From Hippopus hippopus (taxonomy: Eukaryota > Mollusca > Bivalvia > Cardiida > Cardiidae): 64,000 bases of DNA. Below are positions 1-64,000 of this stretch, one piece after another (the stretch's first letter is position 1; the number at the start of each line of letters is the position of its first letter). The notes beneath the pieces were generated by a model, which saw nothing but the letters and a program-made list of their open reading frames with translations, searched no databases and was not told the DNA's origin. The position numbers were made by a program, and so were the translations under genes. The DNA is taken from the NCBI GenBank assembly GCA_946811185.2, contig OX328102.1, forward strand, positions 16,927,194 to 16,991,193, given 5' to 3'.

Positions 1-759
1 CGGAATGTCCAAGACCCAAAGCGCAGAACTTTAGACAATAAGCAAGAGGCTAAATTTAGATCACTCTATACATCTATTTATTTCATATTTCTGTGCTCGC
101 TTGTTTATTCAAAACTCTACGTGTAATGTAGATGCCAATCTACCCTCAGCAGGCCCAATCTGCGTTTGTCTCATGGTTTGGGGTTAAAAAAAAAAAACTG
201 ACCAGAACCGTGCAAATACAAGATCAGCCTGCAAAGCAGCATGTTCCTTGGGGTCTGATTTTAATCTAAGCCTTCTGCAAAAGCTTCTTAAGCAGCTCAT
301 GCCGGCCAGATATCTAAGTCGAAAGAATTTTGTTTCGATCTGAGCGCCTGCGTTGTAAATATTATCGAACTACGCACGGTAAAGATCAAAGTATTTTGCA
401 AACGTCATAATTCGGCCATTTCCGTAACTATATGTTGACCGACGGATCTAATTCGATAAGCCTCGGGTTATTCGTTAAGTTCAGCTACGGAATAGACCGA
501 GTTATAATTGGTGAAAATGATTCCTCGGGAGTTGCCGCATGTGGTATTTTCATCCCCGGTGACTATACATCTATGTATCTTATATATCTTAATGTATTTG
601 TTCATTATGAACCAAAGACCATCTGTTTTATGTAAAACTGACGTTTGTTCCACAACATAAAATAAATCATTAGGCTGTTTAGGAAGTTCTATTTATAGAT
701 TTGCCGCATAACATATACTTAATGGATAAATATTTTATTGAAAACCTTGTCTTTCAGCT
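1..759. other. No gene or repeat recognised
   Basis: I see no recognisable gene or repeat here. Two short overlapping frames near 432-653 lie on opposite strands, lack family motifs and look like chance frames. Promoter motifs for the tRNA gene just downstream are internal to that gene, so nothing upstream can be called. Confidence 0.5.
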
Positions 760-832
760 GCCTCCATAGCTCAGTGGTTAGAGCACTGGTCTTGTAAACC
801 AGGGGTCGTGAGTTCGATCCTCACTGGGGGCT
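760..832 (+). tRNA. tRNA-Thr (anticodon TGT)
   Basis: A complete cloverleaf folds without mismatches in the inner arms. The acceptor pairs 760-766 with 825-831, with one T-G pair. The D stem is GCTC/GAGC (769-772 with 781-784). The anticodon stem is CTGGT/ACCAG (786-790 with 798-802) around loop CTTGTAA, placing anticodon TGT at 793-795, which reads ACA (Thr). The T arm is GTGAG/CTCAC with loop TTCGATC. The discriminator is T832. There is no intron and no encoded CCA, as expected in a eukaryote. The A box (TAGCTCAGTGG) and B box (GTTCGATCC) are intact, and a T-run at about 841-850 can terminate Pol III. It differs from the SINE heads in the window in having an undamaged fold and no SINE body downstream. 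It is probably functional, although a very young SINE-related or pseudo-tRNA copy cannot be excluded. Confidence 0.9.
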
Positions 833-840
833 TTCTGGAG

Positions 841-850
841 TTTTTTTTTT
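841..850 (+). terminator. Pol III T-run terminator of the tRNA gene
   Basis: An uninterrupted T-run begins eight bases after the tRNA 3' end, the usual Pol III stop signal. Position and length fit, but no transcript data exist. Confidence 0.6.
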
Positions 851-1300
851 TCTTACATCTGTATAAATACTTTTCTTCATTAATTATCTCATTTATTCCC
901 TCTTACTTTTTTTACCTACGTTTCAGGAAAAAGACCTACATTAATTCACTTGCGCATTCATTCGATATATATATTTTTTTTTTCATTTTTTTGTTTTCAT
1001 GTATGTAATGTTTTTTAGTTTAAACATATTTTATTGCCAAGTTAGGTTACAAGAATAAAATTTACAGTACAGAACAATATACATAATCAAACGACTAGGC
1101 AAAAGGGTCTGAGAATGTATGTAATGTATCTTAACGATCCATGCAAGTCTGTATTTTCTCCCAGTTTTTTTCTCGTATTTTCCCATAGGGTCTTACTTAT
1201 CTGTGTTACTTATTGGATACAAAATTACTGCATTAAGTCTTGACGGATCAAGTTAGCTGTGGATGTTTTATCAAGGGACAAAAACCCATTGCATCTCTGA
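851..1300. other. AT-rich stretch, nothing recognised
   Basis: T-rich, low-complexity sequence. One short frame (808-1008) overlaps the tRNA and encodes mostly Phe and Leu from T-runs, so it is not credible as a gene. Confidence 0.5.
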
Positions 1301-1325
1301 TAGAAACTAGAGGTGCTTTAGCGGA

Positions 1326-1388
1326 AGGCGTAGATCAAGATCAGACTGCACAAAACGTGTAGTCTGATCTTTGATCTACACTGACTGC
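1326..1388 (+). repeat. TTAA-A MITE, hairpin remnant
   Basis: Imperfect copy of the A hairpin, starting GTAGATCAAGATCAGACTGC and ending with the matching arm TCTGATCTTTGATCTACA. The terminal TTAA ends are not recognisable. Confidence 0.7.
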
Positions 1389-1636
1389 TTCCTTCTCCAT
1401 CTTTGGACTTAAGTATTTTACTTAGTCATTCTTAACGTTAAGAAAATTAACTATTTTCTTCTGGATAGTATTCTAAGCCCTTGAAAAAAGAGTAATTCTC
1501 ATACTGCGCTCATAGAGTTTTAAACTTAACCAAGTATGAATAGCATATGAAATTCTTGAGTTAACCTATATCTGGCTGAATGTAAAAGAAAAGCATGGCT
1601 AAGAGCGCAGATTCCACGTGCTGACCTAATATGGGT

Positions 1637-1876
1637 ATTTTACCGTTTGCCACATAATCCCGAGTTTTTATGACCCTGACGAAGAATGCTTTTGAAAACA
1701 TTGTGGGGAAAAGGAGAAAATGCTGGGAACCAGCATTTACTCCTTTTTCCCACTATGTTTTCTTGCCTTCAACAGACAAACCCCTACAAGAAAATCCACA
1801 TCTATTTTGTCGTCTGCAAGTGCTTTCAATGCATACCACTCTGTATACCAAAATTGCGTCGTCAGGTAAGGGTGTT
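1637..1876 (+). mobile_element. TTAA-B MITE, degenerate
   Basis: The left end reads close to TTTACCGTTTGCCACATAAT. The central palindrome lies at 1695-1762 (GAAAACATTGTGG... CTATGTTTTC), and the right flank keeps the family motif TTTTGTCGTCTGCAAGTGCT. Frames at 1670-1976 run across it and are artefacts of the repeat. Confidence 0.8.
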
Positions 1877-2133
1877 GAGAAAAGAAAAAAAAAAACTAAA
1901 CAATGGACGTATTATCAAAAAGAGAAGCTTAAGATCAGACTGCACGACCCTGGAATGTGATCTTGAGGTAATTTGATACACAGGGTTTCTGCTTAACTCA
2001 TCACATCTGGGGGGAAAAGAAAAATGATGACTTAGATGAAAATGTCATTGTAAAATCTTGATTATCAAAGAAGATCATAATACTAAACATATTCGTAATT
2101 AGAGAATTTAGTAAATAAGAATAAATTAGGTCG

Positions 2134-2200
2134 GGAAAACATTGTGGCAAAAGGAAAAAATGCTCGTTACAAGTAATTTCTCCTTTTGCAACAATGTTTT
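2134..2200. repeat. TTAA-B palindrome remnant
   Basis: Both arms survive (AAAACATTGTGGCAAAAGG and CCTTTTGCAACAATGTTTT) around a mutated centre. Outer ends are absent, and the sequence to the right passes into the tandem block at 2165-2955. Confidence 0.7.
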
Positions 2201-2955
2201 AAAATGTCTTCTGCTGTGAAACGTTAACAGATTGTCGTCTGCAGGACTAAGGTGTTAATTACGTAAATCCTTTAAAACAATGACTCCTTCGAGATTTAGA
2301 AGTTGACAGGCTGTATCTGATTTCTAATTAGATATCTTTTTTTTAGAATTACATGTACAAGCAATTTCTCCTTTTGCATCAATATTTTAAAAAATCGTCT
2401 GCAGCAAGATGGAAAAAAAATCATCTGCTCTAGGTTATGTGTTAATTACGAAGAGCCTTTAAATTAATGACACCTTGGAGATCGCCAAACTGACAGACCG
2501 TATCTGATTTCTGATTGGATGAATATGGAATTAGAAGCGCGTTTTCGTTTCTGTCACATTTTTTTTTAAACAGCCGTATCTAATTTCTAACACATGCATC
2601 TAAAATTACATGCATTATATTTGTTTTCTTTCTACCATACTGTTTTCAAATGTCTACTTTGCGATGAAAAAAAAAATGTCGTCTCTTCGAAATGTGTTTT
2701 AAAAAAAAAGCCTATAAATTAATGGCTCCGTTGAGATATCCCAGCTGACAGGCAGGCATTAAGTCGCTGCCGCATCATTTAGAAATAGGAGTAATTTCGT
2801 CGGGTTTTTTTCCACGATGTTTCCCAAGTCATATGCTGCAGTGCCACAGAAAATGCCGTCTGCAAAAGATGATTTGTTAATCAACAAAAACAACCTTTGA
2901 ATTAATGGCGCCTTTGAGATCTCCAAGCTGACAGACCGTATCTAGTTATCTCCTC
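2165..2955. repeat. Degenerate tandem repeat, about four units (family K)
   Basis: A module recurs four times: CTCCTTTTGC or similar, a GTCGTCTGCA-like motif, GTGTTAATTACG, an A-rich stretch, then TTAATGRCNCCTT, GAGAT and CTGACAG. GTGTTAATTACG occurs at about 2250 and 2439; diverged versions lie near 2693 and 2874. Spacing is uneven (about 180-255 bp). The unit contains a piece of the TTAA-B right arm, so an element fragment appears to have been amplified along with flanking DNA. Confidence 0.65.
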
Positions 2956-2961
2956 GTCCCA

Positions 2962-3163
2962 TTAACCCTAAACCTGCTAAAGAACTAAAATGAAACTTTC
3001 ACGTCGACAGTTAAAACCGAAATTTTGCTATTTCAAAGTTATGTTTTTGAAACAAACACCTCCATATCGGACAGTGTAGATCCAAGATCAGACTGCACGT
3101 TCTGTGCAGTCTGATCTTGATCTACACTGTCCGCAAAAGGTCCTTGAGTCGCCTAAAGGTTGA
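2962..3163 (-). mobile_element. TTAA-A MITE
   Basis: Reverse-oriented copy. The left end is TTAACCCTAAACCTGCTAAA and the hairpin is at 3068-3133, with the one-base bulge in GTAGATCCAAGATCAG. The right end is worn (GCCTAAAGGTTGATAA). Confidence 0.85.
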
Positions 3164-3198
3164 TAAGAAATACGAACTATATATTCATTTTCTCCTTT

Positions 3199-3373
3199 GA
3201 AAACATTGTGGATAATGAAGAAAATGCTGGTAACCAACATTTTGTCGTTTACGCACAATGTCCTCTAATCTGTCGTTAAAAAAAAATCTGTTATTCGAGA
3301 CAAACACATTTTGTCGTCTGCAAGTGCTTTGAATTTGGTTAGGTCTAAAATTTTAGCGTCTGCTAAAATAGTA
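3199..3373 (+). mobile_element. TTAA-B MITE, partial
   Basis: The left palindrome arm is clear (GAAAACATTGTGG, ATGCTGGTAACCAACATTTT) and the right arm is decayed. The right flank GTCGTCTGCAAGTGCTTTGA matches the family. Confidence 0.75.
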
Positions 3374-3638
3374 AAACATGGTAAAATGTGACAAACTAGA
3401 GTTTCATTCTCAATTTTCTTTTTTTACTGGTTTCAGCTTCGTGGCACCGTTCATTACTGCCAAGAAAAAATCACTTCCGGTTTCAAACATTAATTAAACG
3501 TTGTGTGACGCCATCCTTTTGATTTCTGAACGGTAGACCGGAAGTAAAAAGAAAAATAAGATGGTCGAACACAGTGATGAGAATTCCATAACCCTGATTT
3601 ACCTCCTAAACGTCTTGCAGACAAACTCTTGCGTCTTG

Positions 3639-3946
3639 GTGATTGATTGTATGGTGTTTAACGCCGTTTTCAACATTATTTCAGTTATATTGCGGTGGCC
3701 AGTGCACCTATCCATGCCTTTCTGAAATCTATTTTACCAGTACTCCTCAAAATTTTCTTTCCAAGCCACTGGCTGCTTTACCACATAACCATCGTCGAAA
3801 CAATGGTCAGCGGTGGGAGAGGAATGAATCCTGTCGCAATTATTATCATCAATCCTCGGAAAGAAATTGGCCGAGCCAGGGATCGAACCCACGACCCCAT
3901 GTTCTCAAGTCCTGCACGCTACCGACTGAGCTACCGGGGCTCAGCT
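3639..3946 (-). mobile_element. tRNA-derived SINE (family S1), full length with TSD
   Basis: Read on the minus strand, a tRNA-like head (GGTAGCTCAGTCGG as A box, GGGTTCGATCCC as B box) is followed by a body shared with copies near 18.98, 48.0, 54.8, 56.6 and 59.6 kb, and a 3' end of CAATCAATC type. A direct repeat, TTGCGTCTTG, flanks it at 3629-3638 and 3947-3956 and reads as a target-site duplication. The two overlapping frames 3643-4042 are translations of this SINE, not genes. Confidence 0.9.
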
Positions 3947-4070
3947 TTGCGTCTTGTAGCAGACCATAATTTAAAACACTGTGACAAAAAGGTAAAAACC
4001 GTCCGTGACAATAGTTCCTTTTGTCAAAATGTGTATCTATGATGTTAGCTTTGATTCGTGAAGATTATTT

Positions 4071-4326
4071 GAGCCATGCTCTTTGAAAAGGGGGCTTCAT
4101 ACATTTGTGAAAAGAATCGATTCATGTCAGCCTGCGCAGTCCGCAGGCAGAAACTTTTTGCTATCTTTAAATTTTCTGCATGTCAAAGGATAATCCTATC
4201 TCATAATTCAGTCGGTTGTTAGACAAATTGGATTTTTATAGATCTCCAATTATGAGATGTCTTGCTTGGTACAATGCATTACAGAGATGCATTAAGCCCT
4301 CTTTTGCCAGAGAATGTCTCATATGT
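4071..4326 (+). mobile_element. Family C MITE
   Basis: Starts GAGCCATGCTCTTTGAAAAG and ends in the inverted counterpart (GATGCATTAAGCCCTC ... CTCATAT). The GC-rich core CAGCCTGCGCAGTCCGCAGG is shortened. Full copies recur at 26.9, 50.2 and 62.2 kb. Confidence 0.85.
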
Positions 4327-4345
4327 ATTTGAAGCGCAAAATATA

Positions 4346-4899
4346 CTCAGCAAAACTTCTAACCGGCCACTGTTGTTTCTCCTGTAAATTTGAGCAAGTA
4401 ATAGACAGGTAAATAAAAATAACTTATAACATATATCTGGACGTTACACATGATATTGTAATGAAAAGATTCCCGATTTTGCCGATAAAAGGTATCTTTT
4501 TTCAAAAAAAGGGAAATCACATGGTTGTGCATGCGCGGTGTCTATCAGGCAAGCCAGGTCAAAAAGAGAAGCATACATTACTGAAATTCATCAGCAATAA
4601 GGAAAAAACATGAAAACTGTTTTCTGCACAAAAATATAAGCCGAGAGAAGAAGCGTGAAGTTTTCAAAAGAATGATTTTTAAATTTTCAATGTTAAGTAA
4701 ATGAATGTTTAATTACTTTATTTCAATAGAACAAGTCAACAAATTCTTTTCAAACTTAGGCTGGAGTATGCTTTTATACTGGTCAATTATTCTCCAAAAA
4801 ATCAAACTGAATGAACTGCCTCTTTTCTGGACAGCGGACGCCAGAAGAGGTCTACGGGGAATTCCGGCTTAAAAATGGCCGTTTAGAAGTTTTGATTAG
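4346..4899. mobile_element. TA-flanked MITE (family L), Tc1/mariner type
   Basis: Ends are near-identical inverted repeats: CTCAGCAAAACTTCTAACCG on the left and, on the opposite strand from the right end, CTAATCAAAACTTCTAAACG. TA lies outside both ends (4344-4345 and 4900-4901), the target duplication used by Tc1/mariner elements. The 554-bp interior has no credible frame. I see only this copy in the window. Confidence 0.75.
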
Positions 4900-4905
4900 T
4901 ATGTA

Positions 4906-5146
4906 TGAGCCACGCTCTGGCGAAAGGGGGCTCATTGCACTTCCATGATGCATGACACCAGCCCAAGTCATCACATAATTATGGATATATAATAGACACT
5001 TTTTTAAACATCCGACTTAATCATGTGGTAGACTGGTCCTTTGACATACAGAAAATTGACCAATAGCGGAAAGTTTCGGCCCTGGCTGACCTGGGTCAAT
5101 ACTTTTTGCAGATGTGTTTAGCCCCCTTTTTACAGAGCATGGCTCA
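4906..5146 (-). mobile_element. Family C MITE, core-deleted
   Basis: Begins TGAGCCACGCTCTGGCGAAA and ends CAGAGCATGGCTCA, with TA outside both ends (4904-4905, 5147-5148). One arm of the GC-rich core is missing. It sits five bases from MITE L. Confidence 0.85.
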
Positions 5147-5150
5147 TATA

Positions 5151-5670
5151 AAATCGACATCTTTCGACGGTTGATTATACAACCCACTGAAACTAAGGAA
5201 GATTTTCATCCTGTAGGCTTGACTAAACAAGCAGACGGTATAGATTTGCGATAAGACCCGTTCTCTGCAGTAAGCCTATGACTTTGATCTTTGCCGCCCG
5301 CAAAATCTCCATGTTTTAGCCTATTGCGCCAAAGGATTTAAGTCCATTATAGAAGGTATCCAAGGGCATAGGGCTGTCCGGGGTCCTGCCCCAAGGACGG
5401 GGTTAAAGGGGTAGAGCACCATAATTATGGATAGAAAATCAAATCTTCGGGAATTTTCGATGCACAGCTGCGTTTTGCGTATCGGTAGCTACGCCATTGA
5501 TAACGAAGTTGATAATTAGTAAAACATGACGTCGAAAGTATAACATTGATTCAAGGTAATGAGTTTCTTCATCAATGAAACATAATGCGTAAAAGATAAG
5601 AATGGTTATAAAAAAAGTCATTTCCGTCTTAACGATGTATCAATCAGAATCGAAGTACTTTAAGTGCTTG
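5151..5670. other. Unassigned single-copy-looking stretch
   Basis: Nothing recognisable. A weak A-like fragment (GCAGACGGTATAGAT) occurs near 5233. The minus frame at 5439-5621 is short, hydrophobic and without a motif. Confidence 0.4.
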
Positions 5671-5677
5671 GTTGATT

Positions 5678-5835
5678 GAATAAATGGCGTTTTACGTCAC
5701 TAAAAACAGTATTTCAGTTATATCATGGCAACAAGTCACATATTCATGCATGTCCTTGGTTTTTATCAGTACTAGGCCAGGGTTCAGAAGTGTCTTGCCC
5801 AAGAACACTCGCACGAAGAAAAAAACAGCTTGAAA
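5678..5835 (-). repeat. SINE S1 3'-body fragment
   Basis: GTATTTCAGTTATATCATGG and the following bases match the distal body of S1 read on the minus strand. The tRNA head is absent. Confidence 0.55.
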
Positions 5836-6172
5836 AGTGGATTTGCTGTATTTAGCAATGGTATAGAAGAATAGAAAAATAATTCTTTACTATATGTAGT
5901 ACACGTTTATGAAAATAATTGATGGAACAAGCAGAAATTGGCCAGCCTAACAGGCATTGTAAACGTGTTGCTTATGAATTGTTAATTGATCCAGTTGACT
6001 GGTTAGCCAGCGCACCGTGATGCAAGAAACCAAGCAATTCATAACACGGTATTTGGTTCCGATTACAACGATCGTAATAACAGGAGTTGCTATGAAAGTC
6101 TGCTAAAAATTAGTTCAGAAAATTAAAGAACCCTCCCCCCTTTTTTAAGAAGGGTAAAGGATTCTATGCTGT

Positions 6173-6412
6173 GTCCTAGTAGCTCAGAGGTAACGCCAAA
6201 TGCTATTGATACGGATTTCAAATCCATCATCGTGTCATTTCAAAACCACTGCTGGGCTGATTTTCTCCATAAACATTGTTGCAGCAATTTTCAGCGATGA
6301 GAGAGGAATGGATTCTGATGACTATCATCAGTCCCCGATAAGAATTCAGCCGTGCTGGGATGCTACCCCAATGGTTCAAATCCTGTACGTTACTGACTGA
6401 GCTACCGTAGAG
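6173..6412. mobile_element. Composite SINE with two opposed tRNA-like heads
   Basis: At the left, TAGTAGCTCAGAGGTAACGC is an A-box-like head on the plus strand. At the right, TACTGACTGAGCTACCGTAG is the A-box end of an S1 head on the minus strand. Between them lies body sequence of S1 (GCAGCAATTTTCAGCGATGA, GAGAGGAATGGATTCTGATG). Frames 6200-6487 are translations of it. Confidence 0.6.
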
Positions 6413-6729
6413 CGCTGACATAGTGGCATGGATGTATTCTATCTGATACAGAAACGAAAAACTATTTGTAAAGAAAATAGACGGCATAGAAGGTATTGAA
6501 ATATGAATATTATAGATTTGCTCGTAAATAGGACGGCAGGATGCCGCAGAATAAACATGTCCTCATATTGACTAATCGCAAATTACAATTTCTTCATTCC
6601 AGTATATAAATACCAAGAAGTAGATCAAAAGCTAACGTAGTCAGCTACTCCGGAAAAAATAGATTTTGTTATCTGAATGCATCTTTTGTGAAGGTTTGGA
6701 TGTATCAGAATACATTTCATAAAAATAAT

Positions 6730-6794
6730 GGGCAGTACAGATCCAAGATAAGATTGCGCGTTTTGTGCACACGTGGTCTTGATTCATACTGTCC
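6730..6794 (-). repeat. TTAA-A hairpin remnant
   Basis: Decayed arms GTACAGATCCAAGATAAG and GTCTTGATTCATACTGTCCG. The outer ends are lost. Confidence 0.65.
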
Positions 6795-7174
6795 GCAAAG
6801 ACACCTTAATTCGTCCTCAGGGAATTTGTCCCACAGGGTTACGAGGATTAAAGTTCAATAGGTAGGTATGATATTGTGTATTTGTTATCTAAGATGTCAG
6901 GCCCCCAGTGATCTGTCAGCTCCAAAATGGATTGTTGGTGCGCTATTCCGCTTTTAGAACCAATCGATCAGTGACATTATGTTGGCGTGGCGGAATCTCA
7001 GTGGAAAAAAAATAGGTCTAAGAACTGATCAACAATCGATTTGGCTTTGATAAACCTTTGGTTGTTTGGTTGCCTGCTGTTTGTCTGTCCGTTAGTTGGT
7101 TGTCTCAATTGTTGTTGGTTCGAGGTTGGGTAGTCGGATGAATAGATGGACGGGACAGACGGATAGATGGATAA

Positions 7175-7625
7175 ACAGATTGATTGATTGATTGATTGAT
7201 TGATACATTCAATCAGTCATTCATTCTAATTTATTCATTCACGATGTTCTTTCGTCGTGAATGCAATAGATTCTTTCCCTCCATGGTTCCGAGCTATCTT
7301 ACTTTCTACTTTCGACATTCGACATTCTCTGGTCGTTACTTTCGCCCTTTTTTACTTTGGTCTCTTTAAATAGTGGATCAATATGTTGATGGGTGAAACA
7401 ATCCATCGTCGGTTATTCCGTCCGTTCGTCCGTCCGTCCTTCCACAGTGACTTCCCTGCCTGCCTGCCTGCCTGCCTGCCAGCACACTTTCTAAGTGGCT
7501 CTATATCGCAAGGTAAAAACAAGTTCAAGCCAAATGAAGATAGTTAAAAATTAATCCTTATTACAATCTTTTCTTTTTCAATGATATTAAACCCTGGTAG
7601 TGCTGAATGAATGAATGAATGAAAT
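7175..7625. repeat. Cluster of tetranucleotide microsatellites
   Basis: (TGAT)n near 7180-7204, CCGT/CCTT-type runs near 7420-7442, (CTGC)n near 7457-7482 and (TGAA)n near 7606-7622, separated by unique sequence. Confidence 0.85.
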
Positions 7626-8016
7626 TGACATTCTCAGTCAGTAATACAGTTGCAAATACGTACATTGTGGGGATTAAAAAAAAACAGTGGTCTCTTTGTC
7701 AGAATATCTTCAAAGAAGCGAAAGGACTGCACATTATGTGATCTTGGATCTAAACTGTTCGCATGAGCAATACAATCCGGTTTCGGCGCTACAAGACTTA
7801 TTCATCTTGTCGGGTCTCATGAACAGTATGGTACAAAAATGTCTGACGAACTGGAACGGAAATTGTCGATGTACGCGTCGCTAATAAAACCTGTAAGACG
7901 TACATGTACATGTATAGTCACCTTTATCTTGTACATGTATAGTCACCTTTATCTCTGTGTACATATTGTTCCTGTCTGTCGATATTCATCATTACTTTTC
8001 ATACACGTATTAACCT

Positions 8017-8206
8017 TTAATCCTTTACCACATAATCCCAAATTTACCAACTCGTAGAAAAAAACACATTGTAGAAAGAAGAAAAAAGCTGGTAACCTAC
8101 ATTAATGTTTTCAAACCTTTCAGAGACAAAACCAAGCATTTGATTATGTCTTAAAAATGCTTTCAGTTTGAGCTTGTCTAAAATTTTGTCGTTAAGTAAA
8201 AGTTCA
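8017..8206 (+). mobile_element. TTAA-B MITE, right palindrome arm deleted
   Basis: The left end TAATCCTTTACCACATAATC and the right flank GAGCTTGTCTAAAATTTTGT are both present. The core keeps ACATTGTAGAAAG...GCTGGTAACC but lacks most of the second arm. Confidence 0.75.
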
Positions 8207-8288
8207 AAGCGGCTCCTACAGCTGCTTTTGCGGCCAATGTAGATTAACACCAGTCTACACAAAACGTGTAATCTGACATTTGAAATAT

Positions 8289-8357
8289 ATTGTCCGCTTT
8301 GCTGAGACATTCAGGACAAAAGCAATCTTGATATTACTCTATACAGGGCTTTATTTC
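8289..8357 (+). repeat. Direct repeat flanking element E1, left copy
   Basis: ATTGTCCGCTTTGCTGAGAC ... ACAGGGCTTTATTTC. It closely matches 8722-8789 on the other side of E1. Confidence 0.75.
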
Positions 8358-8712
8358 ATGCTTTCCGGTAGGTTATCGATTAATATCGGTGAAATATTTT
8401 TCGATATGTCATGGTTACGACCAGTGAAAGATACCGCTTTTTATACTCTAACTCTTCAATTGAATTTACACTACATTTCTCACGCTTGACGTAATATCGT
8501 AATACGTTGCTATGCGGAGGGGGTACGCCACGGGGAATAACCGAAAAGAACTGTTCTGGATTTTGATGTAAGTTCCTCCCAAAAAGGCTTAAAAGCATGA
8601 AGTAAATAGAATTTTTTTTTTCGGTGAAAGATCGAAATTTATTTCATCTCGTATAAAAAAAATTATTACTCGATGAAATAAATTTCGATCTTTCACCCAA
8701 AAAAAATATCCA
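8351..8712 (+). mobile_element. Element E copy 1 with terminal hairpin
   Basis: Begins TTATTTCATGCTTTCCGGTA. A partial inverted copy of that motif (AAAAGCATGAAGTAAATAGA) lies near 8592. The element ends in a hairpin whose arms are GTGAAAGATCGAAATTTATT and its complement, ending CACCCAAAAAAAA. Two more copies are at 34.36 and 41.15 kb. No transposase is seen. The superfamily is undetermined. Confidence 0.75.
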
Positions 8713-8721
8713 CTATTTATT

Positions 8722-8789
8722 ATTGTCCGATTGGCTGAGACATTCTGGACAATAGCAACCTTGATATTGCTCTCTACAGGATTTATTTC
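8722..8789 (+). repeat. Direct repeat flanking element E1, right copy
   Basis: ATTGTCCGATTGGCTGAGAC ... ACAGGATTTATTTCC, about 85% like 8289-8357 by eye. At this length it is a local duplication rather than an ordinary target duplication. Confidence 0.75.
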
Positions 8790-9039
8790 CTTAAACTGAT
8801 ATGTCCCTTGGTAACTCGTCTCCAGACAACAGACTTTAGACTCGTCGAGTTTGAAAATATTTCAATACAGCGAAGAAACTGTGGTTTAAATCATTGTATT
8901 TGTCTTATAAATGACACATGACAAAATCGAAGCGGCGTTGACAGAGGAATGATTAAGTAATTGACGTAAAAGTCAATCAATCTATCTATCAAGGAAATCG
9001 ACAATTTCCGGTTATTTCCGGCTATTTCCGCCAATTTCC

Positions 9040-10010
9040 GGTGATTCAATGGTCAATCGATCAAAAGACAAATTAAAGGTTAATCTCAGTCAGCATAAAA
9101 CAAGATTATCTTCTGGCTGTTCTTGGTAATTTTTGTCCAAACCAAATTTACAGAAATTAAATTTAATCGGGCTATTTTCCTTTTATGCAGTCAAACAACA
9201 TTAAGTTTTAGGTATGCTATGGCAAAATTTGACAGCAGATCCCGGCTATTTTTAGAAATTTCTTGTGATTGTGTCAATGGACCATCAGAATTTTGGATCC
9301 TGCAAATATTAATCTCAGTCGGCATGTCATAAGTATATCCGGGGGTCATTTTTGATATTTTTTCCAGTCAAATTCACAGAAATTTAACTCTTATCCTGTT
9401 GAATAAGTTAAATGAATACCTGACAGTAAAACACCGAAATAATGCTATTTAAAAATTATTGGGGGGGGGGGGGGGAGGAAGATGTTATCTCTTTATCGGA
9501 CAGCGTAGATCCAAGATCAGACTGCACGTTCTGTGCAGTCTGATCTTGATCTACTGTCTGCAAAAGGTCCTTGAGCTGCGCTTAGCAGCCTAATGGTTAA
9601 GCAACATTAAGATTAAGCACATATTTAATCATCATATCATAAGCAGTCTAATGGTTAAGCATACATTTAAAGGTTGAACAACAATCATTTGAGCATAACT
9701 TAAAGATTACCTAAGTCTTGCAACCTACTTTAAGCATCTTGTTGCAAACTACAATGCTAGAAGATGTGACTCCTGCAACGAGCAATTTCTTTTTCAGCCA
9801 CAACGTTTTTACTTGCGTTTTAGCAATGAACTCCAAGGAAAGCGGCGATCCCTGGCTAATATCCGCTGATCAATTGGTCAAAAGACCAACAGACATTTTG
9901 ATCTGGCAGAAATTAATCTCAAGTCGGCATAAAATAAGATTATCTTTGGGTCATTTTGGCTATCATGTGTCCAGTCGGAAACTGCACCAATTTATTATAT
10001 ACAGACAACA
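9040..10010 (+). repeat. Three diverged copies of an interspersed module
   Basis: TTAATCTCAGTCAGCATAAAACAAGATTATC near 9080 recurs as TTAATCTCAGTCGGCATG near 9309 and TTAATCTCAAGTCGGCATAA near 9913. Nearby copies also share a GATCAATTGGTCAAAAGACC-like motif and a CAGTCAAATTCACAGAAATT-like motif. The second copy is interrupted by TTAA-A at 9384. No coding potential was recognised. Confidence 0.5.
9384..9600 (-). mobile_element. TTAA-A MITE
   Basis: The left end is TTAACTCTTATCCTGTTGAA, the hairpin is at 9498-9560 with a short deletion in the right arm, and the right end is CAGCCTAATGGTTAA. A run of about 14 G near 9461 lies inside it. Confidence 0.9.
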
Positions 10011-10084
10011 TTGGATGGGGCATAACGCGCTCAAAGCAAAAAATTAATTAACTTATTTCCATCTACAGACGAGTTTTTTCTTGT

Positions 10085-10135
10085 TTCACTGCAGACCACT
10101 TTTGAAAACATTGTAGCAAAAGGACAAATGTGTCT
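10085..10135 (+). repeat. TTAA-B left-arm fragment
   Basis: CTTTTGAAAACATTGTAGCA then AAAGGACAAATG. Truncated before the palindrome centre. Confidence 0.6.
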
Positions 10136-10232
10136 ACAGATAACGAGTTGACCCGACATTTCGAGATTCGTTAAAAGATCTTGTTTACCAATCGCTGACC
10201 AGACAGGATCAATTAGTAGGGTAACGACTTCC

Positions 10233-10542
10233 TTAATCCATTATAACACAACGACCGTGGGAGATTGCAGTGTTGAAAACATTGTGGGAAAAGGAGAAAA
10301 TGCTGGTAACCAGCATTTTATCCATTTCACACAATGTTTTCAAACCTTTCTGAAAAAAAAAAAAAATTCAATCATATGACCCACATTTAATTTTTCGTCT
10401 GCACAGAACGTGCAGTCCTATCATGGAAATACATGATGAGGAGACATCTTTCGCAAAAAAATAGGTTTGAAAAAGGAACATTCGGGTTTTTACTATCGGC
10501 TCAAAAGTTTCATTTTAGCTTATTTAGCAGGTTAAGGGTTAA
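10233..10542 (+). mobile_element. Chimeric element: TTAA-B left part joined to TTAA-A right part
   Basis: From TTAATCCATTATAACACAAC the element is TTAA-B, with the palindrome at 10275-10341 and the flank TTTAATTTTTCGTCTGCA. At about 10403 it turns into TTAA-A in mid-hairpin (CACAGAACGTGCAGTC), then follows the A right half to TTTAGCAGGTTAAGGGTTAA. The switch lies at CTGCA, which both families have at that place. Both outer ends carry TTAA. Confidence 0.75.
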
Positions 10543-10690
10543 AACCATTGTGGGAAAAAGAAAAAAATGCCGGTAACCAGCATCGTTCTACCTATACACA
10601 GATAAATCTTATAATTTTAGCCATATTTAATTTGTCGTCTGCAAGTGCTTTCAAAATAGACGCGTCCGAAAACGTTGCTGTCTGGTAAAT
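10543..10690 (+). mobile_element. TTAA-B MITE, 5'-truncated
   Basis: Starts directly after the TTAA of the chimera as CCATTGTGGGAAAAAG, runs through GCCGGTAACCAGCAT and ends near GTCTGGTAAATAAGG. The first 50 or so bases and the second arm are missing. Confidence 0.75.
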
Positions 10691-10712
10691 AAGGGGGAAA
10701 ATCCACCGATTG

Positions 10713-10927
10713 TTAACCCTTAGGCTGCCGCTTAGCTCAACTCACTGACCTTTTGCGGACAGTGAAGATCAAGATCAGACTGCACAGAACGTGCAGTCTG
10801 ATCTTGGATCTACACTGCCCGATATGGAGAAATCTTAACTCAGAAAATACCATTGAAATAGCAAAATTTAGGTTTATACTGTCGGTTTGAAAATTTCATT
10901 TCACTTATTTAACAGAATAAGGGTTAA
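10713..10927 (+). mobile_element. TTAA-A MITE, complete
   Basis: The left end is TTAACCCTTAGGCTGCCGCT and the right end is AACAGAATAAGGGTTAA. The hairpin at 10756-10821 has both arms intact and the bulge on the right arm (ATCTTGGATC). It is one of the clearest copies of the forward consensus. Confidence 0.93.
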
Positions 10928-11012
10928 ATAAAGAACACCAAATAGTGTCATTTATTTTTTTTTTTTTTTTTTATTTTCTACCACGGATAAAAAAAAAAAA
11001 ATCTTACTGTAT

Positions 11013-11077
11013 GAGACACTGAGATTCAAGATCAGACTGCTCATTCTATGAAGTCTGATCTTGATCTATACTATCTC
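11013..11077 (-). repeat. TTAA-A hairpin remnant
   Basis: GAGATTCAAGATCAGACTGC and TCTGATCTTGATCTATACTA, followed by the worn reverse-orientation flank AAAAGCTCATTGAGTAGCTG. Confidence 0.7.
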
Positions 11078-11369
11078 CAAAAGCTCATTGAGTAGCTGGT
11101 TTCGATTAAACATTTTCATTTAATTCGAAATTATAGTCTGACATACAATTTTCTTCCATGTATTTACAATCACAGCGCGACCTATCAGAAACTACTTTCC
11201 ATAAAGTTTTGGAAGTTGTTAAATATTTCTGAAAATTTGTTTTCTTCGTTGAACCATTGAACTTTAGAACAGGGATATCGGAACGTTTTTGAAATAAAGC
11301 AAAAACAAAAACAAAACATCAAGATGCTGCACAGATTGTTGATCTATACGATCCGCTTGTTTCCTTTGA

Positions 11370-12032
11370 CAAACAGTTTGTACATTCATTTTTAAATTTG
11401 GTCTATCAAATCCGCTGGCAGGTTTCACTGATAGGTTGATTGACGTTGGTAACTTACAGTACCTGTGGTTGGTGATGTCGTTGCTAAAGCCCCCGTCACA
11501 CCATACTAGATCTTAGAACGTTTTACCTCGTCTTAACAAAATTGTTAGGCGGGTTGCGGTCGGGGTAGAACATGTGCTTTCGGTCGGTTTGCAAATATAC
11601 TGCCAATTGATGCCCGACTGCACCATTTCGTAACACGCCCCTTATCGGTTCTAAGTACGGCAGTTCCGTTTGCAATACGTCCATCTCGTTTTAAGTACGT
11701 TGTCACTCCGTCTAATTACAGGACGGGATGGACGGCAAAACATTTTGAGCAGGCTCAAAGTTCTGGAGAACCCTTTCCGTCCTAGCCCGTCCATGAAGTT
11801 CGTAAACAGATCGTAAAACGTTGCCACTAGTCTGCTCCGTTCGGACACAGTTTGAGTCCGCTTGGCAACAATTTTCGGAACGTAGTAAGAACGAGTTCGA
11901 TGTGACGGTGATTTAATCGGTTTACAGGGCGCCGCCATGTTTAAGATCATGTGACTGACAATACTTCAAAATGGATTCTTGATACGGACGCTGGATGTAG
12001 TTACGGAATCGGTCGAGTTGTGACGAGTGAGG
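11370..12032 (+). repeat. Family I repeat, split by a Harbinger-like MITE
   Basis: Sequence before 11485 (TCCGCTGGCAGGTTTCACTG, GATGTCGTTGCTAAA) and after 11916 (GGGCGCCGCCATGTTTAAGA, TCATGTGACTGACA, GGAATCGGTCGAGTTGTGAC) matches one continuous repeat seen at 28.18-28.63 kb (minus) and 46.2-46.6 kb (plus). The 426 bp between are a separate insertion. Confidence 0.65.
11488..11913. mobile_element. Harbinger-like MITE (Q) inserted in family I
   Basis: Inverted ends AGCCCCCGTCACACCATACT and, from the other side, AATCACCGTCACATCGAACT are flanked by TAA on both sides (11485-11487, 11914-11916), a 3-bp duplication typical of PIF/Harbinger. An internal inverted repeat occurs around 11731-11800 (GGACGGGATGGACGG and CCGTCCTAGCCCGTCC). 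The minus frame at 11651-11950 has no transposase motif. Confidence 0.7.
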
Positions 12033-12430
12033 CACTACGAAGCTCCCCCGCCCCCTAGTGCTGATGAAACCAAAGAAACATACCAATAAGTGGACTGTCG
12101 CTGTAGTACAACTGAAATCCTGCGGCGTGAAACACCATTCAAATATCCAAACAAGGCGTTAGCTTTACAATCAAGTCTTTTTCAAAGCTAGCGGATATCA
12201 ATAATTCTTTTGAGCAATAATTTTGTTTTGTACTGGGAAATTGGGAATTATCGTTTATAATGAAAAGTTATAAATTCGGAAATTACTTGTCAACGCCTAT
12301 GTGAAGGTTTGTATGAATTTATTTTAGTCTGTCTGATTTGGTTGACTTTTGTGTAATTCTTACATAACTTTTTTGTTATCTGTGATGTAATCACGGCATC
12401 TTCTATATACATTTTTAACTCTCATCTGAG
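12033..12430. repeat. Mostly unassigned; SINE S2 tail at 12096-12150
   Basis: TGCGGCGTGAAACACCATTCAAATATCC resembles the 3' end of SINE S2 at 24.85 kb. Only that tail is recognisable; the rest is unassigned. Confidence 0.4.
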
Positions 12431-12435
12431 AAAGA

Positions 12436-12453
12436 GACAGAGAGAGAGAGAGA
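12436..12453 (+). repeat. (GA)n microsatellite
   Basis: A short run of AG dinucleotides, followed by GGAC-rich imperfect repeats to about 12490. The minus frame at 12360-12608 is a translation of this. Confidence 0.8.
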
Positions 12454-12819
12454 TGCGGGCGGACGGACGGACAGACGGAGAGACGGACAGGTGAAGAATG
12501 TAGATGAAACTGACGCAGAAGGAGCGAGAAGGAGACAGGACGAAAGATTGAGAGAAAAAGTATTTTAGAAGCGAAGCGCTCGATTTGTTCCATGAAGCTC
12601 GTGTCCATCTTTCTTACATGAAAAGGCCAGTGTATGAGGTCATTAATATCTTACTCACACCTGTCATAGACATATGGCGAGCTGTTCGACTTGTCTGAGG
12701 ACAAAGAAACGTGTCACAAGTTTTAAATCAAGGTTCTTACAGTAAATTCGTAAATATACGTGTAGTTGTATTTTTCCATTTCAATATGATTTGAATTGAC
12801 TCTCTCTGTGACTTAGTCC

Positions 12820-12985
12820 TTAAACTGCTAAGCGCGACTCACGGAACTGTGCAGTCTGATCTTGGATCTACACTGTCCATTAAGGAGATATATTTCCCGT
12901 ATAAATACTTTTGTAATAGCAAAATTTGGGTTTTTACTACAGACTTGAAAGTTTCATTTCAGTTATTTAGCAGGTTAAGGGTTAA
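12820..12985 (+). mobile_element. TTAA-A MITE with one hairpin arm deleted
   Basis: The left end TTAAACTGCTAAGCGCGACT is followed at once by the right arm (GTGCAGTCTGATCTTGGATC), so the left arm is gone. The right end is TTTAGCAGGTTAAGGGTTAA. The element ends are otherwise normal. Confidence 0.88.
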
Positions 12986-13511
12986 TTCGTAGTTGTTTTA
13001 TCACTAAAATTTTGTATGCCAATAGTTTGCAGACGACCGATAAATAAGAAAGAGAAGTGTATGAAAATATGTTCAGAATTTCCTAAGAGTGATACCCGGC
13101 CTCTAAAGGTGTTTTTTAAGATTTAGACCCAAAATTTCACAAATTCACATTTGGCTGGTGGAACTTTCACATGATCAATTACACAGGTCGAGACTGTTGA
13201 GTCGTATTCACACAAATACCCGTAAGTGAAATGACGCCATATCTGAAAGCGGGGGGGAAAAATGACGCAGCTTCCGATTGCAAAACGACCAACCGTTATT
13301 TAAACGCCAAAATTTGATCCGTTTACTGAATCTGCCTGTCTCAGTTTCTAACAGAGGAGTGACTAGAAATCAGCATGCGTTTAGATTTAAAAGATTGAAA
13401 CGTGTAAAAGAGAATTTCTTCAGGAATAAAGGTTTAAAGCAAGAATATGTGTGAAATACTTTGGCAAAAGGACATAACTTTCGTTACGAGGATTTATCCT
13501 GTTGTCAGATA

Positions 13512-14990
13512 GTTTTCAGCTCACCTGGGCACAAAGTGCTCAAGGTGAGCTTTCGGGATCGAGCTGTGTCCGGCGTGCAGCGTGCGTCGGCCATGAGTCA
13601 GCAATGACCTTGCGTGCACTCTAGAATCCACATTTTCAGTCCAATACTCATGAAAATTAATACGATTGTTTATCTTGATATCTCGGACGAGTTTGAAATT
13701 GGGTCATGTCGAGTCAAAAAGTAGGTCACTGGGTCAAATCATCAAAGAAATGAAAAAGAAAAAAACTTGTGTGCACTCTAGATTCCACATTTTTGGTCCA
13801 ATACTTATGGAAATTATTAAGAATATTAGTCTTGATGGTATCTCGAACATGCTTGATATTGGGTCTCATCGGATCAAAGAGTAGGTCACTACACAAATTT
13901 CAGAATAACCTTGTGTGCACATATTTTCTTGACATATTTTCTGTCTGATACTCATGAAGCCTATCCAGAATGTTTGTCTTGATAATATCTGGGACAAGTT
14001 TGAAATTGGGTCACACTGGGTCAAGAAGTACATCACTGAAATCAACCTTAGAAAAAAAAACTTGTGTGCACTCTAGGACCCACATATCAGTCCAATACTC
14101 ATGAAATCTGGTCAGAATGTTTTTCTTAATAGTATCTTGGACAACTTCAAGATATGGTCACATAGGATGAAGAAGTAGGTCACCGGGACAATTCTCGGAA
14201 AACCCTTGTGTGCACTCTGGAGGCCACATTTTCTGTCCAATACTCATGAAAATTAGTCAGAATGTGTGTCTTGATATCAGGGACAAGTTTGAAATTAGTT
14301 CACTGAGGACCAAAAGGAGGTCATCGGGACAAATGTTAGAAAAACCTTGCCTGCATTCTCGAGGCCACATTTTCTGTCCGATACTCATGAACATTGGTTT
14401 GGATGTTTGTCTTGATGATATCGTTGGCAAGTTCGAAATTTTACATGCCGTATTAATAAACAGATATAGGGACAAATCTTAGAAGAAACCTTGTGTGCAC
14501 TTTACAGGCCACATTTTTAGTCAAATACTCATGCAAAATTATCAGAATGTTTGTCTTAATGATATCTCGGACAAGTTTGAAATTAAGTCACGTCGGGTGA
14601 AAAAAACAGATCACTGGGACAAATCTCATTAAAACTTGTGTGCGCTCTAGATTCCACATTTTTGGTCTAATACATATACTTAATATGAAAATTGTTCAGG
14701 ATAGTCTCGGTAGTATCTCAGACAGATTTGAAATTGGGTTACGTTTGGTAAAAAAAAAAATAGGTCACAAGAACAAATTCTTAAAAAAAAACACACACTT
14801 TGCACTTTGCATTTTGTGCACTTTAAAGGTCTCATTTTCAGTCTGATACTCATGAAAATTCTTCAGAATGTTTGTCTTGGTGGTATCTCAGGCATGTTTG
14901 AAAATGGGTCACACTGGGGTGAAAAGTATGTCACTTAGACTAATCTTTTCAGTCAAATTCTCATGAAAGTTGGGTGCTGCACTCATGTAA
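13512..14990 (+). mobile_element. Stem-loop plus ~144-bp tandem array (Helitron/Helentron-like non-autonomous element?)
   Basis: A stem-loop opens the element, with arms CTCACC and GGTGAG around GGGCACAAAGTGCTCAA. After a GC-rich segment, about nine diverged units follow, each CTTGTGTGCACTCTAG, CACATTTT, AATACTCATGAAAATT, AGAATGTTTGTCTTGAT, TATCTCGGACAAGTTTGAAAT, GGGTCA. Unit starts near 13609, 13766, 13910, 14061, 14205, 14346, 14490 and 14635 give 141-157 bp periods. The unit is not a consistent multiple of three and the frames across it are not genes. Tandem cores behind a conserved leader are known from molluscan non-autonomous elements such as the pearl group. That assignment is a suggestion only. 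Confidence 0.65.
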
Positions 14991-15345
14991 CTTAATATTA
15001 TACACAGACAAAAGTTTTATTGAAGAAAAAAAAACTTATTTCCAACTATGCACTCTAAGTATACTTCATATGTGTTTTACGTCATCACAACCAGGATCTC
15101 TTCCACTCTATCGATCCTGTACGGCTTTACTCATGGGGGGCACTTTAGTTCCAATTGCCCTCTTGTTTTCGAAAAGTCGTCTCCTCGAAACGAAAATAAA
15201 AAGTTGACTGCAGGAGGTAATGAGGTTGCCATCCATTAGAGGGCGCATGTCAAGATGCCTTTGACGTGCAATATTGAATCTTTGAATGATCTTTTTCAAA
15301 GGCATTTTTATAGGGAGGGGATTTTACCCTTTTCGGCGTTCATTT
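14991..15345. other. No gene recognised
   Basis: Three short frames overlap here on both strands (14974-15305) without motif or agreement. Possible weak imperfect palindrome near 15250-15305 (GATGCCTTTGA / TCAAAGGCAT). Confidence 0.4.
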
Positions 15346-15350
15346 CCGGG

Positions 15351-15402
15351 CGGTAAAGATCAGATTGTGTACAATGTGCATTCTCATCTTTGATCTACAT
15401 TC
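15351..15402. repeat. TTAA-A hairpin remnant, very worn
   Basis: GGTAAAGATCAGATTGTGTA ... TCATCTTTGATCTACATTCT keeps both arms in outline only. Confidence 0.5.
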
Positions 15403-15600
15403 TATGATAACTTGGTGAACAGTATGACCTTTTTGCTATACTCATTAATTTTTTGATGAACCACTATAAAAGTGAAATTTAAATATTTCCAATTTTTGTT
15501 GAAAATATATTACCTGTTATAGGCCTACTAACATGGCGCTAAAAGGGTTGATTCATTATGAAATGCAGACGACATTTTGTGTCGTCTATTTATTGAAAGT

Positions 15601-15662
15601 CTTAAGGCAAAAGGAGAGTTTCTTGTAACGAGAAAATTTCCCCCTTTCCCACAATGTTTTCA
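15601..15662 (+). repeat. TTAA-B palindrome remnant
   Basis: GGCAAAAGGAGAGTTTCTTG ... TTTCCCACAATGTTTTCAC. The left arm is shortened. Confidence 0.55.
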
Positions 15663-15783
15663 CACATTTAACATTAATTCACTCTAAAAAATTCTAAATT
15701 TACCCGGATGTTTCCAGCAGTTGTTTCAAGAAAATGTATCAAAAGGAAATGTATAATGTATAGTGCCATTCAGCAGACCTCTT

Positions 15784-15851
15784 TTAAAAACAATGTTGCA
15801 AAGGAAAAAATTGTTCCTGGTGAGCCATTTCTGCTTTGCGACAATGTTTTC
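15784..15851 (+). repeat. TTAA-B palindrome remnant
   Basis: TAAAAACAATGTTGCAAAGG ... TTTGCGACAATGTTTTCCC around a mutated centre. It lies 120 bp from the preceding remnant. Confidence 0.6.
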
Positions 15852-16207
15852 CCATGTATGTATTCATTTATCTTATTTCATGCTGATATTTCCTATTTAC
15901 TAGGATGTTCTACGAGTATAAGACTCGTCTCCTGCGAAATTTGTTTCAGGAGGGAACGTATAACATATTATTGCCTGCCTTTCAGAGTAGATATTGAAAA
16001 ACTTGACATTTAATTTCTTCCTGTATGGGGCATGTCGTTTATTATGTAACATGTAATATGGTAATTCATCTGTTAGGTGCAACATCATTAGACTAGCGGT
16101 GTTAACATGTTGTACAAGCCGCTGTAAATTTGATATGAACAACCGCATATTAAGCTTTGAAGAAAAAAATAGTTTGCTCTCAAATATCTTTATACCGCTT
16201 TCAGTGT

Positions 16208-16589
16208 TTGTGTGTTTATGCGTGCATCCGCGTGTAAGTCTGTGTGTCTGTCTATTTGTCTGTCTGTCTTTCCTACTGTCGGTCTCTGTCTCTCTCGCTC
16301 TCTCTCTATGTCCCTCTCTTTGGTCGGTTGGCGGACTTATCTATCTGTCCGTCCGTCCGTCTTTCCGTCCGTCCACCCGTCCGTATGTATGTATGTATGT
16401 ATGTATGTATGTGTCGGTCTGTGGTTCGTCCGTTTTCTTGTCTGTCCGTCCGTCTGTACATCCATTCATCCAATAATCGATCCATTAATCAATCCGTCCA
16501 TCCATCATCTATTCATGCATTAATCCTTCCTTCCTTCCTTCCTTCCTTCCTTCCTTCCTTCCTTCCTTCCTTCCTTCCTTCCGTCCTTC

Positions 16590-16626
<37 letters not shown>

Positions 16627-16715
16627 TCCCTTCCTTCCTTCCACTCCCTTCCTCCTTCCACTCCTTCCTTCCTTCCCTGCCTCCCTCCCTCCCTTCTATA
16701 TATCCGTTTTTCTTT
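16208..16715 (+). repeat. Compound microsatellite (GTCT/GTCC, TATG, CTTC, CTTT, CCTC)
   Basis: Successive tracts are GTCTGTCT-like to 16270, TCTC runs, GTCCGTCC to 16380, (GTAT)n near 16383-16411, GTCC again, then long (CTTC)n near 16527-16582 and (CTTT)n near 16590-16624 and CCTTCC/CCTCCC. The 169-codon frame over this tract, rich in Ser, Phe and Pro, and the Lys/Glu/Arg/Gly-rich minus frame at 16509-16727 are translated microsatellite. Confidence 0.9.
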
Positions 16716-17019
16716 CTGTTTTGTCACAACAGCCGCATTTTAGAATTCTATAACCAATTAAATTTCCTTTTCAGTATTTCAGTACGACTGTAAAGTGAAG
16801 AAAGTGCCACTTAGACATGAAGAAAGTATATTTACTTATATTTTCCTGCAAATTGTCAGGTAAGTGATTAGAGCTAGAAAACTAATCTTCCACAACCAAA
16901 TACTAGTTAATAGAGAGAGACTTACTTAATTAACATAGAATTTGATTGGGGTTTTTCTTGATTAGATTAGCTTCGTCTTCCCGCATAGAAAGAGAAAATA
17001 CCGGAGAAATGAATGCCAT

Positions 17020-17234
17020 TAACCCCTTTTGTCACCAAAGGGACTTAATTACTTTTGCGGACAGTGTAGATTCAAGATCAGACTGCACGTTTCGTGCAGT
17101 CTGATCTTGAATCAACACCTGTCCGATATTTTGTGAGATGTTCTGATATGGACAAAAGGTCCGGATATTTAGTATCTGTATTTATTCTATTGGTGGAAAA
17201 TGTCCATTTCACTTATTTTGGCGTTCACTGGGTT
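17020..17234 (+). mobile_element. TTAA-A MITE
   Basis: Starts TTAACCCCTTTTGTCACCAA, with the hairpin at 17058-17125 and a symmetric TTCAAGATC/GATCTTGAATC pairing instead of the usual bulge. The right end is worn (TCACTTATTTTGGCG ... GGGTTGA). Confidence 0.8.
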
Positions 17235-17282
17235 GATCCTTCACTACAAAACATTACAATTTACAGTCATATAACAGACCAT

Positions 17283-17354
17283 TTTGGAAAGCATTGGCGG
17301 AAAAGAATCAGTTGCTTGTAACAAATTTTTACTCCTTTTTTCCCTCAATATTTC
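17283..17354 (+). repeat. TTAA-B palindrome remnant
   Basis: TTTGGAAAGCATTGGCGGAA ... CTCCTTTTTTCCCTCAATAT. Heavily mutated. Confidence 0.5.
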
Positions 17355-17609
17355 CATTTCGTTATTAAACATCGTTTTTCTTAACCTCTCTGATTATGTT
17401 TTGTATTGTATAAAATAAATATCGGTCTTGGAAAAGTCTGTTCAGTAAAGTGTTACAGATTTAGCGCAGTCTCCTGAGTAATAGGTTCCAGGATTTGTTT
17501 TGCCAGTTTTATTGTTGTTTACGGGGTGAAAAAGGGGTTGGAAAACACTTGTTAGGATTGTAAATACTTTTAACAGCAAAAGTATGAATAGTACGATCAA
17601 CTTTTTTCT

Positions 17610-18980
17610 TTTTACAGTGAGCTACATTAGTCAGTGAACCTCCCTGATATTTAGTACCACATTAAATGACACCTTCTTATCTTTACAGTACAATAGTAAA
17701 AGAAGCCTCTTGATCTTTACAGTACAACATTTAATGAAGCTTCCTGATCTTTATAGTATCACATTTAATGAAGCTTCTTGATCCGCGCAGTACAATATTC
17801 TTTTAAGCTTCATGATCTTAATAGTATCACATCCAGCGAAGCTTCTTGATCTCTACATTACCGCATGTAATGAAGCTTCTTGATCTTTACAGTACCAAAT
17901 TTAATGAAGCTTCTAGATCTTTACAGTATTGAATTCAACGAAGCTTCTTGATCTTTACAGTACCACATTTAATGAAACTTTTTTATCTTTACAGTCCAAA
18001 GTTTAATGAAGCTTCTAGATCTTTACAGTATTGAATTCAACGAAGCTTCTTGAGCAATATAGTACCACATGTTATGAAGCTATTTGATCTTTACAGTACC
18101 ACATTTAATGAAGCTTCTAGATCTTTACAGTGTTACATTTAATGAAGCTTCTTGAGCAATATAGTACCACATGTTATGAAGCTATTTGATCTTTACAGTA
18201 CCACATTTAATGAAGCTTCTAGATCTTTACAGTATTAAATTCAATGAAGCTTCTTGATCAATACAGTACCACATTTAATGAAACTTCTTGATCTTTACAG
18301 TACCACATTTAATGAAGCTTCTAGATCTTTACAGTATTAAATTCAATGAAGCTTCTGGATCATTACAGTACCACATTTAATGAAGCTTTTTGATCTTTAC
18401 CGCACTTAATGAAGCTATTTGATCTTCACAGTTTTACATTTGATGAAGCTTCTTGATCTTTACAGTACCATAATTAATGAAGCTTCTTGATCTTTACAGT
18501 ATTATTTTTTAATGAAGCTTCTTGATCTTTACAGTTTTACATTTGATGAAGCTTCTTGGTCTTTAAAGTACCATAGTGAATGAAGCCCCATCATCAACAC
18601 AGTGCCACATTTAATGAAGTGTCATTATCTTTACCGTATCACAGTAAATGAAGTTTCTTCATCTATACAGTACCGTATTTAACAAAAGTTGTTTTTTTTT
18701 ATCTTTGCATTACCACATTAAATGAAGCCATTTGATCTCTTTACAGAACTATATTTATTGAAGCACCAGGATCTAAAAATTCCACACTAAATAAAGCTTA
18801 TTGATCTTAACAATACCTCTCTTAAATCAGCTTCTTGATCTTAGCAAAACCACATTTAATGAAAGTTACTCGTCTATACAGATATACAATCAAAGCAACT
18901 TTTTCATCTTCAAAGTACAACATTTAGTGATTTTTTTTTAATTTTCATAGTATCTCATTCAATTCAGCTTCTTAATCTTA
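17610..18980 (+). repeat. 34-bp satellite array, left block
   Basis: Tandem units of consensus GATCTTTACAGTACCACATT + TAATGAAGCTTCTT (34 bp). Central units are most alike and edges are degraded. A higher-order period of 102 bp (3 x 34) shows at 18052 and 18154, where a variant starting GAGCAATATAGTACCACATG recurs with the same two following variants. As 34 is not a multiple of three, the array does not encode a protein repeat. Confidence 0.95.
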
Positions 18981-19294
18981 ACGCCAAGCCCCAGAAGCAT
19001 GGTCGGTAGCGTCCAGAACCTGAGACCAGGGGATCGCTGGTTCGAATTCTCAGTTCGGCCAAATACTTTCCGAGGATTGATCATAGTAATTGCGACATGA
19101 TTTATTCCTCTCTCATTGCTGATCATTGTTTTGAAGATGGTTATGTGGGAAATCAGCCAGTGGCTTGGGAGTATATTTTGCGAAGAACTGGTAAAAGGAA
19201 GTCCAGGAAGGCATGGATAGGTGCACTGACCGCCCTGATAAAACTGTCATATTGTTGAAAATGGCGTTGAACACAATACAATCAATACAATCAC
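18981..19294 (+). mobile_element. SINE S1 inserted in the satellite
   Basis: A degraded tRNA-like head (GGTCGGTAGCGTCC, then GGTTCGAATTCTC as B box) is followed by the S1 body (TTCCGAGGATTGATCATAGT, GGAAATCAGCCAGTGGCTTG) and a tail of ACAATACAATCAATACAATC. Flanks resemble CTTAATCT and CTTAATTCT, a probable target duplication within satellite sequence. It cleanly divides the two satellite blocks. Confidence 0.85.
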
Positions 19295-20139
19295 CTTAAT
19301 TCTCACAGTACCCTTTTAAATGAAACTTCTTGATCTTAAATACAATGCCTCATTTGATGAAGCTTCATTATCCTAAATACAACACCTTATTTAATAAAAC
19401 TTTTTTGATCTTTACAGTACCTCATCCATTGAAGCTTCTAAATCTTTACCGTACCATACTTGTTGTGGCTGCTTGGTCTTTACAATACATTGAATGAAAC
19501 TTTTTTTATCTTTACAGTACTACACTTAATGAATCTTCTTGATGTATTGATCTTTACAGTACTACACTTAATGAAGCTTCTTGATCTTTCCGGTACATCA
19601 CCTAATGAAGCTTCTTGATCTTTACAGTACCGCATTTAAATCTTTACAGTAGTAACATAACAACATTTAATGAAGCTTCTTCATCCTTATAGAAGCAAAT
19701 TTAATGAAGTTTCTTGATCTTTACAATGCCTCATTAGATAAAGTTTCTTGAGATTACAGTGCCAATTCGATGAAGCGTCTTGACCTTTACAGTACCTCAT
19801 TTGATGTAGAAGCTTCTTGATCTTTACAGTACTACATTTCACGAAGCGTCTTGATCTTTACAGTACTACATTGAATGAAGCTTCTTGATCTTTACGGGAC
19901 CATATTCTATGAAGATTACTAATCTTAAGATTACTGCATTTAACGACTATTAGAGTATTTGCATTTTATGAAGTTTCCTGATCTTTACAGTACCAAACTG
20001 TGGGAAGATTACTGATCTTCACAGTAACACATTTGATGAAGCCTCTGAACTTTATAGTACCTCATTTAATGAAACCTCTTGATCTTAACCATACCACACT
20101 TAATGAGACTTTGCAATCTTTATTATACCACATTTCATG
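19295..20139 (+). repeat. 34-bp satellite array, right block
   Basis: Same unit and orientation as the left block, continuing after the SINE. Units become more diverged towards 20139. The two blocks together hold about 65 units by length. Confidence 0.93.
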
Positions 20140-20880
20140 GGACGGACATCTTTAGACAGGAACAAAGTCCCAGATATTGCAATTTCGAAGCGACTTTGGC
20201 CAAATTATCACACAATAAATCATGATATCTTCTTGCGTAATTCCGAGATCTGTTTCACTTTTTTTGTGCAGCCTGATCCTGATTTGAAACGTGTACATAA
20301 GCATCTAAGGCCGACGAGACCCTCTAAAGACTCATACTACAAGTCCAGATTAAACGAAACGGACATTTCCTGACAATATAAAGGCTTCAGCCAGTGACCT
20401 CAGAGCTTTCACACCAAAAGGGGGTGTGACCTGAATACATGGCTGGGCTAAACTTCTTTTCGAGAAATCCTGATTGTTATAGCAACGGAATCCATCCCTC
20501 TCTCACTGCTTAATAGCTTGTTTTAAGGTTCAATTTGCTATTTCTGTGTGTGATATACCGTCTATAGACAAAACATTGCCTACAGCGATTGGACAATCTT
20601 GAATGAAACGACAGTAATTTCCGATTTGCAGCAATCCCTAGAAGGTAACGCTGCGTTACAATCGTTTTCCCATGGAGATTCTAAATACCTTATTTCATGT
20701 TGGAATCGTAAGCTCCCCTTTCTATACGTTTACCCCAGAGATGTTCCGTACCAAATTACTTACTTCTGCCTTCTTAGGAATTTTCTTTGCGAAATAATTA
20801 CAGCTCCAAAACATGGCCAAAAGCCCGTCAACCCTGTATGAAACAATTCCGTGTTTACCGCCATAATGGAAGAAGACTTT
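20140..20880. other. Unassigned stretch
   Basis: No repeat family was recognised. Frames at 20137-20373 and 20599-20841 are 78-80 codons, without motif, and are not supported. Confidence 0.4.
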
Positions 20881-20883
20881 TGT

Positions 20884-21046
20884 AAGCATTGTTGAAAAAG
20901 GAGAAAATGCTGGTAACCAGCATTTTCTCCATTTCCCACAATGTTTTCTACCCTTTCAGAGGTCTTCAGTTCATTTTTACCAATCACGAATTTGTCATCT
21001 TCAGATGCTTGCAACCTTGAAGAGTCTAAAATTTGTCGTTTGTTAA
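20884..21046 (+). mobile_element. TTAA-B MITE
   Basis: The palindrome is at 20884-20948 (AGCATTGTTGAAAAAGGAGA ... CCCACAATGTTTTC). The right flank GAGTCTAAAATTTGTCGTTT ends on TTAA at 21043-21046, which also begins the next element. The left end is not clear. Confidence 0.85.
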
Positions 21047-21257
21047 CTCATTTCCTACTGAATAAGTTAAATAAAACCTCAAAACCGATAGAACAAAAAA
21101 CCGAATAATGCAATTTCAAACGTATTTTTTTTGAAGAAAACAATCTCCCAATCGGACAGTGTAGATCTAAGATCAGACTGCACGTTCTGTGCAGTCTGAT
21201 CTTGATCTGCACTGTTCGCAAAAGGTCAGTGAGTCGGGCTTAGCAGCCTAAGGGTTA
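21043..21257 (-). mobile_element. TTAA-A MITE abutting TTAA-B
   Basis: TTAACTCATTTCCTACTGAA starts on the TTAA that closes the B copy. The hairpin at 21153-21219 has near-complete arms and a bulged base. The right end is AGCAGCCTAAGGGTTAT. Confidence 0.9.
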
Positions 21258-21529
21258 TATGGTTACGATTTATGTTATGCAGTTATGCAGATGATATTAA
21301 CTGCTATTGCAATTGAGAAATATTTGCTGTAGACATCGAGTGAATATCTAGTGTTTCTAGCGCATCTAAATCTTCTGTTCATAATCATGTTAGAACATCT
21401 ATATAGCTGCATAACATTTATATAATATCTATCCGTGTAAAGTTTTGTTATGTCAAGACCTACATATTTCACCGGCTGTTTTATTTGAGACTTGGTTGGC
21501 CAATCGATTGTTTTAGATAGACAATGGCT

Positions 21530-21745
21530 GGATGAATGAATGAATGAATGAATGAATGGCTGGCTGGCTAGCTGGCTGGTCGGCTGGACGGAGCGAGGGA
21601 GGGAGGGACGGACGGGCGGGCGGACGGACGGCCAGCCGGCTGGATGGCTGGCTGGTTGGCTCGATGGATGGATGGATGGATGGATGGTGGGTTGGTGGCT
21701 AGCTGACTGGCTGGATCTAAGGATGGACGGAGGGTTGGATGGGTA
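21530..21745 (+). repeat. Compound microsatellite (GAAT, GGCTG, GGAC, GATG)
   Basis: (TGAA)n near 21533-21556, GGCTGGCT runs, GACGGACG/GCGG runs, (GATG)n near 21663-21687. The frames on both strands here are translations of the repeats. Confidence 0.88.
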
Positions 21746-22149
21746 TATGGATGAAGCATGGACAAACTAACAATGGGACAGACGGATAGATCGCTGGATA
21801 GACCGATTGATGATTTGAAGTCTAGATTGAAGTATAAATCAATTGATCAATAGACTGAGTCGGGATACACAACTAGTAAAAGTGTTATCAATAACTCTCA
21901 ATTTCGTAACATATTTTTTCTCTCTCTCCCTTCCTGTCTGGAGATAAAGGAATTTATGCAATTTCGCAAATAGAATATCATTTAAGCATGTAATTATCCA
22001 ATTCCGCCGTGGGGAAGCGGGGGGGGAAAGGAAGTCACTGCGGGACAATATTGATTCGCGTCACATCGTCCTGGTATTGAAGTGCATGAATGAAACTGAC
22101 TGCGCTTCAGCCAGGGTAAAACATCTGATTTTATGCTGTTGCGCTGCTC

Positions 22150-22240
22150 TGAAAACTTTGTGGACAGCATAGAACAAGATCAGGCTACACTGAAAGTCAA
22201 TTAAAACGGGTTGCGTGGATCAAAGATCAGACTGCGCGTT
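22150..22240. repeat. TTAA-A remnants, rearranged
   Basis: GTGGACAGCATAGAACAAGA and, 40 bases on, GTGGATCAAAGATCAGACTG are both A-hairpin left arms without their partner arms. Confidence 0.45.
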
Positions 22241-22452
22241 CTTTTTTTAATGAGCGGCGTTCTGCCGACATGGGACAATGCATCTTCTAGAAGCACAATA
22301 CCAAGCAAGTCAATACATAATTATGGATCCATCAAATCCATTTTCTCGAACAAACAACTGAGTTATGAGGTAGAATGGTCTTTTGCTTACCAAAATCAAA
22401 AAGCTGCGCAGACAGTGCAGGCTCACATACGTCCAAAGTTTTAGCAGATGCA

Positions 22453-22681
22453 TTAACCCTTTACCAAACAATCCCTGGTTTTAACGACCCCGATGAAGAA
22501 GCCTTCTGAAAACATTGTGGGAAAAGGAGAAAATGCTGGTAACCAGCATTTTCTCCTTTTCCCACAATGTTTTCTTCTCTTTCAAAGTCAAGTTTCAATT
22601 TTTGAGTCGCGTTTATTTTGTTGTCTGCAAATGCTTTCAATTTGAACTTGTCTAAAATTTTGTTGTTTGGTAAAGAGTTAA
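22453..22681 (+). mobile_element. TTAA-B MITE, reference-quality copy
   Basis: 229 bp from TTAACCCTTTACCAAACAAT to TTTGGTAAAGAGTTAA. The palindrome at 22508-22574 is perfect: two 33-base arms around one A at 22541. The right flank carries TTTGTTGTCTGCAAATGCTT. Terminal CCCTTTACC pairs with GGTAAAGAG, so the ends are short inverted repeats next to TTAA. No coding sequence. Confidence 0.95.
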
Positions 22682-22797
22682 ACCCCCAGTTTTTACCGAG
22701 CATGCCTCATATAGTTATTTTTTTTTTTATCTAACAGCTCATTCCCTTGTGTTTGCATACATCCGAGACGTTTTCACACAGTCAATTACGGTTTCAA

Positions 22798-23008
22798 AAC
22801 CCTGTACCACACAATCCTGAGTTTCAACGACCCTGGAAAACATTGTGGGAAAGGAGTAAGTACTGGTAACTAGCATCTTCTCCTTTTTTAACAATGTTTT
22901 CTATTCTATTAAATACAAATTTCAGCGTTCTCGACACAAATATTTTGTCGTCTGAAAATGCACTGAATTCGGACCAGTCTGCAATTTTGTCGGCTGGTAT
23001 AGAGTTAA
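22798..23008 (+). mobile_element. TTAA-B MITE
   Basis: ACCCTGTACCACACAATCCT at the left, the palindrome at 22835-22901 with mismatches, and the right end GGCTGGTATAGAGTTAA. Confidence 0.88.
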
Positions 23009-23021
23009 AATAATTTAAAAA

Positions 23022-23085
23022 TAAAGTAGATTTCTCTACGCGTACTGTGTAGTCTAATTTAGATCAACACAGTCTGCAAAGATTG
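23022..23085. repeat. TTAA-A hairpin remnant
   Basis: AAGTAGATTTCTCTACGCGT ... GTAGTCTAATTTAGATCAAC. Only the right arm is convincing. Confidence 0.45.
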
Positions 23086-23124
23086 CTTATAACAATCTTT
23101 ATGACAGTGACAGGAATGAGTGTA

Positions 23125-23330
23125 TGGGCCGAGCTCTGTGAAAAGGGGGACTAAATGGATCGATACTTTTTGCTATTGGTCAATTTTCTGCATTTTAAGG
23201 ACCAATCTACCTCACGATTCAGTATGTTGTTATACAAGATGTATTTTATGGATCCATAATAATGTGATGACTTGCTTGGTATAATTGATCATGGACATTC
23301 ATTAAACCCCTCTTGCCAGAGCATGGCTCA
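23125..23330 (+). mobile_element. Family C MITE, core-deleted
   Basis: TGGGCCGAGCTCTGTGAAAA to CCAGAGCATGGCTCA with TA on both sides. The GC-rich core palindrome is missing. The internal part GTGATGACTTGCTTGGTATA is typical. Confidence 0.85.
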
Positions 23331-23384
23331 TATATTTTCACAGCCATGGCAACAATTTCTCAACTTACATCAACGATTGTTTAT

Positions 23385-23525
23385 TGATTCCTGGAAAACT
23401 TAACCAGTACTTCAGGTGTGATAAGCAGGTAATTCCAAAAGTTGCCCCAGCTGATAACGGGATTCGAGCCCGTGGCCTGTGAGATGAGAAGCCAGCGTTC
23501 ATCCCTACAGCAACGCCTACCACAA
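23385..23525 (-). mobile_element. SINE S2, fragment
   Basis: On the minus strand the B box reads GGGCTCGAATCCCG, after a worn head, and the downstream part ends near AAGTTTTCCAGG. It resembles 38.8 and 44.4 kb. Confidence 0.55.
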
Positions 23526-23841
23526 GGATTGGACTCATATTCTCATTTTTCAGCCACCCTCACCCCCGCTTTTTTCCTCATTTCCCCACTATCTTCCGAC
23601 CTCGTTTTAAAATTTGTCATATTAGTATGCCCAGAAGCCTATAAAGAATTTCAATTTCGGGATTAATTCCAACTTTGTATAAATTCTCTCGGGATTGAGA
23701 TAGAATTTTCAAAACTAATCGTGATTACGGAGGTATGATTCCTAATTCACTTAAAATGTACGACTTTTCTCATGAACTACGGAAGTCAGTAAGGGCCATC
23801 CTCTTTTCATTTCAAAATGCATCACTAGAGATTGTTATTAA

Positions 23842-24019
23842 GTCCCGGTTTGTATTCACCAACCACTCTAGAAAGTATTCTCAAGATCATTTTTTATCTT
23901 GAAATTAACACAAGTTCTTATTGGCTAAACTAAATGGTTATCCAATCAGAAGTTGCGTTACTTTCTAAATCTAGAATTATACTTAAAAATGAACTTAAGA
24001 ATTGTTGGTAGTGGTGTCT
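23842..24019. mobile_element. Family G palindromic MITE
   Basis: GTCCCGGTTTGTATTCACCA at the left and GAATTGTTGGTAGTGGTG at the right are inverted partners. The centre is a palindrome around ATTGGCTAAACTAAATGGTT. Similar copies are at 27.9, 40.0 and 57.1 kb. Confidence 0.75.
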
Positions 24020-24030
24020 AGGGGCCCCCC

Positions 24031-24650
24031 AATTCATAGTTTTTCATGCATTAGGATTTCTCGCGGTGTTCAGAACAAAAGTTTGTGAGCGACAGCATGA
24101 TTCCTTACAAGTTGGAAAGGCCAATCTCCATTCACATCTATTGGACAGTAGTGAAAAAAAAATGATTAGAAATCAGATTACAGAATGCAAGAGCTTTTGG
24201 GAAGGGATTTTCTAAATTTAATAGGAATTTTGGGCTTTGTATTAAAATCTCTAGCGAATATGCAAATCTTTTCTATATTGGTCCGGGATGGCAATGAAAT
24301 CACAAGCAAAAGAAATCTTGATGAATCCTTCAGGACATTCTGATCATCCGAGACGATGCTGACAAGTCGTGATTAGTTATTGCTATCCGTTTTTTTTTTT
24401 TTCTTCTTTTTCTTCATTATTGATATAATCAAAGTTATCAACATTAACTATATAATTATTATCATTTCTATTAACGTTGTTACTTTCTTTACTGCATTGT
24501 ATTTTCAGCAACATATACTCGTACTTTGCCATCCAAAGGATATTGATAAATGTAAAAGAAGTGGGTAATTATCATTGCAAATCTTGAAGTTACGTGCAAG
24601 TTTATTTCGATTTTTTAATCGTTACGGTCACCATCTCATCTACGAACGCT
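24031..24650. other. Unassigned stretch
   Basis: No repeat was recognised. T-run near 24391-24410 and an AT-rich stretch follow; the frame there is low complexity. Confidence 0.4.
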
Positions 24651-24654
24651 TCCG

Positions 24655-24895
24655 GGGTTCACGCGTGGCTCAGTGGTAAAGCGTAGGACCCGTAACCTGG
24701 AGGCCACGGGTTCGAGTCTCACTGGAAGCACTGGGTTTTTCGCGGGAATTTCATTGGGCAAGATACTTCAGAGCCCTTGTCTAGTACTGACGAAACCCAG
24801 GACATATATGAATGATGTTAGGTGTCGCCGTGATACGACTTTAATAATGTTGAAACCAGCGTAAAACACCATTCAATAAATCAATTAATCAACCA
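24655..24895 (+). mobile_element. tRNA-derived SINE (family S2)
   Basis: The head has A box TGGCTCAGTGGTAAAGCG and B box GGGTTCGAGTCTC. The body runs through AATTTCATTGGGCAAGATAC and GACGAAACCCAGGACATATA and ends GTAAAACACCATTC followed by (AATC/AATA)n. It is the best S2 copy in the window; fragments occur near 6.0, 12.1, 23.4, 38.8 and 44.4 kb. The plus frame at 24673-24864 is a translation of it. Confidence 0.85.
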
Positions 24896-24971
24896 ATACT
24901 TCTAAATATTTTATATGAAACGATATAAGTTTATCGACCTAACCCTTTCAATGCCACTGGGGATATCAGTT

Positions 24972-25010
24972 AGCTTTTGCGGACGTTGTAGATCAAGATC
25001 GTCCGCTGCT
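24972..25010 (+). repeat. TTAA-A left-arm fragment
   Basis: CTTTTGCGGACGTTGTAGAT then CAAGATC, after which the match ends. Confidence 0.5.
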
Positions 25011-25199
25011 TGATCCTAAACTTTGATCACATTGATCTTTAATTGCTGTGGAAATTTACACTCATTTGATTTGAAGCAACAGAGTTAAAATTTAGAATGC
25101 AATGTCTACACAAGCAATGTCCTAAAAGTCACCAAGAGTCATGTCTGTAGTTCAAAGTCAAGGTCATGAGAAAGGTCAGAAGTGTCTTTAAGAGTTGTG

Positions 25200-25710
25200 T
25201 CAATAGTCAACATTGATGTGCACAGCTCAGAGGAAAAGTTTGTAATAACTTCAGGGGGCATCATTCTCTTCTCAATGACACGTCTTGTTATTTCAAGATT
25301 TGATAGAAAAAGTTGAAGCCAAAAAAGGTATCAAAATATTTCAGATTTACTTTCCTATTGCGGCAATACATTTTCTTGACACCGAAACGGCACTTCCGGT
25401 TAAACTTTAAAGAGTCACAGCACAACATAGCAAACAAATCTGAAGCCAGTAAATTGATTTTTACAACATTCGATAGATAAAGTGAAATCTAGAGGGCATT
25501 TAAAATCGTTGATCTATTTTTTGTTGTGGCGATACATTTTCTTAACGGTGATGTGGTCAGCACTTCCGGACAAAAGTTGTAAGAGTCACAGAGTACAGCG
25601 TAACGAATAAAATCGAATCCAGTTATTCACAGAGTTACGTCTATACTTGAAATAAACAAGACAACAATTGCGCAGCGAAGCCTTTTTTGTGAGAAAAGGC
25701 AAATAAAACA
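25200..25710 (+). repeat. Two tandem units of about 180 bp (family T)
   Basis: GGCAATACATTTTCTTGACA ... GGCACTTCCGGTTAAA near 25358 recurs as GGCGATACATTTTCTTAACG ... AGCACTTCCGGACAAA near 25538. Each is preceded by an ATTTCAAGATTTGATAG or ACATTCGATAGATAAAG motif and followed by an AGAGTCACAG motif. A third copy lies at 39.4 kb. Confidence 0.65.
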
Positions 25711-25796
25711 CTTCAACGTCACTTCCGTGGTACACTTGATTGGTTACCTCACAGATTAACTTGGACCCTTTAAGCTGCTAATCGAGAATGGATGCA

Positions 25797-25870
25797 CTTT
25801 CGCAGACAAGGTAGGTCAAGATAAGACTGCACAGAACATGAAGTCTAATTTAATGTTTATGCTATCCGCT
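25797..25870 (+). repeat. TTAA-A hairpin, degenerate
   Basis: TTTCGCAGACAAGGTAGGTC ... AGTCTAATTTAATGTTTATG. Flanks AAGCTGCTAATCG and TTTCATTTACGTAGAAGTTA are recognisable, so an element spanning about 25760-25965 once lay here. Confidence 0.65.
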
Positions 25871-25972
25871 ATGTTTAGATTTCTGTAGTGAAAATTACCA
25901 TGAAATCGCTAAATTCCGCTTTTTTACCGCGCGCTGGAATTTTCTGTTTCATTTACGTAGAAGTTACTTCAA

Positions 25973-26212
25973 CCCTTTACTAAACAATTCCAAGTTTAAA
26001 CGACTATGTGAAAAAAGCTTTAAAAAGATCTTGGGAAAAGGACAAAAAACAGATATCCAACATTTTTTCCTTCAGTGGTTTCTACTCTTTCGAGAACAAA
26101 TCCTATATTGTGATCTACTTTTAATTTGATGTCTGCAAATGCTGTCACAGCGGAAAAGAGTGGACAAATCTAACATTTCCTTGTCTTGTATAAAGAGGAA
26201 AGGATCAACCCA
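25973..26212 (+). mobile_element. TTAA-B MITE, degenerate
   Basis: CAACCCTTTACTAAACAATT at the left and TGATGTCTGCAAATGCTGTC towards the right. The palindrome arms are badly mutated. Confidence 0.7.
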
Positions 26213-26526
26213 ACCTAGAATACTGATACAAATGATAGAAATGAGACAGAAACGAGACAGAAAGTAAAATTTCTTAGCCGTATGATGTGGGATACATTGT
26301 CATAAAGGGAGACGATTGTTTGTGAGAAGCAATTACTCCTTTTTCCACAGCGGTCCTTTAAAAACTTTGCTCTGTAGGGTCATTGAAAAGTCGTGCCTGT
26401 AACCATGGCGAAAGGTAATTCATTGTTGGCAATCCTGTCTTATTCATCACAAGACAAAATGCCTCTACTTATTTAGATAATTTACGTGACGAAATAATTC
26501 CCCCACTCTAAAACTACAACTAGTGC

Positions 26527-26745
26527 TTAACTCTTTATCAAAAGACGTCATAATTTTACACAGGTCCAAATTGAAAGCATGTGCAGACGAATTTTTTTTT
26601 TTTAAATGGCTCAAATCATTGGATTTTTCTTGGAAAAGGAAGAAAAATTGTGGAAAAAAGGACAAAATGCTGGTACCAGCATATCACACTTTTTGTCGTG
26701 GTATTGACGTGGATTTGCACTGCGATTTAAGATAAACTTGGCTTT
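26527..26745 (-). mobile_element. TTAA-B MITE
   Basis: TTAACTCTTTATCAAAAGAC at the left in reverse orientation, GTCCAAATTGAAAGCATGTG inside, core at about 26636-26700 (AAATTGTGGAAAAAAGGAC, GCTGGTACCAGC). The right side is shortened. Frames 26465-26802 are artefacts of it. Confidence 0.75.
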
Positions 26746-26791
26746 TAATTTAGTATCAGGTCGCAGACGGGGTAGATCTAAGATCAATAGT

Positions 26792-26925
26792 GTCGAAAAC
26801 ATTGTGACAAAAGGAAAATATGCCTGTTACTAGTTTGTTTTTTTTTCCTATTCACCACATTTTTTTTTTTCAAAAGTCTTTCTCCCCTAGGGTCCTTAAA
26901 ACACCGCATTTGTTAAAGGATCAGA
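26792..26925 (-). mobile_element. TTAA-B MITE, 5'-truncated, joined to a TTAA-A scrap
   Basis: GTCGAAAACATTGTGACAAA ... TTCACCACATTTTTT then CAAAAGTCTTTCTCCCCTAG. Just before it GCAGACGGGGTAGATCTAAG is a TTAA-A left-arm scrap, so the boundary is an A/B junction. Confidence 0.6.
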
Positions 26926-26945
26926 GAAATGATGACGAAAACAAA

Positions 26946-27210
26946 CGAGCAAAGCTCTGTGACAAGGGGGCTTAATGCATCTGCAAAAAGTATCGATTCA
27001 GGTCAGCCTGCGTAGTCCGCGCAGGCTTACCTGAGCCGAAACTTTTTGCTATGGGTCAATTTTCTACATGTCAAAAGACCAGTCTATTTTATGATTCAGT
27101 CGGTTTTTAGACAAAGTGGATGTTTTAAGTTTCTCTAATTATGTGATGACTTGCTTGGTACAATGCATCGAGAAGATGCATTAAGCTCCCTTTTCATAGA
27201 GCATGACTCA
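26946..27210 (+). mobile_element. Family C MITE
   Basis: CGAGCAAAGCTCTGTGACAA to ATAGAGCATGACTCA with the core CAGCCTGCGTAGTCCGCGCA present. About 265 bp. Confidence 0.85.
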
Positions 27211-27370
27211 AATGCAGGGTTTTTGCATTCTTTATTAGTCGGTTATCTCAGTCTTTCATCACATAAAACAATTGTTTTTTCTATCTCACACTAAAAGCTC
27301 TCGGACTTCAAAGGCAGTCAATCGAAAAGCTTTTTTGCTTATTTATTTCTTATATAAAGACAACGAACTG

Positions 27371-27573
27371 TTAATACTTAGGCTGCTAAGCGCGACTCAA
27401 GGACCTTTTGCGGACAGCGTAGATCAAGATCAGACTGCACAGAACGTGCAGTCTGATCTTGGATCTACACTGTCCGATAAGGAGATGTCTTTCCTCCTTT
27501 CCAACAGCAATATTTGGGCTTTTACTATCAGCTTGAAAGTTTCATTTCTTTTATTTGGCACGATAAGGGTTAA
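27371..27573 (+). mobile_element. TTAA-A MITE
   Basis: TTAATACTTAGGCTGCTAAG to GGCACGATAAGGGTTAA. The hairpin at 27411-27476 has both arms complete and the bulge in ATCTTGGATC. The 126-codon plus frame at 27272-27652 runs straight through it and is rejected. Confidence 0.93.
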
Positions 27574-27619
27574 TACTCAGTATAATGACACTACATCTTT
27601 GTGTATGACCAACTGTACT

Positions 27620-27848
27620 TTAAACCCTGTACAAAACCATAGCCAGTTTTAACGAACCTGTGCAGGAAGGCTTTTGAAAACATTGTGGGGGAAAAGGAGA
27701 AAATGCTGGTAAGCATTTTCTCCTTTTTCCCCCACAATGTTTTCCACCCTTTCGAAGACGAGTTTCATCGTTTGAGTCACATTTAATATGCTGTCAGGAA
27801 AAACTTGATTTTGGGTAAGTCTAAAATTTTGTCATCTGGTAAATGGTA
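27620..27848 (+). mobile_element. TTAA-B MITE
   Basis: TTAAACCCTGTACAAAACCA to TCATCTGGTAAATGGTAA. The palindrome at 27675-27744 has arms lengthened by GGG/CCC and a shortened centre (GCTGGTAAGC). Confidence 0.9.
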
Positions 27849-27929
27849 AAAAGATAAGTAATTGTGCGCAAAAAAATATTTACCAGAGTATTTTATTTTG
27901 CAAAATGATTCATCACGAAGCGACTTACT

Positions 27930-28130
27930 GCTGGTCGATTCATGCACGTTTCCAGCCGGATTCTAAAATGCATTCTTAGTCTTAATTTCTAGGTTTGAAA
28001 AATAGCGCATTTTCTTATTGGAATAAACATTTGGTTTACCCAATCAGGAATTGCGTTGCTTTGAAATTTAGAAACTTCTTGAGAATTAGACCACGAATGA
28101 GATAGTAAGAATGGTTGATGAATACGGGAC
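27930..28130. mobile_element. Family G palindromic MITE
   Basis: Ends GTCGATTCATGCACG... and ...AATGGTTGATGAATACGGGAC. The centre TTATTGGAATAAACATTTGG lies beside an ACCCAATCAGGAATTGCG motif. Confidence 0.75.
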
Positions 28131-28164
28131 TATGGCTTCAGCCTTAACCGTAATGTGGATTTAT

Positions 28165-28630
28165 TTAGAATTACATCGATCACGTGGGATCGTCAGTCGT
28201 CACAGCTCGGCCGATTCCGTACCTACATCTAACCTCTTCTGTATAACGGTCGTTTCCATTTGAACTGCCAATCACGTGATCTTATATATGGCGGCGCCAC
28301 TGTCAGTCGTTTAGCAACGACATAAACAACCTCGATGAAGTTATTCACGTCTATCTATCTGTCGGTGAAAACTTCAATCGCAATTGATAAACCACGTTAA
28401 AAAAAAATGTACGAACTGTTTGTCAACTGAACTATAGTAAGAAGGATTTCGATAGAATTTTGAGACTCAAGTTTTCTTTTTTACGAAGGGCCTTACAATT
28501 TTCAAAACAGTAAACCGGCGTACTTCCGGCGATGAAATGTACCGTGTAGGTGCATATTAAGCTACGAGATACAGCCGAGGGACTTGATGCTGCCATCACC
28601 CGAGGTATACCGAATGTTGGGATCGTATTC
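28165..28630 (-). repeat. Family I repeat
   Basis: On the minus strand it reads ATTCGGTATACCTCGGGTGA, CCCTCGGCTGTAT, GTACATTTCATCGCCGGAAG, through AAAATTCTATCGAAATC to GCGCCGCCATATATAAGATC and GGAATCGGCCGAGCTGTGAC. The same order is seen at 46.16-46.62 kb. The minus frame 28432-28641 falls in it. The matching segment at 46.2 kb keeps VHF.AG.TP.Y in one frame but then meets a stop, so a decayed coding element is possible but unproven. Confidence 0.7.
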
Positions 28631-28697
28631 AATGACGTCACATCTGATCTTGTAAAAGAAAATATTGCAAAAAGACCATCCCGTTATTTAATTCTAT

Positions 28698-28920
28698 TTA
28701 ACCACACGACAAAATTTTATCCTGATCCAAATTGAAAGCATTTGCAGACGGAAACTTAAATGTTACTCAAAACATAAAATTTGTCTGTCAGAGGGTAGAA
28801 AGCATTGTGGGAAAAGAAGAAAATGCTGGTTACCAGCATTTTCTTCTTTTCCCACAATGTTTTCAAAAGCCTTTTTCCTCAAGGGTTGTTACAAGCCATG
28901 ATTGCGTGGTAAAATTGTTA
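28698..28920 (-). mobile_element. TTAA-B MITE
   Basis: TTAACCACACGACAAAATTT to GATTGCGTGGTAAAATTG. The palindrome at 28798-28866 is near-perfect with T at the centre (GCTGGTTACCAGC). Confidence 0.92.
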
Positions 28921-29049
28921 TATAATCTGAGTCACACCTTTTTGCTAAATGTAACTGTCCAGTTTCTACACCGTTTTGAAAGAAAAATATTTCGTAGAAT
29001 TCAACAGTGTTCTACAAAATATTTTGTCTTACATAAAAAAAATCTAAAT

Positions 29050-29590
29050 GCCTTCCTTTAAGCACCAATTAATTGAAATGTACTTTGACCAAGTAAATTT
29101 TCGATTTCATTTGTGTTTTTTGTCAGAATATTTTACAAAATATGTGTCTCTCTGTTCGTTTTTATAAGGTCACATTCAAATGCACAAAACTGATGATCAC
29201 ACTTGTTATGGTCTGGTTGCTACAGACGACTAAATAGAAAATTGCTAGCTAAGAGCAATGTCTCTTTCTTTTTTTTTTCCACAATTTCTCATTTCAAGTC
29301 AGTCAAAATTCGAACCTGTCATGAAAAAGCCGAAATGTCGATGAAGAGTAATTACACTTTAATTAATGTTTCTGCATATTGACAAGATGGTATTCATTTT
29401 TCATGATTGCATTTTCTTGTATCAATTAATGTCTACAAATTACGGTCAGTGTCTAATATCATTAATCATTATCGTTAAAAGGCATGGAACAAATGATATC
29501 TTCATCTGTTTGAATCGATTGCATTTTATAAATGGCTGTTCAATAAACAGAGCTTTCTTTTTCGTAATTTTAACCCCTCCCCCCCCCCAT
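29050..29590. other. Unassigned stretch
   Basis: No repeat family was recognised. The plus frame at 29366-29647 (93 codons) has no motif and ends inside TTAA-B. Confidence 0.4.
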
Positions 29591-29598
29591 AAAAAAAG

Positions 29599-29827
29599 TT
29601 ACTCCTTATCAAACGAAAAGGTTTTAGACCGAGTCTTCCAAACTTAAAGCATTTTCAGACGACAAAATAAATGTGACTCAAAAAATGAAATTTGGTTTGG
29701 GAAGGATAGAAACATAGTGGGAAAAGTAGAAAATGCTGTTACCAGCATTTTCTCCTTTACCCACAATGTTTTCAAAAGGTTTCTTTCTCAGGGTCATTAA
29801 AAGTCAGGATTGTATGGTAAAGGGTTA
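29599..29827 (-). mobile_element. TTAA-B MITE
   Basis: TTACTCCTTATCAAACGAAA to GTATGGTAAAGGGTTAA, with the palindrome at 29708-29773. It abuts the next TTAA-A at TTAA 29824-29827. Confidence 0.9.
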
Positions 29828-30008
29828 ATCAAAACTTTCATGCCAATAGTAAAAACCCAAATAATATTATTTCAAACTTATTTTTGGGAGAAAAATATCT
29901 CCTTATCGGACAGTGTAGATCAAAGATCAGACTGCACGTTCTGTGCAGTCTGATCTTCGATCTTCACTGTCCGCAAAAGGTCAGTGAGTCGTGCTTAGCA
30001 GCTTAAGT
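29824..30008 (-). mobile_element. TTAA-A MITE, 5'-shortened
   Basis: TTAATCAAAACTTTCATGCC lacks the first ~25 family bases. The hairpin at 29908-29973 is paired throughout (symmetric GATCAAAGATC/GATCTTCGATC). Right end GCTTAGCAGCTTAAG. Confidence 0.85.
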
Positions 30009-30048
30009 ATTCACTCTTTGCCAGACCATTTTTTAACTCGTCCAAATT

Positions 30049-30280
30049 CAATCCCTTATCAAGAAATCCCAAGATTTTTTTACGACTTTAAGACAAAACA
30101 CTTCTAAAGAACATAGTGGGAAAAGGAGATAATACTGGTAGCGAGCAATTTCTCATTTTTCCACAATGCGTTCTTCCCTTTCGAAGACAAATCCAACAGC
30201 TTACGGCACATTTAATTTGTCGTCTGTACATGCTTTGTATTTGTAAAAGTCCAAGGTTTTGTCGATTGGTAGGGAATTAA
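30049..30280 (+). mobile_element. TTAA-B MITE
   Basis: TCAATCCCTTATCAAGAAAT to TTGTCGATTGGTAGGGAATTAA, with the palindrome at 30109-30174 mutated at the centre. The right flank has TTTGTCGTCTGTACATGCTT. Confidence 0.85.
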
Positions 30281-30559
30281 AGATCTTGCAGACGTCAAAT
30301 TAAATGTCATTTCTTTTCAATTTTTTTCCGGATTTGTATTAAAAAAAGGGGTAGAAAACGGATATTTCTCTCAAAAATATTAGCAAACAATTGTCTAAAC
30401 AACAATTAAAACCGTTTGCTGGTTTCACAATATTGTGGGACATGTTTATCTCCATCCATCCTCGCAAAAAATTTATATCATACGCCGTGACTCATCTGTG
30501 TCGTAGATTTATGCGCATGGGTGATAACTCTTTCAAAGCAAGTGACGATATGAATAGCT

Positions 30560-30620
30560 TTTGCGGTCGGCGTAGATCAAGATCATACTGCACAAAGCGT
30601 GCAGTTCGCACCGTTCGCTG
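30560..30620 (+). repeat. TTAA-A (variant A') hairpin remnant
   Basis: GCGGTCGGCGTAGATCAAGA then ACTGCACAAAGCGTGCAGTT. The right arm is lost. The plus frame 30391-30672 crosses it. Confidence 0.6.
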
Positions 30621-31200
30621 CCTGCTGATAAAATTATTATCAAAGTCATCTCCTATACTTTGTGAAACTTAAAATTTTCAACCTCGAAAATGTCGAATCT
30701 ATCAAATTGGCAGCGAACTTACTGTTGATGCGCCATTGAACATCAATCAATCAACCTATATTCAATCACGTGATCCTAACAATACGGAGTTCATGACAAT
30801 AATTATGAGTGGTTGGTTAAGTATGAATGTACCTTAAGCCTGAGAGAGTCAAATAAATGAAATGGTCATTTTTGTACAGTGAGTTTGACCGAAATATTGC
30901 AAGGTCATGGCTGTCGGTAGAAGGACATTAGCCCCGTCGGAAAATAACCCAAATTCCAAAAATTGACGAGGCTCATGTTAAACTGGTACCTGTTGTATCT
31001 ACCGCTACTGTCGATACAAAAAATGATGTCAAGCTGCCGGGTTAGCCAGCGTAAGCCCCTAAATGATTCTGGTGTGACACCACTGGTTTTTACCTACATT
31101 GAAATTACATGTAGAGCGACCTTTTACCACTGGCTGTACTTTTACTGGCAATCTCGGAGTTTTGCTATTTCCTTCTAATATTATGCCCAGTAGCCTACAC

Positions 31201-31407
31201 AAAAAGTTGCGCAGTCCGCGCAGGCTAATCCGAGACGGTACTTTACGACTACATTAGATTTTGTCCTACAGTAGACATGCGGAAAACAGAAAATTATATA
31301 AAAAATGGAAAGTGTCGTTTCGGATTAGCCTGCGCGGACTGCACAGGTTGATCCGAGACGACACTTTACGCAGCTGTCCAAATGCCCCTTTTCGCGTGTT
31401 GCAGGCC
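31201..31407 (+). mobile_element. Family D MITE, left end missing
   Basis: From AAAAAGTTGCGCAGTCCGCG, inside the first hairpin, to CTTTTCGCGTGTTGCAGGCC. The second internal hairpin (GTGTCGTTTCGGATTAGCCT with its partner) is complete. Full copies are at 53.3 and 55.5 kb. Confidence 0.85.
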
Positions 31408-31483
31408 ATATTACATAGACAGCCCAACTCGTTGTCTTTCCCATACATAATCGCTACATCCATACATAGACAGTATCTGACTC

Positions 31484-31912
31484 CGACATGACGGTCTGCG
31501 ATCTCGTCGTCCTTTCGTCAGTTTGCCCATAGCTCCTGCACGTCGTTTAGCTTGATTGGCTACACATGCTCCTAGATTATGCCCAGAGCATCGGTGGAAA
31601 TATATATTGTCTACAGATGAGTCTGGACTAGTTCGTCCAGATGGCCGACTTCGTTCATATCGTTGTCATGGTGAACTTTTGGCCGACGCTTGCTTTCTTG
31701 AAAGTGATAGATTTTGGGGTAGCTCGGTTATTGTCTGGGGCGGAGTATCATACAAGTTAAAGTTACCAAAATAAAGATAGATAGAAGTTTAACTGTTGTA
31801 AGATATAGGGATGAAGTTCTTCGCCCTGTAGCTGTGCCAACTGTGCAACAGCATAACCTAAATTTTCAGCATGCCATGTCTGGCCTCATGTAGCCAGAGT
31901 TTGTCGAAACTT
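31484..31912 (+). pseudogene. Tc1-type (Tc1/mariner, DDE) transposase fragment, decayed
   Basis: Translation from about 31505 gives RRPFVSLPIAPARRLA, an in-frame TGA at 31553-31555, then 72 open codons containing HRWKYILSTDESG and VIVWGGVS, ending at 31774. STDES carries the first catalytic Asp, and VIVWGGVS is the usual Tc1-like signature. After a frame change, SLTVVRYRDEVLRPV and PTVQQHNLNFQH follow from 31786, where the second catalytic Asp should come, but the bases give QHAMS and then a stop near 31890. The N-terminal DNA-binding domain and the region with the final Glu are absent. Just upstream lies a truncated family D MITE. The remnant cannot supply transposase. Confidence 0.88.
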
Positions 31913-31954
31913 TCTGGTAAACCATAACATTACGCCTTTCGACCGGCCACTGCA

Positions 31955-32122
31955 CAGTCCAAATTAAATGGGACTAATTAAATTGGACTCAAAAACTACT
32001 TACTGTGCCTGGAAGAATAGAAAACATCACTAGTTACTAGCATTTTCTCATTTCCCATAATGTTTTCAAAAATCTTCTCCCTCAAGATCGTTAAAATTCA
32101 GAATTGTAAGGTAAAGGGTTAA
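31955..32122 (-). mobile_element. TTAA-B MITE with one palindrome arm reduced
   Basis: GAATAGAAAACATCACTAGT keeps a scrap of the left arm, followed by TTACTAGCATTTTCTCATTT and the right arm. The right end is GTAAGGTAAAGGGTTAA. Confidence 0.8.
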
Positions 32123-32129
32123 AGTCGTG

Positions 32130-32770
32130 AACAAGTATTTCGACAGGAGTTGGTCAAAATAACTATAACTAAAACAGCGGGGAAGTTAAACTGGACGGGA
32201 ACGGGTTATTTAACAAATAGGCAAAAATAAAGTTGACCGTGTTTTTAAGTGTGTCTTCACATTCACTAGCCATTTTAAGATCGTATTTTAGTCTTTTTTT
32301 TTATTTTAGATTAAAGAAAATAACTTAATTTCTAATTACTAAAAGTTGCACTGCGTTAAGACAGGAACGAGCCCTGTCACTACGGTATTCTTCAATATTC
32401 CGGAAAAGGACTTTTTCGCATGGGAGGGGGACGGTTTTGGTGAACCCGTTGGAAACACTTAGCGATAAGAGAGGAACTGATCTCGACGAAATCACATTCA
32501 TCAGTCCAGATTCGGATTCGTTATCACTGAAATACAAGCCATGCGTCTTGGAGATACATCGGATACGTCATGAGCTTTCATTTTAGGTAAAACTTTACAT
32601 AATATATCTAGTAAAAAAAGTTATCAAGCGAGCCGTTGGCAAGCCTTTGTCACGATTATCAATTTTGACATTTAATCAACAGGAAAATCTAGGTCAGGAA
32701 TGTTTTAGAAATTGGTCGTATGATTACGGGATGACGGCACTTCTTGTACTTGCTAATCTCAAACCTGTGT
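32130..32770. other. Unassigned stretch
   Basis: Nothing recognisable. The minus frame at 32325-32537 has no motif. Confidence 0.4.
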
Positions 32771-32778
32771 AAGTTAGA

Positions 32779-33250
32779 TTGGTTAGTTGGTTGGTAGGTA
32801 TATTGGTTAGTTGGTTCGTTGGTTGGTTTGCTGGTTTTTAACGCCAATTTCAACATTATTTCAATTCTATCGCTATCCATGCTTTCAGGGGCGTAGCTAA
32901 CCCAAAATAAAGTATACAGAAAGTATTACCCGAGAAGCGAAGTGCCGAGAGGGGGAAGGAGGGTTCCTCAGAAGGGTCTTGGGGGCTCACCCAGAAAAAA
33001 TTTGAATTGTATAAGCTATTTGGTGGCCTCTAGTGATTTCTTTTTTTGCAAATCTGTCTTTCTTATTTTTTACAAAGTGTGCGCAACTGCGTTTTTTCCT
33101 GCAGGCAGCTATGCCCCTGGCTTTCATAGAGTTTCTTTTTACAAGTACCTCGAACAATATTTATTCCCGAGCCACTGGCTACTTATACATATAACCCGGC
33201 GTCGAAACAACGCTCAGCAGTGAGAGACAAACGATCCCTGTCGCATTGTT
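32779..33250 (-). mobile_element. SINE S1 with GGTT-type tail, interrupted by ~230 bp
   Basis: The left part is a GGTTGGTT-type tract (32779-32835), then TTTAACGCCAATTTCAACAT TATTTC of S1. At about 32889 the match stops and resumes near 33122 with GAGTTTCTTTTTACAAGTAC, GAGCCACTGGCTACTTATAC, AACGCTCAGCAGTGAGAGA. The tRNA head beyond 33250 is missing. The GGTT tract is the microsatellite 3' tail of the SINE on the minus strand. Confidence 0.7.
32889..33120. mobile_element. Unidentified insertion within SINE S1
   Basis: Starts GGGCGTAGCTAACCCAAAAT and ends GCAGCTATGCCCCTGG, with GGGCGTAGCT / GCTATGCCCC as inverted ends. The interior includes AAGCGAAGTGCCGAGAGGGG. A MITE is suggested; no target duplication was resolved. 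Confidence 0.55.
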
Positions 33251-33474
33251 TAGCAGTGTTGGAAGAAATTTTTAATCACACTGAAAACTAGACTAGTTAT
33301 ATGATAAAAGGATGTCTTTCTTCCTCTCTCATCCCAGCAGACAGACCAAAACTGATTCCTGACAATAACAGGCGTCGGAACAGACTGCATCTGACATTTA
33401 TCCAACCGATTTTACATCTTCTTTTTATCTGTCTTTTTGACGGATCATCTGGCTAAAAGCATGCGATAGAGGAG

Positions 33475-33539
33475 CGGAGAGTGTGGACCAAGATCAGACT
33501 GCGCGTATGCACAGTCTGATCTTGGTCTACACTGTCCGC
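33475..33539 (-). repeat. TTAA-A hairpin remnant
   Basis: GAGAGTGTGGACCAAGATCA and TCTGATCTTGGTCTACACTG, with a shortened loop. Outer ends are not recognised. Confidence 0.75.
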
Positions 33540-33696
33540 AACGTGAATCATTAATAGTACACGGCAGTGTAAAGGATTGATATCTAATATCCATAAAAAT
33601 GTTTGTAAATATTGGTCCATAAATACCAATCTTGATAACGACTTATCATCGTCCATCAAAATGTTCCGCTCTCAGCCTCGTTTTCATTCGTGCACA

Positions 33697-33920
33697 TTAC
33701 CCTTTACCGGACAGTCCCGGGCTTTAACGACCTCAGGCAGGAAGGGTTTTGTAAACATTGTTGGAAAAGAACATGCTGGTAACCAGCATGTTATCCTTTT
33801 CCAACAATGTTTTATATTTTTTCAATCACAAATCAGTCTTTCAGCCATGTTTGTAATGTCGTCAGCAAATGCTTTCAATTTCGACAAGTCTAAAATTTTT
33901 TCGTTTGGTAAACTGAGTAA
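33697..33920 (+). mobile_element. TTAA-B MITE
   Basis: TTACCCTTTACCGGACAGTC to TTTTCGTTTGGTAAACTGAG. The palindrome at 33751-33813 is shortened on both arms by the same few bases (GGAAAAGAACATGC / GCATGTTATCCTTTTCC). The 132-codon plus frame 33577-33975 runs through it. Confidence 0.88.
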
Positions 33921-33971
33921 ACTCATAGATAGTAACTTTATCAAGGAGGAAGAATTTTATTCTTGTCCTTA

Positions 33972-34110
33972 TTAAATCCATTTGTGGAAGGTAACTTTTA
34001 ATTAGATGTGACTCAAATGAGGAAATTGCTTCGAATACAAACATTCATAGGAAAAAGAGGCAATACTTGTTACCGGTGTTTCTTTTTCCCTCCTGTTGTT
34101 TCTGAAATCT
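33972..34110 (-). repeat. TTAA-B remnant
   Basis: TTAGATGTGACTCAAATGAG and GCAATACTTGTTACCGGTGT are recognisable family motifs in reverse orientation. Ends are lost. Confidence 0.5.
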
Positions 34111-34113
34111 TTA

Positions 34114-34210
34114 ACAGTGCAAATCCAAGATAAGACTGCAAGTTCTGTGTATATCTAAGATCGGACTACACTTTCTTAGCAGTCTGATCTTGATCAATAC
34201 TATCTGTAGA
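34114..34210 (-). repeat. TTAA-A remnant with duplicated arm
   Basis: CAGTGCAAATCCAAGATAAG and then ATATCTAAGATCGGACTACA are two left arms, followed by one right arm, AGCAGTCTGATCTTGATCAA. Confidence 0.6.
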
Positions 34211-34226
34211 GGCAACTACCCTTATG

Positions 34227-35460
34227 CCTGTTATACTCTTGTGGTATACTCGTGGCGTTAAGTATCCTAATTCCCACTGGAAAAGTTGGAACACTGTAAG
34301 TTATACTCTCTTTATGAGATGTATAATCACTCTTTTAAACTCGATGTTGTAATTATAATATCACCTTTTATTTCATGCTTTCCGGTAGGATATCGAGAAA
34401 TAGCGGTGGAAATATTTTTCGATATTCCACGGGTACGACCAGTGAAAATACCGATTTTTATATTCTAGTTACCTAGGTAAAATGCGCGTGACTCACAACC
34501 AGATGGAAATATGAAGTCATTTACCTTACATTTCTCGCGCTTGACGTAATATTGTAATGCGTTGCTATGGGGAGGGTGTACGCCACGGGGAATAACTGAA
34601 AAGACTGTACTGGATTTTGATAAAGTTCCTCTCAGAAAGGGTTAAAAGCATGAAATAAATAGAATATTTGTTTTTTTGGGTGAAAGATCGAAATTTATTT
34701 CATCTCGTGAACACCATCGGTAATATTTTCACTCGTGGCTGCGCCACTCGTGAAAATATTACCGATGATGTTCACTCGATGAAATAAATATCGATCTTTC
34801 ACCCAAAAAAAAACAAATATCCTTTATGTGTTTTAGTATCTATCTAACGATCAAGTCTTCCCTCAACCCCCATCCCCAAATAAAAGGGAGTGGGGAGCAC
34901 ATACTATATTTTATGGGCTTTTTGTCATATCCCGTTGGAATATTTGGCAAACTTCAAATCATGGGATTTATATATGATAACTATGTCAAACTCGCTGATA
35001 TTGTTACAATTTTTCCTTGATAATTTAGCATTTAAATAAAGATCTCGCATTGTAGACCCTCTCTTCCCAACCTCAACGCCAACCCTATCCCCACACATCA
35101 CCCATAAAAAGAAATTTCAAGGGTACTTTTGTCACACCCCGCTGGAACAGTTTTCATACTAGTACTGTACATTTTACTATCAGTATGGAATTTACAGTCA
35201 TTTTCAATGATCTGTTATAGTTATGGTTTTCCTCACATGCCTTAGCATCTATGTAAAGATTACGACTCAATAATCCAAAATTAGGGCTGTCACTTACAAT
35301 GCGATTTCTCTTATCTCACTAGAATACTTGGCACACTGTAAGTTATACTACAATTATGGGATTTACATCGCTCTTTCAATCTCAACGTTAGAATTATGGG
35401 TTTCCCTTAATGCATTAGCATCAGTATAAAGATCGCGCATCATATGCCACCGTTCTAGGC
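34227..35460 (+). repeat. Tandem repeat, about four units of ~200 bp (family M), carrying element E2
   Basis: Shared landmarks are CCCRYTGGAA, TTGGCACACTGTAAGTTATA, ATTATGGGATTTACATCGCT, TTAGCATCTATGTAAAGATC. They appear near 34270-34360 (unit interrupted by E2, resuming at 34813), 34920-35060, 35130-35270 and 35310-35450. No coding frame persists between units. Confidence 0.7.
34361..34812 (+). mobile_element. Element E copy 2, full length with long terminal hairpin
   Basis: Begins TTTTATTTCATGCTTTCCGG, with the inverted motif AAAAGCATGAAATAAATAGA near 34646. The end is a 125-bp hairpin at 34678-34804: arms GGTGAAAGATCGAAATTTAT... and GATGAAATAAATATCGATCT... close on CTCGTGGCTGCGCCACTCGT. 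CCTTTTAT before and CCTTTAT after may be an imperfect target duplication. No frame of note. Confidence 0.8.
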
Positions 35461-36150
35461 AGGAACATTTTCGAAAATTCGACTTGAATGAAAACCGTAC
35501 TTTAAAAAGGAAATGCAGAGGCAGTCCCCAGACTCGCTGCTGTATCACATGATAAGAATTTTAAAGAGTAAGATAAAAGATTTTAGACTTACCATTTCTG
35601 CGGATTTCTTTTGATCCAATCTTCGTTAGTCAGTAAAAATTAGGTGGGTACAAAAATCTTCGCCATTCTGGATCTGCAAAGTCATTAAAAGAAGTTTTAG
35701 ATTGTAACTTTCATATCGAACAACATACAAAGTTTTAGTTCATAACCTTAGACATCTCGCAAAATATTGTAAAGAATGGATGACTTAGAAAAGTGATCAT
35801 GGTGCCAAGGCAAGGTTGTGCTGCGGTCGCGCCATGGTTCCGGTTGGATTTGCAACAAATATTCAGGTACGCACCAGTAGTTTCAAAATTATCAAAGAGC
35901 ACGCCCGTTCGTCTTTGAATTGGTTCGGAGAAGGAACCGTTCCTACCGATTTTCCTCGTGGTCATTAAACAAGGGTCCTTATTTGCCAACAATAATGAGT
36001 TGTAGTTTTACTTCTCAAGAATTTCTGAATCTAAAAGTAACACAGATTCTGACTTGCTTAACCGGACGTTCTGCCAACCAAAAATTGTGTTTCTCTCTAC
36101 ACTGAGAATTAGACTGAGACTATTATTTACAGTGCAGAATGGTCGTTGAA
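35461..36150. other. Unassigned stretch
   Basis: No repeat or gene recognised. Short frames at 35735-36105 lie on opposite strands over the same bases and have no motif. Confidence 0.4.
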
Positions 36151-36157
36151 GCATTAT

Positions 36158-36385
36158 TTAACTCTTTACCAAACAATCCCTGGTTTTTACGGGTCAGGAA
36201 TAGAAGCCTTATGAAAACATTGTGGGAAAAGGAGAAAATGCTGGTTACCAGCATTTTCTCCTTTTCCCACAATGTTTTCTACCCTATCTTATAGAAAAAT
36301 CATCTTTTTAGCAACTGTTAATTTGTCATCTGCAAAATGCTTTCAATTTGGTCTGGTCCAAAATTTGCCGTTTGGGAAAGGGTTA
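36158..36385 (+). mobile_element. TTAA-B MITE, complete, with inverted centre
   Basis: 228 bp from TTAACTCTTTACCAAACAAT to CCGTTTGGGAAAGGGTTAA. The palindrome at 36213-36279 is perfect, but its central base is T where the same-oriented copy at 22453 has A. Confidence 0.95.
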
Positions 36386-36572
36386 AGTTTTCATACCAAC
36401 CAAACGGTCTTAATGTTCTTTTTTATTCAGTTGAAGCTTCAAGGGTTAATCTTTGTGCGTTTTACTTGTAAGGCTCTTGTAGATAACATAACGTTTCCTG
36501 TTATTATTTATAACAATTCTCTGACTATCATATTACCTGATAAATCAATTTTCCTGCCGTTCTAATTCGACG

Positions 36573-36588
36573 CCCCCCCCCCCCCATC
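36573..36588 (+). repeat. Poly-C tract
   Basis: A C run of about 15 bases, with unassigned sequence on both sides (36390-36880). Confidence 0.8.
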
Positions 36589-36880
36589 CGGGAGGAAAAA
36601 AATTCGAATTGATTTCAAATATAACGTATCTTAGAGACAAGCAATAAAACAGTGACAAAGAGAGAATTTTCATATCCATAACAATTTTTTCCATCTGTCA
36701 CAGTCTTCAAAAGGCTGCTTTGATTTTTACAGTCTATCAGACACCCAAGTATTCGACATGTCCTTCTACAAAGTATTTTAGACGGTAAGTCAAATGTGGA
36801 TCAAGTGATGGAACTTGTCTTTTACAGAGCAGGATAAATTCTATTTTCAGCAGCCAATCACTTTCGAGGCTCGCCATGGT

Positions 36881-37123
36881 TTAACTCTTTACCAAACGAC
36901 AAAAATTTGCAAAATTCGAAGCATTTCCATAACACAATTCATGTATACGAGCTAACTCAGAGGATGATTACTGTCGTTAAATGGTGGAAAACAATGTGGG
37001 AAAAGGAGAAAATGCTGGAAACCAACATTTTCTCCTTTTCCCACAATGTTTTCATAAGTCTGTTCCTGCGGGTGGTTAAAACATGTGATGGTTGGTAAAC
37101 ACAAGATAGTTTGGTAAGAGTTT
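36881..37123 (-). mobile_element. TTAA-B MITE
   Basis: TTAACTCTTTACCAAACGAC at the left. The palindrome at 36987-37053 has a centre mismatch (GCTGGAAACCAAC). The right end is a doubled GGTTGGTAAAC / GTTTGGTAAGAG sequence. Confidence 0.88.
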
Positions 37124-37257
37124 ACCTCCAGGATGGCAAGGTAAATATTTAGCCCCACATTAAACAAGCTGTTTTGTGAGACACCATACACTACGAGAAA
37201 AGCTGACCAGAAGGACTACTTCCGAGGGAAAGGGAGCCCTATTCCTTCCATGATTTT

Positions 37258-37325
37258 GATAACATTGTTGCAAAAGGAGCTTTACAGAACAATATTCCCT
37301 TCCTCAACAATATTTTTGAAAAAGT
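37258..37325. repeat. TTAA-B palindrome remnant
   Basis: GATAACATTGTTGCAAAAGG ... CCTTCCTCAACAATATTTTT. Centre lost. Confidence 0.5.
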
Positions 37326-37369
37326 TTTCCAGTGCAGAAGCGTAAAACTGTCGTGTAAATAATGTTTAG

Positions 37370-37583
37370 TTCAACTCTTATCCCGCTAAATAAGTGAAAT
37401 GAAACTTTAAAGCCGATGATAAATGTCAATTTTTTTGTTATTTTAGACGTTTTTATCTGGGAAAGATATCTCCTTATCGGACAATGTAGATCCAAGATCA
37501 GACTGCATGTTCTGTGCAGTCTGATCTTGATCTACACTGTTCGCAAAAGGTCGGTGAGTCGCGCTAAGCAGCTATAAGAGTCA
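37370..37583 (-). mobile_element. TTAA-A MITE
   Basis: TTCAACTCTTATCCCGCTAA at the left, the hairpin at 37479-37543 with bulge, and GCGCTAAGCAGCTATAAGAG at the right. Confidence 0.9.
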
Positions 37584-37692
37584 AGGAAAGTGATAAATAA
37601 GTAGGCTCAAACGGTGCCATTTTGGAATCAATACATCCATTTTAAGTCTTGCCCTTTCAGCTCAAAGAACAATTTTTCAACTGATTTTACGT

Positions 37693-37755
37693 ACTGTGTA
37701 GATCGTGACCAGACTACAAAAACTTGCAGTCTGGTACTGGATCTTCACTGATCGC
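37693..37755. repeat. TTAA-A hairpin remnant
   Basis: GTGTAGATCGTGACCAGACT ... AGTCTGGTACTGGATCTTCA: compensating-looking changes keep a hairpin, though the sequence has moved from consensus. Confidence 0.5.
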
Positions 37756-37958
37756 TAATTTGTGAGATATTTTGACTAAAACAGCCACGGAATACAAATA
37801 CCTGGGCTTTATCCTGCCGCATGAATATGTCTCTTTGAACGATTTTGGGCTTTAAAGATAAAAATGACTGTATTTGTTTTGACCAGTCTAATTTAGTAAC
37901 GGCTATTTATTTGCTCGTTTAACCTTTGTCAGTGCCGTAGGCGAAAAACGAACTTTGG

Positions 37959-38024
37959 CGGACGGCATAGATCAAGATCAGACTGCACAGAACGTGCAGT
38001 CTGATCTTGGATCTATACCGTCCG
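37959..38024 (+). mobile_element. TTAA-A variant A' hairpin
   Basis: GCGGACGGCATAGATCAAGA and ATCTTGGATCTATACCGTCC. Both arms carry the matched change GGCATAG/CTATACC against standard GTGTAG/CTACAC. It shares right-flank motifs (CGTCCGCTTGT, TTTTCAGCCGTCG) with 50764-50829. Confidence 0.85.
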
Positions 38025-38103
38025 CTTGTTTAGTTAATCCTATATCAGAGGAAATCTGTTTAAGTTTCGGTGGATCATGTTTTCAGCCGTCGAAAGAAAT
38101 GGC

Positions 38104-38311
38104 CTTATCCTGCTAAATCAGTGATATGAAATTTTCAAGCCGATAGTAAAATCCCAAATGTTGCTATTTCAAACGGTTATTTGTTGGGGAAAAGTATCTT
38201 CTTATCGGACAGTGTAGATCTAAGATCAGACTGCACGTTCAGTGCAGTCTGATCTTAATCTACACTGTCCTCAAAAGATCTTCGAGTCGCGCCAAGCAGC
38301 CTAAGAATTAA
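38104..38311 (-). mobile_element. TTAA-A MITE
   Basis: CTTATCCTGCTAAATCAGTG at the left, hairpin at 38206-38271, and GCCAAGCAGCCTAAGAATTAA at the right. Confidence 0.9.
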
Positions 38312-38391
38312 TGATGTTGAAGTGTACCGCCGCTATTGTACTTTTTTTTCTGTTATGGTTACATTGTTTCTTAGTTTAGTTTTAACCCAAT

Positions 38392-38585
38392 ACCTCACAA
38401 TCGAGTATTTTAACGACCCTGAAGGAGAGAAAAAAAAATGAAATCGCCTTGAGAAAAGCTGTAAATGCTGATTACAAGCATTTACTCCCTTTTCCACAGT
38501 GTTTTCATCCCTTTCTAAGACAAATCCAATCATTAAAGCCAAATTTAGTTTGCAGTCTGCTAATGCTACCAGTTGACACTAGTCT
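38392..38585 (+). mobile_element. TTAA-B MITE, degenerate
   Basis: TTAACCCAATACCTCACAAT at the left. The palindrome at about 38440-38507 keeps AAATGCTGATTACAAGCATT at its centre. Right flank GCAGTCTGCTAATGCTACC. Confidence 0.78.
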
Positions 38586-38726
38586 TATTCCTTAGCTTGC
38601 TAAATAATTGAAATGAAAATTTCAAGCCGATAGTAAAATCCTAAATTTTGCTATTTCAAACGGTTATTTGTTGGGGGAAAAATATCTCCTTATCGGACAG
38701 TGTAGATCTAAGATCAGACTGCACTG
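38586..38726 (-). mobile_element. TTAA-A MITE, truncated after the left arm
   Basis: TTCCTTAGCTTGCTAAATAA to GTGTAGATCTAAGATCAGAC, then the match ends at about 38726 within the loop. Its left part is nearly the same as 38104-38205. Confidence 0.85.
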
Positions 38727-38774
38727 CACAATATTAAAAGATGTTTTCAAAACAGTTTTACTAGCCCACCCGAA

Positions 38775-38985
38775 TTTGGAAAAGATCAGTCAGTGAAGTT
38801 TGTCGTAAAATTGGAGTCAAGAGACACTCACGGTGGTTGCTTCCTGGAAACTTTAGCCAGCACCCGCGCCGTGATTTTGGTAGTTACAGAGGTTGACCCC
38901 GCTTGTCACGAGATTCGAACCCGGAACCTTTGATGTGAGAAACCAACACTCTACAACTAAACCACTGTTTTCCAATATTTTGATT
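38775..38985 (-). mobile_element. SINE S2, degenerate
   Basis: On the minus strand, a B box GGGTTCGAATCTCG and A-box-like TAGTTGTAGAGTG are followed by GGCGCGGGTGCTGGCTAAAG, as in 44.4 kb. Confidence 0.6.
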
Positions 38986-39165
38986 TCTTTCAGAGCGGCT
39001 GGATGAACCTTTAGTCAGGTGTAAATCGTAAACAATCGAAAAAAGCTAATGGGTACACAAAAATTTAAGAAATAAATTACGCAGCAAAATAATAAGTACA
39101 CATTAAGACACAGATCTCTGAATTTAAAGTCACTATTTTGTTTGGTTATATTATAGAATACTTGT

Positions 39166-39394
39166 GTAACCCTTTACAACACAATCCCATCTTTTAATGA
39201 TCCCGAGAAATAAAGATTTTGAAAACATTGAGGGAAAAGGAGAAAATGCTGATAACCAGCATTTTCTCCTTTTTCCACAATGCTTTCTACCCTGTCAGGA
39301 GTAAATTTCATCATTTTAATTTCCACATGTAACATGTCGTCTGCAAATGCTTTCATAGACAAATCTAAAATTGTGTCGTCATGTAAAGAGTTTA
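39166..39394 (+). mobile_element. TTAA-B MITE
   Basis: GTAACCCTTTACAACACAAT to TGTCGTCATGTAAAGAGTTTA, with the palindrome at 39221-39288 carrying a few mismatches. The terminal tetramers are diverged from TTAA. Confidence 0.9.
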
Positions 39395-39404
39395 TGCCAC
39401 AAAT

Positions 39405-39545
39405 GACGTTATCTCGGGATTTACTTTCTGTCGCGGCAGTATATTTTGTTGACAGTAATTCGCCCAGCACTTCCGGTTAAACACAGTAAAAGCTGGTTTA
39501 AACCTTGCTAATGACAACAGCCTTTTCGGTGAAAAAGGCATAAAT
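39405..39545 (+). repeat. Family T repeat copy
   Basis: TCTCGGGATTTACTTTCTGT, GCGGCAGTATATTTTGTTGA and CAGCACTTCCGGTTAAAC match the tandem units at 25.2-25.7 kb, including the CCTTTTCGGTGAAAAAGGC close. Confidence 0.65.
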
Positions 39546-39969
39546 ATGGATTAGAAAGACCTATCAGAGCCAGTATTTTTTCCCCCCCAAAAAATAGAAA
39601 AAGGTACGTTCACATACAGAAGCCCGTACCGTTTGCTCGCACGTGTATGTACGTATGTGATATCGCACATACTTTCACAATAAAGACAGGAAAGGGGATG
39701 GGGTAGAATAGGTGGAAGTCACATACAATGATTTGAAGGAGGAATAAATTTTAACCAAACCCTCCAGCTTCATTTTATAACAGCAAAACTTTAAGACAAA
39801 TCTTTCAGGCAGCACACAATCCCGCAAAAAGTCTTTTTTACAATATTGGCTCCCGATGTAAAGTAAAACCACGATGATAGCCGGATGATGGTAATGACAT
39901 TCTAGAAATAAATCTCGCGTCACTTTGAAGATTCTTGAAAGTAAGGCTGAGAGCACAATTTATAAGTTG

Positions 39970-40225
39970 GTGAATGTGGACTCAGACTGCACGCACTGTG
40001 CAGTCAGAGCCCGTACTCACCGACCATTCTAGATTTCATTCATTGTCAAAATCTAGATTTTGAAAGTAACACAGGTTCTGATTGGCTGAACCATTCGGTT
40101 CAGCCAATCAGAAGTTGTGGTACTTTCAATTTTAGAAAATACTCGAAAATAAGACTAAGAATGTTCTTGAGAATGGTCTGTGAACCCTGATCTTGAATCA
40201 ACGTTGTGCTCCAGAGCACATTCAT
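39970..40225. mobile_element. TTAA-A-type hairpin split by a family G MITE
   Basis: GAATGTGGACTCAGACTGCA ... CTGTGCAGTC runs to about 40004 and the A right arm resumes at about 40189 as TGATCTTGAATCAACG, ending with GCGCTTAGCAGTAGCCTGG. The intervening piece is the G element. Confidence 0.65.
40006..40188. mobile_element. Family G palindromic MITE inserted in TTAA-A
   Basis: GAGCCCGTACTCACCGACCA and, inverted, TCAGGGTTCACAGACCATTC are the ends. The centre is a perfect palindrome around GATTGGCTGAACCATTCGGT. Confidence 0.8.
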
Positions 40226-40687
40226 TTGCGCTTAGCAGTAGCCTGGTGGTCAAATGCCCTAGAGAGGTTACAATAATTGCCATGACTTTGTTGGCTTATA
40301 AGATTTGTTAGATAGCCGTGATTTGATTTCGTTGATACACTAATCGAATGCATATTGACCATTTTTCTTTCTACGACCAGGGTCAGATGGTCAAGCTATC
40401 AAGACCATCCTTCTGTGACAATTTGTGCTTGACAATGTCATTGTCCATTCCTCTAGCGACGTTAACTCAAGTCAACAAACTGACCGCCGGCTATCTTCAT
40501 TGAAAGCGGATCATTGATACGGTACACGTATTCCAAAGTGTCTCGAAGACAGATTCTGAGATAGTGAAAGATAAGAATTACGATCACCATTGGCTTTTGA
40601 TTTTACGAGAGTGTTGCTTTAACTTTAAATATGTGTGAGAAAAAAATTGTTCCACCATTCAGGCGCCATACGCGAAACCAGGATGCT

Positions 40688-40750
40688 GACAGCATCCATA
40701 GATCAAGATCAGACTTGTACAGGACGTGCCGTATGATCTTGGTACTGTAC
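40688..40750 (+). repeat. TTAA-A variant A' remnant
   Basis: CATAGATCAAGATCAGACTT and GTGCCGTATGATCTTGGTAC. The arms are partly decayed. Confidence 0.55.
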
Positions 40751-40795
40751 ATGATATATCGCTTTTTCAGGAGAACGCGTCTATTACCTTTCAAA

Positions 40796-42260
40796 ATATT
40801 ATTTTATTTTGCAACAAAAAAGGGGTCAAGATTTAGCTGTTCGACGCTTTGAAAAGACTCTTCAGCACTTTTATAACATGATTCCCTGGTGTCATCTCGT
40901 TCATTACAGCTGTATCGAGCCGCTACTGGAAACAACAGCGTCTCGCGTTAACTGAACAGTGTTTATCGGCATTGTTTGAAAGCTTTTTTTGATTCCGGCA
41001 GCTCAGGGACTCGGGTTCGAGTCACTTTGACGTCATTTTATATGATTTTTTTTTAACATTTTATTATCATCATTATTGTGATTATTGTTTAATACTATTA
41101 TTTCGTTTCATTTCACCAGTCTAAGATTAAGCAGTTACATAAAGGATATTTCTGAAGCCACTCGTGAAAATATTACCGATGATGTTCACGAGATGAAATT
41201 AATTTCGATCTTTCATGGAAAAAAAACAACAACAAATATTTTATTTATTTCTAAGCCCCCCCCTTTTGTTATTGTTGTTGTTGTTGTTGTTTTCATCAAA
41301 ATCCAGCACAGTTGTTTTCGGTAATTCCCCGTGGCGTACCCTGTCCACACAGCAACACATTACGATATTACGTACAGCGCTAGAAATGTAGGGTAAATGC
41401 CCGTAAATTACGTTATATTTCCGTTTTGTTGAATGGCACGTACTTTTTACCTAGGTGACTAGTGCGCGGGAACTACTGTTTCGGCCTTAAATTGAAGAGT
41501 TAGAATATATGAAATAAGTATTTTTCACTGGTCGTAACTATGAAATATCAAACCATATTCCACCATTATTTCTCGATAAACTACCGAAAAACATGAAAAA
41601 AGTTTCGATAATTGTACTTTGCCAGATATTATACATATTCAAAAGAAATAAAAGTGTCAAGATTTAGCTGTAATTTGCTTTAAAACGATTATGCAGCACT
41701 ATAATAGCATGACTCCCTGGTGTTTCCTTGTTCAATTCAGCTGTATTTAAACATGTATTTTTAACTGCTGTATCGAACCACTACAGGAAACAATAGCACC
41801 TCACGTTAATTGAACAGTATTTCTCGTTATTTTTTGGAAGCTTTTTGATACCGGTGGAAGAAAGACAAGAGGGAGTTCTAATTACTGTGACTTCATTTTT
41901 TTTTTACTGTTTTTATGTTATTTTTCGTTCTTTTATGTTTTGTAATTTTTTGTGTGTTTTGTATCATTCTTCTATATTTTGTTTCATTACCCATGTAAGA
42001 TTAAACACTTATGCTAAGATGAAAGTACCACGCCGATTATAAGAATTCTGTAAAAGAAAAAATATGGGGGAGGTGGTTAAATTTCAGTTGTTCGCATGTC
42101 GCTGTAATAAGACTCTGCAGCAGTTATTTAGCACAATAAAACTGTATTTACATTTCTGACCGCTGTATCGAACCACTAGAGGAAACAATAGCACCTCACG
42201 TTAATTGAACAATATTTCTCGTCATTGTTTGAAAGCATTTCAGTCAGGATGTTTCCATAC
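40796..42260 (+). repeat. Triplicated ~425-bp repeat (family N), first copy enlarged by E3
   Basis: Shared order: GTCAAGATTTAGCTG, CATGAYTCCCTGGTGT, AGCTGTATCGARCCRCTAC, GGAAACAAYAGC, CACGTTAATTGAACAGTATTTCTCG, TTTGGAAGC. The first landmark is at 40825 and 41655; the third copy starts near 42075. The 830-base first interval equals one unit plus element E3. A tRNA-like B box (CGGGTTCGAGTCACT) occurs only in copy one near 41010. Confidence 0.8.
41148..41602 (-). mobile_element. Element E copy 3
   Basis: Opposite in orientation to E1 and E2: one half of the terminal hairpin at 41158-41218 (ACTCGTGAAAATATTACCGA, AATTTCGATCTTTCATGG), then GTAATTCCCCGTGGCGTACC, ending ACTACCGAAAAACATGAAAA. The outer hairpin half is missing. 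A (GTT)n tract lies near 41271-41292. Confidence 0.75.
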
Positions 42261-42301
42261 AGGCGGAACTTAAAGTGTTTATGTTATTGACCATCGTCTC
42301 C

Positions 42302-42702
42302 TTAACCATTTACCACATGGCAGAACTTCGACTGGTCCATATTGAATGAATTTACAGACAACAATTCAGATGGTTTTTTTAACCTTTATTTGCCACGTCC
42401 ATTGAAATATGAGGGTCGTGGCCATCCCTCATTACCTTATAGTTTAATAAAACGCATATATATATACGTGTATTTAAATATCCAAACATACGTATGTATA
42501 CACAAACAGACAAAAAATAGAGCGTTTATACTTACATTCAAATGTTTATCAAATGGTATGATGTGTCTATGAATATGTAGAAAACTTTGTGGAAAAAAGG
42601 AGGAAATGCTGGTTACCAGCATTTCCTCCTTTTTCCACAATGTTTTCAAAAACCTTCTTTCCCAGGAAGGTTAAATATCGAGATTGTGTGGTAAAAGATT
42701 AA
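42302..42702 (-). mobile_element. TTAA-B MITE with ~170-bp internal insertion
   Basis: TTAACCATTTACCACATGGC to TGTGTGGTAAAAGATTAA, 401 bp rather than about 229. The palindrome at 42579-42648 is perfect or nearly so, with G in place of A in both arms (AGGAGGAAATGC / GCATTTCCTCCT). Extra sequence at about 42375-42545 includes a TATATATACGTG tract. Confidence 0.88.
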
Positions 42703-42785
42703 CCCCTTCCTTACCGTACACGACTCTTGAAGCTTTTGTGGACAGTGTAGATCAGAGCTCAGACTGCACAGAACACGTTATCATT
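42699..42785 (+). mobile_element. TTAA-A MITE, left half only, abutting TTAA-B
   Basis: TTAACCCCTTCCTTACCGTA uses the same TTAA as the end of the B copy, then CTTTTGTGGACAGTGTAGAT and CAGACTGCACAGAACACGTT, after which the match stops. Confidence 0.75.
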
Positions 42786-42815
42786 TCTGTTTTAAACAGG
42801 AATCGCCACAAAATA

Positions 42816-42881
42816 CGGACAGTGTAGGTCCAAGATCAGACCGCAAGTTCTTTGCAGTCTGGTCTTGAATCTACAATGTCT
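42816..42881 (-). repeat. TTAA-A hairpin
   Basis: CGGACAGTGTAGGTCCAAGA ... GCAGTCTGGTCTTGAATCTA; an A-to-G change on one arm (AGACCGC) and GG on the other keep some pairing. Only 31 bases from the preceding half element. Confidence 0.75.
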
Positions 42882-43006
42882 GCAAAAAAGACGTTATAAT
42901 TTTGCATCGAGCATTAAGAGTTGGCATGCTCGCTTGGATATACAAGCATTAGATATGTTTACCGTTATCATCAGAATCAAAGTCTCGTTGTTAACGGTTT
43001 TATACC

Positions 43007-43235
43007 TTAACTGCTCACCACAAAACAGAATTTTGGATTTGTCCAAATTCAAAGAATTCCAAACGACAAATTAGTTGTGGCCTAAGTTATGAGATTTGTC
43101 TTTAAAAGTGTGCAAAGCTATATGGGAAAAGGAAAACAGCTTATTAACTAGTATTTACTCCTTTTCCCATGATGTTTTCAAATGTCTTTTTTATTAGGTT
43201 CGTCAAAACTCAGGAATGTGTAGGAAAGAGTTGAT
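43007..43235 (-). mobile_element. TTAA-B MITE
   Basis: TTAACTGCTCACCACAAAAC to AATGTGTAGGAAAGAGTTGA, with the palindrome at 43113-43179 worn at the centre. Confidence 0.82.
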
Positions 43236-43556
43236 TACAGTTCTGAATAAACTAAATGAACTTTTCTTACTTTTTTTGTTAAGAAAAAGTGACTAGAAGT
43301 ATAGATCGCAGATCAGGCTGCAAGTAAAGGTGCTTATTTAAAGAGCTATAAAACCTCATCCATCAAAATCCTTCGGTACTTTGATTTTTGGCATAGCTTT
43401 ATAAGCTGGCTTTTGACCAACTTCTTGGTACTAGAGGCATTTTGCGGACCCATTAATGATATCAATGTACAAGGGTTGCAACCGTTAATTGTTTCTTCGC
43501 GGTGCTTATCCCTACCTTAGCGAACAGAAATGATAGGGACAATTCCTGTCCTTGTA

Positions 43557-43769
43557 TTAACCCGTCTCCTGTTAAATAAATAGAATAAAACTTTCACGCA
43601 CATAGTAAAAACCCGAATCATAATGTTGTTGAAACTTATCTTTTGGAGAAAAATATCTTCTTATCGGAAAGTGTAGATTCAAGATCAGACTGCATGTTCT
43701 GTGCAGTCTGATCTGATCTACACTCTCCGCAAAATGTCAGTGAGTCACGCTTAGCAGCTAAAGGGTTAA
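43557..43769 (-). mobile_element. TTAA-A MITE, complete
   Basis: 213 bp from TTAACCCGTCTCCTGTTAAA to CTTAGCAGCTAAAGGGTTAA. The hairpin at 43666-43729 has the bulge doubled by loss of a base pair (TTCAAGATC against GATCTGATC). Confidence 0.93.
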
Positions 43770-44370
43770 TTGGCTATGTATCCAATGCGTTACTCTATGT
43801 AATCCGTTACTGTGCAGTCTATATGTATTTTCAGTCACCATTTTTTAAAGCAAGTACTCCTTTTCCAACAATGAGCTCGAGTATCATCTTATCTTGAAAA
43901 ATATTTGGAGCTTAACTTTTTCCTTTTCAACAATATGCACAAGTATGAGAAAATAAAAGGGGGGCAATTGCTGGCGAGGTTATTTTTCATTATTTCTCTC
44001 CACATTTGAGCTACAAGAGTTTCAGTATTCATAAGTAAGGACCTCTTACGCCCTTAAACCTCTTTTTTAAAGATCTTTCTGGTTCTGTCGATCCCATATT
44101 CGAACTTATATCTAAGATAACAACACCAGAGTGCTAAGGCTTGACTCGAATAAACTAATAATTCAAACAAACTTGTGGTCCAGCTCAAATTTACAGTACA
44201 TTTGGTTTTTATATTTATATTTCGAACCTTTGATTTCTGGATCAATATTTTCAAGCAATGTAAACTGCATTCTTCGTCTAACGAGAAAAAAAATCATTCA
44301 TTATGCTTAAAACATTAAGAGCTAGTTTAAACTTACTATCTTACATCGTTTTTTGAAAGAATTTCTTACA
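43770..44370. other. Unassigned stretch
   Basis: Possible TTAA-B scraps near 43847-43875 (ACTCCTTTTCCAACAATG) and 43915-43935 (TTCCTTTTCAACAATATG). Otherwise nothing. Confidence 0.4.
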
Positions 44371-44384
44371 ACTGATATAAATCA

Positions 44385-44540
44385 CTCTCGATGAATCCTT
44401 CTTGGAAACCCTAACCAGTACTAGCACCGTGATGTGAGTGATTCCAAAGGTATATAACTCGCATATAACGGTATTCAAATTAGCGACTTTTGTTGTTAAA
44501 GACCGGCTCTCTACAACCACGCAAGTGTCCGCCACAGTAT
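44385..44540 (-). mobile_element. SINE S2, degenerate
   Basis: Minus strand: a head near 44535 to 44480 is followed by AATCACTCACATCACGGTGC and CTAGTACTGGTTAGGGTTTC, matching 38.8 kb in order. The minus frame 44341-44535 is a translation of it. Confidence 0.55.
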
Positions 44541-44756
44541 TGTGGAAGCATTAAGAGTTGACATACTCGCTTTGGTATACAGCCATTAGACATGTTTAAC
44601 CTCATAACTAGCTCCAATTATCCTTGCCCCTGCTTACTCAATCTAACAATTTTCTAAACATGTATTACATTTGATGAAAAACCTATTTTTCGATCTTTCA
44701 TATTATCGCTAAATACTGCTCAACAAAACTACTTTTCAGGACTTTGAGCACTTTGA

Positions 44757-44967
44757 TTAACTCTACGACCAAATATCAGACTCATCAACATTCAAAGCAT
44801 TTGCAGAAAAAATATATCAACTGTTTCTCAGATGATTAGATATGTCGTGAAAAGGATAAAAACATTGTGGAAAAAAAAGAAAGCTGGTTACGAGCGTTTT
44901 CTCCTTTACCCACAAAGGGCTCCTTCTTAAGGGTCGTTATAACTCGGGACTGTGTGTTAAAGGGATA
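44757..44967 (-). mobile_element. TTAA-B MITE
   Basis: TTAACTCTACGACCAAATAT to GACTGTGTGTTAAAGGGATAA, with the palindrome at about 44867-44932 and the second arm partly deleted (CCTTTACCCACAAAGGG). Confidence 0.8.
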
Positions 44968-45209
44968 AAAAAAAAATCTTTCTTTTTTTTTTCTTGTTCG
45001 GCTACGTTAGAAAAAAACATAGGAGCGCTCAAGATGAAGTCGCAACTAAAGATGATTACGTGAAAACCCTCACAAGACAGGAATTGTCCGCAATACAATC
45101 ACGATCTACAAATACAATGTGACAGTCTTATATCTACCGTAAATAAACCAGAATGAAAGGCGCTCCACTGCAAGATTTTCTTTTATATCAATCGTTGATG
45201 TAAGTACTA

Positions 45210-45443
45210 GAGCCCTTTGCCGAGAAGTTGCGTGTTTCAACGATCCTGATGGACATGGCTTTAGAAAATATTGTGGGAAAAGGAGAAAAATGCTGGTAAA
45301 CAGCATTTTCTCCTTTTCCCACAAGGTTTTCTTTCTCCTCTTTCACTGCCAAATCTCATTATTTGGGACATAATTAAATTGTCGAATTCAAAATCTTTAA
45401 ATTTGGATGAACATAAAATTTTGATGATTAACAAAAAGTTAAT
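45210..45443 (+). mobile_element. TTAA-B MITE
   Basis: AGCCCTTTGCCGAGAAGTTG at the left and TTTGATGATTAACAAAAAGTTAA at the right. Palindrome at 45265-45331 near-complete. Overlapping frames on both strands (45106-45492) simply read its two arms. Confidence 0.87.
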
Positions 45444-45734
45444 ACTGGAAGGCTTGGAGTTAAAGATCCTATACAGAAAAGATAACCCTTAGAGCGAAGA
45501 AGGCTACTAACAGACATTTTGGGTCTATAAATAAGACTAAAATAATTCTTAACATCAAGGTTGCTTTTCATCAAAATATCGCAGCAAAATGATCACTGTG
45601 ATCTTGGTTTTCACTTGCCGCAAAGGCAGCTGAAGTTGTGAAAGGTACTTCCTAGACTAAGACTAAGTTTCCTGTCATCTTACTTTATAAGTTGTGAAAG
45701 GTTGGTTGATCAGTTGATCAAATCTCTCGGCTAT

Positions 45735-45977
45735 ATCATGTAGTGATATATTCATCTACATCTTACATTTCTTCGCCCGAAATTGACCGGTTTTCTGCTC
45801 TTAAAATCATAACACCCTACTTGTTATTGCATTTTTTTTAATGACTTTACTAATTTCGATTGAAGTTTCCGCGGACAGATTGACAAATCTAACGTTGCTG
45901 TAGTGATTTTTGTTGTCGTGGATATGAAGAATTTCATGGACGCACCATATTTACAATCATGTGACTAAAAGCAACTT
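45735..45977 (+). repeat. Family I repeat, shorter copy
   Basis: ACATTTCTTCGCCCGAAATT, AATTTCGATTGAAGTTTCCG, and GACGCACCATATTTACAATC ATGTGAC follow the family I order but with the middle condensed. Confidence 0.55.
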
Positions 45978-45978
45978 A

Positions 45979-46163
45979 TAGGGCACCCTAATGGGATTCG
46001 CGTAGCATCGCCTTTCATCGCCGGCTAAGACTCGGGTAATCCGTAATCGATCGGCCGATAGACGCTGCTTCCCCGCATCGATTACGGATTACCCGAGTCT
46101 TAGCCGAATCCGTACGATTTTGACAATGAAAGGTGATGTTACACGAATCCCATTAGGGTGTAT
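45979..46163. mobile_element. Long inverted-repeat MITE (P), Harbinger-like
   Basis: The outer ends ACCCTAATGGGATTCG and CGAATCCCATTAGGGT are inverted partners. Inner arms GGCTAAGACTCGGGTAATCC GTAATCGAT pair exactly with their complement at 46076-46104. TTA lies outside each end (about 45976-45978 and 46164-46166), a TWA-type duplication. It separates two family I copies. Confidence 0.75.
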
Positions 46164-46166
46164 CCT

Positions 46167-46620
46167 TAATGGAAACATTTCTCATACATTCGGCCTCGTG
46201 TCCCTCGGCTGTATGACGATGGGTGATATGCCCTACATGGTACATTTCTTCGCCGGAAAAACACCGCTGTACAGGTTTTTTTTTTAATTGCAAGGCTCCA
46301 CTTTTAAAAATAAAACGAGTGTCACAATATTCTATCGAAATATTTCTAAATACATTTCCATGGACGAACAGCTTTTACATTCAATTTTTAACGTGGTCTG
46401 TCAATTTCGTTGGCAGATTCACCGACAGGTTGGTACATGTGAATAACTTTGAACACTGTGGTTTATGTTGACTTTGTTAATATCGATTTACATGGGCGCT
46501 GTTCATGTGTCAAAGCATGTGGCTGACAGTACTTCAAAACGGACCCTTGATACGAACGACGTTAAATGTTACGAAATCGACCGAGTTGTGCCGAGGGTTG
46601 GCTGAGAAGTTTTGCCTCAG
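46167..46620 (+). repeat. Family I repeat
   Basis: CATTCGGCCTCGTGTCCCTC, GTACATTTCTTCGCCGGAAA, ATTCTATCGAAATATTTC, CGTTGGCAGATTCACCGACA, AAGCATGTGGCTGACAGTAC, GAAATCGACCGAGTTGTGCC. Collinear with the minus-strand copy at 28.2-28.6 kb and with the split copy at 11.4-12.0 kb. Confidence 0.7.
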
Positions 46621-47018
46621 CTCACCCAATAACATCACAAGAAATATTGTAACATTAATGTTGTGCTGAGAATTATTCAGAGAGGTGAAATTTCAAACAT
46701 AAGGCAAATGCACTCAAGACTTACTCTGCAAATTGAATTGGAGTCAATGTCCCACGTGTTTGTGTTACGATAGAATATTTGTCAAAATTAAAGGGACAGT
46801 GTCTCAGAATTCCTACCTTGGTAAGAACATTGGGACAGTTTTACGTTCGTTCGGGGACGCAGGCCGTTTTGTTTTTCAAAGTCAGACGCCGGATTTGATT
46901 AGAAAGCGAAGGAACTCCTTTATTTTTGCAACAGACCTTGAACGCTATTTTCTAAAAAAAACAGAAACATAAACCACAGAATGTCTAGACATACATAGCT
47001 AATTATGATCATTCTGTC

Positions 47019-47196
47019 TTAACCCTTACGCTGCTAAGTGCGACTCACTGACCTTTTGCGGACAGTGTAGATCAAGATCAGACTGCACAGAACGTGCAGT
47101 CTGATCTTTGATCTACACTGTCCGATAAGGACATATTTTGAAATAGCCACCTTTGGGTTTTTAATATCGGCTCAAAATTTTCAGGATAAGGTTTAA
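47019..47196 (+). mobile_element. TTAA-A MITE, shortened at right
   Basis: TTAACCCTTACGCTGCTAAG at the left. Hairpin at 47059-47124 complete. The right part loses about 20 bases before TTTTCAGGATAAGGTTTAA. Confidence 0.92.
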
Positions 47197-47247
47197 TTTC
47201 CCAGTGTACTAATCATCTAAACAATGGGTTACATTACATTGTCTAGA

Positions 47248-47443
47248 ACTTAACGTTTTCCCAGACGACAAAATGTTAGACTCCTCCAAATTGAAAGTAT
47301 TTGCAGACGACAAAATTAACATGGTTCAAATGATACGATTTGTCTCTGAAGAGGTAGGAAAAAGTGTGCGAAAAAAGGAAAATACTTGTAATCAGCATTG
47401 TCCCAGGGTCATGAAAACATGAGATTGTTTGGTTTTGGGTTAA
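47248..47443 (-). mobile_element. TTAA-B MITE with right arm deleted
   Basis: TTAACGTTTTCCCAGACGAC, then GACTCCTCCAAATTGAAAGT and GGAAAAAGTGTGCGAAAAAA. The second palindrome arm is gone. Right end GTTTGGTTTTGGGTTAA. Confidence 0.8.
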
Positions 47444-47462
47444 GATACTAAGAGGTGTATAA

Positions 47463-47555
47463 ACCAACCATTCTTAATTGCATTAATTTCTCATTCTTAT
47501 TGTCAAGAATTGCCTGCACGAACCCAATTTCTGATTGGCTAAATGATATGGTTAA
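47463..47555. repeat. Family G half element
   Basis: ACCAACCATTCTTAATTGCA and TTTCTGATTGGCTAAATGAT. The second half is missing. Confidence 0.55.
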
Positions 47556-47699
47556 GAAGTTCAAATCATGAAAATAAAACCAAAAATATTAAAACGGGAC
47601 CATAAGTTTGTTTCGAATTACTAGTTCATTCGAACCAAGCTCTGGTGCCCCATCAGTTACTCTCAGGGTTTTTAGTTCGAATATGGGATGAACAAAAAA

Positions 47700-47925
47700 A
47701 AAAGTACTTTTCCTTAGGACTCTTGAAAGTCATTGCAACAGGATTTATTCTATGTTCATTGCTGACTATGGTTCGATTTCGATTATAAATCAGTGAATGT
47801 TTGTTTGGGAAAGCAGCTAGTGGCTTCAGAAGAGTCTTGTTCGTGGAACTAGTGGAACTAGTTAAAGAAATTCCAGGAACGCAAGGATATTAGATGTAAG
47901 CAAATACTGCAGTCTAGTTCCACCG
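47700..47925 (+). mobile_element. SINE S1, headless copy
   Basis: GTCATTGCAACAGGATTTAT, GGGAAAGCAGCTAGTGGCTT, AAAGAAATTCCAGGAACGCA. No tRNA head. Its last 65 bases recur at 48380-48445. Confidence 0.65.
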
Positions 47926-47939
47926 GACATGGGGAAGGG

Positions 47940-48245
47940 GCCGTGCGGTAGCTCAGTCGGTAACGTATAGGTCTTGAAACCAAGGGATTGCTAGTTCTAA
48001 TCCCCAGCTCGGCCAATTCTTTCCGAGAAGTGATGATAGCTATTCCTACAGGATTCATTCCTTATTCACCGCTGCTCATTGTTTCTGACGATGGTCATGT
48101 GGGACACCAGCCAGAGGCTTTGAAAGAATATTGTGCGAAGTAATGGTTTAAAGAACCCACCAGAAAAGCACGGATAGGGGCCCAGGCCGTTGGAAAATAA
48201 CTGATATTATTATGGTGAAAACGGTATTAAAGACCATAGACAGAA
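47940..48245 (+). mobile_element. SINE S1, full length
   Basis: A box GGTAGCTCAGTCGGTAACG, then B box AGTTCTAATCCCC (one base off), body TTCCGAGAAGTGATGATAGC, GTGGGACACCAGCCAGAGGC, 3' end GGTGAAAACGGTATTAAAG. The minus frame 47858-48058 is read from the opposite strand of its head. Confidence 0.85.
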
Positions 48246-48379
48246 ACATAGAAACAGGACATGGGGGCACTGCCCCAATGGGCCCTACAGGAGGTGAAGG
48301 ACCCTAGACCCCACTTCGACTATCGCTCAATCAACCTCCCACTTTTATCCTTACTGAAACCTCTGTATTTGCGTTTTCA

Positions 48380-48445
48380 TGGAACTATTTAAAGAAACCA
48401 CAGGAACGCAAAGTTAGGTGATATAGACAAATACTGCAGTCTGAA
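48380..48445 (+). repeat. 65-bp repeat also at 47855-47923
   Basis: GGAACTATTTAAAGAAACCA CAGGAACGCAAAG... ACAAATACTGCAGTCT matches the end of the headless SINE and its flank, so the flank was copied too. 48446-48940 holds nothing else recognisable. Confidence 0.6.
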
Positions 48446-48948
48446 AAAGGCAGCTTCACTGGCAGCCTCCTATGTACCTTCTTATCAACAACAGGTAACA
48501 CGCAGTAATACAGGGTAGATATCTATCCGGTTCGAGATTTCATGAGATGACCGAAGACTTAGACATTTAAATTGTGATACTGCTTATTTACAAAGATAGT
48601 CCTTATCACAAAAGATCAAATTTTTCAACGAGTTTGATGAAATGATCCTGGTCAAAATAATAATTTTGTCATAAAATTTTAGCCGAAGATAGAATTACCC
48701 TGTTATTCTAAAACAGAAATTGAGACATTCTGTAACGCACAATCTGATTGGTGCATATGACAACAGCTGCCATCGATAAATCGGACATTACCTGTTGTAT
48801 GGTTACGGGAGATACAACGGGTACCAGTTTAAAAAAGCAGTATGCATAATTCAAGCAACATGTCCATCCATTTCAATTTTTTTTTCGCCGCAAAATGATT
48901 TATTGCTAGCTTTAGAACAGCATAGTCAATGCAAGCAACAAGCCTATT

Positions 48949-49190
48949 TTACCCCTAAAGCTCCTAAGAGCGACTCGCTGACCTTTGGCGGACAGTGCAG
49001 ATCAAGATCAGACTGCACAGAACGTGCAGTCCGATCTTGGATCTACACTGTCCGATAAGGAGTAGAAAACCCTGTGGAAAAAGAAAAAATGCTGGTAACT
49101 AGCATTTTCCTCTTTTTTTCACAATGTTTTCGAAAACCCTTTTTCTCTTCGGTTTGTTAAACACAAGACTATGCGATAAAATACTTAAAA
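48949..49190 (+). mobile_element. Chimeric element: TTAA-A left half joined to TTAA-B right half
   Basis: From TTTACCCCTAAAGCTCCTAA through the complete A hairpin at 48989-49054 (CGGACAGTGCAGATCAAGAT ... CTACACTGTCCGATAAGGAG), then at about 49064 directly GTAGAAAACCCTGTGGAAAA, the B palindrome (to 49133), and the B end ACACAAGACTATGCGATAAA. Neither the right flank of A nor the left flank of B is present. Confidence 0.8.
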
Positions 49191-49199
49191 CACTCCCAC

Positions 49200-49890
49200 C
49201 TGCAAGTAACTTTCCGTTGCACGCTGCTATTTAAAAACATTCTGGCAAAAGACGAAATCACCTGTTTGTCACAGCGTTCTTAAAGATACATATATACTCA
49301 TTTTCAGCCAGTTTTCAGTCAGTTTCTAACCCATTTTACCCTTATTTTATGAAGCTATAATCATATTGTATCTTCATGCCAAATGTTGTCCCTGCATGAC
49401 GACTGCAAGGTTTCACAGATTACGACGGTGAGAAAATGCATTTCATGTTTTGAAGGCCTTCAAAGCAATCTCTGTTGTTGTTTTCATTTTTAAATGAGGA
49501 CAAATATCTTTTCTATCCCTTTGACCATGTACTCGTATATTGATAATTTATCTTTTTTTATCTGAACCATTCTACACACTTCCTAGGTTTAACAGCGGTT
49601 TTTTTTTCTCTCTCTCTCTCTCTCTCTGGCTGCAAGGATGTATCTTTAAATGTATTACTGTATCAGATATTAAATAAAAATGACTATTCATACTTTACAA
49701 GGATATTTCCAAACTCGCCTTTTGCCATTTTCTTTCAAGAGGTGAGGGACTTAAACCGTATTTTCGTGAAATTCCAATAAGCTTCTTTCACACTGATTTA
49801 GAAGCAAATTAAGCCCTTTGGCGGGCTCAGTGTGAGTCTTAGAAACGGATACTCTGGAATACATCTTACTGTTTTTTAAATAGCTTTATG
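49200..49890. other. Unassigned, with a (TC)n tract
   Basis: (TC)n near 49607-49627. Nothing else recognised. Confidence 0.45.
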
Positions 49891-49894
49891 AAAT

Positions 49895-50104
49895 TTAACC
49901 CTTTACCACACAATGACGACTTTTAACACCCCTGATAGAGAAGGCTTTTGAAAACATTGTTGGAAAAGGAGAAAATGCTGGTAACCAACAATGTTTTCTA
50001 CCCTATCAAAGAAAAATCATTTCATATGATCCATATTGAAACTGTCATCTGCAAATGCTTTCAATTCGGACAGGTCTAAAATTTGTCGTGTGGTAAAGGC
50101 TTAA
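49895..50104 (+). mobile_element. TTAA-B MITE with shortened palindrome
   Basis: TTAACCCTTTACCACACAAT to GTGTGGTAAAGGCTTAA. The second arm lacks its inner part: GCTGGTAACCAACAATGTTT joins centre to tip directly. Confidence 0.92.
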
Positions 50105-50187
50105 CCCAGTGACAATGTCAGGCAACGAAAAATCTTATGTCAGTTGGAAAGAGGCCTCCGGCCCATGATACATAATTGTATTACATT

Positions 50188-50451
50188 TGAGCCGTGCTCT
50201 GGCTAAAGGGGACTTAATGCATCTCCGTCATGCATAATACCAAGCAGGTCATCACATAATGATGGACCCATGAAGTCCTTTTTTTCCGAACAATGGACTG
50301 GATCTGGAGGTAGAATGGTCCTTTGCCTTGCAGAAAATTGACCAGTGGCAAAAAGTTTTGACCCATGCCAGCCTGCGCGGACTGCGCAGGCTGACATGGG
50401 TCGATACTTTTTGCAAAAGCATTAAGCCCCCTTTTCACAGAGCATGCCTCA
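50188..50451 (-). mobile_element. Family C MITE, full length
   Basis: TGAGCCGTGCTCTGGCTAAA to CACAGAGCATGCCTCA. The core palindrome CCAGCCTGCGCGGACTGCGC AGGCTGACATGGG is intact. Two overlapping minus frames here are artefacts. Confidence 0.9.
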
Positions 50452-50763
50452 TTTACATGTAGGCCTAGTAATGTAATAATACCTGTAGTCAGAGTCTCGG
50501 TACTGATTTAGGCAATATAATACATTTACTTCGGAACATATTTCACAGTTTCAGAGGGCTAGCAGATATCTACTGTACCATTTTTAAGAGAAGGTGGCAA
50601 GAAGAAATTACTGCTTGTTTTTCAAGAGTCCGGCGGCTTTAAGATGAAGAAAGTCGTCATACAGGGAAAAAGTATTAATCATGTCAGACATAAGCATAGT
50701 ATTTGGATATCTTATAAGGTCTTCAGCGCTTTCAGCTCAATAGACAAACCTTGTAGCTTTTGC

Positions 50764-50829
50764 AGACGGCATAGATCAAGATCAGACTGCACAGAACGTG
50801 CAGTCTGATCTTGGATCTATACCGTCCGC
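50764..50829 (+). mobile_element. TTAA-A variant A' hairpin
   Basis: GCAGACGGCATAGATCAAGA and GGATCTATACCGTCCGCTTG, arms complete with the usual bulge. Same variant as 37959-38024. Confidence 0.85.
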
Positions 50830-51099
50830 TTGTATAGTCAGGACTGTCAGTTAAAAATCTTTTCTGAGTTTCAGTGATTTTATTTTCAGCCGTCGTAAGA
50901 GATCGAGTTTATATTATATTTGGTGCTAAAAGAGTAAGGACCGCAGCGGAAATTAAAATGTTAGAATTTAAGATGACAATCTTCGCAGAATTGTGTGTGG
51001 CAATTTTTATGATCCTGCGTCTTGTCAATTTCGCTTGAAATGTGACGGTTGATGCAACATTGTTTTTCTCTAGTTTTTTAGACATTTATTCTTGGTTGG

Positions 51100-51400
51100 T
51101 TTATTTCTTAGTTAATTGGTTGGTTTATTAGTTGTTTAATTTATTGGTTGGTTGGTTGATTGATTGGTTGGTTCGTTGCTGGTTGGTTGGTTGGTTGGTT
51201 GGTTTATTGTATCATTTTCAACATTATTTCAGTTATATCGCGGCGCACCATGCACATATCTTTTCCTGGAGTTTCTTTAACCAGTGCTTCGAACCATATT
51301 CTTCCAAAGGCATTGGCTTCTTTTCTACATAACCCTTGTTGAAGCAATGATTCAGCGGTGAGAGAGGAATGAGACATGTTGCGATGACTTATCATCAGTG
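51100..51400 (-). mobile_element. SINE S1 partial, with (GGTT)n tail
   Basis: (GGTT)n at 51117-51202 reads as the 3' tail on the minus strand. CATTTTCAACATTATTTCAG TTATATCGCGG and the body to GCGGTGAGAGAGGAATGAGA follow. The tRNA head is missing beyond 51400. Confidence 0.75.
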
Positions 51401-51655
51401 GCAACTTTTGTTGCCGTTCATGCGATTTTCATCCCGTCAAAGCCAAAGACAAAAACATGGCCTCTTTCTACGGCTTAAAATACAGCCCATGGAAACCGAG
51501 ACTTTGAGCACAATTTAAAATTATTTACTCTGTCTTCAATATTTCGGCTAATGCCTTTTTCAAGAAATATAACATGAAATGAATGCCTTATACATTTTGT
51601 GACTATTTTCACACCACCATATTTTTTTCAGAGACTTTGAGGCTTGACTAAAGAA

Positions 51656-51725
51656 GCGGACGGTATATATCCAAGACCAGCCTGTATGTTATGTGCAGTC
51701 TGATCTTATCTACCGGTAATGCTGT
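51656..51725. repeat. TTAA-A variant A' remnant
   Basis: AGCGGACGGTATATATCCAA and GTGCAGTCTGATCTTATCTA. The outer part is degraded. Confidence 0.55.
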
Positions 51726-51729
51726 CAGC

Positions 51730-52030
51730 TCAAGTCCATTTTTCACCTATAGCGCTGCATGGAAGGGCAAAGTTCAACTCTAGATTTAAAACCTAAGGAC
51801 GTGATCGGCTAATACAGACAGCCTGAGCCATTCATCTCTTGAAGTCTGGAATTAAAACAGTATTTTAGGAATGTGAAAAAGGCTTCTAGTCAGTAATATT
51901 TATTATGTAAGGTAATGGGTTACTTAACAGGTGGACTCGTTACTCGTCACACATTCGTTTTCTATGCACCAGAGAGAGAAAAGGCTATGATAAATATCAT
52001 CATGGTGTCTAAAAACAGCATCTCTCGGCT
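51730..52030. other. Unassigned stretch
   Basis: No gene or repeat recognised. Confidence 0.4.
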
Positions 52031-52033
52031 ATG

Positions 52034-52243
52034 TTGATCCTAAACCTGCTAAATATGTAAAATGAACCTTTCAAGATAATAGTAAGAAGCCAAGTTTTGC
52101 ACTTTCAAAGGTATTCTCTGGGAAATATAGATCCCTATCGGATAGTGCAGATCCAAGATCAGACTGTACGCTCTGTGCAGTCTGGCCTTGATCTACGCTG
52201 TCCGCAAAAGGTCTTTGAGTCGCGCACAGCGGCCTAAGGGTCA
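52034..52243 (-). mobile_element. TTAA-A MITE
   Basis: TTGATCCTAAACCTGCTAAA at the left, the hairpin at 52138-52204 with bulge, and AGCGGCCTAAGGGTCAAA at the right. The terminal TTAA are mutated (TTGA/TCAA). Confidence 0.87.
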
Positions 52244-52599
52244 AAGCAAAATAATGCGTATCTTTAAAGTACGGATACGTTCCATGCACGTTTCCCCCGT
52301 ACTAGGGGTAAAAACATCTGTTTCCTTCGAAAAACTGTTTGTCTTCCATTTGCGTTTGTATTTGACTACATTTTCTAAGTAAATCGCGAAGCGTGTACAA
52401 TACAGAAACGTTTGTTAGGCAATATTTGCCCTCCGCTACGTAGAAAACGAACTTTCAATACAATTTTTCGCTCAAAATGGGTCTTTTTTACGTTATTTAA
52501 GATATTACCATATAAGGATTCTTTTTATGCAGTTCTTTTTTCGCTTGTTTTGAATTTTGTCAGCCCAGTAATTTTCGTACAATATTTTCATGTCATCTA

Positions 52600-52842
52600 G
52601 ATCTTTTCCAAACATAACCATGTTTTATCAGACCGGGAGAAGAGGCTTTAAAAACATTGTTTGATGTGGGGAAAAAAAGGGGAAAACATGCTGGTAATCA
52701 GCGTTTTTTGTCTTTTCCGACATATTTTTCTGCCCTTTTCAAGACCAATCCAATTACTTTAGCCACGTTGAATATTTGTTATCTGCAAATTCTTTCAATA
52801 TGAACAATTCTAAGAACTGGTCGTCTTGTAAAGCATTTACCC
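52600..52842 (+). mobile_element. TTAA-B MITE
   Basis: Left end worn (CTTTTCCAAACATAACC). The palindrome at about 52650-52730 has an insertion in the left arm (TTTGATGTGGGG). Right end CTGGTCGTCTTGTAAAGCATTTA, shared with the next element. Confidence 0.78.
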
Positions 52843-52990
52843 TTAGGCTGCCAAGTGCGACTTTGTAGACTTTTGCGGACAGTGTAGATCAAGATCTGAC
52901 TGCACACAACGTGCAGTCTGATCTTGGATCTACACTGTCCGATACGGTGAGATTTCTCCGACAAGCAAAATTTCTAAAGCGTAAACTACT

Positions 52991-53263
52991 TTGGTTTGTA
53001 ATTGGTTTGTATTGGAGTTTAACGCCATTTTAACAGCTTAAGTCATATCATGGCGGTCAGTGACGCATCCATGTGTTTCCTGGCTTTCTCACACAAGCAC
53101 TGACACATCTTTCTTTCCAAAGCCACTGACTACTTTTCTCATATGCATCAGAGGTGGGAGACGAAAAATTGCGGGAAAGAAAGTTCGCGGCAACCGGGTA
53201 TCGAACCCGCAACCTGCAGGTCACGAGTCAGATACGCTAACCACTGAGCTACCCGGCCGGGCC
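52991..53263 (-). mobile_element. tRNA-derived SINE (S1-related) with 10-bp TSD
   Basis: On the minus strand, GGGTAGCTCAGTGGTTAGCG (A box) and GGGTTCGATACCC (B box) open a SINE whose body ends GGCGTTAAACTCCAATAC. GTAAACTACT stands at 52981-52990 and again at 53264-53273, an exact target duplication. The well-kept head suggests a young insertion. Confidence 0.92.
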
Positions 53264-53330
53264 GTAAACTACTAGTATGGGATTTCACTGTTGCCTTGAA
53301 ATCCTTCGTTTAGTTTGTTTGGCTTGCAAC

Positions 53331-53581
53331 ACGCGAAAAGGGGCATTTGGACATTTGCGTAAAGTGTCGTCTCGGATCAGCCTGCGCAGTCCGCGCAGGC
53401 TAATCCGAGACGGCACTTTACGACTACATTAGATTTTGTTCTTCAGTAGACTTGCGCAAAACAGAAAATTACATAAAAACGGAAAGTGCCGTCTCTGATT
53501 AGTATGCGCGGACTGCGCAGTCCGATCCGAGACGACACTTTACGCAAATGTCCGAATGCCCCTTTTCGTGTGTTGCAGGCC
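53331..53581 (+). mobile_element. Family D MITE, full length
   Basis: GGCTTGCAACACGCGAAAAG to CTTTTCGTGTGTTGCAGGC. It contains two internal hairpins in mirror arrangement, each with GTGTCGTCTCGGAT-type arms and a GCCTGCGCAGTCCGCGCAGG core. Confidence 0.9.
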
Positions 53582-53598
53582 ATTTAGCAGCTTAAAGA

Positions 53599-53811
53599 TT
53601 AACCCTTATCCTGCTCAATAAGTCAAAGGAAACTTTCAAGTCAAAAGTGAAAAACCAGAATAATGCCATTTCAAACTTAATTTTTGGAGAAAAATATCTC
53701 CTTATCGGACAGTGTAGATCTAAGATCAGACTGCAGCTTCTGTGCAGTCTGATCTTGATCTACACAGTCCACAAATGGTCAGTGAGTCGCGTCTAGCAGC
53801 CTAAGAGTTAA
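53599..53811 (-). mobile_element. TTAA-A MITE sharing a TTAA with its neighbour
   Basis: 213 bp from TTAACCCTTATCCTGCTCAA to CAGCCTAAGAGTTAA, with the hairpin at 53706-53771. It is reverse relative to the A element that ends on the same TTAA. Confidence 0.93.
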
Positions 53812-54340
53812 GATCCACAGGATATTCTACAGTAAGACATGAAGATCGGATAAGAAAGAATGACATAGGATATATATCTGTGAGCGAGTCTTCAATTCCG
53901 TAAACCGTAATTAGGTTCGTTAAGTCGACTTCGATAGTTACTGTGAGATTGACAGGCCTTTGCTTTCTAATTCTGGCTGGAGGTTCTTTTTTTCTTTCCA
54001 AGAAAAAAAAAGGTTGGGTTTTACTGCTAAACAGTTGGAACCTTAAGCATGAGAGCAGTCATACCGAACTCCAAAAATGTTTCTTATCACTAAAATTAAG
54101 ATGGCAAACATTTGATAAAGAATAAGAAGTGTGAAAGAAGAAAAAGTATATATGTATTATAACAATGGCTTTTCCTTACACTAATGCAGAGATAAGTTTA
54201 GATTTCGCGGAAAAAAATGTAAATGTTAATATTTGTAGGAATTTCACATAATCTACAGCACGAGTCGATTATGTGGGATCAAATTCAAACGGGTACGATG
54301 ACGTCATGTCTTTTTTGATAGAACAGGGCAGAGTCACCGA
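53812..54340. other. Unassigned stretch
   Basis: Short frames on both strands over 53801-54125 have no motif. No repeat recognised. Confidence 0.4.
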
Positions 54341-54344
54341 TTGG

Positions 54345-54655
54345 AAAACTTTGACCAGCTCCAGTAGCGCAAATGATACCATGGGACTTGTGAACATCAA
54401 ATCTCAGGCCACTTGAGGATGTTGTTCGATCCCCACGGGCGGCCGCCTGAAATTACTAAGACGTCTTTCGGATGAGACGTTTTACCTAGGTCCTTTGTGA
54501 CGGTGCTATACACCAAGCACGTGAAAGAACCAGGCGTAACTTAGGACTAGTTTCGTCCTGCATCTTGCACTATCCCCCGTAATATAACTAACAGCCTTAT
54601 AGGGGCGTTGCCCATATTGGCAACCGGTAAATAAATGAAATTCAATTAAACAAAT
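54345..54655 (+). mobile_element. SINE (family S3) with a conserved central block
   Basis: A degraded head with a B-box-like GTTGTTCGATCCCC is followed by GACGTCTTTCGGATGAGACG and GGTCCTTTGTGACGGTGCTA, then CAAGCACGTGAAAGAACC and the end GGTAAATAAATGAAATTC. The CTTTCGGATGAGACG block resembles the shared central domain of widespread animal SINE superfamilies as I remember them; the exact superfamily is not assigned. Confidence 0.7.
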
Positions 54656-54814
54656 TCAAAACCACCAAAACCTCAACATACCACCTTCGTAAGATGTAAA
54701 ATTCCATACAGAAATTGACTGGTCAATCTAGTCACGCGAGTTTGGTGTCTTAATACACGTATGGACAAGAGGGGGTTTCTTGCCTACGGTGTATGTTGGT
54801 GGGTAGATGGATGG

Positions 54815-55103
54815 ATGGAATCTATAAGTTTAATGCCGTTTTCAACAATATTTCAGTTATATGGCGGAGGCCAGTACACCTATCCAAGCATTCCTGGAGT
54901 TTCTGTAACCAGTGCTTCGCACAATATTCTTCTCAAGCCACTGGCTGCTTTCTCATATAACAATCGTTGAAACAATGATCAGCATTGAGAGAGGAATGAA
55001 TCATGATTAATCCTCGAAAGGAAATGGCCGAGCTTTGGATTCGAGCCGGTGACCTCCTCTTATCAATTCCTGTAAGCTACTGACAGCGCAACCGGGGCTT
55101 GAC
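54815..55103 (-). mobile_element. SINE S1
   Basis: AATGCCGTTTTCAACAATAT through CCACTGGCTGCTTTCTCATA to a head at the right, GAGCCGGTGACCTCC and AGCTACTGACAGCGCAACCG. The head is worn and is the source of the tandem repeat next door. Confidence 0.82.
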
Positions 55104-55345
55104 ACATGTAGGTATAAATAAGACAAGTAACTAAAAAGGGCTAGCCGATGACCTCATCAATTCCTGTAAGCTACTGACAGCGCAACCTGGGCTTGACACA
55201 TGTAGGTATAAATAAGACAAGTAACTAAAAGGGGATAGCCGATGACCTCATCAATTCCTGTAAGCTACTGACAGCGCAACTGGGGCTTGACACATGTAGG
55301 TATACATAAGACAAGTAACTAAAAAGCGCTAGCCAATGACCTCAA
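55049..55345 (+). repeat. 94-bp tandem repeat made from a SINE head and its flank
   Basis: TCAATTCCTGTAAGCTACTG starts at 55063, 55157 and 55251, a period of exactly 94. Each unit holds the A-box part of the SINE head (GACAGCGCAACCGGGGCTT) and then flank (GACACATGTAGGTATAAATA AGACAAGTAAC). Units differ at only a few bases, so amplification is recent. Confidence 0.92.
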
Positions 55346-55450
55346 TTCAATTCCGCTGTGTTAAGACTGATTTCTTTTCGTTTGATTTTATTGGCTACAT
55401 GAAGTCTCGATCGAAAGCTGCTAACTGTATCAAATGATAAAGCTCCATGT

Positions 55451-55711
55451 GGCCTGCAACACGCGAAAAGGGGCATTCGGACATTTGCGTAAAGTGTCGT
55501 CTCGGATCAGCCTGCGCAGTCCGCGCAGGCTAATCCGAGACGGCACTTCACGACTACATTAAATTTTGTGCTACAGTAGACTTGCGCAAAACAGAAAATT
55601 ACATAAAAACGGAAAGTGTCGTCTCGGATTAGCCTGCGCGGATTGTGCAGGCTGATCCGAAACGACACTTTACGCAAATGTCCGAATGCCCTTTTTCGCG
55701 TGTTGCTTGCC
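55451..55711 (+). mobile_element. Family D MITE, full length
   Basis: GGCCTGCAACACGCGAAAAG to TTTTTCGCGTGTTGCTTGCC, with both internal hairpins. Very close to 53331-53581. Confidence 0.92.
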
Positions 55712-55762
55712 AGATTATAATTTCGACTTTAAAATTCTGTTCCTCGGCAAGTTTCATCGCAT

Positions 55763-55829
55763 CGGACAGTGAAGATCAAAGGTCAGGCTGCAAGTTCTTC
55801 ATAGCCTAATCTAGATCGTCGTTGTCCGC
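55763..55829 (-). repeat. TTAA-A hairpin remnant
   Basis: CGGACAGTGAAGATCAAAGG and GTTGTCCGCAAAAGCACTTT. The right arm is largely mutated. Confidence 0.65.
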
Positions 55830-55998
55830 AAAAGCACTTTGAGTATCGCACAGAAGTGTATGAATCAAAGGAAAATAAGCGGAAGGATGACATATATCAA
55901 GGTTTGGACAACAGATGACAAATGCCGTAGACGGAAAGAAGCTGTCATTTGCAGTCCTGATCGTAAAATATCGAAGCTTCATCGTACATTATACAAGC

Positions 55999-56230
55999 TT
56001 AACGCTCAATCAGACAACAAAATTTTAGACTCGTCAATATCGATAGCGTTCACAGACGACAAATTTGATGTTTCTCAACTAATTGAAGTCGCGTATGGAA
56101 AAAACAGAAAACGTTTTGGGAAAAGGAAAAAAAATGGTGGTTACCAGCATTTTCTCCTTTTCCCACAATGTTTTCATATGGATTCTTCTTCAGGTTTATT
56201 AGAACTCAGGATTCTTTGGTAAAGAATCAA
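55999..56230 (-). mobile_element. TTAA-B MITE
   Basis: TTAACGCTCAATCAGACAAC to AGGATTCTTTGGTAAAGAATCAA, with the palindrome at 56107-56175. The 127-codon plus frame 55839-56222 ends in it and is not credible. Confidence 0.88.
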
Positions 56231-56435
56231 TCGATGCTTAAACTATGGATATCAGGCACATCAATTTTCTTCCACTGACAGAGGAAAAGGTCAAAGGTCA
56301 CCGATTAAGATAAAACAAGATTTATTATGACTATTTATTGCTACTTTAGAAATTGATAATGGGTTCGTACCATGATAGGTGCAAAATAGATGAGTAAGTA
56401 AGAAAAACCCCTTTTATTCCGATTGCATGACAGCC

Positions 56436-56488
56436 ATCATCCTCGTCATCATCATCATCATCATAATCATCAACAACAACTTCTTTTT

Positions 56489-56519
<31 letters not shown>

Positions 56520-56560
56520 TTTTTCTTCTTCTTCTTTCTTTCTGCTATCCCTCCTTCTCT
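56436..56560 (+). repeat. Microsatellite (ATC)n then (TTC)n
   Basis: (ATC)n near 56443-56464, then (CTT)n at about 56480-56537. Confidence 0.9.
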
Positions 56561-56587
56561 TCCACCTTCTTCTACTTTCTCTTTTGC

Positions 56588-56875
56588 TAGGCTCAGTGGC
56601 TAACACACAAGATCTGAAGCCAAGGCGTCGCTGATTGGAAACCCCAGCTCGACCAATTTCTGTCCGAGGATTGATGGTCATTGCGGCAGGAGTCAATCAT
56701 CTCTCACCGCTGATAATTGTTTCGTCTATGATCACATGGGAAATCAGCTAGCGGTTTCGAAAGAATATTGTGTAAAGTACCGACAAGAGAAACTCCAGGA
56801 AAGCAGGGATAAATGCACTGGATACCGCGATATATATTAGATAATATTGAAAACAGCGTTTTATTCTGAATGGAA
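56588..56875 (+). mobile_element. SINE S1
   Basis: Worn head (AGGCTCAGTGGCTAACACAC, GATTGGAAACCCC for the B box), then CTGTCCGAGGATTGATGGTC, GGGAAATCAGCTAGCGG, tail TTGAAAACAGCGTTTTATTC. Confidence 0.78.
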
Positions 56876-57061
56876 ACACACAGCTTCTTTCTCAGCATGT
56901 CTCATAAAATATCGGATATGAAAATAATAATATTCTATCTGTTCTGTTCTGCTCGAAACACGGGTAGTGTTTGGTGTGCGTTCTCAAAAGACAAGTTAAA
57001 TTTATGCATTGCTTGCAATGTCCACTTATAATGTTCTATAACAATCCATTACTGCAGCAGT

Positions 57062-57236
57062 TCATATTTACAAAGCACTCTAAATTGCATTCTTGGTCTA
57101 ATTCTCTCGAATTATAGCAATTTGGAGAGTAACACAATTTCTGATTGGCTAAACCAAATGGTTTAGCCAATCAGAAAATGCGTTACTTTCCAAATTCAGA
57201 ATTACACGAAGAAAGCGATTTAAAGAAGTTGGTGTG
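57062..57236. mobile_element. Family G palindromic MITE
   Basis: The central palindrome GATTGGCTAAACCAAATGGT (57147 onwards) is perfect over about 33 bases, with CATTCTTGGTCTAATTCTC on the left. The right end is worn. Confidence 0.78.
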
Positions 57237-57239
57237 ACG

Positions 57240-57505
57240 AAAAGTACTCGGCTACAAGACGCAAAAAAAAAAAACCAAGTCAGCATGATGTGGAAATGAC
57301 TTAATTTATCAACAAAATGAAATACTACAGCAGTAAATTACAAGTTTGTATCCCACTAATAACAGGGACGCAGGTGCAAACAAAATGGAATAATAAGCTA
57401 ATTATTTTGTTTTTCGGCCTCGTTTTTCAACTTTTGTAACTTAAAGCATATCCTGCCAAACTAATATTGGGGACTATCCCAAAAATAAACTGTAATAAGT
57501 TCCAT
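57240..57505. other. Unassigned stretch
   Basis: Nothing recognised. Confidence 0.4.
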
Positions 57506-57510
57506 TTGCA

Positions 57511-57722
57511 TTATCCCTTATCCTGCTAAATAGGTGAAATGAAACTTTTAAGTCGATTGTAAAATCCCAAACTTTGCTATTTCAAAGTAATTTGTTGGGG
57601 AAAAGTATCTCCTTATCGGACAGTGTGGATCTAAGATCAGACTGCACGTTCTGTGCAATCTGATCTTGATCTACACTGTCCGCAAAAGGTCTTCGAGTCA
57701 TGCTAAGCAAACTAATGGTTAA
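57511..57722 (-). mobile_element. TTAA-A MITE
   Basis: TTATCCCTTATCCTGCTAAA to GCTAAGCAAACTAATGGTTAA, with the hairpin at 57617-57682. The left TTAA has become TTAT. Confidence 0.92.
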
Positions 57723-57724
57723 AT

Positions 57725-58310
57725 AGCAGGCAGTAGACGTATTTGGTGACGTAAATGTACATATTTTTTCGGATAATTCCATTAATTAAAGGCAAATGAT
57801 AATATTGGTCATAATATGCATGTCTTATTATAAAAATGATTTTAATCCTTTGGAAACGGCAGAGCGTCAGTTCTTATTGCCAGTAAGAGCGGTCATAATC
57901 TGCAAAGGTGGTACACTTTTCTAAAGATTTGTCCGTCCCAGCCTAACCTCCAAACTACCATGGACGCTAATTTCATTTCATGTGCATGTTTCATTGTGCA
58001 GTCTGATCTTGATCATCGTGAAATATTTTCTGCTTCAATCTACGTTGGCGGCAAGGCACCGTAGGCCTCCCCTTCCCCCCCCCCCCCCCCACACACACCC
58101 AATCCCCATAAATCTGATGCTCACGAAACCCCAGGAAGGACGTGAATTAATGAGCTGTCTCCGTGGTAAGACCAAAAACCCGTGGAAAGAGACGTAAAGA
58201 ACTATTAAAACGAATAAATCAAAAACATGACAGCAGATTTTATTTATTTAAAGTGCTCTGTTGTCATCACAAATTAGATCAATGAAAAAAAAAAAAGATT
58301 CTGGGTTTGA
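57725..58310. other. Unassigned, with a TTAA-A scrap and a poly-C tract
   Basis: GTGCAGTCTGATCTTGATCA near 57996 is a TTAA-A right-arm scrap. C-run near 58075-58091. No gene. Confidence 0.45.
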
Positions 58311-58313
58311 ATT

Positions 58314-58440
58314 CCATTTCTTGTCGCCTTTACGGTGTAGATTTTGTCGCTAGAATTTATTCAAATGACGTTACGCAAGAGGCGATGCAGTCGTAACTTT
58401 ATCAATGAATAATAATTACGTCTGTCTTTTCCCCATCCAT
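58314..58440 (+). repeat. ~120-bp direct repeat, copy 1
   Basis: TTGTCGCCTTTACGGTGTAG ... TCTGTCTTTTCC matches 61876-61992 base for base apart from a four-base difference (ACGTTACGC / ACTTCGC) and a few substitutions. Not palindromic and without terminal repeats. Confidence 0.88.
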
Positions 58441-58510
58441 TTTTATTGCGGTTGTTGATGGAAAACAGCTGCAGTGTCCACAAAACAAGGGGAAAGACAA
58501 AGAAATATCT

Positions 58511-58721
58511 TTAACCCTTAGGCTGCTAAGCGCGACTCACTGACCTTTTTCGGACAGTGTAGATCAAGATCAGACTGCACAGAACGTGCAGTCTGATCTT
58601 GGATCTACACTGTCCGATAAGGAGATATTATTCCCCAAACATAACTTTGAAATAGCAATATTTGGATTTTTAATATCGAATTGAAAATTATATTCTAGTT
58701 GTTTAGCTGGATAAGGGTTAA
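58511..58721 (+). mobile_element. TTAA-A MITE, reference-quality copy
   Basis: 211 bp from TTAACCCTTAGGCTGCTAAG to TTTAGCTGGATAAGGGTTAA. The hairpin at 58551-58616 has complete arms, loop AGAAC and one unpaired G in ATCTTGGATC. The flank TAAGGAGATAT and TAATATCGAATTGAAA are typical. No frame of interest. Confidence 0.95.
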
Positions 58722-58724
58722 AAA

Positions 58725-59230
58725 AAGACGGCGTAAATTTGCCAGCAAATAGGCATGTGCCCTTTAAGTAAACGTGTACATTTCTTACCATAGGGGCCCT
58801 TAGAATAAACATGTCTACACTGTTGACCAATCACAAATTTCTATCCATTTATTTGTAATCAGTACCGTAAAGTAGGCTACGCCGAAAAATGGGTAAGTGG
58901 ATAGAATTACATAAACAAGTTCTGAACAGTTATGTGCAATCCGTTCTGAACAGTTATGTGCAATCATTACAAACCTAACGATTTCAACTAAAGATAGTTC
59001 CCAAGAACACTGCGATATTACAGTAATGCCAAAGAATGTAATGATTTTTTTCGAGGAAAAATGTCTTTGATACTCGGCTTTATCACAGTGCTGACTCACT
59101 TTTACCGGCTTACCTTGACTACGATTTAGATAACTGAACTATGCAACTTGATAAGAAAATACCTTCGAACATCAGCTCGCGCAACACTGGTAAAAATAAC
59201 TTGTATCTCTGCTGTTCTGAGTGCTAACTA
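58725..59230. other. Unassigned, with a 21-bp tandem duplication
   Basis: GTTCTGAACAGTTATGTGCA is doubled at 58919-58962. The minus frame 58815-59099 contains the duplicated peptide IAHNCSE but has no recognised domain. Confidence 0.5.
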
Positions 59231-59236
59231 TGTATA

Positions 59237-59476
59237 TGAGCCATGCTCTGTGAAAAGGGGGCTTGGTGCATCTGCGAAAAGTATCGATCCAGGCTGACCT
59301 AGGCCGAAACTTTTTGCTATTGATCCATTTTCTGTATGTCAAAGGACTAGTCTACCTCATGATTCAGTCGGTTGTTAAACAAAATGGATATGATGGATCT
59401 ATAATTATGTGATGACTTGCCTGGTATAATGCCTCACAGAGATACATTAAGCTCCCTTTTGCCAGAGCTTGGCTCA
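59237..59476 (+). mobile_element. Family C MITE
   Basis: TGAGCCATGCTCTGTGAAAA to CCAGAGCTTGGCTCA with TA at both sides. The core is reduced to GGCTGACCTAGG. Confidence 0.88.
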
Positions 59477-59597
59477 TATACATGTAGCTCTTATACTATG
59501 AAACTTTAATTTAGGGTGGGCTCCAGAGTTTTGATTGGCGAAAGCGGTGAATATTCCTGTACTAACAATAAAGTATATGTAAATGTTTCTGTAACGA

Positions 59598-59868
59598 GTA
59601 TTTCTGGTTCGAATTTCAAGCTCTGCGAAGTTCTTTCCGAAGGTTGGTGATAGTTATTACGACAGGATTTATTCCACTGTCACTGTTGATCATTGTTTCG
59701 ATGATGGTCATGTGAAAAAGCAGACAGTGGTTTGGAAAGAATATCGTGCAGCGTAGAACCGTTAAAAGGAACTCCGGGACAGCATAGATATTGGCTGGTG
59801 CACCGGGCGCCGCGATTTAAACAAAGATAATGTTGAAAAGGGCGTTAATCACCATCCAAACAAACAAA
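59598..59868 (+). mobile_element. SINE S1, head truncated
   Basis: Opens at the B box (TGGTTCGAATTTC), then CTTTCCGAAGGTTGGTGATA, CGATGATGGTCATGTGAAAA, tail GTTGAAAAGGGCGTTAATCA then (CAAA)n. Confidence 0.78.
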
Positions 59869-59926
59869 TCTATATATAGTATTTACGGATGATTCCCTCA
59901 AACTCATGACAAATCGCTGAATCTCA

Positions 59927-60140
59927 TTTACCCTTTATGATGCTTAGAGCGACTCACTGACCTTTTACGGACAGTGTAGATCAAGATCAGACTGCACAGA
60001 ACGTGCAGTCTGATCTTGGATCTACACAGTCCGATAAGGAGATACTTTTCTCCAAAAGAATATATTTGAAATAGAATTATTCGGGTTTTTACTATAGGCT
60101 TGAAAGTTTGATTTAATTTATTTAGCAGAACAAGGGTTAA
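59927..60140 (+). mobile_element. TTAA-A MITE
   Basis: TTTACCCTTTATGATGCTTA to TTTAGCAGAACAAGGGTTAA, with the hairpin at 59968-60033. Confidence 0.93.
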
Positions 60141-60209
60141 ATTTTTTCACAGGGCGTGGACAACGCCCTTACCCTTATAAATTGCTTGAATCGTGTTTGG
60201 TTGCTTTTA

Positions 60210-60274
60210 TGGACAATGTAGATTCAGATCAGGCTGCATAGAACATGCAGTCTAATCTCAGATCTACGCTGTAC
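60210..60274 (+). repeat. TTAA-A hairpin remnant
   Basis: GGACAATGTAGATTCAGATC and TCTAATCTCAGATCTACGCT. The right flank is lost to the following TTAA-B. Confidence 0.7.
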
Positions 60275-60307
60275 TTTGATACATATTCTGGCCAAAATAA
60301 CCTCGAA

Positions 60308-61148
60308 ACCCTTAAAACCTTTAAAAAAAGATCCCCAGTTTTAACGACCTCGAGGAAGAATGCTTCTGAAAATATTGTACGAAAGGGAGAAAATAGTGGT
60401 TACCATTTTCTCTTTTTCCGCATTGTTTTCTACTCTTTCAAAAAGGATGCTGTTTCGTTTGAAAAACATTCAATTTTTTCGTCTGCAGACCCTTTCAATT
60501 TGTACAAGCCTAAAGCCTTGGTCACACCGAGCTAACGGACGAGTAACGGATAAAAAATCATTTTATCCGTTCGTGTCCGTTCGTATCCGTTTTATGTCCG
60601 TTTCTTATCCGGTGAATCCGCTACTTGTCCGGCGATGTCCGGCGATGTCCGTTCCGTCCGGTGGGAAGTTTTGAGCATGTTCAAAACTTTCCACCGGACA
60701 AAACGGACAGAGACGTGCAAATGATAAACTTTGGATGCATCTGACAATTTATACCCTCGGCATGTCACGTGACCGGTACGTTCCTCGTACGTTGGTGTTC
60801 GGTACATTTCCGTTCATCGTACGTTTTGTCCGGTTCTCATGCGTTGCACTTCCGTTTTATCCGGTACATGTCCCTTACTCGAACGGTGATATCCGTTAAT
60901 AGACCGTTTATTATCCTGTATATATCCGTTAAACGTGCGTTTTTTCCGTTACACGTGCGGTACTCGTGCGGTCATTGTGTGGCTTCCTCGCTCCACACAC
61001 CGATCGCGTGAGCCTAGAGCGGCAGAGGAGATGAATTTTGTCACCGGAAAACCAAGTTCTGCATGTTTTTGTCCGTTTCCCCCCCCGTTACATATCCGTT
61101 AGCCGGTCTGACCAAGCCTTAAAATTTTTACGTCTAGTCAAGAGTTAA
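60308..61148 (+). mobile_element. TTAA-B MITE interrupted by Harbinger-like MITE H
   Basis: CCCTTAAAACCTTTAAAAAA at the left, the palindrome at 60368-60430, and TTTCGTCTGCAGACCCTTTC AATTTG up to 60513. B resumes at 61120 as TAAAATTTTTACGTCTAG and ends AAGAGTTAA. Without H it has the normal size. Confidence 0.85.
60514..61119. mobile_element. Harbinger-like MITE (H), 606 bp
   Basis: The inverted ends are AGCCTTGGTCACACCGAGCT and, from the right, AGGCTTGGTCAGACCGGCTA. TAA at 60511-60513 and 61120-61122 is the target duplication, confirmed by the uninterrupted family sequence TCTAAAATTTT in other TTAA-B copies. The interior is full of CCGTT and GTACGTT-like short repeats and a strong hairpin near 60656-60697 (CCGGTGGGAAGTTTTGA). 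No transposase frame. Confidence 0.88.
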
Positions 61149-61173
61149 AGGCTAACAACAGCAGTTCTTAACT

Positions 61174-61590
61174 ATTATCCTACTAAATAAGTGAAAGGAA
61201 ACTTTTAACCTTTTGGCTGCTAATCGTGACTCATTGACCTTTTGCGAACAGTGTAGATCAAGATCAGACTGCACAAAACGTGCAGTCTGATCTTTGATTT
61301 ACACTGTCCGATACGGCAGTTTCTTTCCGGTGAAATCAACTTTGAAATCGTAATGTTTGGGTTTGTACTGTTGAGACGAAACTTTCTTTTCATTTATTTA
61401 GCAGTTTAAGGGTTCAACCGATAGTAAAAACATAAATTTTACTATTTTAAAGATATCTTTTGGGGAAAAAAATATGTCCTTATCGGACAGTGTAGATCCA
61501 AGATCAGACTGCACGTTCTGTGCAGTCTGATCTTGATCTACACTGTCCGCAAAAGGTCCTTGAGTCGCGCTTAGCAGCCTGAGTCTTACT
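61174..61590 (-). mobile_element. TTAA-A MITE split by a second TTAA-A
   Basis: TTATCCTACTAAATAAGTGA AAGGAAACTT runs to 61204, then the inner element intervenes, then CAACCGATAGTAAAAACATA follows from about 61415. The hairpin is at 61483-61549. The join reconstitutes the family order at AAACTTTCAA. Confidence 0.88.
61205..61416 (+). mobile_element. TTAA-A MITE inserted inside another TTAA-A
   Basis: TTAACCTTTTGGCTGCTAAT to TTTAGCAGTTTAAGGGTTCA, with the hairpin at 61245-61310. Opposite orientation to its host. The flanking tetramers TTAA and TTCA point to a TTCA/TTAA-like target within the host. Confidence 0.9.
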
Positions 61591-61619
61591 GAAATTTCTT
61601 TCTCGGAACACTTGAGGCT

Positions 61620-61853
61620 TTAACTCTTTTTCAAACGACAAAATTTTCGACCTTTCCAAATTCATAGGATTTGCAGACGACATATTAAATGTAGCTCAAA
61701 CTATGAGAATTGCTATTGAAAGGATTGCAAACATTGTGCAAAAGGGAGAGAATCCTGGTTACCTACATTTTCTCCTTTTCCCACAATGTTTTCAAAGGAA
61801 GCCGTTTTCCACACGATCGTTTAAAACATGCCAGTGTGCTGTTAGGGTGTTAA
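61620..61853 (-). mobile_element. TTAA-B MITE
   Basis: TTAACTCTTTTTCAAACGAC to CAGTGTGCTGTTAGGGTGTTAA, with the palindrome at 61726-61793. Confidence 0.9.
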
Positions 61854-61875
61854 GAAAAAGTGGCGGGCCTTACGT

Positions 61876-62000
61876 TTCATTTTTGTCGCCTTTACGGTGT
61901 AGATTTTGTCGCTAGAATTTATTCAAATGACTTCGCAAGAAGTGATGCAGTCGTAACTTTATCAATGAATAATAATTACGTCTGTCTTTTCCTCTTCCAA
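61876..62000 (+). repeat. ~120-bp direct repeat, copy 2
   Basis: Same orientation and content as 58314-58440 (TTGTCGCCTTTACGGTGTAG onwards). It begins shortly after a TTAA-B element. Confidence 0.88.
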
Positions 62001-62026
62001 TTTGCTTTTATACCTTCACAAGAGAT

Positions 62027-62060
62027 TGGAGAGAGAGAGAGAGAGGGGGGGGGGGGGAAG
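62027..62060 (+). repeat. (GA)n and poly-G tract
   Basis: AGAGAGAG run followed by a G run of about 13. Confidence 0.9.
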
Positions 62061-62195
62061 AGAGAGGAGCAGTGTCCATCATAGAGTGGACTCAGGGCAG
62101 CAGCTGCCTAGGCAACGCTCACAAGAAATGACAGACAACAGACAAAACAATCACGTGGCGTAAATTAGCCCGTTGTCATTTACAACAAATGTTTA

Positions 62196-62459
62196 AAGAG
62201 CCATGCTCTGTGATAATGGGATTTAATGCAACTGCAAAAAGTATCGGCCCATGTCAGCCTGCGCAGTCCGCGCAGGCTGACCTGGGTCAAAATATTTTGC
62301 TATTGCTCAATTTTATGCATCTCAAAGGACCAGTTTACCTCATGATTCAGTTCATTTTTAGTTAAAATGGATATATGGATCAAGAATTACGTGATGACTT
62401 GCGTGGTTACAATGCATCACGGAGAGACGTTAAACCACCTTTTGCCAGAGCACGGCTCA
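62196..62459 (+). mobile_element. Family C MITE, full length
   Basis: AGAGCCATGCTCTGTGATAA to GCCAGAGCACGGCTCA. The core CAGCCTGCGCAGTCCGCGCA GGCTGACC is complete. Confidence 0.9.
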
Positions 62460-62486
62460 TAATTTGTAACGGTATAAAGCAGTAAT

Positions 62487-62760
62487 GTGTTATGCAGTAA
62501 AATTACAGTTATAGAATGCAGCAAAAAAACTGGATTGAAATCCAGTAAAATTACAGTTATAGAATGCAGCAAAAAACTGGATTGTTGTGCAGTAAAATTG
62601 CAGTAATAGACTGCAGCAAAAAACTGGATTGTTATGCAGTAAAATTACAATTATAGAATGCAGCAAAAAAAAAATGGATTGTTATGCAGTAAAATTACAG
62701 TTATAGAATGCAGCAAAAAAAAAAACCTGGATTGTTTAATTTTAATTTTACTGCATAACA
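62487..62760. mobile_element. 47-bp tandem array bounded by 18-bp inverted repeats
   Basis: TGTTATGCAGTAAAATTA at 62487-62504 is exactly inverted at 62743-62760. Between lie five units beginning GCAGTAAAATTACAGTTATA at about 62493, 62542, 62589, 62636 and 62686 (47-50 bp), each ending in an A-run and CTGGATTG. It may be a small MITE with internal repeats. Confidence 0.8.
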
Positions 62761-62892
62761 GAAGTTAAATAAGCTACTGTCGCTTCTTATGCCTCCTGCC
62801 TACAATACAAAGAATATAACATAGAATATTTACTGCCGTGTACCGAAAAGGGCAGCAACCATCTCGTATATACCATCTTAATTCAGTTTTCA

Positions 62893-63011
62893 AGACTGAT
62901 CTAAATTTTATAGTAATTTGGTTTACCAGATCATAAGTTGCTTTACATTCTAAAACTACCCTAAAATAAGACTAAGAATGAAGTTTTCAGTCGTTCGTGA
63001 ATAAGGTCCCA
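62893..63011. repeat. Family G half element
   Basis: GTTTACCAGATCATAAGTTG, AAGACTAAGAATGAAG and CGTGAATAAGGTCCC. One half only. Confidence 0.6.
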
Positions 63012-63280
63012 AGTTACGCAAGCGCAGACAGTTACCTACGTGAGCTAAACCTAGAACTTGGTACCAAATGGCAACGCCATTAAGGTAATCGTTTAGATTG
63101 TGTAATGTTTGTGTTAGATGTTCTTGTAAAGCAATTAACTGATATCCGTCTTGTTGGTCACATGATCGATGGAAACTCACTGAAATGCTTCGTCAGTTCA
63201 TAATGCGCTGTACTTGTGTTTTATTGAGTACTTTGGCGTGAAATATCCTTGACGTGTTCGATAAATGTTCTTTAAGCCTC

Positions 63281-63470
63281 CACTCCTTACCAGACGACAA
63301 AATGAAAGATTTGTTTTTGTCGAAAGCATTTGCAAACGATAACTTTATTGTGGCCTAAATGGTGGGATTATCTGTAAAATGGAGCGAACAGCGGACAAAA
63401 GGAAAGCGATAGTTACCAGCATTTTCTCCTTTTTCAAAGTATCTTTTCCAAGGGGAAAAATTAGGACCGT
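63281..63470 (-). mobile_element. TTAA-B MITE, degenerate
   Basis: CACTCCTTACCAGACGACAA, GTCGAAAGCATTTGCAAACG, core AGTTACCAGCATTTTCTCCT. The left arm is lost and the right end is unclear. Overlapping frames on both strands (63355-63690) are not credible. Confidence 0.7.
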
Positions 63471-63747
63471 TTTGTGCCGTGTTAAAGTTTTTACTTATGC
63501 CGTTACCTTTTACAGAGGGCGTCGGGTAGTAGCAGAGTACAACTTCAAGCACAGTCCACAAAATGTTATGATGTTTTTGACCGGAAGAGAAGGACGCATT
63601 GTCGTCCAAAATTTGTGTTTCGGCAGGGAAAGGTATACAAACAGTTAACCTGGTTTTCTTTTGGACTTTTTTTGCAACCGAAGAGCACAAAGTACTCGAA
63701 AAAAATCCAGTATATACTTTGTATTAGTTGCAGCACAGAAACAGCCC

Positions 63748-63907
63748 AAGCTCATATTCACCAACCACTCTTAAGAAAGTTCTCATTCATATTCTGTAGA
63801 ATTTTCTGAATTTGAAAGTAACGCAACTTCTGATTGACTAAACCATATGTTGTGTTTAGAAAATTTAGAAAATTCATAAAATCTTGGAGAATAAGACTAA
63901 AACGTTC
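63748..63907. mobile_element. Family G MITE meeting a TTAA-A element
   Basis: AGCTCATATTCACCAACCAC at the left and GAATAAGACTAAAACGTTC at the right. The remaining right end is replaced by TTAA-A at 63908. Confidence 0.72.
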
Positions 63908-64000
63908 TTAACCCTTTGGCTGCTAAGCGCTGCTCAATGACCTTTTGCGGACAGTGTTGATCAATATCAGACTGCACAGAACATGAAGTCTGATCTTGGA
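63908..64000 (+). mobile_element. TTAA-A MITE, cut by the window end
   Basis: TTAACCCTTTGGCTGCTAAG and the hairpin from CGGACAGTGTTGATCAATAT through TCTGATCTTGGA, continuing off the edge. Confidence 0.9.

Follow-up and report, generated by a model that had tools for sequence, protein, structure and literature searches.

The 64,000-nucleotide stretch of the Hippopus hippopus genome analysed here (hereafter the window) is crowded with two families of short elements flanked by TTAA, A and B, each of which carries a long palindrome. This arrangement raises the question of which transposase moves such elements and what the palindrome contributes to their spread, a question that bears on how some MITEs come to number in the hundreds of thousands when their parents remain rare. 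The reading developed below, to which a probability of roughly 0.54 is attached, is that A and B are piggyBac-moved TTAA MITEs in which the palindrome is a putative cis-acting amplification site.

Identity and abundance of families A and B

Both families have the properties of MITEs: they are short (<600 bp), non-coding and homogeneous in length, possess TIRs and occur at high copy number. Their consensus lengths, ~212 bp for A and ~229 bp for B, agree with the ~210-230 bp given in a preliminary description made from the sequence alone. The boundaries proposed there, with TTAA at start and end, were confirmed for A copies 10713-10927 and 58511-58721 and for B copy 22453-22681; a further B copy placed at 36158-36385 begins as described, but its true end is one base later (Table 1). 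Using full-copy profiles in an iterated search (E<=0.01), 97 A and 85 B raw matches were obtained in the window, many representing one palindrome matched in both orientations. Merging reduced these to 58 loci of A and 45 of B, whose union covers 23.5% of the window, the earlier estimate having been ~40 traces of each family and about a quarter of the sequence; an order-3 Markov copy of the window gave 0 matches to the A and B profiles.

Across the genome (1,068,471,763 bases in 34 contigs), a first look yielded 6012 A and 3935 B candidates. In 20 stretches of 10 kb beyond the window, placed at hand-picked round coordinates on contigs C1-C18, coverage was 3.4% for A (standard error 0.65), 16.5% for B (2.2) and 19.9% for their union, and the reversed sequences of the same stretches had 0% A or B coverage. 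These 200 kb contain 17 near-full A and 103 near-full B copies, extrapolating arithmetically to genome totals of roughly 90,000 and 550,000, respectively; in total, ~0.35 Mb of the genome was read. Palindromic modules (A-type together with those of B) mark 24.7% of the sampled DNA. The density of A in the window (11.7%) is ~3.4 times that found across the 20 stretches (3.4%).

The two families are unrelated to each other in sequence, in agreement with the preliminary view of their interiors: the A-B palindrome alignment score of 5 was equalled or beaten by 1928 of 2000 shuffled palindromes, and, with the terminal 11 bases removed, 922 of 1000 shuffles were as good for the right linkers and 760 of 1000 for the left. 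Two search patterns had 0 matches in viral contigs; among contigs of prokaryotes, a single stretch (Novosphingobium) matched, which is attributed to chance. In the protein database, open frames across the two families matched 28 (A) and 228 (B) predicted proteins, with none named among the 28 and 120 listed.

Table 1. Coordinates of elements and palindromes of families A, B, C, E and H in the window
Feature	Position	Strand	Remarks
Family A MITE	10713..10927	+	near-complete, TTAA at both ends
Palindrome of A copy 10713..10927	10756..10821		43 bp from left end
Family A MITE	58511..58721	+	near-complete, TTAA at both ends; palindrome about 58551-58616
Family A MITE	61205..61414	+	nested inside another A copy
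Family A MITE	21043..21257	-	abuts B copy (20830-21046) at a common TTAA
Family B MITE	22453..22681	+	inserted in a copy of repeat H
Palindrome of B copy 22453..22681	22508..22574		67 bp, 33 pairs
Family B MITE	36158..36386	+	TTAA at both ends
Palindrome of B copy 36158..36386	36213..36279		67 bp, 33 pairs
Family C palindrome	37959..38023	+	both arms changed relative to A
Family C palindrome	50763..50827	+	assigned by sequence and C profile match
Family E element	53320..53582		2-bp duplication, two palindromes
Family E element	55450..55712
Family H element	50188..50451		consensus palindrome 39 bp from one end
Family H element	4906..5146

Insertion at TTAA

The flanks of 144 usable copies were joined and searched against the sequences read, with six of the 144 queries coming from loci that repeat the same DNA. 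Candidate paralogous empty sites were obtained from 13 of the 144. Nine of these 13 have TTAA at the junction in at least one place and four have none; among the nine, one is positive only because the matched place is another B end, and three others have a single TTAA place of 9, 29 and 32. The B copy at 22453-22681 interrupts repeat H, where the junction reads TTAA in 9 of 13 aligned empty places; the corresponding figures are 7 of 12 for an A copy at the same site of H in another locus (L017) and 6 of 10 for a B copy also within H (L028). For the nested A copy at 61205-61414, the junction is TCAA in 22 of 32 uninterrupted places and TTAA in one, and for a B copy nested in another B (L014:3780-4003) TTGA is the commonest of 102 places (33), with TTAA in seven; in such nested insertions, the TTAA that served as target differs by one base from the sequence that most copies have at this place.

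Ends of near-full copies were also inspected, leaving out loci that repeat the same DNA (L001, L037 and L038). Within an 18-nt window around the end, TTAA is present at the left in 27, at the right in 23 and at both ends in 16 of 38 A copies, and in 58, 64 and 38 of 98 B copies, respectively, against a background of 0.110 per random 18-mer. A and B insert at TTAA and duplicate it; the preliminary proposal of a TTAA target, put to paralogous empty sites, stands for both families, each having TTAA at the junction.

Probable assignment to the piggyBac superfamily

TIRs of piggyBac type have been defined as 12-19 bp long with the terminal motif CC[C/T]T (PMC2872659). The TIRs of A and B extend over ~15 bp, 13 of 15 positions agreeing in each family, and begin CCCTTA at both ends of A and CCCTTT and CTCTTT at the two ends of B. 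Both families thus share the TTAA duplication and the 12-19 bp TIR length of the superfamily, and the terminal motif is represented by CCCT at both ends of A and, in B, by CCCT at the left and CTCT at the right, the right end being one base off.

In the genome, 119 matches to PF13843 are listed (116 of 199 candidates scored), more than 20 of them with stop-free open frames of ~450-600 codons; none of the 119 lies inside the window, consistent with the earlier remark that it holds no transposase. Twenty piggyBac loci were inspected (eight whole, two as extra copies of one, and 10 at both flanks), the search for flank ends being limited to those starting CC, CT, TC or AC. Wherever the ends of a piggyBac gene could be fixed, they were of the TTAA-CCC type. 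Two-ended TTAA-CCC TIRs were found at L033, L034, L035 and L092/L093, with types CCCATATA, CCCTTTATATAC and CCCTWGTCATGC, and three more flank pairs have the left end TTAA-CCCTTTAKATACG. A or B ends bracket the gene at none of the 20 loci, where ends were fixable in only a minority, and the A and B pieces near piggyBac genes are whole MITEs or fragments.

One piggyBac gene (L031, with a 491-residue frame) had ends resembling those of B and was considered as a parent of B. It was rejected, as the B profile shows whole B MITEs adjoining the gene, and these are also present in two more copies of the segment. The segment itself (>2.6 kb) is 99.6-99.96% identical on three contigs (L031, L037 and L038) and, with the B MITEs it contains, represents either a large duplication of recent date or a long element. 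Named matches in a protein search with the piggyBac transposases include Dreissena, Saccostrea, Mya, the tubeworm Ridgeia and fishes. A partial piggyBac transposase (P0007) that shares 63% identity with that of L030 carries the label of a Candidatus Thiodiazotropha MAG and perhaps derives from animal DNA binned with a symbiont.

With CCC...GGG ends, TIRs and resident piggyBacs bearing TTAA-CCC ends, the piggyBac-type nature of A and B is well supported, and the preliminary piggyBac-like assignment is further strengthened by the TTAA empty sites. Mobilization by a transposase from Kolobok or Sola3, both of which also target TTAA, is improbable. Kolobok elements are known in molluscs (PMC9587614, PMC10294476), but their termini are reported as 5'-RR...YY-3' next to a TTAA target (PMC9587614), whereas A and B end in CCC...GGG.

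Conservation of the palindrome among source copies

The palindrome comprises 30 paired positions, a 5-nt loop and one unpaired base in A, and 33 pairs around one base in B. It lies near the left end, its edge being 40 (A) and 55 (B) bases from the nearer end of the consensus and 106 (A and its relative C) and 107 (B) bases from the other. Each arm of the B palindrome at 22508-22574 contains TGTGGGAA, which resembles a CSL/Su(H) site, and variant palindromes, such as that at 2133-2226, are without it.

Palindrome arms are closer to the consensus than the flanks are, at 0.944 versus 0.816 in A (45 of 45 full copies) and 0.895 versus 0.782 in B (112 of 114), and the difference persists when CG, TG and CA sites are left out. 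Within a young subset of A, pairwise divergence is 0.157 outside the palindrome versus 0.042 in it. In the matching B comparison, the left boundary lay 8 bases too far out, so that a little flanking DNA entered the figure for the remainder of the element. A ten-base profile of the youngest third is biased in favour of the palindrome, since the copies in it are chosen by how little their palindromes diverge; the slopes and intercepts given next are unaffected by either point.

Age and source-level divergence were separated by ranking copies on one arm, measuring age on the other and estimating an instrumental-variable slope of flank divergence. A lower mutation rate in the palindrome would predict intercepts of zero and slopes close to the ratio of mean divergences, 3.48 in A and 2.18 in B. 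The slope obtained for A was 1.02 (bootstrap interval 0.74-1.32) and that for B 0.74 (0.56-0.96); the flank intercepts were 0.135 and 0.152, that is, 13.5-15.2% divergence already at insertion, the palindrome's own source-level divergence being zero by construction of the test. Without outliers, the values were 0.96 (0.52-2.03) and 0.139 for A (2 of 45 copies removed) and 0.74 (0.55-0.97) and 0.152 for B (3 of 114). As the B interval lies below 1, saturation or misalignment of old flanks may have inflated the B intercept. By region, intercepts were 0.101 (A) and 0.073 (B) for the TIRs, 0.077 and 0.155 for the left linker, and 0.156 and 0.163 for the right linker, with a slope of 1.64 (1.06-3.10) for the A left linker. 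In B, conservation falls clearly from the palindrome through the TIR to the linkers; in A, TIR and left linker are conserved to about the same degree.

These slopes, together with the nonzero flank intercepts, indicate that the palindrome is conserved among source copies, above the TIRs. Divergence data thus support a history in which insertions age roughly evenly and the spreading copies differ in their linkers, hardly in their palindromes. This behaviour of the palindrome, source-level conservation with even ageing, is the new element of this analysis.

Recurrence of the A palindrome in families C, E and H

While A and B were confirmed as families, the two-family picture of the preliminary description had missed a sister of A and the recurrence of its palindrome in elements of another kind, as well as the palindrome's standing as the part best conserved among sources. 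The sister family, C, likewise has TTAA ends and agrees with A at 19 of 29 positions in the left linker (0 of 1000 shuffles as good) and 43 of 95 in the right (4 of 1000). Its palindrome is changed in both arms, ACAGTGTAG being replaced by ACGGCATAG with the partner arm. Families E and H show 2-bp duplications: flanking dinucleotides are equal in 7 of 10 E and 13 of 20 H copies, with TA..TA in six and eight, respectively. A candidate further family, D, joins a B-like palindrome to other flanks and has three long members.

Among palindrome pairs picked for scoring after their clustering had been seen, every alignment exceeded its shuffled maximum (0 of 2000 each): A-E 24 and A-H 23 versus 18, C-E 20 versus 17, C-H 24 versus 22, and E-H 39 versus 27. 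Judged by these alignments, the A palindrome is homologous to those of the 2-bp-duplication families E and H. Over the first 40 bases, A or C and E or H match at 11-13 positions. The palindrome edge lies 39 bases from the element end in C and H and 40 and 43 bases in E, which has two palindromes; these spacings, like those given above for A and B, were noticed after the fact.

A, C, E and H share a palindrome core and differ by paired changes. Covariation was scored on 27 palindromes (26 distinct), hand-picked for preservation from 74 core matches, in which 92.9% of cells are paired. Doubly changed cells numbered 110 versus 39.5 +- 5.4 expected (0 of 500), the cells counting sequences rather than events and the paired changes mostly separating family groups. 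The covariation score was 0.396 versus 0.176 (0 of 500), and pairs changed on both sides were 15 of 29 versus 12.3 expected (18 of 500). Further pair types showed no excess in this set (32 versus 33.2 expected; 444 of 500), and slid structures gave at most 13 doubly changed cells.

Pairing of the arms within and between copies

Arms of the same copy resemble each other: mismatch is 0.158 in A versus a mean of 0.188, and 0.199 in B versus 0.215, in both cases below all 300 random pairings, and an early small set had given p values of 0.035 (A) and 0.004 (B). Complementary double changes were counted 48 times in A versus 14.7 in column shuffles (maximum 25 of 300) and 79 times in B versus 40.0 (maximum 59), the A set of 90 including C-like and weak copies and the shuffles ignoring relatedness. 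When the own arm was compared to that of the neighbour nearest by flank, mismatch was 0.109 versus 0.089 in A (59 pairs) and 0.192 versus 0.155 in B (168 pairs). Arm-to-arm correction within single copies was judged unlikely by this nearest-neighbour test, and the likeness of arms within copies and the excess of paired changes are taken as differences between subfamilies. Since own arms are no closer than those of the flank-nearest neighbour despite the excess of paired changes, pairing is kept as source lineages change, not through repair in single copies.

Other features of the window

Tandem repeats with a diverged unit of ~34 bp (AGTACCACATTTAATGAAGCTTCTTGATCTTTAC and related sequences) occur in stretches over ~2.4 kb at 17653-20106, and further tandem arrays lie at 13760-14673 (147-bp unit), 55062-55354 (94) and 62488-62721 (47/97). 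A tRNA-Thr (TGT) is found at 760-832 by ARAGORN and Rfam. The palindromic repeat at 57119-57196 (also in L009, L011 and L013; a cluster of seven in 264 kb) has arms containing TGATTGGCT...AGCCAATCA, two inverted putative CCAAT-box-like sites. Another family of long palindromes (34680-34802 and 8614-8706, also in L019 and L021; five in 264 kb) contains GTGAAAGATCGAAATTTATTTCATC in its arms.

Proposed role of the palindrome

In the mechanism proposed here, A and B are non-autonomous elements of the cut-and-paste type. Their insertion at TTAA is shown by the paralogous sites, and they are most probably moved in trans by host piggyBac-superfamily transposases. The long palindrome near the left end would serve as a putative two-fold symmetric cis-acting site needed for amplification, most probably bound by a dimeric protein, either a transposase DNA-binding domain or a host factor. 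Copies losing the palindrome would stop spreading, and an inserted copy would be neutral, its palindrome then ageing about like the rest. Such a dimer site fits the conservation seen among source copies, the even ageing after insertion, a symmetry that survives sequence change and a position near one end. There are precedents for parts of this scheme: each monomer of the piggyBac transposase contributes one of the two cysteine-rich domains that bind the piggyBac palindrome (PMC11707139), the transposition of MITEs can be enhanced by internal sequences (cited in PMC2872659), and longer ends restricted the excision of rice Stowaway elements (cited in PMC11707139).

Several observations weigh against this reading. 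None of the 20 piggyBac loci, at which most ends were unfixed, proved to be a parent carrying the TIR of A or B, and the palindromes are ~66 bp long versus 19 bp in piggyBac. One palindrome type also occurs in the 2-bp-duplication families E and H, which argues that in families A, C, E and H, at any rate, the putative binding protein may be a host factor. Paired changes within A and B, which a structural role would predict too, count against a pure sequence site and show that complementarity of the arms also matters. Constraint on the sequence as well as the symmetry is supported by the letters conserved among sources and by the core that A, C, E and H have in common despite their paired changes.

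The main alternative to a dimeric-protein site is that the palindrome acts as a hairpin or cruciform, as DNA structure or hairpin RNA, in which complementarity is what counts. Consensus RNAs folding at -54.0 and -53.2 kcal/mol and paired changes both between families and within A and B agree with it; however, the column shuffles behind the within-family excess ignore relatedness, the A set contains C-like copies, pairing is kept between lineages only, and pure complementarity does not require the letters that sources conserve, so that this role is regarded as unlikely. Nearly the same standing, slightly lower, is given to the view that these are ordinary piggyBac-type MITEs whose palindrome is a passive founder relic, conserved by the accident of few sources. 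MITEs do form a considerable share of bivalve genomes (PMC10294476), 9.23% of one assembly (PMC9803972), and ageing after insertion looks neutral, but an accident would have had to produce, twice and in families without relationship, flanks with 13.5-15.2% source-level divergence beside palindromes with none, and young subsets show the same contrast. A purely mutational origin, in which gene conversion or template switching homogenizes the arms, or the palindromes of different copies, and no function is required, is very improbable: it would account for within-copy arms closer than all random pairings and for the paired-change excess, but not for arms that are no closer than those of the flank-nearest neighbour, nor for palindrome and flank ageing at similar rates.

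A broader form of the preferred reading, in which a putative cis-acting site favours amplification, is that the ~66-bp palindrome is a portable amplification module in MITEs of different transposon superfamilies, a tentative suggestion drawn from an edge 39-40 bases from an element end in A, C, E and H (43 for E's second palindrome), a symmetry kept through paired changes, and the quarter of the sampled DNA that the module marks together with the independent palindrome of B. If true, MITE bursts would be licensed by a host factor common to these families as well as by the transposase, and if the palindrome is a host-factor site in unrelated transposons, it would be the point at which bursts that built a fifth to a quarter of a genome are controlled. 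In either form, natural copies separate what must be kept (palindrome first, TIR second) from what drifts freely (most linkers), and point to a candidate cis element.

Comparison with known systems

No earlier description of these palindromic families was found in the full-text literature searched, a body that leaves most subscription journals and Repbase/Dfam outside. A bivalve survey reports a considerable MITE share, with the MITEs left without further classification (PMC10294476), and the 9.23% figure cited above refers to MITEs in the Manila clam assembly (PMC9803972).

The closest precedent is the CMITE families of Acropora corals, TTAA MITEs whose TIRs differ between families and whose core, better conserved than these TIRs, was proposed to have a role in transposition (PMC2872659). 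Shared features are TTAA duplications, CCC-type TIRs, lack of coding capacity, piggyBac genes in the genome, and several families with different TIRs whose internal region is more conserved between families, a comparison that here covers the A, C, E and H palindromes only; an internal region more conserved than the TIRs is also found within families A and B. CMITEs are ~100 bp long (PMC2872659) versus 212 and 229 bp for A and B, and their core folds into short hairpins only, whereas that of A and B is a ~66-bp palindrome. The 60-nt CMITE core (PMC2872659) had no match at E<=10 in the window or in L001-L038. Unlike in the coral work, conservation is here separated from age, the palindrome recurs in non-TTAA families, and two families amount to ~20% of the sampled DNA.

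Kolobok resembles A and B in its TTAA duplication and presence in molluscs and differs in its RR...YY ends (PMC9587614). The piggyBac and piggyBat systems share the TTAA target, and piggyBac has an internal palindrome bound by two transposase monomers; that palindrome is 19 bp long and present at both ends (PMC11707139), in contrast to ~66 bp near one end in A and B. A MER6 MITE with a SINE V domain likewise has a conserved module found across transposon classes (PMC6887750). The V domain is not described as a palindrome in the abstract of that paper, whereas the module here is palindromic and occurs in both TTAA and 2-bp-duplication MITEs. Finally, the pearl-family MITEs of bivalves are similar in having internal modules, one of them with a conserved palindrome near a repeat junction, but carry satellite-like tandem repeats (PMC5139131), and the A and B consensuses are without such repeats.
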